A stretch of 64,000 bases of DNA from Labia minor. Its lineage: Eukaryota; Arthropoda; Insecta; Dermaptera; Spongiphoridae. Shown here in pieces: positions 1-64,000 of the stretch (positions within the stretch are counted from its first letter, which is position 1; each line of letters opens with the position of its first letter). The position numbers were made by a program, and so were the translations under genes. The stretch is from the NCBI GenBank assembly GCA_963082975.1, contig OY720344.1:87606107-87670106 (forward strand). The letters are read 5' to 3'. The notes under the pieces are model-generated. The model was not told where the DNA came from. It did not search any database and worked only from the letters and a program-made list of their open reading frames with translations.

Positions 1-827
1 TTAGATTTTATTATTTTATATTATTATATATTATTATATTATTTATATAAGAAGGAGAAAATATATATTTAAATCTACTCTTGTACATATATAAACGTAG
101 CAAAATATATATGTAAAAGGTTTAAGTAGTATTAATTTGTGACCCTCTTCTTTCATTTTGACCTCCTGCCCCTTTTGAAATGAGGATTTTAACCATGGTA
201 AAAAAACACTTGTTTCTCCTTTAAATCGCTTGGCCCATGAGACATTGCTCGGTACAAATTAAAACGTTTTTGGTTGAAACTGATTACAACTTTGCTTTTA
301 GGTTGTTTTAATTTCATTTCCATGGACATTTTGTTTACTAATTTTCTAAAATAATTTTCGTTTTTCTCTTCTTCACAAAGGAAGGCTAGTAACAGTGCTT
401 GGATAAATATACTATATTGTTTTATTTAAAAAAATTGTTTTTTTATTTTATAATAATTATGTAGATTTATTAAATTATATAAATTGTCAACAAATCTGTA
501 ATCATAATTAATGTTTTTATATGCGTGTGTTTGTGCTTTTTTTAAATTAGTCTTATGAATTGAAAAGTATTTATTATATTAATTATATGAAATTTATATA
601 AATAAAATTTTATTCTGAATGCGTCTTTGGGTAGAAAATGACTCGTAAAGTATCAAATGTCTAACGTAGTAGAGTAAGAAACGTAACTTCTTAAGGAAAT
701 GGATCAATTTTATTGACCAGAAATAATAAATATTAATTATATTGAAATACAGTTAAATGAAAACCAAATAAATTTTAAACTTTTAATCTCTGTATTATCT
801 TTATTTAATTTTTCTTATAAATCATGT
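1..827. other. AT-rich spacer
   Basis: No coding frame, repeat or RNA gene is recognised here. It is simple AT-rich sequence with short homopolymer runs and TA-rich stretches. Confidence 0.6.
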
Positions 828-1057
828 ATTATATGAGTGTGAGGCATGACCTTAAAATATATCGGTGGGGAAACTGAGTGGGAATCGTCCACTTGGAAGA
901 CCAAAGACGCGGTGGGTGGATAATGTGGGAAGGGACGTGAGAGAGATGGGTGAGGATAGAGATTGGAGGGTTGTGGCTCAGAATAGGAATACTTAGAAGG
1001 GTGTGATTGCCAAGAAGTTTCGAGTTCCGTAGAGCCACAGAGATAGATAGATATAAA
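828..1057 (+). mobile_element. RTE-clade LINE, 3' end relic
   Basis: This is a 5'-truncated 3' end of a non-LTR retrotransposon. The block reads as the post-RT C-terminal domain (GRP..RWVDNVGRDVREMGE, then W..VAQ, ending FRVP-stop), followed by a short GATA tail at about 1041-1055. A trace of the upstream LYGCETW motif sits at 831-850 and the middle of the domain is missing between the two pieces. It has internal stops and no endonuclease or RT core. The same 3' end recurs at 17660, 20123, 33065, 50306 and 60785. RTE is inferred from this C-terminal domain, which parallels that of BovB/RTE proteins, and from the simple-repeat tail. Confidence 0.8.
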
Positions 1058-1602
1058 TCATTAGTTCTCATTATTTAAGTCAAATTACTAAAATTAATAT
1101 AAATTATATAAAATAACAAAATAATATAAAATAAATCCTAATAGGTATTTTCGAATACAATTTATAGATATAATTTTCTGATTAATTTAAGAATTGAAGA
1201 AGAAAAAAGAAAAAATGCCTGTGAAAAATAAATGTAAAAGACGTTCAACAAAATCACTTCGGGAGTAGAAGGGTAGATTACGCTAGATGTTTATGCAGTC
1301 AATCAACCCCACTATTTAAATAATAATAATCAACAGAAATAATTAAAATAAAACAAAATATAAATATAGATAAACATATTGTAGCCAAATTCATAAAAAG
1401 CAAAGATTGAAATTTATTATAAATAATTTAATCTTTTTTTAAATTTGACTGTTACTGTTATTTGTCATTTATTGTTTCAGTCAAAATTTTATTTATGTTA
1501 TTTTATTTATTTGAAAATGAGAATAATTTTAAATAAATATTTTTTAAAAGAGAATTTATTGGTTTGAATAAAAGCCAGAATTTAACTGATTTCTGTCAAC
1601 AG
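1058..1602. other. AT-rich spacer upstream of the exon candidate
   Basis: Nothing is recognised except that the last 20 or so bases form a plausible 3' splice site (pyrimidine-rich stretch, then caacag at 1597-1602). Confidence 0.5.
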
Positions 1603-1720
1603 GTTGTGGCGATGGCCGAGCTGGACGCGATGGTAGCAGCAGCGGTGGCTGCAGCCGACCAAAACCACCCTGAGCCGAATCATCACGGGGTGGTGGCAAC
1701 TCATCATCTACCTAAACAGG
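1603..1720 (+). CDS. candidate internal exon of an unrecognised host gene
   Basis: A 118-bp block is bounded by a 3' splice site (ttctgtcaacag, ending at 1602) and a strong 5' splice site (aacagg|gtgagt at 1720/1721). Its base composition is far more GC-rich than its surroundings. The open frame gives about 39 residues, starting VVAMAELDAMVAAAVAAAD and ending VATHHLPKQ: an Ala-rich segment followed by a His/Asn/Pro-rich one. Low-complexity Ala/His stretches like this are common in insect transcription factors and other regulators, but I do not recognise the protein. No partner exon is identified on either side, so if real it lies in a gene with large introns. The in-frame ATG at 1612 could also be a start codon if the upstream acceptor is not used. 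Confidence 0.5.
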
Positions 1721-2589
1721 GTGAGTCCCATTTCCGGCTCAAATGCCCATGCACTTCACTGAATGGTCGTCCACACTCTTGATTCGATTAATAATCCTTA
1801 CTCGTTTGCCGCCGTCACTCAGACACTTAATTATTCTTGATATTTCGAGAGGTAACCTGAAAACGAATCTATTTAAAACACGGATTTCCTTAATTATTCA
1901 CGTCCATTAATCAAAAGTAAAGGGGAAATTTGAGATGAGATGATGAAAATTTATTCTTCATGAATTTTGAATATCCTTTTATTAAAGCGCATGTATAATA
2001 TTTTTTATTTTCACGAAATTTAATACCTATATCACACAATAAATACTTTTTGTATTTAATTTTAAATTATTATTTTTATTTGTTTTTTAAATCTTATTAA
2101 ATTCCACTTCAGTATTTGCTTCTCAATTTTCAATTATAACTTTCATTCATATAGCCGTTCGCTTATAATAATTAATATTGAATTTTGAGTTCTGTTAATT
2201 TTAGATCGTTAATAAATTTTTTTGAAATAAAATTTTCTCTTAGATCTTGCTGCTGTATGCAATTAAGAATATTTAAAATGATTGTTTGTATATAACATCA
2301 AAACAAAATACGTTGAAATTAAATGTGTCAATATTCAACATTTCAATTCATTCTTGTTTAGTCAAAGCGTAAGTGAACAAACTTGATTGTCATATAAAAT
2401 TAAAAAATTATAGTTGTAAACGATTGTTTAATTTTAATAATATTAAATTAATAAAAAAATATATACTATAATATAAAATAAATAAATAATAAATTAATTA
2501 ATTATTAAGTCAGAGAGTGAGAAAAATTATATAAATAAAATAACTATCAGAAGTCCCCAGAGCTTGTAAATGACTATTCTAATCCATTC
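1721..2589. other. AT-rich spacer
   Basis: Nothing recognisable is seen beyond the intron-like donor at its left edge. Confidence 0.5.
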
Positions 2590-2672
2590 AAAAATTAATC
2601 TAAATCATGTGAAAAACTATCTAACATATAACTTTATATTTACGGTCAGTTTAGAGGAAAAAAAATGAAAAC
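2590..2672 (-). repeat. family X fragment
   Basis: The reverse complement matches part of the repeat at 5270-5380. The shared landmarks are catgtgaaaa, acggtcagtttagaggaa and aaatgaaaac. It is a short internal piece with neither end of the family. Confidence 0.6.
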
Positions 2673-5037
2673 TAATAATAATGGCAAGATAGTAATAAAA
2701 ACTATCTTAGAGGAGAAATTATTAATAAAATAAATAATATAATCTAGAATATATCTAGTAGGAGAGAAAAAAAGTAGGACTACGCACATAATTTTATTCA
2801 GGTGTGGCAGGTAGGACATGATAATTAAAACATTTGAGAACTATTTGAAATATTTAAAATATTCTTAGAAATTCTTATAAATTAAATAAATAAATGATAA
2901 TAAATAAATTAAATAAATGATAAAATGTCTTAAATTAAAATATTTATTTCCAGGAATTCGTTAAATATTTCAATATTTTTTTATAAAAAAAACTTAAAAC
3001 TAAAAAATAAATAATTATATATAATTTAGATAATTTTTAAAATAAACACAAATTTAAACCTTGGGCCTACCGAAAGAATAACGATGGTATGCGTCCCAAC
3101 GTTATGACAATAAAAGATGATGATAATATTCACTTGCTATTTGTCAAGAAGGAAGCAATATATTTCTTATATTATACTTGTCTATTGTATTATAATCGAT
3201 CACTTTCAGAGTGATTGAGACATTAATTTCAAGTTTATTTATTTGTTTAATGCACATTTCGGTTGCTACACCATTATGTCAAAAATTCTGTCTACAAATA
3301 ATTTAATTTAATATCTATTGATTAGACTCCCGAAAATTTCTTTTTTATTAATAATTATAGTTAAAAATATATATAAATATGTTATTTGCACTTATGTTTA
3401 TGTTTAAGTCTTATGTAAATATTTGCCATAAATTAATGATATTAGAATTAGGAACGATTATAATTAAGAAGCAATCGAATATGTGTTTTAAAAATTCCTA
3501 TTTGAAAGCTTAACATATAAATATAAATTACAACACAAAGGGAATTCCCTAATAATCTTCCGATTGTAATTCTCTAATTCAACCAATGGGGTTTTAACCA
3601 TATAATCTAGTAATTTATTATTCCATTAGGTATATAAAACATAATTTTAGAATTCTCAATTGGTTTAATCAATGAAAACTAGGCTTTTGAACTTGCTTTT
3701 ATTATTATTTTATATATAAATTTATTTAGAAATATTTAAATTGAAAAAAAAATATATTAATATGCAAATAATAAAATTTATAAATAATTAAAATGCATAT
3801 TCGATAGAGAAAGAGAGGAAGAGTTAAAAAAAACGGATTTTGATTAATGAAGTATGAATGTAAATTAATTATTATCTTTTTTTAAAAAAAAAATTATGGA
3901 AAAATTCAATCGACGGTACCTTATATCAAAATGCTTAATTGAATAACAAAAAGTGAATATTGAGTACATATTTTATTTCATCCAAGTTCATTGTAAAATT
4001 TGTTTTTCAATCCAATTACCAAGATTGTTTCGGAAGTTCAAATAATAGCCTCTCTTTAATATTAAGTGGAACGTATAGTAATTGAAAATTGAAAGGAAAT
4101 TACAAAAATTCAATCAGTCCATTCAGTGGGATAAAATAAAAAAATTTAATCTAAGTAAATGAAAATAACAATCGGATAATTTGTTTTATTTTTTACAAAA
4201 TTAAGATTAATTTATTAAAATGAGTAATTTTTAATAAATATTCGAGAACGCTGGTCAATGTTTAAATGCTGAACTACGGAACTTGAAAATGAAGATCAAG
4301 ATCACAAAAAATTAAAATATAATATTTGATCTGATGGAATCAGTAGAAAATTATCTAAACTCGATAATATAGATTGATCAAGAATAATTTTATTTTATTT
4401 ACTTAATTTAAAATTACTAAATCGAATTAACTTAATTTTAATTTTTAATTTAATTTTATTTTAGTTTTCTATATTTATTTAAATTTACAACCAATCAATC
4501 AAAAAAAAATATAAATTGACACTATTTTTCTGATATCGAAGTTGAATTCAATCGATCATAAAACAAGTAGTAAAAAACAATTGAAACTAAACCGACTAAC
4601 TAAATTTGTTTTCAAACCATTTTATCTTATGATATTTGTTTTCTCTTATTGTTAGTGAACTTTCTCAATAGTTTGTTATTTGGATTTGTGACGGCCTTTG
4701 GATTAGGAGCTGATTTCAGCGGATTTTAACATGGCCACAAATTGTCATTTTTTTTATTGACTACCATTTTGTTATTATTACTGTTATTTTGACGACCGAC
4801 AATCATATTTTATCTTCTTTTTATTAATTTGTATTTTTTTTAAACAGGATATGATTGAAACCTTTGACATTTATTATTCTATATTTAATACTTCAATGGG
4901 TTTTGATCAGTATGTTGCTATTACTCTTTTTAAATAATGACAATAAAATTTTAAAAATTTATTTTTTGTAAAGAGAAGCAAATTATGTTTAATTATATAT
5001 GATAAATCATCATTAGAATTATAGGAATGCTTTTTAT
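2673..5037. other. AT-rich spacer
   Basis: I see no gene or repeat with recognisable ends. The sequence is low-complexity AT throughout, with occasional 10-20 bp A or T runs. Confidence 0.5.
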
Positions 5038-5825
5038 TATCTCGCCAGATAGTATTGGGATCACGAAAATTTACGATGTCGAGATTTTGATGTTATTATA
5101 CGTTTTGAAGGTTTCTGAATAATTTTCACTAAGGTTGAGAAGAATGTCTGTGTATGTGTATGTGTGTGTATGTAGACAAGATTACCCAAAAACGGATTGA
5201 GCTAGAATAATGAAATTTGGTATACGGGCATTATTCGTAGTTTTCTATCAACTTTTGAGAAATGTAGCTCTTTCGGAAGAGGGTCATTACCTATCACGTT
5301 TTCATTTTCTTCCTCTAAACTGACCGTAAAAATAAAGATATATGTTTGAGAGATTTTCACATGATTAAAAATTGTATAAAACTACTTTATATAGAATTTC
5401 AGCTTGATTGAATCGTTGAAAGTACCGGAATTAATTTTTTAAATTTTAACTTAAAAATGAAGTTAATGGTTTTAAAGTTAGCAAAACCATAGAAGAGCAC
5501 ATACAATTGTTATATATAAAATTTCAGGTTGGTTGGAGTACTAGAGGTCTTGAGGCTTTTTAATGTAATGTGTTTTTTTTTAGCTTAATGATTAAAGTCA
5601 CTTGTAAGACCATGTCCCAAACGTAATTTATTTAACAATCAAAATAATGTTGAAATTATTTCATTGCCTTCTTATTTCAATAAAATGTTATCATCGAAAA
5701 TTATGTAAAAAACCTTAAATCTTATGGTCGGATAGAATAAAATTTTAATTAATTTTAAAATATAGAAAATAGCTTGATTATCCAGTTCAAATTTGCGAGA
5801 TAGTCGAGTGGAGACACTCCAGATG
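5038..5825 (+). repeat. unclassified interspersed repeat, family X, longest copy
   Basis: It starts tatctcgccag, with a conserved inner block gatcacgaaaattt...gagattttgatg, a TG-rich microsatellite near 5150-5175, then gagctagaataatgaaattt and tatacgggcattattc. It ends near gcgagatagtcgagtggag. A copy on the minus strand at 54760-55274 has the same two ends, so these are probably true boundaries. The outer 8 bases (tatctcgc and gcgagata) form a short inverted repeat, which suggests a non-autonomous DNA transposon. No coding frame is present. A different 3'-end-type element is not excluded. Confidence 0.65.
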
Positions 5826-6944
5826 TTTTTAATTTGAGGAAAAAAAGTTACAAATAAACAAATGAGCATTGAATAGATAAAACTCTTAACCTTATGGATG
5901 GAGAGATTTAAACTGAGCCATAAAAATAATTTTTATATAGACTTTAATGACAAGATTTAAAAATGTAAAGTACTACGGTCCTGTCTTATTCATATACGTG
6001 TATATTTGAACTTGATTATTTTCAATTCCTAAAGTACTCCAATTCACTTTTTCTATAAAAATAAAAGTTGACAGTCATCCAAAAGTTCCTCAACATGTGC
6101 AAACTTTAACCAAGCTAATGATCAAAACAAATATTAAAATGTTTAGTATCTATATATGTTAGGTTATGCTAAAACATCTACATGAATTTGAAATAGACGT
6201 CAAAGTTTGATATGATTTTTTTTTGGCATTATTTATCAATTTAAAATTTTATTTTATAAGATAATCAAGAAAGATTTTTCCATTAGTAAACAAACTTGAA
6301 AAATGAATTACCTAAATATAAAAATTATTATAAAATTTATAGAATTTTTAATTTTAAAATAAAAAGAAAAACTATTATTTAACAACTAGAGAGAGTTCAA
6401 CGTATTAACTACTGCATTTTACCCATCTAATATGTAATAACATGTTCAAAGAAGTTTTGGCTTTAAAACACTTTTCGGCGCCTACTTAAAAAGTTTAAAA
6501 ATAAAATAACTTCTGCTTTTGAACATCTCTTATGAAAGGTTATATTATTTATTACATATCAAGTCGCTTAAACGGAGTAGAATTGTTGTATGATCATTAC
6601 AACATCAAATGCCGATAATTATTATTTCAAATAGCTTTTTAATTCAGGTTTGGTAGTCCTCGATCCTATAAACTCGTGCTAGAGAAAAATTATCTTGTCT
6701 TTCCTGGAACATGAACCTGGGTTCACAAGCTTGAAAGATAGTCAGTGGGAGTTTGATCACCTTCAAACATTACATAATATTAAGAACACAAACAATTATA
6801 AACATTGAGTAAATAAAAAATATTTGATAGCTTATGAAAATTTTACTCCCATAAAAAAAATTGTTATTTAAATGGGGTTTAACACTGATTTTAAATACTA
6901 CATCGAACTTCAATTTATTGTGAATTCCATTGTTTTATAATATA
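5826..6944. other. AT-rich spacer with a possible tRNA-like fragment
   Basis: Mostly featureless. On the minus strand at about 6700-6770 a faint tRNA-like arrangement is visible: a B-box-like aggttcatgttcc about 40 bases after an A-box-like stretch (tgatcaaactcccactg). It may be a SINE head or chance. Confidence 0.25.
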
Positions 6945-6995
6945 AAACTTTAGAATAGTATAATATAAAATTTATATTATACTATTCTAAAGTTT
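6945..6995. repeat. perfect 25-bp inverted repeat with 1-nt spacer
   Basis: Left arm 6945-6969 and right arm 6971-6995 are exact reverse complements around a single A at 6970. The arm begins aaactttagaatagtataat. The match does not continue outside. No TA or longer target duplication is obvious, so it is not a typical MITE. It could be a palindromic duplication or a hairpin of unknown use. Confidence 0.9.
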
Positions 6996-8796
6996 ATTTT
7001 TAAATATTGCACAAAAATATTTTTTTTAATACTGCAAACTCAGGTAAAAAAAATAGAGGGAAAATAGTTTGGTAACTAGTGTTTTTGAGGAAAAAAATTA
7101 TTCATTTTGTAGTTTTGAGAAGGTTCTGATATGGCGGCAGACATATCCTCTAAATTCTATTCTGGTTTAATCTTTTTTACAAAAATTATTTATGTAATAA
7201 ATAGAGGTAGTTCAATACTATGCACTTTTAATGATAATTTTAGTGTCAGGAATGATGAATTTAAACAATAAATTCAAAATATACAGAAAGTAACAACATT
7301 TTTTTTTAAATAGCATCATTTCTAAAGAATGAATATTGGATATCAAATTGCTTGATTTATCTACTGTTTCTCTTAAAAGATAAATGTATAATCATATTCG
7401 TGATATATTTTCTACAGTGTATACAAAACATATAGATAGATATATTAAGGTTATTCTGATGATGCATTCACTTATTAAACTTCGTTCGCTATCCGTCTTG
7501 TCGTTAATCAAAGTCAAATTTATTGGATCAGGATGCCATGTTAATATTCTCGTTCTCTAGATTCTTTTGATTAAGTATCACAAGTAGATATGTATACAAC
7601 ATCACTTAATAAATAAATGGAACGGAAAAATTGACCAATATTATAATTAAATCCTATTTCATTTGTAAGTTTTCTAATTTTAAAATAAAACAATCTATAT
7701 TGATTTATTACAATTACAAAAATATATATATTTTTGTAATTCTATTTTTCTAATTTTTGATTATGATATACTTTCTATTATGAATAATATTCCCTTTATT
7801 TACTAAGTACCTGTTTCTTTACCATTGAATATTTTAATTTATTTTTTAGGAACTAATGTTATTGTTCAAATAGTATAGCGATTTTGTTCGAGAATATCAT
7901 TCTTATTAAGAATATCCCCCATTTTATATACTAATTTTCATCTTATACTTATATATATATATACTAGTAATTACCTCAAATTTCTAAAGAAAATAGATCT
8001 ATTTCTTTTTTTACAAGAAGTGTGTCTAGTTTTTTCATAATGTTGGTTGATTAGAACAGATAGATTCCAAAAGGATGGGAGTAGGCCTGGCCAACTTGAG
8101 AAAATTAAAAGAAAAAAATAGCATTCTCTCTGGTGCACACACACACAAAAACATTTGAATACTTTCATTTAAGACAGATTATAATAAAGAAGATAACAGC
8201 TAAATTTTATCAAAATAATTTGTTATCGTATAAATGCATATATATGTATATTGTTGTATTAAAAAATATGGTACGCTCCAAAAAATATTTACATAAATGA
8301 TTTTCATTTAGTGTAAAGATAAGAATTTGGGGTACACAAATATCCTCCAGAAACAACAATCATTGATTAAATTTTCAAATAGAGTATACTATATTAAATA
8401 GCCAAGACTAAATACTAAATACCCTTAGAGTAGTTCTAGGAAATAGAGCCCTTGTATTTAGTATAAATATATAGGGGAGGGGAGACAATATACAGTTCCA
8501 TTTTCCCAACCACTCTTTGCATTTTCGGGCTAAAATAATTTTATCATGTGGGTATTACGATTAAGATAGAGAGAATAGCGATTATCTAAAAACTTTCGAA
8601 GAAAATTCTAAAAAAAACATATTTTTGCCTCTTTTCTGCTATTTTTTAAGATTAGAAAGTAAGCGATAATTAAAAAAGTATTATTTATTTATTTTTCACA
8701 TCTAAATACGATATAGGCTTGGTGTTTTTGCATACCCCTTTAACGTGAGTGTATTTTTTATCGATAACCAGACCCTGGACGTTTGTCCAGTCTCCC
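6996..8796. other. AT-rich spacer
   Basis: No gene is recognised. A short CA run lies at about 8138-8150 and a TA run near 7950. Around 8480-8560 there is slightly richer sequence that I could not assign. Confidence 0.5.
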
Positions 8797-9997
8797 TAGT
8801 GGGTTATTCCCGGGAAAATTCTTTAATTTTGATTTCCCGTTTCCCGAGAAAAACGAAACATTTCCCGGAAAACAAAACAAATTATTTTTCATGCTGATTA
8901 TGATACCGATAGCGAAATCTTGTTTGTTAACTGAAATAGTCGTAATAAATATAAAATACAAGTGTATATACAAACATTTGTCTTTGGTTATAATTTTTTT
9001 TTCCTTTTCTTTCTTTCTCTCCCTTTAATTTTTCTTTATAATTTTTCTATTTTTTGTAGTTTTTTTTGCAGTTAACTCTGGTAGACGGTAGTTGCCATTG
9101 CCAAATTATTTTGTTAACCTTTTTTTTGTATAGATATAGTTATATATCTGCACGTCTATTAGAAATTGGCATAACTTATAACTGTCAATCAACTTTTTGC
9201 CTTAAAATTCGATTTCACAAGCTTGGGTTTGTTTTAATTCCCATACCTGATCCCTTGGTAAGAGTTGTATATAAAATGGTTCTTGAAAAGGTAACAATAA
9301 CAAAATACACTATTGCACTTGCCCATTTGGGAAGATATTAATTCTCCTTACACCCTTGAAACCTACCTCTCTCCATCACCTACCCCTTAACTTAATATAA
9401 ATAAGCTGTCGTTGAGAGCGAGTAAGATAAAGACGTAATTATATTTTTTGATAAATAAATAAATATTATTATTTATTTATTCAAGATATATATATAAAAA
9501 CTTTCTGTATGTTATTTCACCTTTTTGGGTGGTGATAAAAAAAATAGCAAAAACATCCAAATCACATACTCAGAGTATCAGTTTTCCATCTTTTTAGATA
9601 AATACAATAAAGGAAAAACAAAATACAAAAAAAAAAAATACCAAAAAAAAAAAACCACAAAGAAAGGAAAAAAAATAAAAAGGAATAACTAATCGTTACT
9701 CTTCTAATATGAAGGATCTCCGTTTTAGGCGACATTTCCCTTGATTGCCTCTCGTTTCTAAAATGTTATTTGTTAGAAGTAAAAGAAAATAATTATGTTT
9801 ATGTTATATTTTGATGATTATATATTATATCTTACAGTATTTTTTTATTTTTGAATTAAATTTATTTTATTTTTTTGCAAAAACAACATTTATTTAACTT
9901 TTTCGTAAAATTTGTACAATTTCCACCTCAAATTTAGTATTTTTTAAAATTTCCCGTTGCCCGGAAACGAAAATAATCCAGGAAAAATTACCCTCTA
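8797..9997. mobile_element. hAT-like non-autonomous DNA transposon
   Basis: The ends are imperfect inverted repeats. The left end begins tagtgggttattcccggga and continues through cccgtttcccg. The right end, read as reverse complement, begins tagagggtaatttttcctgg and continues through gtttccgggcaacggg. The flanks agtctccc (8789-8796) and actctccc (9998-10005) agree at 7 of 8 bases, fitting an old 8-bp target duplication as made by hAT elements. The 1.2-kb interior has only short frames and no recognisable transposase. The superfamily is inferred from duplication length and end sequence. Confidence 0.6.
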
Positions 9998-10730
9998 ACT
10001 CTCCCCTTATAGCTTTGCACCTTTAGTGTATTGAAAATTTTGAATTTTCAGCTATTAAATATTTATATTGGACATTTTCCCCCTCGGAATAAAAATGGAC
10101 GTCGGCGATAAACGAGTTTTCTGGAGACTTTTAAAAAATCTCGGATGAACCTTAAACTCCAGGCTACGTAATCACACTTTCAGAAATGTTAAAAAAAATT
10201 GAGAAACAAAAAGTATCCAGGCTCTCCCCGGTCTCCCTATACTCTTTTTAGTATTATTGTGTGATAATTAGTAATTTATTATCATATAATTATTATTCAG
10301 AAGTTTTTTAGAAGTAAACAGTATTAGAACTAAAATAAAAATAAATACTTAAATATATTTGTGAAAAATATTGTCTTTCATTTTAAAAATGAACAACAAT
10401 CAATTCTTTATAAAAACGTTTGTCACGTAAAAATAAATAATTGATAAAATAAACAAAATCTCTTTAACTGAGGCTTGTAGCTTTTGTTTACTCTTTTCTT
10501 TTTTTTTCAAAATTCAAATCGTCTTTTTGTGAATTGGGAATAAAATCGAATTTATTTTATGTCTGGCATTGAAATAGACATAATAAATGAAAGTATTATG
10601 ATATAAAAAAACATTTTTATATTTATAAAAACAAAAATATTTAAGTATATTATTATTATTAATAATAATAATAGGGCTTTAAATGCCACACTACCTAATC
10701 CCCTAAGTAAGTATATTAAGCAAAAATTTT
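9998..10730. other. spacer
   Basis: Nothing is recognised. A CT-rich patch at 10205-10245 resembles the left flank of the 8797 element, but the similarity is too short to interpret. Confidence 0.4.
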
Positions 10731-11384
10731 CATATTCACTTTTACACACAGTGGTTTCTTCCATACGATTTTTTTCCGTAGCGGATTTTAACCGCACTTA
10801 TAGGTAGTAAACAACAAAAACCCTAGTATTGCTTTCACACTGGGCGGAAGACGGATTTTTTCCGCGCGGTCACCCCTTAACAACTGCCTCAACCACTAGA
10901 ATTGAACGGCACCGCTCCGCAACCGAATTTTAGTGAACAATGAAACTATAGTTTGTTTTCACACACAGCGGTTTTTAGTCGTCCACCGGATACAGTTGAT
11001 ACGTGCACGCATGTTTCGGTTCTTGCTTGTTCCAACTTGTTCATTCTAGTGTCACTTTTTATGTTATGCACTGCGCATCATGAAAATGGATGAAATGAAC
11101 GAAACAAACGAAATTAATATCGATACCGAAATATTAATTTCGTTGATTTCTTATGTTTATGGGATGTACCCAGTATTTACGACTACGTCGTTTCCGATTT
11201 CGAATATGGCGGTATAAGCACCACATTGCAATTATACGTCTTCGACTCATGATGAAAACTGACTGAATTCTACACGGCAGCGTATTGTAAGAAAAAAACC
11301 GCTGTGTGTAAAAACTTGCATGAGCGGATAAAATTCATACGGATTTTTTTCGCACGGACGAAACCGCTGTGTGTGAAAGTAGCC
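10731..11384. mobile_element. PIF/Harbinger-like element with nested terminal repeats
   Basis: The right end, as reverse complement, starts ggctactttcacacacagcg. Related ends occur on the left at 10731-10795 (cttttacacacagtgg), 10827-10870 (gctttcacactgggcgg) and 10952-10985 (ttttcacacacagcgg). A second inner right end lies near 11290-11312. The interior carries a short ATG frame at 11080 (MKMDEMNETNEINIDTEILI); in a shifted frame it continues PSIYDYVVSDFEYGG. Together these resemble the start of a MADF domain, which PIF/Harbinger elements often encode as a second protein. No transposase is seen. It is a non-autonomous or nested remnant. Confidence 0.55.
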
Positions 11385-11821
11385 TTAGAGTGGCTGTGAA
11401 AGGACTACCGCGGTTTTAAATCAAAAAAAAATTTTAAAGATATTAAGCAAAACAACATTGAAAATCAATTTGGACTATCAACATATCTTCTAACAATATA
11501 AACTGTTTATTTGGAAAAGGCTTTTAAGTCCACTTAAAGAAATAATTCAACAAGATATAATGTAATTTGTGCTTAATTTAGTCTTCCAATTTCCTCTCAA
11601 ATGGTCTTTTAGGAATTTATTGATCTTAGATGCTAGTCTATGTTGTATCCGAATTTCTAATCTAAATTTCCGGTTACCGTTTGGAGATCGATGAATTGTT
11701 GTTTTTCACTCGAATCTTTATTTTTTATTTGTAATTATCCTGTGAGCCCATGTTTATATAGAAACAGGGTTGTTAGTAGATGAACCCGGGAGTAGTTATT
11801 AATTTATTAAAATATCTTATT

Positions 11822-11884
11822 TTCGGATGGTTTTGAACTCGAGATTTCTACTTGAAATGTCATGGATAGCAATTAGACTATACT
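11822..11884 (-). repeat. tRNA-like fragment, possible SINE head
   Basis: On the minus strand an A-box-like stretch (tatagtctaattgc) is followed after about 35 bases by a B-box-like gagttcaaaacc. Spacing suits a tRNA-derived promoter, but the cloverleaf does not pair well and no SINE body or tail is defined. It is not called as a functional tRNA gene. Confidence 0.3.
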
Positions 11885-12073
11885 TCTTTATTTATTTATG
11901 CTTTTATAAACAAATATTCTAGAAAATAAAAATAAATAATTACAAAAGAGTAAGATTAAGATTATTCAATTTTTCTTAATTAGTATAATAGTAATTTTTT
12001 ATTTTATAATTCCCATAAATTATAATTACATATTTTCACCAATTCTTAGGAATATTGGGATATATACCTATAC

Positions 12074-12291
12074 CAGGGGTGTCAAACTATTTTTGTGGCC
12101 CGCGACCACTTTTGACGTTTTTAAAAAATTTAAAACGTTTTTCGCGATCAGACCTTAGACTTTTTTTTAAAAAAATTTGGCAGCCCGCCTCCACTTTCGA
12201 ATTTTTAGAAAAATTTTCTTATTTTTGCGGCCCGCCTTAAGTTAAACTTTGTTAGTTTGGCCCAAGTGTACCTATGAGTTTGACACCCCTG
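12074..12291. mobile_element. hAT MITE with intact 8-bp target duplication
   Basis: A 218-bp element starts caggggtgtcaaact and ends agtttgacacccctg, a perfect terminal inverted repeat of about 15 bp. It is flanked on both sides by acctatac (12066-12073 and 12292-12299). Inside are repeated gtggcccgc-type motifs, as in the widespread hAT MITEs with these termini. It has no coding capacity. The intact duplication argues for a fairly recent or well preserved insertion. Confidence 0.93.
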
Positions 12292-12299
12292 ACCTATAC

Positions 12300-13586
12300 G
12301 AATGTAGCGTTTGAATGTAATCAATCACTATACACTTACAAGTATAAATAAAAATGTTGGAAAGTCATCTTTTTAGAATGTAATCATAAAGAAAGGCCTT
12401 AAAAAACGAAAAAAGGGCTTTCCTTGCGTTCTCTGGCCTTATATATGTAAATACCCATATAAAAGCAGATTTGAATCCTTCAATTCCTCAAGTAAACATC
12501 TCCCAGGATTCTTCTGGAATCTGATTTTTGATTAAGATTTTTATAAAGATTGAATTCATCGATTTCATCTTCACATATAGAAAAAAAAATGTAAAATATT
12601 CCATCTCATTTCTTGTATAACCAATGATTTTACCAGATTAAAGAAAAAAAAATTCTAATAATAACAAATTATTCTTTCTTTTTATTAAGAATTTAATTAA
12701 TATTTTTTTTTTAAGTTAATTAAAATTCGTGGATTAGGTTGAACATTTTATTATTTTTTTTCAAGAAGATAATTAATCTTTGTTTTTTCTTGAATTGTGA
12801 ATGATAAAATTATTATTTAAAAAATAAATTAAAAAATACTTGTATACTACCTACTGGTTAATTAAATATTATTAGATGAAAAATAAATCAGGCCTTTACA
12901 TTTATTGCTTATTTCTTTATTTAATATAAACTCCGAGTTTTTATTTTGATAAATGAACAACTTAATTAAAATCGATTTGACCACTAATTATTCTTGCATG
13001 TAAATGTATAATTAATCAACAAACTGAAATGTCATTAAAAAATATTTAACTTTGTTTTTATATTAATTAATGCACTAAAATCTTATGATTTTTAAACAAT
13101 TTTCATTTTTAATGATCTTAATAAGTGAAAAATATTTTATTACTATTAAAAAAATTGAATTTTATTAGTATTATGTATATGTATTTTGGTTTTGAAGTAA
13201 TAAATTCAAATATATGAAATTTTTCGCGATCATTTTCTTCTCAAGTGACTTAATCAGTCAAATATTAAAATATTATCTATTTTTATTATTATTTTTTAAA
13301 ATCAATTTAAAATTAAATTAAATTTTAAATTTCAAATTAATTTTCAAAAAAAAAAGAATGATAATTATATATTTAGTTATGAATATTTAATTATTTTTTA
13401 AGGAGTAAGTCAAATCCCCTTCCATAATTATAGATTATAGCTAACATAAGAACTTTACTTTCTAGTTATTTAGTATTCATTGTGTGTCTCCCTTAAGGAA
13501 TGACCAGTTAAGAGGCGTGAAGCTTAACAAAAATAATATATGTCTTCAGTTTTTATTTTATTATTACAATATACGATTATTATAAT
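12300..13586. other. AT-rich spacer
   Basis: No feature is recognised. Confidence 0.5.
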
Positions 13587-13783
13587 ACACTCAGGCGGCG
13601 GATTTCTATGAGGAAGGAATTTCGAAGTTCGTTCATCGCTACGATAAATGTCTCAACTTTTTTAGCGATTATGTAGAAAAATAGTATTTTAGTTGTTCTT
13701 TCAAATGTATATAATAAAAAATATTTTCCTGTACTAGTTTTATCTTAATTTCAAAACGCAACCTACTTTGTGAATTGCCCTCG
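13587..13783 (+). mobile_element. mariner 3' end fragment
   Basis: This is the C-terminal end of a mariner transposase, reading ADFYEEGISKFVHRYDK and then CLNFFSDYVEK-stop. It is followed by the 3' untranslated part and the terminal repeat ending gaattgccctcg, next to TA (13784-13785). It matches both arms of the palindromic mariner at 56408-57105. The catalytic domain is absent. A tacga at 13572 could be what remains of the other terminal repeat, but that is weak. Confidence 0.8.
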
Positions 13784-13785
13784 TA

Positions 13786-16700
13786 TTTTATACACAATCA
13801 CAATATATTTATTTACATATTATAATATTCACAAATATAATATTTCAAAATAATTACTAAAATTTTTGTCTCTGACTTAATTTATTATTCTTTTGCTTCT
13901 TCAAAAAATCCTTCACTGAAACACATTTACAAGCACTCTTTGTCAGTTAGGTCAAGAGTCATTTAGATTTATTATTCATTCAATAAGACACCCCTCTCTC
14001 TATTCTTTCCTTTCTTTCTTGACTTTTTGATAAAGCTATTTCATTCATCTCTCAATAAACACGCCAATATATTCCATATTTTCATGTTTATCCTGATATA
14101 TAAAACGTGACAGTACATCTCTAAAGAATTCGGTAAAGATAATCATCGAGTGATAGAGTGGGAAGAAGGTGCGGGTGGGGGGAAGAGAAATGCGAAAAGA
14201 GGGTGCAAGGAGCTAGCTGACTTACTGGCGCAAGGTTATCAAGGGTGAAAGGGGGCAAAGTTCACGTTACCCCAATGCAAGAAATATTATTATTATATTT
14301 TTTTGCTTGATAATGATTTATTAATCTTCTTGTTGGAGGTTTTTCAAAAAGTTTGAAGAAGATTGATTTTTCTTCTCTCTTCTTCACTCTTTTCACGAAT
14401 AGACTAAGCCCTATTAATTATTGAATAACGACATATTAATAAGGAAAAAAAAAGAAATTAGATAAAATAACAAAAAATAAAATTAAATAAAAAATATAAT
14501 AAAATAACACCAAAAAATTATAAAATTATGAATGATCTTTTAATAATGTGATAAGCTGGTTTCCAAATCTTAATTTCTTTAATGTATCAAATATAATAAA
14601 TAGGGTTCTATATATATAATGGTTTTATTTATTATATATCATCTTTTTTTATATAATAATATGTTTAAAAATATACATAACTCATTTATCAAACAAGAGA
14701 AGATACACAATAAATGGGATGTTTATGAATTTATTCTTTTTTATATAAAATTATTATTATTATTATTATTAGATAAGAAAATTGAGGGAAAAAATATATT
14801 GAAAATGTGTTTTTTCATCCGTCTGAATTTGAAACTTTGACTTTCCCTTGGGCGTCGTCTTTTTAATCATTTCCAAATATTTGGAAATTTTCAGTGCTTA
14901 TTTTGATAAATGTCGATTTAATACTTTCAAATTGTGTTTAAATAGAAAAATGAAAACTTAATATTAATATAAATGATAATGGTTTAAATTTTTCAATTAT
15001 AAAATATAATATATCTAACAAATGGTATATATATATATATATATAAACAACTCCATCCGTATTGCTAGATTATAATTTATACAGATGATGATTAATGCAA
15101 TGAAATAAAACTCTGATATAAAAAATATTTAGAACATCTACCATTTACGAATGAGAATGTAAACTACTATATACTAGTAGATATACTATTACATATATAT
15201 ACGTATATATATATATATATATTATAACATTTAAAATTACATAAAGTTTGTATATGTTTTAAATTGTATAAATAAATCATTGTGTTTTTTTTTTATTTCA
15301 ATGAATCATATAGTGATGTATGAATGATAAGAAGAGATTTAAAAAAATGATAAATCATTTTTAAAAATAAATATAAATGTTTATTATATACTTAATTTAA
15401 AAAAATAAAAATAGCATAATTGCAAGATATTAAAAAAAGAGAGATTTGGTTAAGTGATTTTTATTTTGTAGGGAAAACGAAAAAATTATAACAAAATGCA
15501 TATTAAGGAATATTATATCCCATTATGAAAATATATAAATAATTTACTGATTAAATTAAAAATAAAAATAGAAATTAAAGGTGTTAATATTTTGAATGAA
15601 ATTAAATAAATAAAAAACTTTTACACACATAAAGGCATTCAACAAAATACTATTTATTACTTCAGGGGGTACAGGATGGGGAGCACAGCGGCAGAATATA
15701 TTGATATTTATTTAAATGACAGCATTGTTTTTATTAAATGACTATTGTTATAATATCAATTTTTTTGACTATTTTTGCATTTGAAGAAGGACACAACTTG
15801 CACCCGAAACATCACCATAACTGGAATGTATTGTTAATCGATTTTCAAATTTTCTGTTATGTCTCTTTTTTAGTCAAAGAAATATTTAATTTTTCTCTTT
15901 TTAATTATCTTATATTTAACATATTTATTATATATATTATTATATATATTATTTTATATGAATTTCTTTTAATATTTTAATTATTTCTTATGAAATGTTT
16001 AGTCCCTTCTCTTTAGATTAGATGAATTTATTGAAAATAACTTTAAGAACTTAATTTCTACGTTCTAATTCAGTTTAATTAAATTTTTTGAAACATATTT
16101 TTATTAATATTCAGATAAACTAAATAAATATAATATTGTTTTTTAAATAAAAACTTGACTTTATATTCAATAGTTTATAAAAATTATAATCTCGAGGGGC
16201 CAACTTTAAGCACATACCTATAAATAATTATTATTATCAAAACTAAAAAAGTGACTTTTGCCCACATATCAACGTGAAAGTTATGAAAACTTTTTTAATA
16301 TTATATTAGAATAATTATTTAAATTTAAAAAAATAATTAATATTAATTTTGTTTTAAGATTATTACGGGTTTGGATGGCAATATTAATAAATGCGTTTGG
16401 GTGATTATAGTGAAAATATATATATCATCCTATCTACTCTTCCTATATTATAATCTCTCTTTTGTCTTTATTTATACATTGAAAATATCAGTCAATTTCT
16501 TTTTATGTAATTTTGATATCAAACACATTTTATATAAGAATATATTAAATGATTTGTGCTTTACATTCGAGTCTCTTATCTCGGTTTAGTGAACTGATCC
16601 ATTTATCCATACATTTTCGACAAAATGAATAGAAAATTATTAATATTAATTCACAAACGAATTTATTTAAATTTATATATTAATTTATTTCTTTTTATTT

Positions 16701-16947
16701 GTAATAATCAAATAGCTTTGAAATTATTTAATATAATTTATTGTAAAAGTTTTAATTCTAATTACTATTATATAATTTAATATTATTAGATCAGATTTAT
16801 TCAATAATTTATTTTGAATAAGATATTCTTTAAATTTTCATTTTAAATGAATATTAATTAAAGATAGAAATTGTTTTTAAAAATATAATAAATAATATGT
16901 TGGGACAATTTTCTAGATCAGAAAGACAGAAAGATAATATGTATATA
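13786..16947. other. AT-rich spacer with two unassigned patches
   Basis: At 14150-14280 there is a purine-rich, GC-richer patch without an open frame. At 15780-15815 a short stretch (ttgaagaagg ... cccgaaacatc) resembles the conserved end region of Penelope-like elements, but the match is short. TA microsatellites occur near 15030 and 15200. No gene is recognised. Confidence 0.4.
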
Positions 16948-16955
16948 CTTATGGT

Positions 16956-17199
16956 GAGTGGCGTAGCGTGATCTATTATGTTGGGGGGGGGGGGGTCCCG
17001 GGGTCTCCACCGGAAAAAATTTTGACAAAATAAATTATTTATTTATTCATTTAGAATTCAGACTATACTTATACGTAATTTAAAGATTTTTTTTACTTTT
17101 GCGCTCTCAGTTACAAATCTAATCACTTTTAAATTTATTTTTCGCACATTGTTTGGGGGGGGGGGCATGTCCCCTCGTGCCCCCGGCCCGACGTCACTG
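16956..17199. mobile_element. hAT-type MITE with exact 8-bp target duplication
   Basis: A 244-bp element starts gagtggcgtagcgtg and ends ggcccgacgtcactg, giving a short imperfect inverted repeat. It is flanked by cttatggt at 16948-16955 and 17200-17207. Long G tracts lie just inside both ends (about 16982-16996 and 17154-17165). There is no coding capacity. The 8-bp duplication supports hAT. The G tracts could form quadruplexes. Confidence 0.88.
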
Positions 17200-17659
17200 C
17201 TTATGGTACAATGTTTTCCAGATAAATAAGATAAATTTTAGATTAATATATACATTTTAAACTACCAAGCCGTATTTGTGCATTGAAAACATCAATAAAT
17301 TTGTTATTTCAAAACCTCAGAAATTTTTTAGTATAAAACTATTTAAAAAGATTTATTAAAAGCTTCCAGATGTTCATTCAAGCCCTCTTTAAAATATTAT
17401 TAAAAGAAATAATTTTTAAAGTTTCTTTATTATGTTACAAATTTTATGAATATTTTTTTTTTTTGTTAAAGGCATGATTTATCTATATATTTCGTAATTT
17501 GATTCTTAAGAATTATTAAAATAAAAATTTTTTTAATTTTAATTTGAAGTTAAATTAAAATAGAACTACACACATTTTAAAATTAAATATCTCGAAAATA
17601 TACAAGTATATATACAAATTTATTTATAGTACTAAGACAAAATATTTAGTAACAGAGAG

Positions 17660-18345
17660 AGGAATAGTATAAACACAAAAAGTCTTATCATACAAAATGT
17701 AGAATTCGAAAATGCAGAAAAATTTAAATGTTTAAATGCTTCTGTAATCACGAAGGAAAATATATGCGAGAAGAGAATTTAAATTGAAGTTACAATCGGA
17801 TAACGCCTGTTATCATGGAGTATAGGGGCTTATCTCGTCAAAATTATTACCAAAGGGATTCAAAATTAAAATATATAAAACAATTATTTTGCCTGTTGTA
17901 TTATATGGGTGTGAGACATGGTCTATGACTTTGGAAGACGAGAGAAGATTTAGAGTGTTTGAGAATAGGATTCTTCGCAGCATTTATGAGTTAAAGAAAG
18001 TTGAGGTAACCGAGGAATGGCGGAGTCTACATAACGAGGAATTGAATGACCTCTATGCATCTCCAGATATAGTTAGAATTATAAAATCGAGAAGGCTGCG
18101 ATGGGCAGGGAACGTGGCTAGAATGGGAGAAGAAAGAATGGCGAAAAATTTATTGTTAGGGAGACCGATTGGGAAACGTCCGCTTGGAAGACCAAGCTCG
18201 CGTTGAGTGGATAAAGGAAGGGACGTGAGAGAGATGGGAGAGGGTAGGGGTTGGATGGTTGTCGTTCAGGATAGGGACACTTGGAGTAATGTGGTTGATG
18301 CGACCAAGAACTTTCGAGTTCCCTAGAGCTACATAAATATACAAA
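17660..18345 (+). mobile_element. RTE-clade LINE, C-terminal third
   Basis: This is the longest copy of the LINE in the window. In successive frames it reads a late RT/thumb region (VEFENAEKFKCL, NACYHG), then ILPVVLYGCETWSMTLEDE, then the linker EEWRSLHNEELNDLY and the basic RRLRWAGNVARMGEE and GKRPLGRP stretches, ending FRVP-stop near 18326. The open piece at 17889-18206 gives 105 residues. Further frames are needed before and after it, so the copy is dead and 5'-truncated. The tail is a degraded ATAC/ATAA run. Orientation is plus. Confidence 0.88.
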
Positions 18346-18950
18346 TTTATATATACAAATATACAATTTTTGCTAGTATAATAAGATAAGATAAGATATG
18401 CATTATATGTATTATTTTGGAATATTGAGTACTTAGTGCTGGTTTTACAAAGATATTAGATTGTTATAATATTATTCTATTTTAGAAGATAAGAGCTTGA
18501 GACTTATGAGTGGGTCTCAAGTCTGGGCACTTTCATTTTAATTGGTTTATTCTTAGTTAAAGTGATTAATAAATCAACAGGTGGTAATAAATAACAAAAG
18601 TTATCAATATTATATAATATTAGATGTTGCAATTGGATATTTGATCTAATTTTGGAAATATGATATATAGAGCAAAGACTGTAAACATTACATGACTCTC
18701 ATTTATTATCAATTAAATTAGAATAGATATATTATATTACTAATAGTATATTTGATAATAACTTGTTTTGGATTAATTGAAGGGGACAAGAATGTTGTTA
18801 TTTAAAATACGCTTTATATATCTATCTCTTGTAGAAAAGGCTCGGTTTGTATATTGATTGGAAGTTTAAAAATTATACACCTATCTCTGTTTTCTTAACC
18901 TGGAATTTTAGAATTTTTATTAACGATCTGTCTTTCTAAAAAATAAATTT
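18346..18950. other. AT-rich spacer
   Basis: Nothing is recognised. Confidence 0.5.
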
Positions 18951-18954
18951 TTAT

Positions 18955-19236
18955 GAATAAAAAATACCTCTGGCTTTTAGACCTCTTACAAAATGACAGA
19001 TTCTATCAAGTCAACTCGGTAGAGGTGTTATGTGATCAGCATAGCATTCTCTCAACCTTTATCTTAAATTTATTGACCGGAGCTAGTCTCTTTTTATTTC
19101 AAGTAGATTTCCTATTTTGGTCACATAACCTGGACGGCCTACGTTCTCTCTAAGAAATTCTCTTGCCAGGTCCGGAACTTAAACGCTGGTCCATGAGGAT
19201 GGGAGTTAAGCATGTTGCCCCCAAACTACGTGGCGT
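18955..19236 (-). repeat. candidate tRNA-derived SINE
   Basis: The minus strand begins with a tRNA-like head: an A-box-like cgtagtttgggggc near 19225 and a B-box-like gcgtttaagttccgg near 19175. A body of about 200 bp of balanced composition follows and ends in a T-rich stretch near 18955. Composition contrasts sharply with the AT-rich flanks. No second copy is present in the window, so the family assignment rests on the head alone. Confidence 0.4.
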
Positions 19237-19312
19237 CTCAATTATTTTATATTACATTATTTCATTACGTAATATATATTATAAATATATAAATTAAAAA
19301 ATTATATATATA

Positions 19313-19792
19313 TGTAGGGTTGGTGACTTCGATAGTGAAGCAGATGTATTAAAAAATATCGTTTTGTTGAAAAGTATTAGCAAAAAATATATCGTTTTTA
19401 TTGAAAAGTGTAGCAAAAATATATCGTTTTTGATGAAAAATATATACACAGAAAAAATAAACGTCTTGGAAATCTTCGGTTCTTCGTTCTTCGTTCTTCG
19501 GATATTTTCGTCGTTCTTCGGATATGTTCTTCTAACGTCTTGAATCACAACTGCTACTGCCAACTGCTCAACTGCTACTGCTCAACTGGCTAGCCTGCTT
19601 CACGGCTTTTTATACCCTGCTGGTGACATCTAAGCAGAGTGGTGGGGGCTCTCGACGACCAATCGCGTGCGAGGCACTGAACGAAGACCCAGAATCGCTT
19701 AATATTGCCAATCGTAGGCTTCTAAGAGGGGGTAGCGAGGGTTTAAATATATGTCCCAGCGCAACATGAATTTGCTTAGTCGCTCGGAGAAC
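19313..19792 (-). mobile_element. solo LTR of an LTR retrotransposon
   Basis: Read on the minus strand, the block has a promoter-like GGTATAAAAAGCCG (about 19603-19616), a repetitive R-like stretch rich in gcagt units (about 19545-19590), an AATAAA-type signal near 19400, and an end CACCAACCCTACA at 19313. The start is uncertain, at one of several TG dinucleotides between 19766 and 19792. No target duplication could be matched. Gypsy and BEL/Pao remain possible. It is a fossil with no internal region. Confidence 0.55.
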
Positions 19793-19896
19793 ATCTTCAT
19801 GAGAAAATAATAAAATAAATTTCATTTTTTCAGATCCTATACTAATACTAATAAGTATTAATGAGTATTGTTTCTTATATATTATCTTATTATATA

Positions 19897-20347
19897 CTAG
19901 CTGCTCAGAGCGCCTTCGGCGCTCTTCACACCTAGACGGGGGCTCCGCCCCCTGTACCCCCGAGTGGTACATAGTATTTGGTTGAAAGTAGTAAAAGGTT
20001 TTCATCCATTTTGTTTCAATCATTATATTACATGAAACATTCATTTCTTTTTGTGTTCTTAATTAAAATATATTTCAATTTAATCAGTAAATTAATTATA
20101 GATATTATTATTGTATATGTTATATTTATCTATCTATGTGGCTCAAAGATACTCGAAAGTTCTTGGCCGCAAAAACTACATTTATCCAAGTGTCCCTATC
20201 CTGAGCCCTTGTCCCATCTCTCTTACGTCCCTTCCTACGCATCATTGGTCTTCCATGTGGACGTTTTCCAATCGGGCTCCCCTCCAATATCTTTTTCCTC
20301 TCCCATTCTAGCATGTGCAGACAAAAACTTTTCTTTATATATATAGA
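19897..20347 (-). mobile_element. non-autonomous Helitron carrying an RTE 3' end
   Basis: On the minus strand the element begins TCTATATATATAAAG, preceded by A. It ends in a GC hairpin (AGAGCGCC-gaa-GGCGCTCT, about 19906-19926) followed by CTAG and a T outside. These are the Helitron hallmarks: 5' TC, a subterminal hairpin, CTRR, A|T insertion and no target duplication. Inside, at 20123-20313, is the 3' end of the RTE LINE in the same orientation, including the GRP...FRVP domain and TAGA tail. Beyond it are about 220 bp shared with 50503-50734. There is no Rep/helicase frame. Confidence 0.85.
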
Positions 20348-20351
20348 TGAG

Positions 20352-20745
20352 AGATTGTGATCACGAAAATTTTCGATGACGAGATTTTGATGATGTTATA
20401 CGTTTTGAAGGTCTCTGAGTCATTTTCAATAAGGTTGAGAAAAATGTCTCTCTCTGTGTGTGTAGACAAGATTACGCAAAAACGGTTTGAGCTAATATTA
20501 GAATAATGAAATTTTGTATACGGGCATTATTCAAAATTCGTAGTTTTTTATCAACTTTTGACAAATGCAGCTCATTCGCAAAAGGACCATTGAAGCTAAA
20601 AGCTGTTGAAAACAAATACATTTTATAAATTTGCTAAACTCACAAAAATATAGTATTAATCCAAAAAGTCTTCTTATTTCAACAAAATGTTATCAGTGAA
20701 AATTTTGTTAAAATCTTTAAATCTTATGATCGGATAGATAGAATC
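20352..20745 (+). repeat. family X copy next to the Helitron
   Basis: It shares gatcacgaaaattttcgatg, gagattttgatg, a TG/TC microsatellite and tacgggcattattc with the copy at 5038. Its right part matches the later block around atgttatcagtgaaaattt. The extreme left end is missing where the Helitron 5' end abuts, so the Helitron probably landed in, or beside the start of, this copy. Confidence 0.65.
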
Positions 20746-21339
20746 ACACACCTCATTCACAAAAGGAGGTGGATGATCTTTTTACCCCAATATCATTTAA
20801 AGAGAGAAAATATGAAACACTAATTAACTTATTAAATAAAGTAAATTTTCAAATTTACTTATTCTAAATAATCATCTATACCTACTGGCATAGACTGGTA
20901 TAGACTTAAGGTACCTTAATCAATTTTGTATAAATTTTGTTTAAATTTTCTTTTTTTATCTCGTATTTAAATCATCTTTTGATAGCTCTTTACTTTTCTA
21001 TTTTTATTAATTCTATTTAAACCCATTTATGAAAATATCAAAACAATATTCCAAAAAAACCTAATATATATGATAAATCTATCATCTTGATATTATCTTG
21101 ATATTATACTATAATTCATATTTTATTTTCCAATAGTTTCTTTCAAAATTTTTATTTGTTTATTTTTTTTCTAAATTCCATTAAAATTGATAACCATTCG
21201 TTTCTTATATTAGAAAATTCAAATATATAAATTTATTTTAAAATTTTTGCATGCTTATTAAACATTTTTATGGAAATATTGGATGCAGAATTAATACGAT
21301 TAATAATTATAATAATAGAATATACTATTTAAATATTTC
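20746..21339. other. AT-rich spacer
   Basis: Nothing is recognised. Confidence 0.5.
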
Positions 21340-21449
21340 AAGTTTAAGTTGGGTGGCTTGTATTGCCGGTTGCCTAAATGCCAGGGGCTCCTAGTCGAGT
21401 GAAAGCTCGCTCAGTCAGTCAGTCAGTCGATTTCGTTGTGTAAGTGCGC
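21340..21449 (+). promoter_or_regulatory. candidate core promoter and 5' UTR
   Basis: This is a sharply GC- and CpG-richer patch in AT-rich DNA. Four overlapping copies of the arthropod initiator core tcagtc lie at 21411-21427. Downstream are a cgatttcg stretch and a possible start codon followed by a splice donor at 21511. There is no TATA box at the expected distance upstream, so it would be an initiator-type promoter. The evidence is motif and composition only. Confidence 0.4.
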
Positions 21450-21510
21450 ATGCCAACTCAAACCAGGCGGGCGGCGATGACGCTCTTTCTCTCTCTACTA
21501 TATCAAAAGG
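21450..21510 (+). CDS. candidate first coding exon
   Basis: The ATG at 21450 opens a frame reading MPTQTRRAAMTLFLSLLYQK, up to a canonical donor (caaaagg|gtaagt at 21510/21511). The second in-frame ATG at 21477 has a better context (gcggcgatg) and would give a short start MTLFLSLLYQK, which is hydrophobic like the beginning of a signal peptide. No following exon is recognised downstream in the window. It may equally be a non-coding first exon. The product is unknown. Confidence 0.3.
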
Positions 21511-24143
21511 GTAAGTGTATTTTCTATTGAAATTATCATAATTCACCAATATAAAGCGATCAATTAACATCACCTCTACCATCATTGTAATAAAGTCTCA
21601 AATGATTTACTGATTTTTTTTAATAATTATTTTAATAGAAAAATATCATATTTTTTTTTATTTCATATTCATATTATGAATGATATTTTATTTATTAATA
21701 TATATATATATATTTAACGTGATATATTTGCACATTACTCAAAATTTAATTTAATATTATTTACACATTTTATTAGAATTTGAAAATGTATATATCTTCT
21801 TTTCTTCTAATTAATCTCTTTTCTATTTCATTTTTCTCATGTCATTTAATATAATAGAATATATTATATATCGTACCCTATTTATATATATATAATGGTA
21901 TATATATTTCTATTTATTATTATTATTCTATTTTTTAATATTTTCTATTCAATATGAGTTGATTTTTTTAATATATATTTGGATATTATTATTAATTTAA
22001 GTAAATATAATTTTTTACTTTCAATTTGAAGTGACATTTATTCTAGAGATACCCAAACGGCAGGGTTAATTTATTTTATTTTTTTCTTTTATCTTATAAT
22101 TTACTGTTTAATTTATCTAAAAAAATGATAAATTCTGATAAACATTTATTCTTTCAATATCAATTATTTTCTGAGAATTCTACATGATTATCAAAATCAA
22201 AAATCAATTGAAATTTAAATAGAAATCATTTTAACATTCTCTTTTAATTATAGATAATATAAAAGGTCAGTTTTTAATACTTTCATTTATTAAACAAGAA
22301 TTTTATTATGTGTATTTCAAAGTATTTTTAATCTGCATTAAAAAAAATACAACTGATTATAAAGGTAGATATTTTATTAGAATGAATTAATTATAAATTT
22401 GGAAATAATTTTAAAACTCGGAAGCTTCTATTAGCTAAACAGCGTAGGCGTTACGTTATATATATTATATATTATTCGTATTCTATATTCTATTGTATAT
22501 ATCTCGAGACAACTCCCAATATATTTACTTGTTTTTCTTATTTTGATTTCAAGCAAGAGCTATTGAACTAATATATATATTTTCATGTTATCACAAAAAA
22601 ACATCTGATCAGTTAATTTATAAAATATTTCAGTTAAATAGAATTTCTATGCTGAATTTAAATTTGAATATAAGAAATAGAAAAATTCGTAATTCTTAAA
22701 TGTTATACCATTATGTATTGCTAAATACAAATTTGAGAAAATGCAAAGTTAGAGACTTGAGACAATTTATAAAATAAAATTAACATAATTATCGTTATAA
22801 AACTAAAGATAAATTAACAATATATATTAATAGTATTTATTTAATTTAATTGATTTATTTGTTTTGTTATTATTAAGTTCATTTATTATTTTTTTTAGAT
22901 CTTAGTTAATTTCCTCCCTTAAAAGAAACTTATCTAATTCTGTAGTGCTAGGAATTTGAAAATTATTAGTCGCAACATGAAGATTTCGCTTACAGTTTCT
23001 GTCATGTCCGACCTCCATCCAACAGTTATTTTCTCTCAAGTTTCTTGCTTCTCTTAATCAGGTGATCTATATATTTAATTTTTTTTGATTCATTATAATA
23101 AAATTTAAACAAATAAAAAGTTTCATTTAGTTAATTTATATAAATATCAATTTAAACTTATTGTGAGTCATACGCTTTGCCAAGACTCTGAATAATTTGT
23201 GCACAGAAATATTGACTGTTCTTAGCGAGATTTGATATAATGTTGTCCGATTTGTCCTAAATCTGAATTAGAAGAAAATTATAAATTGCCTCCTCTTCCA
23301 GCCCAATTCATTTACCCATCCATGTTGTATAAGCATCTTAATTTCTTAACACTACGTTTTTATAAATTTAAAATAGAGGGAGAGAAAGAGTTTCTAATTA
23401 TATTCGAATAGTCTATTATATTCTATTTTTTTCTGTATTTTTTTCTGAATTTAATACCAAGTTGATTTTCAAAATTTTCCATTCTTAATGCATATGATTA
23501 ATTACATATGTTAAAATTTAAAAAAATTCAAATATTCTAATTTTTAAATTTATATATAATTTAATATTATTTTTTATTAATATCATATCAAAAAAGAGCA
23601 TTTATTAAAAATTAAAAATAAAAAAAGAAGCTTATTAATAAAAAAATATAATACAATAATTTTGATTTAAAACAAATTTTAAAAAAATACTCAATATATA
23701 AAAGTCATAAATTTAAAACATCTCGTTTATATCATTTGTCTAAAAAATCATATTTTAATTTTATATATCCAAGAAATCATTATAAAATATAGTTGTAATT
23801 AATAATTGAAACAAAAACAAAAATAATATAATTTAGTCATTTTAATTGACGTTTTGAAAATATTTTTGTATTCATAAAACATTAAAAATAATATATTCTG
23901 TTTTTTTAACCTTTCGCTTTCAAATAGAAAATAAGAAATATTCAAATATATAGAAAGAATAAATAAACATTAAGTTAAATATGATCCAAATATTTTATTA
24001 AATTAATTACAATGAGAACTTTTAGAATAAATTATTTAATTGAATTGATATTTGAATATTAGAATTTAAAATAAAAAGTGAAATATTATAATGATTCTTT
24101 GATTGGGAATCGCTATGATAATTCATTGTTTAAAATGATTCCG
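21511..24143. other. AT-rich spacer, possibly intronic
   Basis: No exon with paired splice sites and no repeat with clear ends is seen. If the first-exon call is right, this would be intron. Confidence 0.4.
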
Positions 24144-24484
24144 CTAGGGACAGTGAGCCGCGAGATGCTCTTGAATGAACAACACGCAGAATTATATAAA
24201 CTTAAAAAATTAATTTCTGCGGTTATTGATTAAATATTAATAAAATTTATAGCCTATGTTACTCTAGAGGTATATAAGAATATTATGATGTAATTTCATA
24301 GAAATCGGTTCAGCCAATTCTGAGTCTATAAAATAGTTATTTTCCGGACAGACAGACAGACAGACAAACATGAAAAATTCTAAAGTCACTTTTGGATTCT
24401 AGAGGTCATGAAACGCAAAGATATGCAAAAAATTTTTAAATTCTGAGCAATGTGCAGACAAAAACCTTTTTATATATATATAGA
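24144..24484 (-). mobile_element. short non-autonomous Helitron
   Basis: On the minus strand it starts TCTATATATATATAAAAAGG preceded by A, and shares the following tttttgtctgcacat with the Helitron at 20347. It contains the GTCTGTCTGTCTGTC run and the ctgaaccgatttctatgaaa block usual in insect Helitrons. It ends with a hairpin-like agagc...gctc and CTAG at 24144-24147. The base after CTAG is C rather than the usual T. There is no coding capacity. Confidence 0.75.
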
Positions 24485-27400
24485 TTACGTATATTATTAA
24501 TTTACTGTATTTAAAAAAAAAATTAAAAATTAACAATAGAAAGTATAATAATATATTGTCTGTAACAAAATAAATATAAAGCAGAAAAGATAATTTCAAC
24601 AAATACTATTCACCACTATGAAAGTATAAAGAGTGGAACCAGGTAATATTTTATTAAAAAATTGGACCAAATAGTCATAATTCAAAGACTAGTAAATTAA
24701 CTGATTGTGAATAGATGGCCAAGTGCCGATATATATATATATCAATAAAAAATATTAAATGGACTACCTGTTAATATTTCATTCCAAATGTCATTACACC
24801 TCCGGCGCCTTTCACCCATAAAAAAATATCTAATATTTCTATAAAAATTACTTCCATGTATTCTTAATAAAATATTTTTTAATCAAAACCTTACCATTAC
24901 AATGTTGAATTTGACTCTATAATCTTAAACCTAATCTATATGTATATAAAAGTTTAATTAATTACAAATATAATTATTAAACAATTTAATACTGATTTCT
25001 AATTTACAAATCTGAAACCTTAAAAAACAAATTGTAGAACAATAAATGGAAGTATTTTATTTTAAATCGAGATCAAAAAGTAAAAAAAAAATAAACAATC
25101 AATAAAAATATAATAATCGTTTCATATGTTTCTCTCCTTCTATTTAAGTAAACATCGGCTATTATCCAAATGTGCCTGTTTGTGTTATCTTCTTGTTTCT
25201 ATTCTCCATTGGCAAATTGGAATTGCAACCGCTTTAAAAAGCTTCCGTGCAACTAGAGAACATGCAAATTAACTTACAACTAAACTCCACTAAGGCTCTT
25301 ATCATTTAATTCACTTCCAAAATTTCATTACACACCAATATTCAAGTAAGTAATAATTTGATAATAAATTAACATGCGCTACTTTAGAAATATATTTTTT
25401 TTCCTCCAGAAATTTAGTGTATAATCTAAAATCTTAATTCAAGAAACTATAGTTCAATTATTTATAAAAGTCAATAATATTCTAAATAACCACTAAAACT
25501 GATTATATGTAATATCGACAAAAACTTAATAATAAAAATAATTTGCTTCGGATTTAATATAGATTATTTTTTATTTTATTTAAATCAAACTCCTTAAACT
25601 ATCATCTTTATTTATTTATAATTTTTTTTTAATCTGCATAGTTAAATTTAATTAATTATTTTATTTTTTTCACTCCTATAAATTACTTATACAAGAATAA
25701 AGTTCTTTCTTTCTGTCCGAGGTTTTTTTCATGTTTTTCTTTATCTGAAATAATTATTAAATTAAATAGAAAACAACGAACAATAAATTATTAAAGTTTA
25801 TAATTAAATTTGTACTAAGCACTAATAAATCCAATTAATTTATTTTTGTTCATTACTGTTTTATGGGTTAAAAAAAAATCTATACACCTACTTACCCTTT
25901 TGTGAAATTGGATATAATATAAAATTTTAAATTTTAAATTGATATTTAACATTTATATTATCAATTAACTATAAATAATAAAATAACACGAATAATTATG
26001 ATTCATTGAAATTTAATTTTTCCATCAATTAAAAAAATTAGCTGTAATATTAAGAAAATTATAGGTTGGTCGAAAAGCTCCTCCTTCTCTCATCTGCTTA
26101 CCCTTTTTTTAAATACTTCTAATGATTCAAAATAATAATTATTACTCTTATGTAGAAGTTGAAAAAAACATCTTGCGGGATGTTTTTATTTATATTGATC
26201 GAGAAGGGAATTTTACTTACTTAAAATAAATTCAAACATTCAAATTCTAATATATTTTTAACAATTCTTTGAAAATAAATTGAAATTAAATACTAAATAA
26301 TTATAATAATAATAAAAATATTCAATATTTCTACATTGGTGTCCTTAGACTGTTGATGTTGCATGAGGTCAGGCAGAGATTGCCACAAATTAGTATTAAA
26401 AATAATTCTCAAAAAAAAAAAATAAAAACTTTTAATATATGTATATTAAAGTACAAAATAACTTTTCAGACTAAAACAAAATTTTGAATTTTCATTTGCT
26501 ACGACCGTCTTTAGAATAGGAAAAAAATTTTAATCAGTTTTTCCTAATGGATAAAGTTTAGGTTAATTTCTTATACAATTTGGAAGAGTTTATTTAAATA
26601 AGAAATATTTACCATACTAATCTTTAAATCTAAGAGATATTGTTTGAAAAGAAAATCACTTCACTGAATATTTTACTATTTCTACTTTCTAAATCGAAAA
26701 CACTAAAAAAAGACTCAATTTGAAATTCAATTGATAAATAATTGATTATCCTTTTATATGTCAGTTTCCCCAATTGAGTTGATCTCTTAAGAGTTTAATC
26801 CTAGAAACTTGTTCTTCTATTCTAGATAGATGAATAATTGTTGTTTCAATAGATTTCTCCACCCCTTTTAGATCCTTTCACTAACCTCTTTCTCCCTCGA
26901 AACTGTTTATATTAAGTTCCAGATTGAAGGATGAATACCAATAACAATTATTCATAGAGTCAAGTTAGCGAAGAGATTGAAAGGAATGAATAGAAATATA
27001 ATAATAATAATACTAACGAGGTGCACATAATGCACCCAAATTTAATCTTTCTCACGTTTTGCGTCATCTGACCCTCGAAATAAGTTAACATAATTTATTA
27101 TGACTTAGTTATGACTTAAATTTTATAGATTCAATCATTTAATGATTTATTTAAGACGTTCTCATTTGGAAAAATTTATTATTCATGTATTTCAAATAAA
27201 CAATAGAATAATAAATAAATTGGAATGATTTATTTATTTAGACATATAAATAAATAATTTGGACAATAAAAAATTTAAAAAATTTTGTTGCAAGTCAAAA
27301 AAAAATACTACATGATTTCCATCTTGTATATTTTTTTCTTTTGTATTTTTTTTTCTTCCATTTAAATTACTTTCAACGCATATCCAAATATACCATCTTT

Positions 27401-30400
27401 TTGCTGAGTAAAATTTGCATACTTTCAATAAACTTATTCAAAATAGTTTTCTCTTGTCTTCGTTCGATCTAGATAAAGGGAACAAGTTTTAAAGACATCC
27501 TTTTCCAATTTAAAATTCACCTTTTTTTCATTTTTGTCCCACGACGATATACTGAAACATCCATCTTCATTATGAAATAAATTGAATTGAATGCTTCTGT
27601 CATTTATCAAATACGATCCCAATTTTATATGATTATAATATTGAATTAAGGTTCATAAAATAATTTTATAAATTCATTTTAATTACATTCTAACACTTAA
27701 TAATAATAATATAAGTCTTTAGTTTTATTTAACGGATATTATCCAACGAGTATATAATTATAATATATTAAAATTTATTTTGATATACTCATGATTTAGA
27801 GAGTTTCTATTATATTTAACTATTATTAACTATTATTATCAATTGTTATTAATTGAATAATTGATGTATAAAATTTAAAAACCAAAAATTATATTTAAAT
27901 AATTTAATTGTTTTATGAAGACATACATGTATATTCAAAATTTACTTTAGTAGACAGGCTGCAAGAGATATCCAGTCTTATTATTTGTATATTTTATACT
28001 ATAATGAATGGTTTATGAAAAACCTGCCTTATCAACATGAAATGAAAGCGCCTCTCAAATAGGTTGTCGTCCTACTGGAGTAGGTGTGTTGAGCGATCAG
28101 TACAACGTATTCAACTTAAACAAAGTATTGAGATTCGTATTCAATTTCTCACACATTTTGACTTGGCAACATTTGAGTTGTGTGACTTAAGAGACATACA
28201 AAAAAAACCTTCACATATTCTACTTCATTTAAATTTACAATTTTTTTTATTAATAATAAATTTTTTAAAAGGCCATTAAAACAATGTTAAATAGATGAGT
28301 AATCGGATATAATAAAAAAAAAATTAATAATGTTATTGCTTTTACGATTTTAATATAAATTTATTGATCATAATGTGGTTATATTCACTAGTAATAATTC
28401 TACTTTTACTTATTTTTATGATCTACTCTCCACTCCCTTCATCCCTCCGGAACTGTTTCATATCCAATTTGATTTCATTAATGTTGTAATTTAACATAAA
28501 TGTTGCCTTTTGTGTGTAATATATATTAATTGGAAAATAGAACGAAATATTTCATATATTCATAGTTATTGGCTAGTAATAATAAATATTAAATAATAGA
28601 GTTGAATTTTGTTTAATTGTTTGGACAATATGGATCATGATGATCATTTTGAAAATTTATATTCAAATATTTATCATAAGAATATTAAAAAAGGAGACAT
28701 ATTTGATCATTCAATTATTAAATTTTGAATTATTATTTGAATAATAATTTCCTTGATTTTTATTATAATTATTTTATTTTTTTATTTTGCAAAAAAATTC
28801 ATAAATTCAAAAATTACAATATATTCATAGTAATTAGTTTTATTAAACTTCTCAAATGAATCTGAACTCACTACAAGGTTAAAGTGTCTTAAATATTTAA
28901 TCACTATTAGTTTAATAAAGTAATTTTACATAAACACACTGAATATAAAGAAAAAGTTAAAAATAAATAAATAGAAAATGTTTAGTTTAAAAAAAAGTTA
29001 AAAAAAATTTCAATGGCTTAACGATTTTTCACTTCTATTTTTTTTTATTTATTTATTTTTTTTTTGAGTGATATCTCATGCAAATTCTGTCTTATTTTAT
29101 AGATGATCTTATTAGCATTAAAATTAATAATATATAAAAATAATTTTCAGAAAAAAAGATGATTTTCATATACTAAAATAATTCATAAATATATTTCACA
29201 TTTATTTCCAATTTATTTATTTAATTATTTATTTTAATGTCATGTACCTTTAACTGAATGCAATGAATGTTTAACTTAATTGTACGACTATACATAAATG
29301 TTAACAAACATAATATATATGTTCATTTTTCACTCAAAATAATTTGTCATTTTATTTTTATTTTAAAAAATGATTTTCATGTAGATTATTAATATTTCGC
29401 ATAGGAAAATTATTTCTTTTCAGATACTTCTGGCTTGTAATTAAATTTTATTATTATTACTAAGTTATAATTAAACTTTGATGGATGTCCTTTTTAATTA
29501 GCGTTTAGAATTTAGAATATTAAATAATGTAAACTTCTTTCTGGTGTTTTTAAGGTGCCTAAATGTCGAGTAAATATAAAATATAATAAATTAATTTTCG
29601 ACAAAAACAGTCAACGTTACAAAAGAAAAAAGAAAATTAAAAAATTTACAAAATATATATAAGGAAAACTAATTTGAAATTTGAAATTGCAAATAAATGC
29701 TGTAAATTTATTTATGAATATAATAAATAAATCTTCGGAGGCTAATGTTTAGATATTTGAGAGCTATTTCACAATTTATATAAAAGGATCTCTTCTCTTC
29801 CGGAGTCCGACTTCAAACTTTTCCCCATAAAACATTAAACGTACATTAATCCAGGCACCCACCACTGTTCAATCAATATAACATATTGAAATAACAAAAA
29901 TAAAATTCATAAAAAATAATTTGAAATTAAAATTTTTTTTTTTAGAAAAAGAGTTATTTATTTTTTTTTTTAAACATAATGTGGCCCACCATAATAATTT
30001 TTGTAGGCTACTAGATTTATCGCACTTTTACATATTATATTTATTATTTAATTGACAAAATAAAGAAAATCAATTTTATTAAAAAATATATGCTTTGTGT
30101 GTATTATATAATTTTATAAAATATAAATAAATGCTTTTTATATTATAAAATTTTATAAAAAAAATATATAATATTATTATAAATCAAAAAAAAATATGGA
30201 TACATACAATAATATCATCTGTGGCACTACTGTGTTTTCACCATTCGTATTTCTTCGCCTATTTCTACATATTCCGCGTTATATTTTTATGTTCTCCCCA
30301 ACTCTTTTACCTCTACCATTTTATTATCAGTTCACTATGACTTTGATCTTGAGAGTGTTTTTCAATTGGTTTCTTTATAGATTGCATCCTAACTTTACCT

Positions 30401-31096
30401 CACCCATTTGTACTGTACATTTACTGCCCATTGTAACCTCTTTTATTATTACAACTTTTCTAAATATGTATAAATTCCTGTTATGCATCAAATTACCGTT
30501 ATTGTATTAAATTAATATTTACAAATGAACTTATTTTATACTTAAAACTACATAATAATTAAAAATGTAAAATATTTATAGAATTCAATTTAGAATTAAT
30601 TAATTTATTTTTCCTTTTGAATAGTAACAAAATTTACATGAAAAAAAATATGAGGGAAAATATTTTTATTTTACACCCAACTTCGCTTTTAATATTTTCC
30701 TAGATTGGATTCTTAAAATAAAATTTCTTTTTATTATTATTATTCTCTTGAGTAACTTTAAGTAGAATGAGATTCGCGCCTCTACCCGATTGATTTATGT
30801 CCCATATTAAATTTAATTCTTATTCAAATCTTTCCGTTGGATATATTCTATCATATTTCAAAAAAAAAAAAAAAATATAGAAATGGGAAGAAAACACGCG
30901 GCGTGGAATTGCGAGATAACCTTTTCAACATTTTTTCTAGTCTTTTTTTCAAATCATAAAACGAAAATTTCGTAAATCATTTACTTACATTTAACGGAGA
31001 ATCAATCCCACGATAATTTATAATATAGTAATAATAATAATAATAATAATCAGACATAAATTGTACGATCAACTCAAAAAAGATTCTCTATGGCAC
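24485..31096. other. long AT-rich spacer
   Basis: 6.6 kb without a supported gene. The short open frames here are AT-rich and lack homology or splice context. A weak mariner-like start (taggttggtcgaaaag, 26064) has no matching end. Nothing else is recognised. Confidence 0.5.
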
Positions 31097-31518
31097 TGTA
31101 GAAGTCGAGAAGGAATATTTGTATATATGTAGAAATGTGGAAGGGGTTGGATCGGTGTCTAGGGTAAATTATCTCGATAGAGCAACAGAGAAACTTCTTA
31201 TTTGTGCTTTTCAATAAAATGGTTTATTTACAAATAAATATAGATATACAAATACAAACGCTCTTTAATCATGGCCAAGAATTCCCTGCGCGAGTTCGCG
31301 CCTCGATTTATATCTTAATCCCGCCACTACCGAGCATCGGTTGTGGCGGGTGAAGGGGGTTGGAGACTTTCTCCTGGGCGTCACTAAAGGCCCTGACTCA
31401 AGCATGATTAGGGATGGGGGTGGATGGGGGTCCCGCGGCATTTCCGCTACCCTGGGTTGCATTTTACAACCAGGGACAAGGAAGTGGAGTGAGGAGGTTG
31501 AAACCCCTGTCGCCAACA
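31097..31518 (-). mobile_element. solo LTR or LTR fragment
   Basis: On the minus strand the block begins TGTTGGCGACAGGGG at 31518, has a GC-rich first part, a TATA-like gatataaatcg near 31308, and AATAAA near 31220. It may end ...CGACTTCTACA at 31097. This TG...CA layout with promoter and polyadenylation signals is typical of an LTR. No target duplication was found, and the left limit is uncertain. No internal region is attached. It is a fossil of unresolved family. Confidence 0.5.
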
Positions 31519-33064
31519 TTCCTTGATCTCAATTTCTATTTCCACAGTGGAAAATTCAAATCAAATTTTGTCCGAATATTGACGGCGCACCTGTATAGTT
31601 TAAAAAATTCTTTCTAACCTTATTTAATATTTTAAATAGAATCGATCAATGGAGATAATAAAAAAATCCTTGAATTATTTCAATATATACAGTTCACTTC
31701 CTATTTAAAAGGATTGGTTCTATATATGTTGAGGTTCATTATGAATTCTAATAAAGACTGTCTAATTTCCTTAAAAGCATCTTAAATTGAAATTTAATCA
31801 ATCTTTGTTATATTGTTTTTTTTTCTTTTTACATATATAAAAGTGAAATATTAATAGTTCCTGTTCTTCAAACACTCAAGGGAGGACCTTTCATGTTTTC
31901 CAAAGGGATTATGAACGTCAAACTTAATTGTACAGAACATGCATTCATGTTAAGAATATTAACATATTCTGTCTTAATGTTAATTATAACGTTTAATTAT
32001 AATCTATCAATCTATCTCAGGTGTGTACCATATTTTATAATTTTCGTTGGGAATGAAATCGGAGAAAGTAAAAGGTATAATATTTTATGAATGAAAATTG
32101 AAAAATACAATTAAAATACCATTTGAATGGAGGAAAGTAATTGAGGAAATATGTTTCATATTTTTTTTTATTAAATTCTATTATTAGAATTTTTAGAATT
32201 TATTATTTTTTTTTTTTTGTGAAATTTTTTTTTCAAGATTTGTCATCTTTATAAAAGTTAATTAATTAAAAGATATATCTTTGTGATTTTTTTTTTCATC
32301 ATAATTAAACTAATATACAAAATCAAATATAATTGGATTTAGTTAGTTATAAATGAATATTTTAAAGTTACGATAATTTTCATGTTTAATTGAGTAAGCA
32401 AAATTGCTTCATTAAAGTATGATTTAAAAATATTTTCTTGTTCAAAATAGAAAAAAAAAGTTCAACTATTTGAACGATATTCTCGATCGGACAAAAAATC
32501 GCACAAATTATTTTCAATCTTGGAAATATCTATATATAAAAACTACATATTACTTCTCTTCTTTTCAAAATTACAGCCAATTGAAGGAAAAACTCTTTCA
32601 TGTCTATCAAGATTACTGATAATATTATAAGAATATTTCTGTTAAATTATAGGTAATTATTATAATTGAAGATTATACTATTATTAAAGGTATAAAAGCA
32701 TGGATACAGTAATACCATAACTATTTATTTAAGCCAAGATATAAATATACATAAATATGAAATAAGGAATCTAATTTTAATTTTGAAATCCCTTCATATT
32801 AACACCAAATTAACTTTATATTTATGTATAGCTATTATCATTTGCTAAAATTAATGTAAGGAGCCGTTAAGGCCCACAAAATAATTAAGATTTAATTTAC
32901 TTCAAATAAATATATAAGGAACATATAATCATTAAGAAATGCATTGTTTAAATCAATGTTAACCAAATTGGGAGGCGGGGATTGCGAACAAATATATGAA
33001 AAAGCGAAAGAAATTTAAGAGAATTATAATATTTCATTACTATCTCGCCTCTATCTTTAAGGGC
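31519..33064. other. AT-rich spacer
   Basis: Nothing is recognised. Confidence 0.5.
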
Positions 33065-33215
33065 TACGGAATTCGAAAGTTTTTAGTGGTATCAACCATA
33101 TTCCACTATCCAGGTTCATCTCTATACAATTTCTATTAACCCCCATCTTTTCTTTTCTTCTTGCTCTACCAATTGACTATTTCCCAATTGGCCTCCCTAC
33201 AATCAAGTTTCATTA
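33065..33215 (-). mobile_element. degenerate RTE LINE 3' end
   Basis: The minus strand resembles the same C-terminal block as 17660-18345: a gaattcgaaagtttt-type end, a degraded W..V segment and a GR(P)IGK-like segment. It is strongly mutated and is called from order and spacing of short matches. Confidence 0.6.
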
Positions 33216-34762
33216 ACAACATTATTAAATATAAGAATATAATTTCATTATTACAAATTTGAATAATCGTTACGCAAATGAAACTTACTTTTTATTTAAT
33301 TAATTATTTATTTATTTTTTTAATTTACTTTTCTAATTTTTTTCTTAATATTAGTTAAAATAAAACTTCTTTAAATACCACTATATATCCACTTTCAAAC
33401 ATTGTTATTTAAAATCTAAATAAATAATTAAAATAATTAAAAAATTTTAATTAATATTGTAATGGGATTTGATCACTTTCACTCTTTTAACTTTATCTAT
33501 TTAACTATTCCTTTTGAGAATAAATTAAATAAGTTAAAAATAAAAACAGCAATATATAAGATAAAATTTTCATCCAAGTTAATTTATAATTCTCTTGCAA
33601 TAACTTTATAAAAGTCTTGAAGTAATGATAGATCTTAGCAAACCATAAAGAAAATAGAGAAGAATATTGATAATGTGGATGGTGGATGCCAGATTAAGAT
33701 ATCCCTTTTTTAAAAACACACACTGCCTTGAAAGATGATAAGTTTATCTATCAATGGAATAAATGCTCTTCATTTATTATATATAGGTATAATAAATTTG
33801 GCATGAAACGAAATATTATACATCAATTTTATCTCGATATCATATTAAATGTTTATAAATTTATTTTTCTTTTACTTTATATCTTCTATTATTACAACAC
33901 ATCAATCATTTAATAAAAATCATATTTAACATTTATTCACATATTATAAAGTTTTTATCAACTCCGCTTCATGTCTCTCTGTCTGTTCGCGCTTTTGACA
34001 AATCGAAATCGATTTTTCATCAACTTAATATTAAGATAGACTTTTGATAATTTTTATAGCAATTTCAATGGATCCCTAGAAGGTATGGAAGAAATATAAT
34101 TGAATTATAATTAATTAATTTTAATGTAATTGACGATTATTTGATTTACTATTTTAATTTTCATATAAGCCACTGATGGATAAATATTGTGTTGGTTTTC
34201 ATTTTGAAAGAAATTCAAAATAATTTATAACATTAAAAGATACATTTTTAATTAATATAATAATTATAATAAATATATTTTAAAAATATTACTTCAATAA
34301 TAACATTTACTTAATTATAATCATTTTTTATGTTTTATTCTATTTGCAAGTAACTAACTACTCCGATTAATTTTTTTTCAACGGATTCTGTAGCATAAAT
34401 ACTGATTTCAGGATAGATTTTCATTTTGAATGTAATTAATAATATGTTATAGCATTAAAATCAATGATGGATTCTTATTAATCAGTTGTAGCGCCTTAAA
34501 TGGCATATAGAAAAGATCCTTTTTTTATCCTATATACATTTATAAAATCTCATATTAATAAAAATTATTTATTTATAAATATAATAGAATAATTATTTTT
34601 CTATAATAACATTTACTTAACATAAATACATAAAATCAATTTTAGAAGATTAATATTTTTTCTTTTTGTTTTAATCAATTTGCAAATTTTCGTATAACTT
34701 CATCTTTTCTATTTCTCTTGTTATATTAAATAAATTTATCAAATTAAAATTGCACTAAAAAG
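33216..34762. other. AT-rich spacer
   Basis: Nothing is recognised. Confidence 0.5.
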
Positions 34763-34934
34763 AAAAAAAAAAATATAAATATAAAAAAAAATTTATAAAA
34801 TAACGTTTTTAGTTGAATATGAAGCAATTCATCCATAAACTTTGTCAAGCTTATAGAAAAATTATTTTATTCTTTTTAGTCGATGAGAAAAACGTTATTT
34901 TATAAAATTTTTTTTATATTTATATTATTTTTTA
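34763..34934. repeat. foldback element with about 47-bp inverted arms
   Basis: Left arm 34763-34810 and right arm 34888-34934 are near-perfect reverse complements. Both carry ttataaaataacgttttt (or its complement) next to A-rich and tataaatataa stretches. The loop of about 77 bp is non-coding. It looks like a small MITE, but the target duplication is hidden in A/T runs. Confidence 0.7.
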
Positions 34935-35865
34935 AATCCAAATAATCAATATACTGATAATTGAAGTAAAATCATTAAATTGCAATATTGAGTTATTTTT
35001 CATGTGAAATATCAACTTTTCTATAATTTGTACAGGTAACAAGTTGCCAAACTAAAAGTTTTCTTAGGAATGTCAGAAGCACACTTGATCCTTTCACACC
35101 CTCTCATGTGACACCAACGAAATTGAGTCTATTCATAACTAAGAAAATGGATAAATAAGTCATAAATTGTTAAGAGAGAGAGAAAGTATTCCAAATAAAT
35201 TGAAATTTATCATTAGGTTTTAAAATATTTTTATATAAAATGACATTTTTTTAAATATCAAGTAATAAATAAAAACATAATTCCCTGAGAAATAAGTTAC
35301 ATATATGAATATGTTGCTTTAGGTTTTCTTGAAAGTTTTTATTATCGTGGGAAATTTCTTCAGAGCTAGTCGAAACCGTTGCAAACGGTGTTTGCAATTT
35401 CAGTTTTAAATGATTCTATTATGGAGGGCAACAATTAATTAAATAGTTCTTTGAAAACAATATTTTTCATATACCAATGATCATTTATTAGTATTTATTT
35501 TGTTGATAAGTTTATTATGTTTAATTGTAAGATTGGCATTTGTTGGTTGCCCTAATCTATCGGCTGTTGCCTGTGTGGAATCCATGACATAGGGTTGGGC
35601 GTATTTTTTAGAATATCCGTTTTATAAGTTTACATGTGTGTTTTTTCACTATTCAACCGTCTTTTTTTTTGAATTTGGGCTTTCCATTTTTATATCTGTA
35701 TGAAAGTGGGCAAATAAATAATTTATTAATTTTATTTTAATTAAATAGAATTAATCTACTTACAAAAATTAAAATTAATGGTTTATTAATTATTCTTTAA
35801 AGAGTGTTTAAAAAATCATTGTCAAAAAATATTTTTCCAAACATTATATAATAAGAAAAGACAAA
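34935..35865. other. AT-rich spacer
   Basis: Nothing is recognised. Confidence 0.5.
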
Positions 35866-36462
35866 ATCTAGTCTTTAATAAATTTTTTTTTTAAAATATG
35901 TACATAAAGATCAAATTACCATTTATTGAGTTGTTTTTTGGAATTAGAATAAACACAGTGACTAAGTGATTATGGCCTTTATATATATATATATATATTA
36001 TAATACAATTAGTACTTTGAAGATATCTCAAATTTCAATCTTGATATTATCGAGGAAAGTTTTTTATTCGTAAAGGAGATGAACAAAATTATTTATTTTA
36101 TAACAGATAAAAATTATATAATATAATAATATATTAGTTTATATTAATACATAATATTAAAAAATAGTAGTAATCGATAAATATATCAATAAGAACTAAT
36201 TGATCAACAAATTCAAACACCAAGAAGAAATTGGATTAAAATAATGATATATAGGCATATATATAATACGAAATCTAGTATTCACTAAAATTTTGTTTAA
36301 AACACATAAAAATCAATTACCATTTATAGATTTTTTTTTTTTGAAAGACCCACTTGAAAGACGCCTCGTAGTATCCCGTTAGGGGGAACTTATGTGATTA
36401 CGCGATGAATGAAGGATAGAATGAATGAATGATTATGGCTTTTATATATATAATTATTACGA
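35866..36462 (+). repeat. diverged direct duplication
   Basis: Two related blocks follow one another, about 35866-35992 and 36266-36462. Each has an aatctagt start, a caattaccattta-like core and a gattatggc(c/t)tttatatata end. The second block contains about 100 bp extra, with GC-richer sequence (36345-36420) and a GAAT-type simple repeat, so something was probably inserted there. Confidence 0.5.
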
Positions 36463-36824
36463 GTTTTACATTGGTGGACTTTAGTCCCGACATTGCGCTG
36501 CCCATTTTCAATTTTTTTTTTTTTTCTGAGGGGGAGGATTTTTGTGATTATAAATATTACCAAAATCTTGTTATCAAGTACTATGCATATATTTTTATTA
36601 TATAATAAAATTTCAATTTAGTAGAGTTTTGAAAAAGTTTAAATATTTATGGGTATTGATCGACTATTTATTAGAAAAAAATTATTTAAACTTTTACTAT
36701 CACTATTAATTTTGTTAATTTTACATCGAAATTTATTAAAAGTTGAACAAATTTAAAAACCCATTTCATCAATGTTTATTAAATACAAATATTATTGATA
36801 TGGAGGAAATAATTTAAAAATGTA

Positions 36825-37261
36825 CGAGGGTGGTCTGAAAAGTTTCCAACCTGTCCAAGAAAAACCGTGTTTTTCAATTTTTTTTTTCTATATTTTTCAA
36901 CATAATCTCCATCAACATTGATACATTTCTCAAAACGGTGTTCTAATTAATTAAATTTAATTTAATTTAAGTCTCATCAACAGTTATGAATCGACGCAAA
37001 AGTTCGTTTGGATTACGCCTACAGCGCCAAATTGTCGTTAGAAATGGTTTTTGGAACCAATTTTTGGTCTAACGTTAGGAAATGCGGCACCCACGTTGCA
37101 CACAGCTTTCCATATTCAAATGGTTTTGCAAAATATTTCGCACACGTTCAACTGACATCGTACAGGTCTCAATTATCTTGAATTTTGAAAAATAAAACAA
37201 ACAAAAAATTGAAAAACATCGTTTTTCTTGGCCAGGTCGGAAACTTTTCAGACCACCCTCG
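36825..37261 (-). mobile_element. internally deleted mariner
   Basis: The ends are inverted repeats of about 55 bp beginning cgagggtggtctgaaaagtt, flanked by TA on each side (36823-36824 and 37262-37263). The minus strand between 36985 and 37165 reads mariner transposase: MSVERVRNILQNHLNMESC, then after a frame change a LxQKLV...FLTTI-like segment, and RRNPNELLRRFITVDE, just before the first catalytic Asp region. Most of the DDD domain is missing. The coding direction is minus. Confidence 0.85.
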
Positions 37262-37263
37262 TA

Positions 37264-38623
37264 ATATTAATTTCTCCAAGCATAAAAAAAAGTTTTATTA
37301 TGATTATGTGTTCTTCATATTTTTAAAAAAATAAGTAATTTAAGTTACTTTCATTTAAATCAATTTGATGTTATCCATTTTGTTTATTCGAAATTTAACG
37401 TAATTTCTTTATCTTTTAACAAGACTTATGCAAATACATTTTTTATACTTTTTTTAATGTAATAATTGTAATAAATTAAAAAGAACCGAACAGAAAGTTG
37501 ATGTTTCTTATATATAAAAAAAAAGAGAATAACCCCAAGGCAGTAAAGAAGAAAAAAGAAAAAAATTAATAAATCTTACAACATGAAAAAAAAAAGAAGA
37601 AAAACGCCGAGAGGCACCAACTGAGCTTTTAATTAAGTTACATTCTATTGTGAGGTGATTCCAATCGTGTGAGGCAGACAAACGGCCCTTTTTGCTTCAA
37701 GTTTGGACCCTTCAAGGAAGAACGGGGCTTAACCCCTAACACCACTTATTGTATTGTTGGTGTTCCCTTTGCCCGGGTATGAAACAATGATTAAAGAGAA
37801 CTCTGCGAATGAAATAGTATATTAATTCTGTTTATCAAGTTATACTGTGAATTTTATACTACTATTATTTTTTTGTTTATTTTTTTTAATATTGCTCTCT
37901 TTGAGGCTTTTAAAGACAGTTTTCTTAAGAAGTTAACTTCTTAGTGAATTTATTTTCATTTTCAAGTTCTTTCAATTATAAATTATAGTATTTACTTCAA
38001 AAGGAGGATTTGAAAAGTTTCTTAAGTACAAGAGTTTATGTCTCTGTTTGCCAACTTTCGATATGACACTGATTTATAGCAATATATATAGTAGGAAATA
38101 TATACTCTTCACAAATTTCAATTATGAATAAATTATTTATTGGATTCTAATTAAAAAAAAAAATTTCAATTTTTTTTTTCTAAAAGGTCGGAGATAAGGA
38201 TGAGTTTCTTTTGCCTTGTACTAATAGGGGTAGAATAATTTTAAGAAAAATTTGTGAAACTTTATTATTTAGTTAATTAAAATAACAAAAATATGAATTC
38301 AAATAATTAATTTATTCTTTCTTAAATGAAGATATTTATTAACTTTTATTTAAAAAAAAAAAATTTATATTAAATGCCAGATAAGAAGAAAATTTATTTT
38401 TTTAAATTAATGAATAAAAAAATGAAAACAAAAGAAACTCTTGGTTGACATATTTAAAAAGAAAATAAAATAACTGATAAAACATCAATTTCTACACTTA
38501 TAAATTATATAAAAACAATTAATACATATAATAGATAGGATTATAAGGTCGATTGAAATTCTTTAATTATAATTCTTAAATTGAATTGAATCTTATTAAT
38601 TTATCATTGCTTTTGGAGAATAA
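37264..38623. other. AT-rich spacer
   Basis: A GC-richer patch at 37640-37790 has no open frame or recognisable repeat. Otherwise nothing is seen. Confidence 0.4.
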
Positions 38624-39085
38624 TTTTTTGCCTACCGACGACAGTAAGGCAAGGAATTGTTTTTACACCAAATTTCACAAGGGAAGAATTTTACATATCT
38701 CCACGAATCATGCATTTTCTTAACAGAAAAAAGTATTTTTAGCATGATGTCTGTCCGTCCGTCAGTATAGATGTGTACAGCTGAACGGCTCAACGGATTT
38801 TGATAAAATTTGGTATATTTACTTAATGCATCAGTATGATGAATTGATCAACTTTTGGTGTATATCCGGAAACCGGAAATGGTAGTATTACCGATCGACC
38901 ATAGGAAGGGAAGGGTTATTTTCATACCAAATTTCACATGAGGAGATTTTTTACATATCTCCACGAATCAAGCACTTTGTATTGGTTTGGGAAAAATCAT
39001 CTTCATTAGTTTTTTCTTAATTTAAAATTATATGACGTCACCCAGCCCTTCATGACCTCACAGTCAGCGCCTCCTTATATATTAT
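38624..39085 (+). repeat. interspersed repeat, family Y, longest copy
   Basis: It begins near cctaccgacgacagtaagg, contains tttttacaccaaatttcac, a GTCTGTCCGTCCGTC run, and gaacggctcaacggattttg, and runs to a GC-richer end (atgacgtcacccagccc...gcctcc). An internal part is repeated within the copy (two caaatttcaca blocks). Pieces recur at 49729 and, inverted, at 51287. Such gtctgtccgt and caacggatttt blocks occur in Helitron- and RTE-derived repeats of insects. No clear termini are found here. Confidence 0.6.
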
Positions 39086-39805
39086 AAATAAAATAAAATT
39101 TAAAATATTTATGTTATATCCATATCTGTTTTTTATTTCATTAATAGAAACATTTAAATTATTTGAAAATGTTCTTTTGTTACTTATATCAAATATTAAT
39201 AAATATGAACTTATAATGAAAATCAATTTCTATTTTATTTCTATTTACGTTATTTTTGAGTCTTTGAATTCGAATCTGAAAGATTAAATTTGGTTTAATC
39301 ATACTCATACAAGTATGAGAATGAGATTTATATATTCTATCGGTAAAGGTTTTGTTGGGTCTTCGTTGGTTTCAATTCAGTGATCTAGACAACTCAAATC
39401 AAAATGATTATTAGCCTTCTCACGTATAAATATCATAGATATATTGTTATATATAGAGAGTATATAAACTAAAAAACTGACAATTACTTTTTTAAAATTT
39501 TTTATAATTTTATATCTATCAAGAAAATCCTATCGTTTATATCACTTTAAACGGATGTCTTTTTATCTTTAAAATTGTTTTTTTTTTCATTTATTATATA
39601 AATTATCAAAGCAAGCATGTATATATGAATATCCATTTTAATCTTAATCTCTTGCTTTATTATAATTAAAATCCCTGCTTTTTTTCTAAGCTAGAAGAAA
39701 AATTAAAATTAAATATATGAAGCCACAAACAAACATTTTATACACTTTCATATTCGAATAGAGAGAATCTCTTTGCAAAATCCTTCCTCTTTTTAAGCTT
39801 TTTCC

Positions 39806-39883
<78 letters not shown>

Positions 39884-41649
39884 TTAATCCAATTGCATCA
39901 AATTGTGAATATTCACTTTGAAATGGAGAGAAAAAATTATAGAAAATATACCTATATATAATAGTTTAATCAATTTTTATTTTCAAGCATTTCACATCAT
40001 CATCATCATAATCATCATCATTTGGCATAAAATTGAATAAAATAGGGCGTGGATAAGAAAAAATAAATTAGATATTTTTTTTTTAATAAATGAACAAATT
40101 CCGTAGATGGGCAGGTAAAAATATACCTGGTTATAAAGAAACTCTTTAAAAGACCGCACTTCATCTCATTTTCAAGAAGCGGTGTGGAGAGCTAATAGGT
40201 TATAAATTTTAATATAAAAGAGTAACTTTATTATTTACAAGATTATCTAGAAAAAAAAATACTATTTTTTTTTTATTTGTGAGGATGAGAATAGAGAAAA
40301 GTTGATGAAATAAAGTAATATAATGAATTTAAAGTTTATTTTATTTTAAATAAATTATTAGGTCAGATATTTAAATGAGTTAAAAAAATTTTTCTCAAGA
40401 ATAAAAATCCCTTTATTTTTATGACTAAAATATTTTGAATAATAAATATTTTCATTTATTTATTAGTTTTATAATTTTGATTTTTATCTACATTTTTTAC
40501 TATCATTTATAATTTTCAATAATTTAATTCAATATATAATTTAAGATATTTATTTGTCTTTTTTTATATTATATATATTTATATTATATATACCTTTTTT
40601 GGGATCCATATTTTTTTAAATTTTTATTCCAATATTTGTCAGAGGTTGCATAATATATGGAATAATTTTATTTTCATTGAGTCTTGATAAGTTCTCATCC
40701 TCAAATATCATTTACTATGTCTCACCCATAATATATACACTTCTTTATTTATTCACTCCAGTTGAAATATTAAAATAATATTATAATAACAATAATATAA
40801 ATTATGTTTTATTTAGAATTTGAAAGTGAACATTTTAAATATATATAGTGTTCAAGAAATCACTGCCCTTGATCACTGCCCTTGCCTTTACATTTTTATA
40901 ATTTAAATAAACATTATTGTGCATTTATTTAATAGAAAATTACTAAAAAAATATTTTTTTTTAGTTGTTGAATTTTTATTAATTAAAAAATGATTGCAAT
41001 TATTAAAAAAACAAATATCAAATAAAAATATCAGTAATTTGAAGTTTGTAAACAGTTGTTGGTGAATGTTTCTTTCTCGTTTCAAAGAAGGATCCAACCA
41101 GAAAACAAAATATTTATTTTTCCATTCGAAAAGAGAGAATAGGAGAGAGAAAGTCAAATTATGGAAATGAAATTCTAAACTTTTCGTTCGCCAATGACGT
41201 GCCTGGGTTTCGAAAACCAACCAAAGCCCGTTTAACATTTACATAAAGAGACAACAACATCAGTCGAGTTTTCCCAGGGAACTCGGATGTACTGGGGAGT
41301 GTCCACCGGCAGGTGTTTAAATATGGATTAAACACACATTATGATAATTCCTTTCACTTAAACAACCTCTTGATTTGTTGTTCAATCTTTGAAATTTTAC
41401 AATATTTTATGTTTGACATTAAATTCAATAAAAAATATATTTGGGGAAAGTATCCTAATATTAAATTTTTCAACAATGGTAAAGGACACTTAATTATTTT
41501 TCAATTTTTATTTTTTACTATTTCTGTTGATAAATACTCTCTACATAAATATGTGTATCCATATCTTCATTAATTTTCATTAAAATGACTGAAAAAATTA
41601 ATTTAAGAAACATTTGTTTATTTATCAAGACAGCAAGTTGCCTAATATA
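39086..41649. other. AT-rich spacer
   Basis: It holds the TA microsatellite at 39807-39881 and a CAT repeat near 39997-40022. At 41262-41311 a short GC-richer stretch with an acceptor-like ttttcccag and a weak donor-like cag|gtgttt is too small to call an exon. Confidence 0.5.
39807..39881. repeat. TA dinucleotide microsatellite
   Basis: About 37 uninterrupted TA units. It is likely length-variable and prone to cruciform formation. Confidence 0.97.
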
Positions 41650-41653
41650 AAGT

Positions 41654-42501
41654 TGTAACGGCCTCCCTTTGTTTAAGCCACCGTGGCATGGAAACTTTCC
41701 ATTCACGACATCCGTTGGATAGCAATATAACGGAAAATGTGACAAGTCAAGTCATTGGCTCAAATAAGGGATGACACCACCATTATTTGGCCAATGAGAG
41801 GCATTAAAACAGAGAGCAAGTGTAAATACTGGTGTCAAGAAAACAGTTGTCTAGAAGCTTTGAAAGAGGAAAGACGTGTCGAACCGACCGCCTTCCTCGC
41901 CATTTTCAAACGCTCTCTAAATTTCTCACACTTCGCCTTCACCTGTACAATAGGGATTAAACTATTCCCTATTGCCGAGGTAGTTTGATTTGAACGAAAA
42001 TCTGCTAGTTCTTCATTCTATTCTCCCACAGTTCTTTTTCTTTTCCTTTTCCTTTCCTAGAAATTATCTTCGGGTGAAACCTTGATAATTTCCCCTCCCC
42101 TGCAATTATATCTAATCTAAGATTGTACCTCAATCAACCTCTCTGTATATAATATTGTAAATATAAAATATATGTATATAGAAGACTTCTTTTTCTTACC
42201 CTTTCTCCTAGATATTCTAGTAAACCTAATTTTTCCCTCCTTATTCTTTTTCACTTATTCCCCTTCTCTATCTTTCCTTTTACGAGTTTCGTAAAACTCG
42301 TTGGCGCTCAACCCTTTCATCACTCTCACCTTCCATTGTAAAGGAGACCTGAAACCTCTCCCTACAAGTTCCCCTTTCCCGAGGCGGTGGTAAGCCTGAA
42401 AGCCCCTCCCCTCACTCCTCTGTCCCTCTCCTTGTAAGTGTGGATCGCTGGACTGCCGTCACCTCCCCTCCATCGCTGGCACCCAGTGTAACCCCACTAC
42501 A
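41654..42501 (+). repeat. 5' LTR of the Gypsy element
   Basis: 848 bp, beginning tgtaacggcctccctttg and ending aaccccactaca. It is followed directly by the primer binding site. A pyrimidine-rich region occupies the second half. A 77-codon frame inside it appears in both LTRs because the LTRs are the same sequence, and it is not a gene. Confidence 0.95.
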
Positions 42502-42503
42502 AT

Positions 42504-42520
42504 TGGCGCCCAACGTGGGG
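42504..42520 (+). promoter_or_regulatory. primer binding site
   Basis: tggcgcccaacgtgggg begins two bases after the LTR end. It starts with the TGG expected to pair with a tRNA CCA end. The tRNA species is not assigned here. Confidence 0.88.
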
Positions 42521-43079
42521 CCGATAAGCAAAGCACCCTGAGAGAAGAAAAATTGTGAAAGTGTTGTGTATTATTAACAATTTGTGTAACCCCAGTGAAA
42601 GTGTCGAGTGAAAATCCAACCCCTTATACCAACCACAGTGAAAGTGAAATTTCTTCCCTCCCAATAGCTAACGCTCCGTCGAGTGGAGAAACTTTCCCCT
42701 ACCTTGGTTCGAGGTTGTTACGTCACCGGTCAGCTGTTTGGAAAATCTGATCACAGATTTGATGGGACATCTTTATACACATACACTTAAGTACAATTTG
42801 ACATTGTTTAAATATCATTTAATGATATTAATTTAATCCGTTGATTAAAAAAATTTTTTTTCTTCTATTTTCTATTAAAACCTATTCATATACATTCAAA
42901 CACAACATAATTTGAATGAAATAATAAACTATTATTATCATTCATATTTAATATCAATTAGGCTAGCTAATTGATCTAATTATTAGAATTGTACTCGATT
43001 CACTAGCTGAATATATTAGTTATATTTTATTTATCAATTAATGATAAACTTTATAAATCTTTTGAATAAAAATTATTTT

Positions 43080-43620
43080 TATAATTATTATTATTAAAAT
43101 TAATCCTTTGATTAACCAAATGATTATATTAGTATCAATACTATTAATCATAATTTTCGTTATCAATCAATGATAGCAACAATAAGCCTTTGATTTTTAA
43201 ATTGTAAATCAAGCTTTATTAACAATTTAGTATAAAACGCTTACGTTAAGTAATCGAATTATTATTAAAGTTAATCCTTTGATTAACCAATGATTATATT
43301 AGTGTCAATACTATTAATCATAATTTTTGTTATCAATCAAGGTAACAATATTAAATCTTTGATTTTTAAATTATAAATCAAGCTTTATTAACAATTTAGT
43401 ATTAAAAGCATTACGTTAAGTAATCGAATTATTATTAAAGTTAATCCTTTGATTAACCAATGATTATATTAGTGTCAATACTATTAATCATAATTTTTGT
43501 TATCAATCAAGGTAACAATATTAAATCTTTGATTTTTAAATTATAAATCAAGCTTTATTAACAATTAAATATTGACATCATTACATTATTTAATAAGTTA
43601 GTATTAACTTTAATCCTTTA
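43080..43620 (+). repeat. tandem repeats in the Gypsy leader, about 170 bp unit
   Basis: Three units start with taatcctttgattaacc at 43101, 43272 and 43442 (spacing 171 and 170). A degenerate fourth start lies at 43611, with further echoes at 42834, 43915 and 44148. Each unit also holds atcaatc-type and aaatcaagctttattaac blocks. The second and third units are nearly identical, the first more diverged. They lie between the primer binding site and gag and are non-coding. Confidence 0.9.
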
Positions 43621-44457
43621 ATTAAGTACTTATGTAAACTAGTGTTAAGACTCTCTATTAATTATATTTTATTATCAGTTAATGATAAGTTATCGAATCT
43701 TGTGATTCAAATCATCTTTAGTTGAATTGTTAATGAATTATTTTAATTCAAAATTGAATATCAAATTCACTTAAACTGATTAAACTAATCAGTAAAAAAT
43801 TACATTAGTTCACTTAGGTGAATGTATTTATTTATAACAAAAATACTATTATTCAAGCTTTAATAGCAGTAAGATCTGGTAAGCAATTCTTAAGTAATAG
43901 GTTGTTACAAACATTAATCCTTTGATTAACTCATTTAATTATAATAGTATTAATCTATTAATCGTATTATTCATTATCAGTTAATGATAACAAAATCTTT
44001 GGTGATTTAATAATTCATTCTACAATTGAATTGATAATAAGTTGTTATTGTACAATATTTAATAACATAATATACTATTATTCTAACTCTTTGTGAATAC
44101 CAATTAGATTCTAAGCAATCTATAACTATTCATATTAGTATTAAGTTTAATTCTTTGATTAAATAATAATATTTCTCTAATTAAAACTGTGATCATTAGA
44201 ATCACTAATAGATTTACACTTAAGTAAATATTTATATTTAAGATAGTGTCATTACATTATTCTATAAGTTATATATAAATTCATAATATCTCTATTTGAT
44301 CATTATCAAATTACAACTCTTTCCTTTCATAGATTTAAGACTGTGAAACTGTGTTAGATTTAAGCCAAGTTTCCTAGGATATAGCTAACATTTATATATA
44401 TTATTGTTCCTATAATACCTATCGTCTTACAACTTAAGACAAACCCTTCCTTACAGA

Positions 44458-46398
44458 ATGGAAACTATTGCGGATTTTACTAAAACCGATCTGTTGATCG
44501 CGGCAGAGGAAATGGAGATCCCAGTGGATCCCAAAAGTAAATTAATTACTATTATTAATGCATTTAAAACTCATCCTAGTTATGATGCAGTTACCACCAT
44601 TTCCATACTTCGAAATATTAGAGAAGCTAGACTTGAAGAAAAGAGGCTCAAGAAAGAGTCTGAGGCTAGAGCTCACGAATTGGAAAAATTAAAAATTACC
44701 AACCCTCAAGCCCCTCCTTTATTAACCACCCCTCATGTGGATATGATTAACAGGATTATACCGTTTAATCCACAATCTGATGATATTACTAGTTATCTAA
44801 TAACTTTCACAAAACAAATGAATATTTTAAAGGTACCTGACAACCAATGGGTAAATATCCTGTTGTCAACTTTACCTTTAGAAATCACTTCTTTGATTTA
44901 TAAAGAAGCTGAATCGAATAACGAAATTACTTTCGATATTATTAAAACCATATTGAAGCAACGTTTTAAAATTACCCCGCAGTCAATGCGTCGACTATTT
45001 TTTAACTCTGTTAAACCTAACCCTTTATCTTGGAAGGATTATTGCTATTCATTAGACAACCATCTCGATACATGGCTTCTCGAATTGGAAATCGACTCTT
45101 TTGAAAAATTAAAAGATGCACTAATTGCTTGTCAGCTTAAAAAACAAGTCTCGGTTGAGTGTCGCAACCATTTTATAGACAGTTGGGAATTTCTTAATGA
45201 TCCCTACGAGCTATCTAATAAATTAGATAATTATGATAGTCTTAGGAAGGCACCAGGGGAGAAATCAATTAGAAACCCCGCAGGTAGGCAAACTACCGGA
45301 CCTACTAATCCTCTTCCTAAAGAGAAATCTCTTGTACCTATCAACCATAGTCCTCCTGAGGAATTAAAATGTTATGGGTGTGGACAGTTGGGAGTTACTA
45401 AACCTAAGTGTTTAAAGTGCAATCCTAAGCCTAACCCAACTGGCACCAATTTAAAACTTATTCACTTAAATAACTTTAAACATGATGATCATGATACCTC
45501 GCCATATATACCTACTGTCATCAACACCATCCAAATGAATAGTTGTATTGACACCGGTGCTTCGCACACAATAGGTAGTAATGAATTATTGGATAATTTA
45601 ATGAGAAATAAAAAGTTAATTTTTAAATCCGAATGGATTAAAGTCACTCTCGCTGATGGGATTACCCGTGACTATGAATGTCTAACCCTTCCTGTTGAGG
45701 TAAAAATTAAAAATAAGACATTCGAGATACCTTTTCACTTCTTAGTAAAAGGACAAATTAAAGATAACCTCCTTGGTATCGATTGTCTGAAAGTGTTCAA
45801 AATCATCATCGATACCCATAAAGGAACGTGGCACTTCAGTGACAACGACACTGAGGTCTATACTTTTTCCAATAAAAATAATAATAAGGAGTTACTCAAG
45901 TCAAAAACTCCTGATGATAAAGATAAACTATCTATAAATAATAATACATTATTGAATGTACACAATAATCAATCTACTTTGACACACGATGCCCATAGTA
46001 AATTGGCATCGATGCTCCAAGAATTTGACGATGTCTTCACACCAGGGGGAGAACCCACCCCGTGTGGAGAACTTAAAATTAAACTAATTAGTGATGACCC
46101 AGATACATCCAACCCTTATGGTTTATCCCCGCACAAACGGGACATATTGAAGAAAGAGATTTCCTCTCTCCTTCAAGACAGCATCATAGAGGAGTGTGAA
46201 TCCCCATATGCCTCTCCGGTTGTCCTCGTGGATAAACCCACTGGTTTATTGAGAACCCGGAAGAAAGAAAAAATCTTTTCTAGTCCTGGCGCCAGGTACG
46301 AGGGCGTATCACCTGGGCCAGAGGGGGAGTGTAACGGCCTCCCTTTGTTTAAGCCACCGTGGCATGGAAACTTTCCATTCACGACATCCGTTGGATAG
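44458..46398 (+). CDS. gag-protease frame of the Gypsy element
   Basis: One continuous frame of 646 codons starts METIADFTKTDLLIAAEEME. In order it shows a charged, coiled-coil-like stretch (about residues 50-80) and a capsid-like region (about 95-240). Next come a cysteine motif CYGC...CLKC near 304-320 (nucleic-acid binding) and an aspartic protease site DTGAS near 364, with a second protease motif LLGID near 438. Near 545-590 lies the sequence usual at the entry to a Gypsy reverse transcriptase (FDDVF...SPYASPVVLV). Gag and protease share one frame, so no frameshift is needed between them in this family. The start is the first ATG after the leader. It belongs to a broken element. Confidence 0.88.
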   Translation: METIADFTKTDLLIAAEEMEIPVDPKSKLITIINAFKTHPSYDAVTTISILRNIREARLEEKRLKKESEARAHELEKLKITNPQAPPLLTTPHVDMINRIIPFNPQSDDITSYLITFTKQMNILKVPDNQWVNILLSTLPLEITSLIYKEAESNNEITFDIIKTILKQRFKITPQSMRRLFFNSVKPNPLSWKDYCYSLDNHLDTWLLELEIDSFEKLKDALIACQLKKQVSVECRNHFIDSWEFLNDPYELSNKLDNYDSLRKAPGEKSIRNPAGRQTTGPTNPLPKEKSLVPINHSPPEELKCYGCGQLGVTKPKCLKCNPKPNPTGTNLKLIHLNNFKHDDHDTSPYIPTVINTIQMNSCIDTGASHTIGSNELLDNLMRNKKLIFKSEWIKVTLADGITRDYECLTLPVEVKIKNKTFEIPFHFLVKGQIKDNLLGIDCLKVFKIIIDTHKGTWHFSDNDTEVYTFSNKNNNKELLKSKTPDDKDKLSINNNTLLNVHNNQSTLTHDAHSKLASMLQEFDDVFTPGGEPTPCGELKIKLISDDPDTSNPYGLSPHKRDILKKEISSLLQDSIIEECESPYASPVVLVDKPTGLLRTRKKEKIFSSPGARYEGVSPGPEGECNGLPLFKPPWHGNFPFTTSVG

Positions 46399-47177
46399 CA
46401 ATATAACGGAAAATGTGACAAGTCAAGTCATTGGCTCAAATAAGGGATGACACCACCATTATTTGGCCAATGAGAGGCATTAAAACAGAGAGCAAGTGTA
46501 AATACTGGTGTCAAGAAAACAGTTGTCTAGAAGCTTTGAAAGAGGAAAGACGTGTCGAACCGACCGCCTTCCTCGCCATTTTCAAACGCTCTCTAAATTT
46601 CTCACACTTCGCCTTCACCTGTACAATAGGGATTAAACTATTCCCTATTGCCGAGGTAGTTTGATTTGAACGAAAATCTGCTAGTTCTTCATTCTATTCT
46701 CCCACAGTTCTTTTTCTTTTCCTTTTCCTTTCCTAGAAATTATCTTCGGGTGAAACCTTGATAATTTCCCCTCCCCTGCAATTATATCTAATCTAAGATT
46801 GTACCTCAATCAACCTCTCTGTATATAATATTGTAAATATAAAATATATGTATATAGAAGACTTCTTTTTCTTACCCTTTCTCCTAGATATTCTAGTAAA
46901 CCTAATTTTTCCCTCCTTATTCTTTTTCACTTATTCCCCTTCTCTATCTTTCCTTTTACGAGTTTCGTAAAACTCGTTGGCGCTCAACCCTTTCATCACT
47001 CTCACCTTCCATTGTAAAGGAGACCTGAAACCTCTCCCTACAAGTTCCCCTTTCCCGAGGCGGTGGTAAGCCTGAAAGCCCCTCCCCTCACTCCTCTGTC
47101 CCTCTCCTTGTAAGTGTGGATCGCTGGACTGCCGTCACCTCCCCTCCATCGCTGGCACCCAGTGTAACCCCACTACA
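46330..47177 (+). repeat. 3' LTR of the Gypsy element
   Basis: 848 bp and indistinguishable by eye from the 5' LTR. It is preceded by the polypurine tract agagggggag and followed by the target duplication aagt. Confidence 0.95.
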
Positions 47178-47181
47178 AAGT

Positions 47182-47781
47182 CTCTCAAAATGAGACTTAT
47201 CTTACCTGTGAATTAAGTCAAGATTCAAAAGGTCTTCTGAAAAATACGTTTTTAGAAATATACTTTGAAAATTTTATTCAATCAAAATTGTTTAATACAT
47301 GACAATTATTAACTCAAAATGTTTAAAACATTTCAGATACTACTTAAAAATTTTATAACAATTTCTGAAAAGGACATGAAAATTGGAAATATTTCTCTTA
47401 CTAGGCTTGTTGTTGAATGTCTATTTAGGCACTTTATAAAATATATTTAGTTATTTTTAAAAAAAATTTTTAAAAATTTCAATTAAGTAAAACTAAACGA
47501 TAAACAACAAACAATTTCCAATAAATATAATTGTGAAAAAGATTACATGAATGTTTATAGTTTGTCTTGAAAAGTAATTAGAAAAACATTTTGTTTACCA
47601 CTTGACAACAATTACTGCTTAGTACTCCTCTTAGAGATTGTATAAAGAGGTAATTTGTTGTTTCCTAGTTCTAATTCATCCATAGCAATAATTTAATATG
47701 AAATCCGCATGGAAGTTAAGTGAGGATTCGGGGAGCTATCTCATAAAACGCTACTTTCCCATATATGTTATGTTTAAAATT
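47182..47781. other. AT-rich spacer
   Basis: Nothing is recognised. Confidence 0.5.
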
Positions 47782-47789
47782 TTATATAT

Positions 47790-47962
47790 CAGGGGTGGCC
47801 ACACTTGGTGATTCTTAGAGCCAAATTGAAAAATCGAAAGAGCCAAATCGGAAAAAAAATTTTATCTTTTTTTGGTGTCATGACTTTAAATTTTTTAATT
47901 GAGCCACAATATTCTCAAAAAGAGCCACATGTGACTCGCGAGCCACGGTTTGGCCACCGTGG
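47790..47962. mobile_element. hAT MITE, gagccac-type
   Basis: A 173-bp element starts caggggtggccacacttgg and ends ggtttggccaccgtgg. The inverted repeat is good at ggtggcca but mutated at the outer right end. Flanks ttatatat (47782-47789) and atatatat (47963-47970) agree at 7 of 8 bases, although AT-richness weakens this. Inside are repeated gagccac/gagccaaa motifs known from common hAT MITEs. It is non-coding. Confidence 0.82.
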
Positions 47963-47970
47963 ATATATAT

Positions 47971-49728
47971 TATTAGATACATATTGTTTTAAAAAAAATA
48001 TTAGAATTTAAAAAAATGATATAAACGCGTTTAGGAATTTAATTTATATTCTTTGAATTTTGAACATTTAAATAATTATGATTAAAAAAACATGATATTT
48101 TTAGGTGACCAAATGTATTTGTTTGGAAATCGAATGTTCTAATATCTACAGCATTTGACTGATTAAATTGTAATTTAGACAACGATTTCTTATTAAATAT
48201 TTACAAAAAAATGTCTATATAAATAATTTAAACATTTTTTTAAAATTAATCTTTATATTTATTTTATTATTAATTTATTTTAAAGCATTTCATACATCTC
48301 AATAAAGTCCAATCTATTTGTATGTTAGATATCAGTTAATCGTCAATTCATTTTTCATATTTTCGAATTTTATTCAGATTAATTCCTTTTATTTTTAATT
48401 AATTTGCTTAATACTTAATAAAGTAGAAATCCTAAAAAGAAAATGAGATAAGTCACTAGTAATATGAATGATAATCCTATATCTAATTTCGAAAATCATC
48501 TACCAATCCGATTAGCACATTCTCATTGATTTTTTTTTATCTAACTAATTGATTAGTAATTCAATTCAATATTGATGTTTGGAATTGGGATATCCGTGTA
48601 AATTTAAACGACTTTTGCACCAATTCAAATTTAATAAACCACACAGCAATCGCAATGATAATTTCCATTTCATTATTGTATTAACAACAATTATCCTCAA
48701 TGATTTACAAGGGAAATCGCAAATGAATTGAGAGTCAACTATATTTCTACAAACCCAGAGGAAGAGGAGATTCATAAATTAATAATCATGTTCATACGCA
48801 CATCTCCCTTCTCTGCACCAGGTTTGAGAGTGGGATGTTTGGAGATTTGGGGGAGATGGTGAGGGTTTTCTTCCGCCCTAAATGGAAATTTGGAATTATC
48901 ATTTCTTCTCACTTCAACATCATCCATCCAGACTTTTCTTTTCTATTCTGGCTATCAAATCGTCGAGTTTAAGATTAAGATCCAACGAAGTTGCATTTTC
49001 AAAAGCAAGTCGCTTAATTGTTTTCCACTTTTTAATTCAGCTCTCTGTTTAATCAAAAAACAAGATTAAAATATTTCTTTGGTGTTTTTTTATATCATTC
49101 TGACCTCATCTCATCTTTTTTCCCATTTTTTCTACATCCCAGTTTGTTTCTCATTAATTTTAGCAACAAATTCATTAGATTTTCAACTTTTAAAATCCTT
49201 TATTTTAATTCATAAAAATCAGATTAAAGAAACTTTAAGTATTTAAGTTTACATAACGTAAGAACAAAAATAAATAAGACATACTCAGATTATATATATA
49301 TATATAAAGATTATTTTTTAAAGTTAAAATAATATTATTGAATTGATTTGCTTGATTCTTTTTAAATTTAATATTATTCTTCAAAGGATTATGAAAACAA
49401 GTGGTGAATATTGTGAAATGGGTTTGGTTTATTCTCACTAAAACGATTGAAGTTTATTAATGTAAATAAACGAGTAAAGGGGTTTGTCTAAAATATTTAC
49501 TACAAGATAGATTGAGATTTTTTTTTATTATTCATTAATATAATGAAATAAATAAGCTAAAGTCAATAAGAAGGAAACTTAGTTATTAAATACTTTATTT
49601 TTTTGTAATAAGAAAAAATATCTAATTTCTAATGTCACTCTTCATCACAAATTAATTTTAAAAATGTTTTAATATAAACGAGGATTGCTATCTGCTTTAC
49701 ATTATTAGGCGAGAAATTTAAATAACAA
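47971..49728. other. AT-rich spacer
   Basis: A slightly richer stretch at 48790-48900 has no open frame. Nothing else is recognised. Confidence 0.5.
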
Positions 49729-49775
49729 CTTTTTACCGACCGACGATAGTAAGGGAGGTATTGTTTTATATACGT
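49729..49775 (+). repeat. family Y short fragment
   Basis: It matches the beginning of the 38624 copy (accgaccgacgatagtaagg, then ggtattgttttata) and stops after about 45 bp. Confidence 0.55.
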
Positions 49776-50305
49776 ATCATTTAGGCGCCATTTTCAAGAG
49801 AATTTGTTTTTAAGAGAAAATTTTTGATAGTCTGTTGTAACCAATAATCAATATTAGGATTTTGGATAGATTGTGTTTGTATTCTTGAACTTTCGGTACT
49901 AGCACTGACACTGACACTGACACACGACCGGCTCGTACCACTCCACTGTTAAGTAGAAAGAACTAAACTTATTTTTCAAAAAAATTATTTCATATTTTTT
50001 CTTTTGTTTGTTTCAGGTAAGGAAATCATATCTCAAATATTTTTTTCTCTACAATAAATGGTGAGTTTTATTAAAGTTCATCAGTAAATATTTTAGTTTA
50101 AAAATCTCTTATAATTTTATACTAGAAAAATTGTATTTATCTATCGGTCTTTATCGAATCGAATATTATTACTATTTTAATGCAACTTATTTTACATAAC
50201 ATAGATCTCAAAACAGGTATTTAATTGCAAATCATCATTCCCTCTTCCTTTTCCCGCCTTATCCACTCTTTTATAATTATTGTTTTATTCTTAAAATAGT
50301 CATGC
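49776..50305. other. spacer with a small GACACT repeat
   Basis: actgacactgacactgacac at 49903-49922 is a short hexamer repeat in otherwise unassigned sequence. Confidence 0.4.
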
Positions 50306-50734
50306 GATAGGCAGGGGACGTGGCTAGAATGTGAGAGGAAAAAGATATTGGTGCGGAGACCGATTGGAAAACGTCCGCTTAGAAGATGCGCAGGAAGGGG
50401 TGTAAGAGAGATGGGACAAGGGTTCAGGATAGGGACACTTGGAGAAATGTGGTTGTTACGGCCAAGAACTTTCGAATATCTTTGAGCCACATAGATAGAT
50501 AGATAGATATACCATATACAATAATAATATATATAATTAATTTACTGATTAAATTAAAATATATTTTAAATAAGAACACAAAAAGAAATGAATGTTTTAT
50601 GTAATATACTGATTGAAACAAAATGGATGAAAACCTTTTACTACTTTCAACCAAATACTATGTACCACTCGGGGTACAGGGGGCGGAGCCCCCGTCTAGG
50701 TGAGAAGAACGCCGAAGGAGCTCTGAGAAGCTAG
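50306..50734 (+). mobile_element. RTE 3' end joined to a Helitron 3' end
   Basis: From 50306 the sequence is the RTE C-terminal block (GDVARM-like, then RPIGKRPL-like, ending FRI..-L*) with a TAGA tail at about 50490-50510. About 220 bp follow that match the Helitron at 19897-20122. The end has a hairpin (gccgaaggagctct region) and CTAG at 50731-50734 followed by T. No Helitron 5' end is seen to the left, so the copy is 5'-truncated or its start is unrecognisable. It keeps about 20 bp more of the RTE on the left than the 20347 copy. Confidence 0.75.
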
Positions 50735-51286
50735 TTTCTTATAATTTAAGGGGTATTTAAGTCTAACTGGTCTACTTGGTAAGTATTAATTGAATTAAAA
50801 GGTTTAGCTAATCTCCTTTTAAAATAAAAGATTAGCTGGCCACCGTTAATCTTCCATATTTGAATTAATGAAAAATTGTTACCGTATTTTACCCTTTGCG
50901 TTAACAATATATAATCGATATTGAGAAAAAAATACTCTGTATTATAACCATAACAACGTCTCTATCAAACATGTATAATGTTGTTAATCTCAAATTAGAA
51001 ATTAAGTTCAAGGATTTAAGTTTAAGTATTTTAAAGCTCTAAATATTCTGATATAATAAACACTATTTAGAAATGAGTTGGGACCATGTTCAGAACCGAC
51101 CGACTATTTGAAATAAATTAATTTTCAAACAACATTATATATATATATTTTTTTAAAACTTGAATTAAAATGACTAAATTATATTATCTTAGTTTTTATT
51201 TGTAGTTTAATTAATAAACTATTTATCACTGCTATATTTTAAGTGAAAAATTTCCTTACAATGAATATAAAATTAATACTTTGTCA
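50735..51286. other. AT-rich spacer
   Basis: Nothing is recognised. Confidence 0.5.
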
Positions 51287-51524
51287 ACTACCACTTCCGG
51301 TTTTCGAATATACACCAAAAGTTGATAAATTCATCATACTGGTGCATTAAGTAAATATACCAAATTTTATCAAAATCGGTTGAGCCGTTCAAGCTTTACA
51401 CATCTATATGGACGGACGGACGGACAGACGGACAGACATCATACTAAAAATACTTTTTTCTGTTAAGAAAATGCGTAGAAATATGTGAAATTTGGTGTAA
51501 AAACAATACCTTCCCCGTCGCACG
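51287..51524 (-). repeat. family Y, inverted partial copy
   Basis: The reverse complement matches 38630-38885: caccaaatttcac, the GTCCGTCC/GTCTGTCC run, gaacggctcaaccgattttg, and the ccggaa end. The ends are ragged. Confidence 0.65.
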
Positions 51525-53589
51525 CATTAAATATCTATCTCTCTGATTTGAGATAAAAATTCAATATAGCTAAATTAGCCAGAAATTAATTTATTTCAAA
51601 CCGTCGGTTGGTTCTGTGCCTGGCCACAGGAAAACTTATTAAAAAAATGTTTTTTAGAGCTGAACATATATACCTGCATATGGGTCTATAAAATATAATA
51701 TTTTTTTATACCATTCAAAATATCCAAAATTTACTGATTTATTTATTTTTTCTTTTTGATTTGAAAAAAAATGTTATCTTATTTCATTTTAAAACTATTT
51801 TATACGTCAAAAATAAATGTATATGTCGCTTTCGGCAACAGACATTTATATATGAATAACTACAAAATGTGTGTTTATTGTTTTGTTTGTTTTTTTTTTA
51901 TTATTTTTGATTTGAATGAATTTCCCATTTTCTTGCTGCAGGCAATCATTTTAATCGTTGTTTTTATTCTTTTTTGTTTTCCATTGTATTTATTTAGAAT
52001 GTTTGAAAAAAGGAGGAATGTCCCTCTTCGTATTCCATATTGATGTTCTTTTAGTAAAACAAATCTTAAAAAAGCTGACCAAGTTTTATTTAACGTGTAG
52101 ATTCTTAAAAAAAACACAATAGGAAATGGGTTAAATAATAAATGTCGTTTAATAGGGAGCTCTTGATAAATAATTTTTCATTTGGATTTTTCTATTCTTT
52201 TCATTGTTCAATTTCATTAACTAACCCTTAATTGTTAATTTTTTTTGTTTAGTTTACTCATTCGTTTAATTCATTCGATTAACTTTTTATTGATTCTCCA
52301 ATTAAAGCCAAGAATGTATCCGCTATTTTTTGCTGTTGGTCAAAAACCCATTCTCTATTAATTAGCAGATTCATTTTAAAAGAATGGGAATGCGAACGAT
52401 TTGTCCTCCCCACACTGCTTCCTCCATCTCTATAACTAACTGTCCCTCATCTCATCCTTTCCATGCTTCCTAATGTTTTCAATTTAAATTTATTTCTTTC
52501 TCTGATGAAATAACGAACAGATTTAATTTGTTTACCATCTTCTTATGTCGAAGACATTGCTTTCCATTGATTAAAGAAGTAATTGGGTTCCACAGAACGA
52601 AACCGTTAGCATTTTTTCATCCTTCAGTCTCCCATCCCTCCACCCACTCCTCTTTCCACTTTTCCAATCTTTCTCGTTTACGAATTCAAATAAAAACCAT
52701 CATTTTGTGAGAAATTTGATTTTTTTTACTCTACAAATGAGATGTAATTTAAAATGTAAATTAAGGAAAAAATTGTTATTTTAATCTTGTTTGTTTATTT
52801 GCTGCTTATTTATCTTAATATTTTAGATTAGACAACAACAACAAAAAAACAACAACCCATTTTAAATTAATCTTGAAAAAATGATATTTAATAAAATCAC
52901 CTGTCGCAAAATAATTGATTAAAAACCATACCTTCTTTCTAAGAATGTGAATTTAAAATAATCTAATGACAAAGAAGCAGAATTTAATTATTAATACTCT
53001 TTAGAACTTTAAAAGTTTAATTTACAATTTTATAGAAACAATTGATCTTTTTGATTAGAATCAACAAAAAACATTAACTAATTAGATATTGATTTATATT
53101 ATATAAAATTAATTAAATTTAATTAAATTATATATATCTATATATAAATTATAAATTATATATAGATATATTAGACAAAATGAATACGAAGGAATAAAGA
53201 CAGAATAGTGTTGAGCAAATGGTCGATCACGTTTAGTTCGAAAGTCGATCACGCAGTATAAATATATCAGCTGGTTAAAAAATGTTCATCGCTCTTGGAT
53301 AAAAAGAAATTAATTACTATTCTGGGTTACTGTTTTATTAGTGCTAAATGTCTTAAAGATAGATGGTATTTAATATTGATATATTAATATCTAGTTCAAA
53401 TTTATTTAGTTTATTAGTTTAATAAATTTAGATTTTAGATAGTTTAAATATGAATATATATTGTCACTCAATAGACGCTATATAATGTACATAGAAAATT
53501 AAACTCTATTATAGAAATAAAAAAAAAATTGATTTAAATTTTAGCTCTCTTAATAGGAAATTTAATTTCTATGTGTTTTTTACTGTGAT
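51525..53589. other. AT-rich spacer
   Basis: No exon or repeat is recognised. Around 53108-53172 there is an AT-only inverted repeat with arms of about 16 bp, and at 53222-53260 the word gtcgatcacg occurs twice. Confidence 0.45.
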
Positions 53590-53900
53590 TATATGGATAA
53601 TAATATTTTCTTCAAGAGTGAATGTCCTTGCGACAGCAAATACATGATAATCACTTTTTGGTGCTGTTGTTTGGGTGCCGCTTATTGCTTCCCTTCTCAC
53701 GAGAGTTGCCGCTAATTGATCTCGGACGAAAGAGCTGAGCTGTTGAAGGTTGGCAACTGTTAGCGGGGTAACATGCCCAGAATAAGAAAATAGCAATAGG
53801 CCATTATCCGGCCACTTGGCTTCGAATCATTATTGGAGGGTGGGGTGGGGGTAGAACAATGGTAGGGTGCTGATGACGAGGGTGGATTCCGGTAAGAAAG
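53590..53900. other. unassigned GC-richer island
   Basis: Composition is clearly above background. On the minus strand 53569-53796 is open for 75 codons (VANLQQLSSFVRDQLAATLV in its middle), with an acceptor-like gctaacag before it, so it could be an exon. On the plus strand an A-box-like tagcggggtaac (53760) and a B-box-like gcttcgaatca (53819) suggest instead a tRNA-derived SINE. I cannot decide between these. Confidence 0.3.
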
Positions 53901-54759
53901 AACAGGAATAAAAGGAATTAAACACCCTTGTTTAAGAAAACACTCACAAAAATCCTTTTTCCTAAATGAAATTATCGGGGTTATTGGTAGAATATAAACT
54001 AATATTGACATCATAAGAATTGATCTTAAATTCAATATATTTTTGGCATATACTTAAACATTAATTACTAAAAAAAATTAACAAAATTTCAAATCAATTT
54101 AAAAAAATTAAAAACGATATTTTTTAAAATTAATTTTTAGTAAAATATTATTAATATTATCATAAAATCAAAAATTATGAATAGATCCCAATTAAGTGTG
54201 AAAAAAGAATATCAAATTTATAGTTGGATTTCAATTTTTAGTTTTTTTTTTTATTAAATATAAAAATATTGATAGTATTTGGATACCTTAATAAAAAAAA
54301 GGTAAACATAAATAAGAACAATGTTTTTTTTATCTCATTAATACTACAATAAAATTCTATAAATCAGTTTGTTTAAAATTTCTCGATTTGTTTGAATTTA
54401 TAACAATGTTTATAGATTTTCGATTTTAAGGATTAAAACAATTATATGGTTGAGTTTATTCGATAAGAGACAGTAACGAGAAAATTTTCATCGTATTTCT
54501 CTTCTATTTTCTTTTAATAAATGAAAGAGATAACTTAAAATGATATAATTATATATAAATAATTGTTGTTTTTCATAATCATTGCCGAAATATCCAATTA
54601 GTTGAAAAAAGTATATAAAAAATATATTTTTTTATATATAAATATAAAAACGAATGGGGATTTAACTTGATTTAACTTGATTTAAGATATTTATACATCC
54701 TCTTTATAGTTATAGTAGCCATTATAATTATTTTGTTCCCTGATAATATGTTAAATAAG
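53901..54759. other. AT-rich spacer
   Basis: Nothing is recognised. Confidence 0.5.
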
Positions 54760-55116
54760 CTGGAATATCTCCACTCGACTATCTCGCAAATTTGAATTGG
54801 ATTAAATTACATATTTTATATTTAAATTAAATTTAATTAATTAAATTATAAATTGAAATTAATAAATAATATTTATTAAACTAGCGCGTGTTTGGCTCTT
54901 TGTTGATTTGCAGTGTTAAAAAATTAATTCCGGTACTTTCAGCGATTCAATTAAGCTGAAATTCTATATATAGCAGTTTTATCCAATCTTTAATTATGTG
55001 AAAAACCCTCTTCCGGTTGTGCTACATTTCTTAAAAGTTGATAGAAAACTACGAATTTTGAATAATGCCCGTATACCAAATTTCATTATTCTAGCTCAAA
55101 CCGTTTTTGTATACAT

Positions 55117-55147
<31 letters not shown>

Positions 55148-55274
55148 CAGAGAGAGACAGAGAGAGAGAGTCAGACAGACATTTTTCTAAACCTTAGTGA
55201 AAATGATACAGGGACCATCAAAACGCATAAAAACATCAAAATCTCAACATCGAAAATTTTCTGGCGAGATACTA
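54760..55274 (-). repeat. family X, minus-strand copy
   Basis: The reverse complement starts tatctcgccag and ends gcgagatagtcgagtggag, the same limits as the 5038 copy, with an internal stretch missing. A CA/TA/GA microsatellite at 55116-55172 replaces the TG-rich run of the other copies. An open frame over it is incidental. Confidence 0.7.
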
Positions 55275-56407
55275 AAAATCTAAACAAAATTTGATAATTG
55301 TTTGATTATATATAATTGAATTTTTTTGAGAAATAATATAATACAACTAATTTAAAAAATCAATTTAATCATATTTATTTATATTAAGTTAGTTTTTATC
55401 GATTGAGTTTAATTTTACCATATAGTTAATAATTAATTAATTAATATTTTTCATTTGTTTGAGTTTAAAAGTGAAATTCTATTTATTTTTTCTGGATAAT
55501 TTATAAAAAAAATTCTTTATTTTTAAGACAAACCATTTTATTTTTAGAATTATTCTTTAAAATTCATGATTTAAAAATAAACATTTCAAGAAAACTTAAT
55601 TATGCAAAACTAATCGAGAAATTATAAATTATTGAATAAATCAATCGTGACACGTCTTTTTAGGTTAGAATTATAGAAAAGAATTTTACATGCTTAAAAA
55701 AAATAATTTTAATACTAAATATAATTATATATGTGAAAATATTGATTTTAAATTTTAAATTAATACTTAATAATAGTATTAATAAATTTAATTTCATTAT
55801 TTCTATCTTCTCACTGATTGTGGACAGACTTTGATACCCACTTACTCAATGGCAAAATACTGTACTATACTGAACTTAAAGTGCGATGGCTCACTAAGTT
55901 TACAACAAATATATTATACGAAAAAGTCTTAAATAAATAGTAGATATTGAAGGTCAATTAAAATAATAATATACAATACATACTTATTGTATGCTTATAC
56001 ATTAAATGTATTTTATTATTTTATTATTTAATTTAATTTAAAGAATTAAATAAATAAATTAATAATTCAGACTATACTCAGAAACGGCTGTGTTACTAAT
56101 AATACTATCTGAAATATTCTTTATTTATTATAATCCTTGTTAATAATTTATTATTATTATTTAGTATAAAGTTTACACATTATTATTATAATTTTCAATT
56201 AATTTCAGATCATTTACCATAAACATAGTTTTAGATTCCTATTTCAAAATGATTTACTTTTAAATAAATTCCAACCCTCGAATACAAAAGTAATTATATT
56301 CCAATTTGATCAAAATTGTTTCTATCATACTATGTTAACTAATTATCAACAAATAAACAAATAATTTGCTAAAACTGGGTGTAATAATCATTTTTCGATT
56401 TATAATA
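55275..56407. other. AT-rich spacer
   Basis: Nothing is recognised. Confidence 0.5.
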
Positions 56408-57105
56408 CGAGAGCAATCACAAAGTAGGTTACGTTTTGGAATTAAAATAAAATTAGTACAAGAAAATGTTCTTTACTATATACATTTGAAAGAGCAACTA
56501 AAATACTATTTTTCTACATAACTACCAAAGAAGTTGAATCATTTATCGTAGCGATGAACGAGCTTCGAAATTCCTTTCTCATAGAAATCCGCCGCCTGAG
56601 TGTTGGGCCAGGGGAGAATGTGTGTGCCCCCACTCCATAGACTGTAATTTTATCTCGCACGTCACGTGTTTCACCCAAGTCTCGTCTCTCGTTACGATTC
56701 GATCAAGTAATGAATCCCCGTGGGGGGATTCAAGGCCTCCAAAAATGACAAAGAGGCAGCCATTCGCTGACCCTTGTGATGGTATGTCAGAAACTTTAGT
56801 ACTCACCTGGCACAAAACTTATGGTAGCCTAACTTTTGAGAAACAATTTCGTACAATAAAGTCCGTGAAATTTGTGGAAAACTGAAGGTTATTGGGTCTG
56901 ACTGGCTCAACACTCAGGTGGCGGATTTCTATGAGGAAGGAATTTCGAAGCTCGTTCATCGCTACGATAAATGACTCAACTTTTTTGGCGATTATGTAGG
57001 AAAATAGTATTTTAGTTGCTCTTTCAAATGTATATAATAAAAAACATTTTCCTGTACTAGTTTTGTCTTAATTCAAAAACGTAACCTACTTTTGAATTGC
57101 CCTTG
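56408..57105. mobile_element. palindromic mariner derivative with 198-bp inverted arms
   Basis: Left arm 56408-56605 and right arm 56908-57105 are reverse complements with roughly 20 differences. Each is a complete mariner 3' end: terminal repeat, untranslated part and the codons for ADFYEEGISKLVHRYDK. TA flanks the element (56406-56407 and 57106-57107). Between the arms, the minus strand encodes a piece of the transposase core (HKGQRMAASLSFLE in one frame and LLDRIVTRDETW in another), followed by EIKLQSMEWGHTHSP. DETW holds the first catalytic Asp. The rest of the transposase is absent. The plus-strand part before the right arm reads SDWLNTQV, the natural sequence just upstream of that C-terminus. 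Confidence 0.87.
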
Positions 57106-58339
57106 TATAATACGAGAAAAAAAATACATATACATATGGTATGAAATTAAATCAAAATAAATAAATAAATATATATATATAGTGGAAGAAGTAAAGAAAA
57201 ATCCTTTTCCAATTGGCCGCTCTTGGTATTAAAAATTCTGTCTGAAGTTGGTATTAGAAGTGTCGTAGATAAATATATTAATATTAATAGACAGAATTCC
57301 TTTTAAGGGAAGTTGAAAGAGAAAAAGAGAGAGCGAGTGGCTTTAGATCACTTTGACTCGCTTGTTGGATTAAATATTTACGATTTTTTTTTTATTTGTT
57401 ATATATCTTTTATATGTGGATCACGATTCTTGACTTTTAAAATTTTATTTTATTCATTATTCATTTAGCATTTACAATTAATGTTTTGTTTTTATAGAAA
57501 AATCTATTTTTTAGATTCTACTTGAACCGGTAATGATATCTGGGTATTTACTTTTTATGAAGAGAAAGAGAAAAAAATACCATTTCTTGCTCAATTGGAT
57601 GGGACCAGTTTCAATTATAATCTTAAACTAGAGTAAAATATAATATCTAAAAATTACTATAAATTTTTGAATTTTTTAACGAAATTATTTTTTTCTGTAT
57701 TTAAATTATAATTTAAAATAAATTGAAATTGTTCTAATGAAATAAAATGGACATATCTAGCTAATCAGACTTTCCATGACTGTGTAGCCACCTTTAATAG
57801 TTTTATTATTTAACATAGATTATATATATCTTAAATCCAAAAGAATCAAGATTATCGTTTTTTTATTATTTTTATTTTTAATTTATATTTACTTTCGGAA
57901 ATGAAAATCAATTAAAAGAGATTATCCAGAATGAGATAAACGATATAGTAAAGTAGTATCATTCAAGTTTGACATTATTAAGTATATCCAAACTCATACC
58001 ACCTATATTATTATTAATTATTATCATTTATTTAGGCCCTTTTGACATAACATTTTCAATTTAACATAACATAACATACAACATAATTTTGAAATCAATC
58101 CATATCATGGATCTAATAGATTGACAGAGACACCAATCTGGGAAAAAGATCCTAATAATAGACATTACTCTGAATAACAGATAACCTTTACTAATGAGTC
58201 AATGATACAATATTTAGATTAAAATAATCATTTATTTTGACATGATAACAAAATCTTTCCTGGAGCAATAAATTAAGCCAAACAAAAATCCAGGTTTAAT
58301 ATTTGTTTGGGATAACTTGTCCTACTTCTATTGATTTAA
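57106..58339. other. AT-rich spacer
   Basis: Nothing is recognised. Confidence 0.5.
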
Positions 58340-58870
58340 TTATAATTAATATCATATAACCTCAGTTCACTTACCCTTGAGAGGACAAACAATCTTACAT
58401 CGCGATCAAATCAAGGAACATGGCAGAAAATCTTATTAGTGACAGATTTTGCTATTAACGAACCACCTTCTATAAATAGAGACGATTGGCAACTGATTGG
58501 CGTCAATTTGCTTTGTAATTATCTGCTGTTAATCAAACTAACCCTGGTTAAAGGTAAATCCACCCGTTACTATTGCATTTGCGAGGCATCCAATTATATA
58601 CGTGTAATTATTTCGACTACGCCCTTTGGGGTTACCGAGGGATATTGTGGCCTGGACGAGGTTTTCTCCAAAAGGTGACAAGGTAAAATATAGCAAGGTT
58701 CTAAGCATTAAAGTTACAAAGGGATGGAGTAAAGAACGAGCGTTTACTCCTGATGGACACCACTACATGTCTATAAATACATAAACTCTCTTGAACCAGA
58801 AGAGAAAGTCCCACTTTAGAAGAAACTCTACCCATAACACAACAAATACAAGTTGAAAGAATTATTTAAC
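58340..58870 (+). promoter_or_regulatory. promoter-like or repeat-derived patch, unresolved
   Basis: 530 bp of balanced, high-complexity sequence lies in AT-rich surroundings. Two TATA-like boxes occur: ctataaatag near 58470 and ctataaatac near 58771. The second has a plausible start region about 30 bases downstream (actctcttgaaccag). There is a 79-codon frame at 58439-58678 without homology. It could be a host promoter or an LTR-like piece. No matching copy occurs in the window. Confidence 0.25.
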
Positions 58871-60784
58871 ACACCACACTTTATATACGTCAATTCTCTT
58901 TATCTAATTTATACTAAAATAAACTAATAATATTATAATTTATTATTATTGGTGTATACAAAAGGACACAATTATTTATTTATACAATATGTAAAATATT
59001 CTGTATACATATATTTTTATTATAAATGAATAATTTTAATTTTCTCTGAAATTAAATACAACCAACCCCTCATTCAATGGTAACTAATATTCAAATTTCC
59101 CTATACACGTATAAAATTTATGGATAATTTATATAACAAACATACTTTGACATATTAATATTAATTTTATTCACTTATTTCCTTTTATTAATATATTTAA
59201 ATATTTATATAATATATATATATATATATATATTTGAAATATAATTAAAAATATTTATATAATTTATTTTTAATCTATATTTTATTTTTATTTTTAATTT
59301 GTTTTTTTTTTAATTTTTAACCTATTTATTGAATAAATATAACATTATATAAATTAATAAGTATATTTAAATAAGGTTTACAGTAATTTAATTGAAAGAT
59401 AAACAAATCAATTATGTTTAAATATTTATATATACTTATATATTTACAATTCTATATAATTCCTTAAAGATTTTTGAAATTCTCTTCTGTATTCAATTTT
59501 GATAAGGATCAATATAAAAAAAAGTCGAAAACTTGCCGTGTTAAAATCACCTGAAGATATTCATAAAATAAATATTTAAATAAAATTCCTGAATAAACTG
59601 TTCTTATTTTTAAGTGAAAATAATAATTAGAATTATTATTTAAAAATGATGAATATGAATTTCAATTTTTTATTGGTTTTAATAATTCCTAATAATATAG
59701 TATAATAATGGGTTTGTTTAATTTGGCGTCTTTCTAGATTAGTGTCTTTTTATTGTTCACAAAATATACTTCTTTTTATCTCTGTCTTATTCCTTAGATA
59801 TCAAATTTAAAATATATGCATTTTTTTAGGAAATTTAATTTAGTACAAAATTCATAAAAATTCATTGCAAACAATTTTATGTTTTTTTGGGCTTGATCTT
59901 ATATTATAATTAAATAAAATATCAAATTTATTCATTATACTCATATTGAAAAAATTCCAAATATATGATATATGATAAAATAAATAAAAAAAAATAAATT
60001 GAATTTAATAATATTCTATTCTCACACAAACAATTTAAAAATAACTGTAATCGAGTGATGATAACAATCACAACCTCCAAATATTAATTTCAATTTGAAA
60101 TCTGATATATTATATTTATTATTTATTAATGATAAATTTATTGTTTTTCTTTCAAATAAAATTAATATATATACTATATTGATTAAATTCAATAAAATTT
60201 ATATGAATATTCTTCATATAGATATATATTCAAAATTTTATCATAATATTAATTTTACTAATAATAATTTATTCTCCTCTATGTAGATCTATAAATATTT
60301 ACAATTTATTTATTATTTTCAAGATAAATACAAGTCTATCATGTATTTTTTATTAAATATCTATTAAGAATTTTTAAATACAAATTAAGTAAATAGTTGA
60401 TTAGTAATACATTTCATACTATTCTATTTTATTCTTCCTTTCTTTTTTGTCAGTATATATTTTTATTTTTTATTTTATTTTTTCGTCCTTGGATGAATTA
60501 TTGAATATGTTTCATAAGCTACAGAACACGTTGTATAAAAAAAAATTCTATTGACTTCCGATACAGCAAAAAATTTCCATTTTAATTCCACCCTATCCCC
60601 TCAGAATTAGAATATAGAAGCCAATAGGTAAAATAAAAGGAAAAAAGTTAAAAACAAGAAGAAACAAAAGAGAGAGAGAGATAGAAAAAATATATTTTTT
60701 TAAAAATGAATTAAGAATATATAGAAAACAATTCTAAGTTAACTAATATATATATATTTATATTTATTTAATTATATGTCTCTT
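58871..60784. other. AT-rich spacer
   Basis: Nothing is recognised beyond TA runs near 59210-59230. Confidence 0.5.
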
Positions 60785-60910
60785 CGGAACTCTTCGGAAG
60801 TTCTTAGCCAAAAAAAACACATTTCACCAAATGTCCCTATTCTGAGTGGTGTAACTCTCTCATATCCCTTCCTACATTATTGGTCATCCAACCGGATGTT
60901 TCCCAATAAA
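60785..60910 (-). mobile_element. degenerate RTE LINE 3' end
   Basis: The minus strand keeps the order of landmarks of the RTE end: a cca(a)taatg-type GRP segment, gggacattt, and ttggctaagaacttccgaag at the terminus. It is short and decayed. Confidence 0.65.
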
Positions 60911-61739
60911 ATAAAATTAATACTTCTTATCTGAATTAAAATTAATAAGAAAGAACTAATATCTCTATCTATTCTAAAATGTTATTTACATTCCAAATAA
61001 ATTTAAGTTACGTTCAACTAATAAACTCAAATTTAAATTTAAAATTTTACCAATTTATCATAAATTTAATCAATTAAATAATTTATTTAATTCTAAATTT
61101 TTTTTTATTTTGTTTAATCCAAAATTTTTTATTATATAATTTATAATATATGTGATTAGTATTGTAAAATAATGGTTTAACTTTTGATGTTAGATACTAT
61201 AAATTTAAAAATAATATTTGTAATTGAGAAGAATTTTAGAAAATTAAATGTAAGGAATTTATAAATAATGGATTGGGGTTTCATAATTGAATGGTCAATA
61301 TTTTAAATAGTTTAAATACATTGGGTATAAATTGGGCGATTAGCTAAAGTACATATTTTTCTTTATGAAACATTAGTTATAATCTTTCAATATACCACCT
61401 GGACACAGGACACGTTCATACAATAATCACATTTCTTCCATATTAAGCAATGTACCTTGTACTGCTGATTGTTTACATTATTTATCCTTTGCACGGTTAC
61501 TACTTTACCTAAATAGTTTATTAATAATTTTTATTATTTTTTAAACAGTCTTAACAAAGGTTATACTTATTAACATATATTAGTTTTTAATAAATTAATC
61601 TAAAGACAAGTATTTTTTATATATATTTTTTACTTAGAATTTTAAAAGATATAAATTCTTAACAAAAATTGATAGCATAAGTTTACTACTATGGGATTTA
61701 TTATTTTTCATGGATGTAAGCCAATAAAAATTGAATTTT
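60911..61739. other. AT-rich spacer
   Basis: Nothing is recognised. Confidence 0.5.
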
Positions 61740-62130
61740 TCTTGAGGTGAGGAAAGACTTTTTCAATTTACTGATGGAGAGAGATTGCGAATTGAAACTG
61801 GAGAATGTTTCATGGAGGGGTGTGTATCTGGGGAGGGGTAAGATAGGAATGTCTCAGTGTTCGCTCCCGGGAGAGCTCAAGGTGAATAATGGAGTGTCCT
61901 CAAAAAGAATGGACGACTCTTGGCCAATAGGGAAGTGAAGGGGAAAGGGAAATTATGGGTGGAGGTAAAATTGCTGTTCAAAATTTCATCCACTTGGGGC
62001 GTAGATAAAAATTAATTCCCCAATTTCCATTTGTTAATAAAAACAATTAGGCTTATGAAGATCGTCAGGTTAGCGTTCCGGTGGATGAAGACTAACCAAC
62101 CTCGTGTGCAGTCAACCCACCCTCATCTCC
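61740..62130. other. GC-richer unassigned patch
   Basis: A 63-codon plus-strand frame (61747-61938, MRKDFFNLLMERDCELKLEN at its start) lies in a purine-rich stretch. There are no convincing splice sites or known motifs. It is left unassigned, and a conserved non-coding element or exon is possible. Confidence 0.2.
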
Positions 62131-64000
62131 CTCCAGTTGGCCACTGAATTAAATGTAACTAAAATGCTGAAGTTCATTTATGATTTTTTAATTTACTCCA
62201 CGCACTCTGATTTCATTTACAACACGTAGGCAAATATTTATAAACACGAAATACAATTGATATGTTCTTTGTCTTTTTAAATGAAAAGAATTTTATGATT
62301 TTAAAATGGTTCAAGTAAGGGGTAATTATGCAGGAAAAATCTCTCCCCGAATTGTTTTTACTATACTATATATATTTTGATGAATAATTTGAAGATAAAT
62401 ATTAAATATAAACTAGAAATTATTTCTAAATTTTTAATTTAATTGTTCACATCTAGAATTTAACGAATTGATTATATTTATTTAAAATTTGGAATTATTA
62501 AATTGTTGTTAATTGTGCATCAATAATATAATAATATTTATGAATGCCCCTAATTGTCTGCAACCAACTTTACAGATACCTTCTGCCTGATTCAATTTTT
62601 TTCTTATAAATTATTTATTATTTAATTGATCTTTTTTTGTTCTTAATACATATATCTTTGGAAAAGAGTTGTTAACTTTGAAGTTTCTTTCTAGAAATAA
62701 AGCACGTTAGTGGACAAAATTCAGTTTTCTATGAAGTTAGGAAAACTGTCATCTTTAATTTGATAAGTTTCATCATAAATGATGAAAGTAATTAAGGTTA
62801 TATTTGAATATGAAATCTAATGCAATTACTCAAATGTGTACTTAAAAGTTTATTTCAACTTGATTTCTATATGTATGATTCAAATAGAATCAAGTTTGAC
62901 GTTGATATTTCAGTTTAGCAACTCAACAGACACCTTTACTTATAATTCACTTATTCGGATTTGATTTTTTTTATTCACATATACAAATTAATTTCTATTC
63001 CTGTATATGTACTTGATAAGAATCCATTCAAAATTATTTAAATTATATTGTATATCTATATTTATTGAAAATTATATCTAATTCTAGATTAATATTGATT
63101 TGTAATTATAAAATTATAGTTCCATTTATGAAGGTTGTCTTATAAATTTTTCAGTTGAATATAATGTATTTGAGTGCATTAAGTAACCTGAGTCCCCTCT
63201 GCCCGTTCAAATGTTATAATAGGTAAAATTAATTTCCAATTGTTTTTTTTTTTTTTTGTAATATCCATAAAGGATTATTTAATAATATTAGATAAAATAG
63301 TTCCATCTAAAAGTTTTTATATATTTAGAACCTATAATTTTCTAGAGTTAAAAGTTCAAATTTCAAACCTATAAAAGCTTATAACTTATAAAAGCTAATT
63401 TAAAATTTTTAACTATAATAGAAATTTATTATATGTATTATACTTATATAATAAATTATTATCAAAGTGAATAAAAAAAATAGGAATAATATTTGTTATA
63501 TTTTTTCAATGTGAATATGTTAATTTTTTTTTTCTATTCAGTAAAAAAAAATAAATATGATTTTCATTTTAAAAACATACAAGCGATGATAGGTGAAGCG
63601 TCAGTGCCAATCTGAATGAAATTCAGAAAGGCGGAAGGGCAACAACTTTTTTTTAAAAAAAAGGTAAAAAGAGTTCGGATTGAAAAGCCGCGGAGGGGGA
63701 GAATTTTTGTGCAAAAGCACGGTATGTTTAAATATTCTGTCTGTCCGTTAACCATATGAATATATTTTGGAATTCACGAAAATTTGTGATGAAATAATGA
63801 AGGTCTCGTCTTGCACTCTCCACTGTTAAGTATCCAGACATTTAATTAAATATTTAATAATAATTTCATTTTTATTTAATCATCATCAGCATTATAAATG
63901 CAGTTGATGCAATTGACTTTCCAGGTTTTGAGTGACTGTTAGAATGAAATGAACACTAAAGAGTCCACAGGAACGTGAATTATTAAAATAAATAAAAAAA
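62131..64000. other. AT-rich spacer to the window end
   Basis: Mostly featureless. At 63773-63806 a short plus-strand piece (cacgaaaatttgtgatg ... gaaggtctcg) resembles the start of family X, and 63580-63740 is a GC-richer stretch without an identified family. Confidence 0.4.

Follow-up and report, generated by a model that had tools for sequence, protein, structure and literature searches.

The 451-bp copy and its surroundings

The DNA analyzed here (the window, 64,000 nucleotides at G000:C1:87606107-87670106) comes from a 604-Mb genome in 71 contigs (25.7% G+C). On the minus strand at 19897-20347 it carries a short transposon copy that begins with TCTATATATATAAAG, with an A immediately before it, and ends in CTAG, after which a T follows; the 3′ end reads, in order, GAGCGCC/GGCGCTC hairpin, TGAGCAG, CTAG (Table 1). 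Folding of the last 75 nt of this copy gave -25 kcal/mol and a z score of -5.9, and 0 of 200 shuffled sequences folded as well. The Helitron terminal hallmarks that an earlier note on this DNA had described on this strand (TC start after an A, hairpin, CTAG before a T) were confirmed.

Table 1. Features in the window; "element" positions are those of the 2,437-bp reference unit, and a slash marks the point of insertion
Feature	Position	Strand	Basis or comment
451-bp internally deleted Helitron-family copy	19897..20347	-	element 1-45 region joined to 2021-2437
Helitron 5′ terminus, TCTATATATATAAAG..., A before	20313..20347	-	91% to element 1-45
RTE-like LINE 3′ end with GATA-type tail	20125..20312	-	aligned with native copies of the LINE
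TATAACATATACAATA, 3′ copy of the LINE's 16-bp target-site duplication	20109..20124	-	sequence; duplication and empty site elsewhere
Helitron 3′ tail, including the terminal hairpin and CTAG; next base T	19897..20108	-	sequence, folding
Terminal hairpin GAGCGCC-GAA-GGCGCTC, 11 nt from 3′ end	19908..19924	-	sequence, folding
Repeat Q/X, abutting the 451-bp copy on its upstream side	20348..22735	-	common in pieces to three 451-bp copies
5′ portion of another Helitron copy, element 1-1094	22729..24484	-	alignment; interrupted at 23233-23902
Second copy, LINE piece and Helitron tail	50303..50734	+	matches element 2001-2437 only
Native (non-Helitron) RTE-like LINE 3′ region	17622..18358	+	76.6% over element 1556-2222
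Paralogous empty site for the L041 Helitron insertion	34576..34782	+	179/207 identical, uninterrupted ACA/TAAATAC

Alignment to the reference unit (L046:473-2909; L numbers denote genomic stretches under comparison) demonstrated that the 451-bp copy consists of 35 bp of the Helitron 5′ end and 416 bp of its 3′ end, the first 35 bp of the reference being fused to element 2021-2437. The junction created by this deletion occurs 16 times genome-wide (control, 0). The earlier note had proposed searching the genome with the 451-bp sequence, expecting many copies that share both termini and the LINE piece. When the best 40 of 1,796 candidates were scored, the join of LINE and Helitron sequence was found in many copies, as anticipated, but most lacked query bases 1-29 or 1-35: only 3 of the 40 matches started at base 1, and 37 started at base 30 or 36. 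In those of the other copies that were extracted, the sequence upstream of base 36 is further LINE sequence, and the LINE piece of full units measures about 1 kb. The 451-bp element is an internally deleted derivative and not the unit that amplified, as the note had supposed.

A repeat of about 2.4 kb lies upstream of this copy and is common, in pieces, to the three 451-bp copies compared (window, L031, and L032), so the A before TC at 20347 cannot be taken as a separate insertion edge for each of them. The 3′ flanks of the three look unrelated despite the common upstream repeat. This looks as though what moved was a longer unit with its end at the Helitron CTAG. Farther upstream, the 5′ portion of another Helitron copy is broken off at repeat Q, short of the LINE insertion point.

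The same arrangement had been claimed for 50306-50734 in the opposite orientation. The LINE piece (50303-50507), a copy of the duplication with one mismatch (50508-50523), and the Helitron tail (to 50734) are indeed present on the plus strand, but alignment to the reference element revealed no Helitron 5′ end at this copy. Its hairpin has decayed (z -1.9, with 9 of 200 shuffles as good).

Several further features were observed in the window. At 15515-15675 a 68% match to the Helitron tail starts just past the point at which the LINE inserted; no LINE match lies immediately before it, and it is possibly an old LINE-free copy. Two 300-bp direct repeats at 41654-41953 and 46330-46629 are 100% identical and 4.7 kb apart, and between them a 660-aa open reading frame (44416-46398) runs into the second repeat; its motifs look gag/protease-like, and the repeats and frame at 41654-46629 are perhaps a recent LTR retrotransposon. 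A tandem 170-bp repeat of about three copies, 96-97% alike in their best-matching parts, lies at 43119-43579. Rfam and tRNA searches of the window gave no match.

A canonical Helitron family present in thousands of copies

The 5′ end of the full unit was recognized once longer flanks were available: 15 of the 20 copies examined in this way have an end like TCTATATATATAAAAAAAGGTTTTTGTCTGCACATTGCTCAG, two of the 15 being 451-bp forms. Unit lengths were obtained by pairing exact 5′ and 3′ ends lying on the same strand of contig C1 within 6 kb of each other, among the matches listed. On this basis, 70 of 90 exact 5′ ends had a partner (opposite-strand control, 2), the lengths of the paired units peaked near 2.4, 2.9, 3.3, and 3.9 kb, and 46 of the 70 measured 2.3-3.4 kb. 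A length of 318 bp was seen in 2 of these 70. Very short derivatives, at L034 2932-3249 (318 bp) and at L069 from base 1, have the LINE deleted and retain roughly 125 bp at the 5′ end and 148 bp at the 3′ end.

Genome-wide counts were made with up to 3 mismatches, and each had a control of 0. The junction of LINE tail and duplication, probed with a 35-mer (LINE tail, 16-mer, and three more bases), gave 5,254 matches, which bears out the earlier proposal that LINE piece and Helitron were copied together. The Helitron 3′ end gave 9,898 matches and the 5′ end 3,226, the latter with a 37-mer that includes the leading A, so that the allowed mismatches may fall on that A. The 5,254 filled junctions leave about half of the 9,898 3′ ends unexplained, and these could belong to LINE-free copies, to short forms produced by deletion, or to copies with more mutations.

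The insertion behavior was assessed from flanks and from empty sites. Of 30 genomic copies, 29 have T and one has C immediately 3′ of CTAG. The 5′ end is readable in 18 copies; TC is preceded by A in 16 of them and by T in two, although at least 4 of the 16 copies with A share a single upstream repeat and are not independent. L040 and L041 have a common 3′ flank and look like duplicates of one insertion. The joined flanks of 18 copies were then compared with the genomic stretches under comparison, and three paralogous empty sites were found, two of them clean, with target duplication absent at all three. Besides the L041 site in the window, these are an L048 site that is 299/300 identical with an uninterrupted ATCA/TTAC, and an L034 site that is 214/225 identical, lying within TA-rich sequence and containing a small gap. 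L034 also matched L040 and L048, outside this count, and flank self-matches (L043, L048, and L026), AT-rich L046 matches (69-80%), and one gapped 76% match of the window copy were not counted as empty sites. The empty duplicate of the L048 flanks lies nearby, at L048 5951-6250; a near-identical duplicate without the Helitron hints at a recent insertion.

A hairpin about 11 nt from the 3′ end is present in the family as well (z -5.3 for L046). Features of canonical Helitrons given in the accessible part of PMC4067079 were found: a 5′ TC, a 3′ CTRR, and integration between A and T that leaves the target unduplicated. A Helentron or HINE affiliation was rejected, since T-rich TT insertion sites would be expected and insertion between A and T was observed. 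By structure and insertion behavior, the family is a canonical Helitron.

No Rep/helicase was found in the units: in a tblastn search of the genomic stretches compared, one Rep protein of this genome matched only L061 and L062. Because this protein matched no unit, the family was classified as non-autonomous, and we infer an autonomous partner. The genome contains 104 PF14214 Rep/helicase matches, several of them in open frames of over 1,600 aa. For one intact Rep/helicase family (L063 and L064), the downstream stretch has no match to the tail of this Helitron. L069 has a short copy of the Helitron family downstream of another Rep/helicase gene; it is uninformative about the partner, as it may be nested. 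No shared ends that would decide the partner were found at L061, L062, L063, L064, and L069. A Rep/helicase family at G000:C9:43365333 has several 1,652-aa open frames of equal score, and a run of 23 A lies on its 3′ side (L063 668-690). TTAGG telomere repeats were looked for and not found.

The LINE piece, its duplication and LINE-free relatives

Native copies of the LINE (window 17622-18358, L065, and L066) align with the element from about 1210 to 2222, from the reverse-transcriptase core to the GATA-type tail. A native copy matched RVT_1 with an E value of 2.3e-9, the one family matched; RTE, the type named in the earlier note, is a putative assignment. The 126-aa LINE open reading frame of the window matched no Pfam family, and a PDB search with the C-terminal LINE open reading frame gave no match. 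Genome-wide, a native LINE query produced 8,071 first-look candidates, of which the best 40 were scored. The LINE piece within the Helitron is 5′-truncated at about element 1203, has several internal deletions, ends in its own (GATA)n tail, and lies in the same orientation as the Helitron, with its 3′ end about 230 bp inside the Helitron 3′ end. That such a LINE end, tail included and oriented like the Helitron, forms the core of the 451-bp copy had been described correctly; the stop codon reported with it was not found. By direct reading against the native frame, TTG stands in both window copies where the native LINE has its stop TAG, and the next in-frame stop lies inside the GATA tail.

The LINE piece is flanked at fixed offsets by a 16-bp duplication, TATAACATATACAATA or a close variant. 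Both LINE junctions were readable in 21 of 30 copies, and in 20 of these the left and right 16-mers are alike at 12-16 of 16 bases: 16 in five copies, 15 in three, 14 in six, 13 in five, and 12 in one. The exception is L035 (8/16), in which the left side has been lost by deletion. The duplication is exact today in 5 of the 21. As exact words, its longest stretches are 16-17 bp in five copies and 5-11 bp in 16, and imperfect duplications amounting to only 5-11 bp in such words would not stand alone. Random window pairs drawn from the same elements gave an exact word of at least 16 bp in 1 of 2,550 draws. The earlier note had regarded a LINE piece with its own target duplication, inside an otherwise intact Helitron at just these two loci, as refuting its reading; the duplication does exist, but in a family of thousands.

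LINE-free relatives with an unfilled site were identified. The pattern of an unfilled site occurs at 31 places genome-wide (control, 0), of which 29 resemble, by sequence, the 5′ junctions of filled copies and two, L067 and L068, the ones examined at greater length, are unfilled. At L067, Helitron sequence corresponding to element 1083-1179 is followed by a single 16-mer and then by the Helitron tail to CTAG, with T as the next base; at L068 the order is the same, with element 756-1179, a single 16-mer, the tail to CTAG, and then A. A search with L067, in which the best 40 of 1,936 candidates were scored, gave 41 rows, all of which cross the junction without an insert and have lengths from -4 to +22 bases relative to the query span. 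Apart from L067 itself, these LINE-free rows are 79-89% identical to it.

A lenient BLAST for LINE-free copies among the genomic stretches compared was swamped by chance matches in sequence of 26% G+C and was set aside; some of its spanning matches (window 23233-22533, 79%, and L031 4759-4312, 68%) may be real and are uncounted. A tail query without LINE sequence led to 10 loci, and every one of them carries the LINE, with parts missing at L057 and L055; eight of the 10 were already among the matches of the 451-bp query.

Upstream in L068, at 123-246 of its reverse complement, lies another LINE 3′ end, older and in the same orientation; it is 75% identical to the native LINE across 127 nt (E 3.6e-17). 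By homology it corresponds to about 756-900 of the reference element, but no LINE match of their own was found at E 0.01 in the reference element, L067, or the window copy. This older end hints that the Helitron has been a repeated target of LINEs.

Probable retrotransposition into the Helitron followed by amplification

A target-site duplication together with unfilled relatives is what one classically expects when a LINE has inserted into an element already in place. The 16-bp duplication and the LINE-free relatives with a single uninterrupted site argue that the LINE arrived by ordinary retrotransposition and not by Helitron capture. Very probably, a LINE retrotransposed into a non-autonomous Helitron, and the filled Helitron was then amplified to thousands of copies by Rep/helicase supplied in trans. 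In the proposed course of events, target-primed reverse transcription would have placed a 5′-truncated RTE-like LINE in a non-autonomous canonical Helitron at TATAACATATACAATA, a site about 230 bp ahead of the Helitron 3′ end, and would have produced the 16-bp target-site duplication. Helitron (Rep/helicase) enzymes acting in trans would have replicated the filled element, inserting it between A and T without duplication until it reached thousands of copies, and later internal deletions would have yielded shorter forms, the 451-bp window copy among them.

The order of these events is drawn from divergence. The 3′ 415 bp of 30 filled copies have a median pairwise identity of 96.1% (range 93.4-100%); beside the lower identities of the LINE-free rows, this fits a lineage that was ancestrally without the LINE and a filled form that spread in a more recent burst, although the comparison is indicative only, as both samples are the best-scoring matches for their own query and are biased accordingly. 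An active part for the insert, in which it would have raised the success of the filled lineage over its LINE-free relatives, for example through changes in transcription, silencing, or termination near the rolling-circle end, appears unlikely.

The earlier note had explained the composite by capture of a LINE 3′ end by the Helitron; at the DNA level, a genomic LINE end would be taken up through end bypass or filler DNA. Capture of host fragments by Helitrons is known (PMC6544945, accessible text), but it predicts neither a 16-bp duplication lying exactly at the LINE 5′ truncation point and again after the microsatellite tail, nor LINE-free relatives in which the site stands once and unfilled, and with both present we give this origin very little credence. 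It is hardly conceivable, moreover, that the whole unit is a LINE with a Helitron-like 3′ UTR, spread by target-primed reverse transcription with 5′ truncation. On first inspection the copies had a common 3′ end and variable 5′ breakpoints, as this would require, but no convincing outer duplication was found at 15 coarse breakpoints: the longest word was 10 bp, A-rich, and confined to one copy, with all others at 8 bp or less. With longer flanks, the fixed TC end emerged in 15 of 20 copies, and 70 of 90 5′ ends paired with a 3′ end (contig C1, among the matches listed), while the three empty sites show insertion between A and T without duplication. The model was dropped on account of the fixed 5′ end, the breakpoints of L035 and L018 being internal deletions.

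The note had further suggested that the LINE 3′ end could let LINE enzymes act on Helitron transcripts; part of the spread would then have occurred by reverse transcription. This suggestion received no direct support. The Helitron 5′ end is absent in 12 of 30 copies, but for 7 of these 12 only 1.5 kb of upstream sequence was examined. In a deduplicated set of the genomic stretches compared, 33 matches with identities of 85% or more cross the LINE end: 32 of them continue to the Helitron end, one breaks off at element 2386, and no match ends at the LINE tail, which lies about 230 bp from the 3′ end of the unit. This is a weak test, since most of the loci were found by tail-bearing queries. A contribution of LINE enzymes to the spread is most improbable. 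Retrotransposition of the LINE into the Helitron, followed by amplification of the filled form, is the reading that we carry into the comparison with known systems.

Canonical non-autonomous animal Helitrons resemble this family in the 5′ TC, the 3′ CTAG, the hairpin 11 nt from the end, and insertion between A and T, and likewise lack a target duplication and Rep/helicase; the difference here is a LINE insertion common to thousands of copies. Foreign sequence amplified inside a Helitron is shared with Hel1 of insects and with the maize and bat families cited in the accessible text of PMC6544945. The fragment-capturing Helitrons treated there differ in that the piece described here carries a LINE target-site duplication, for which reason we regard it as inserted and not captured. 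According to the available part of PMC4067079, the endonuclease of Helentrons is related to those of CR1 LINEs, and retrotransposition of a LINE into a Helitron is one of two routes considered. A rolling-circle element with a LINE-derived piece is thus found in both cases, but the Helentron piece is coding and lies in the transposase gene, whereas the present one is degenerate, comes from the LINE 3′ region, and has a readable route of arrival. Nesting of a retroelement in a Helitron is also represented by the LTR/Gypsy element in HELPO1.2 of Pleurotus, which the accessible text of PMC4289320 describes in one extra copy; here, the filled form was amplified. In a literature search of limited reach, comprising sources available in part, no earlier example of a LINE target duplication inside an amplified Helitron was found.

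Each process is already known, and it is the record of the event that is unusually complete. Where LINE pieces occur in rolling-circle transposons, capture and LINE insertion are hard to separate afterwards, and the available part of PMC4067079 leaves both open. In this family, the surviving duplication, the truncation point, the tail, and the LINE-free relatives allow retrotransposition followed by amplification to be separated from capture. The case also carries a warning: the presence of a foreign piece in thousands of Helitron copies does not by itself prove that the piece was captured.
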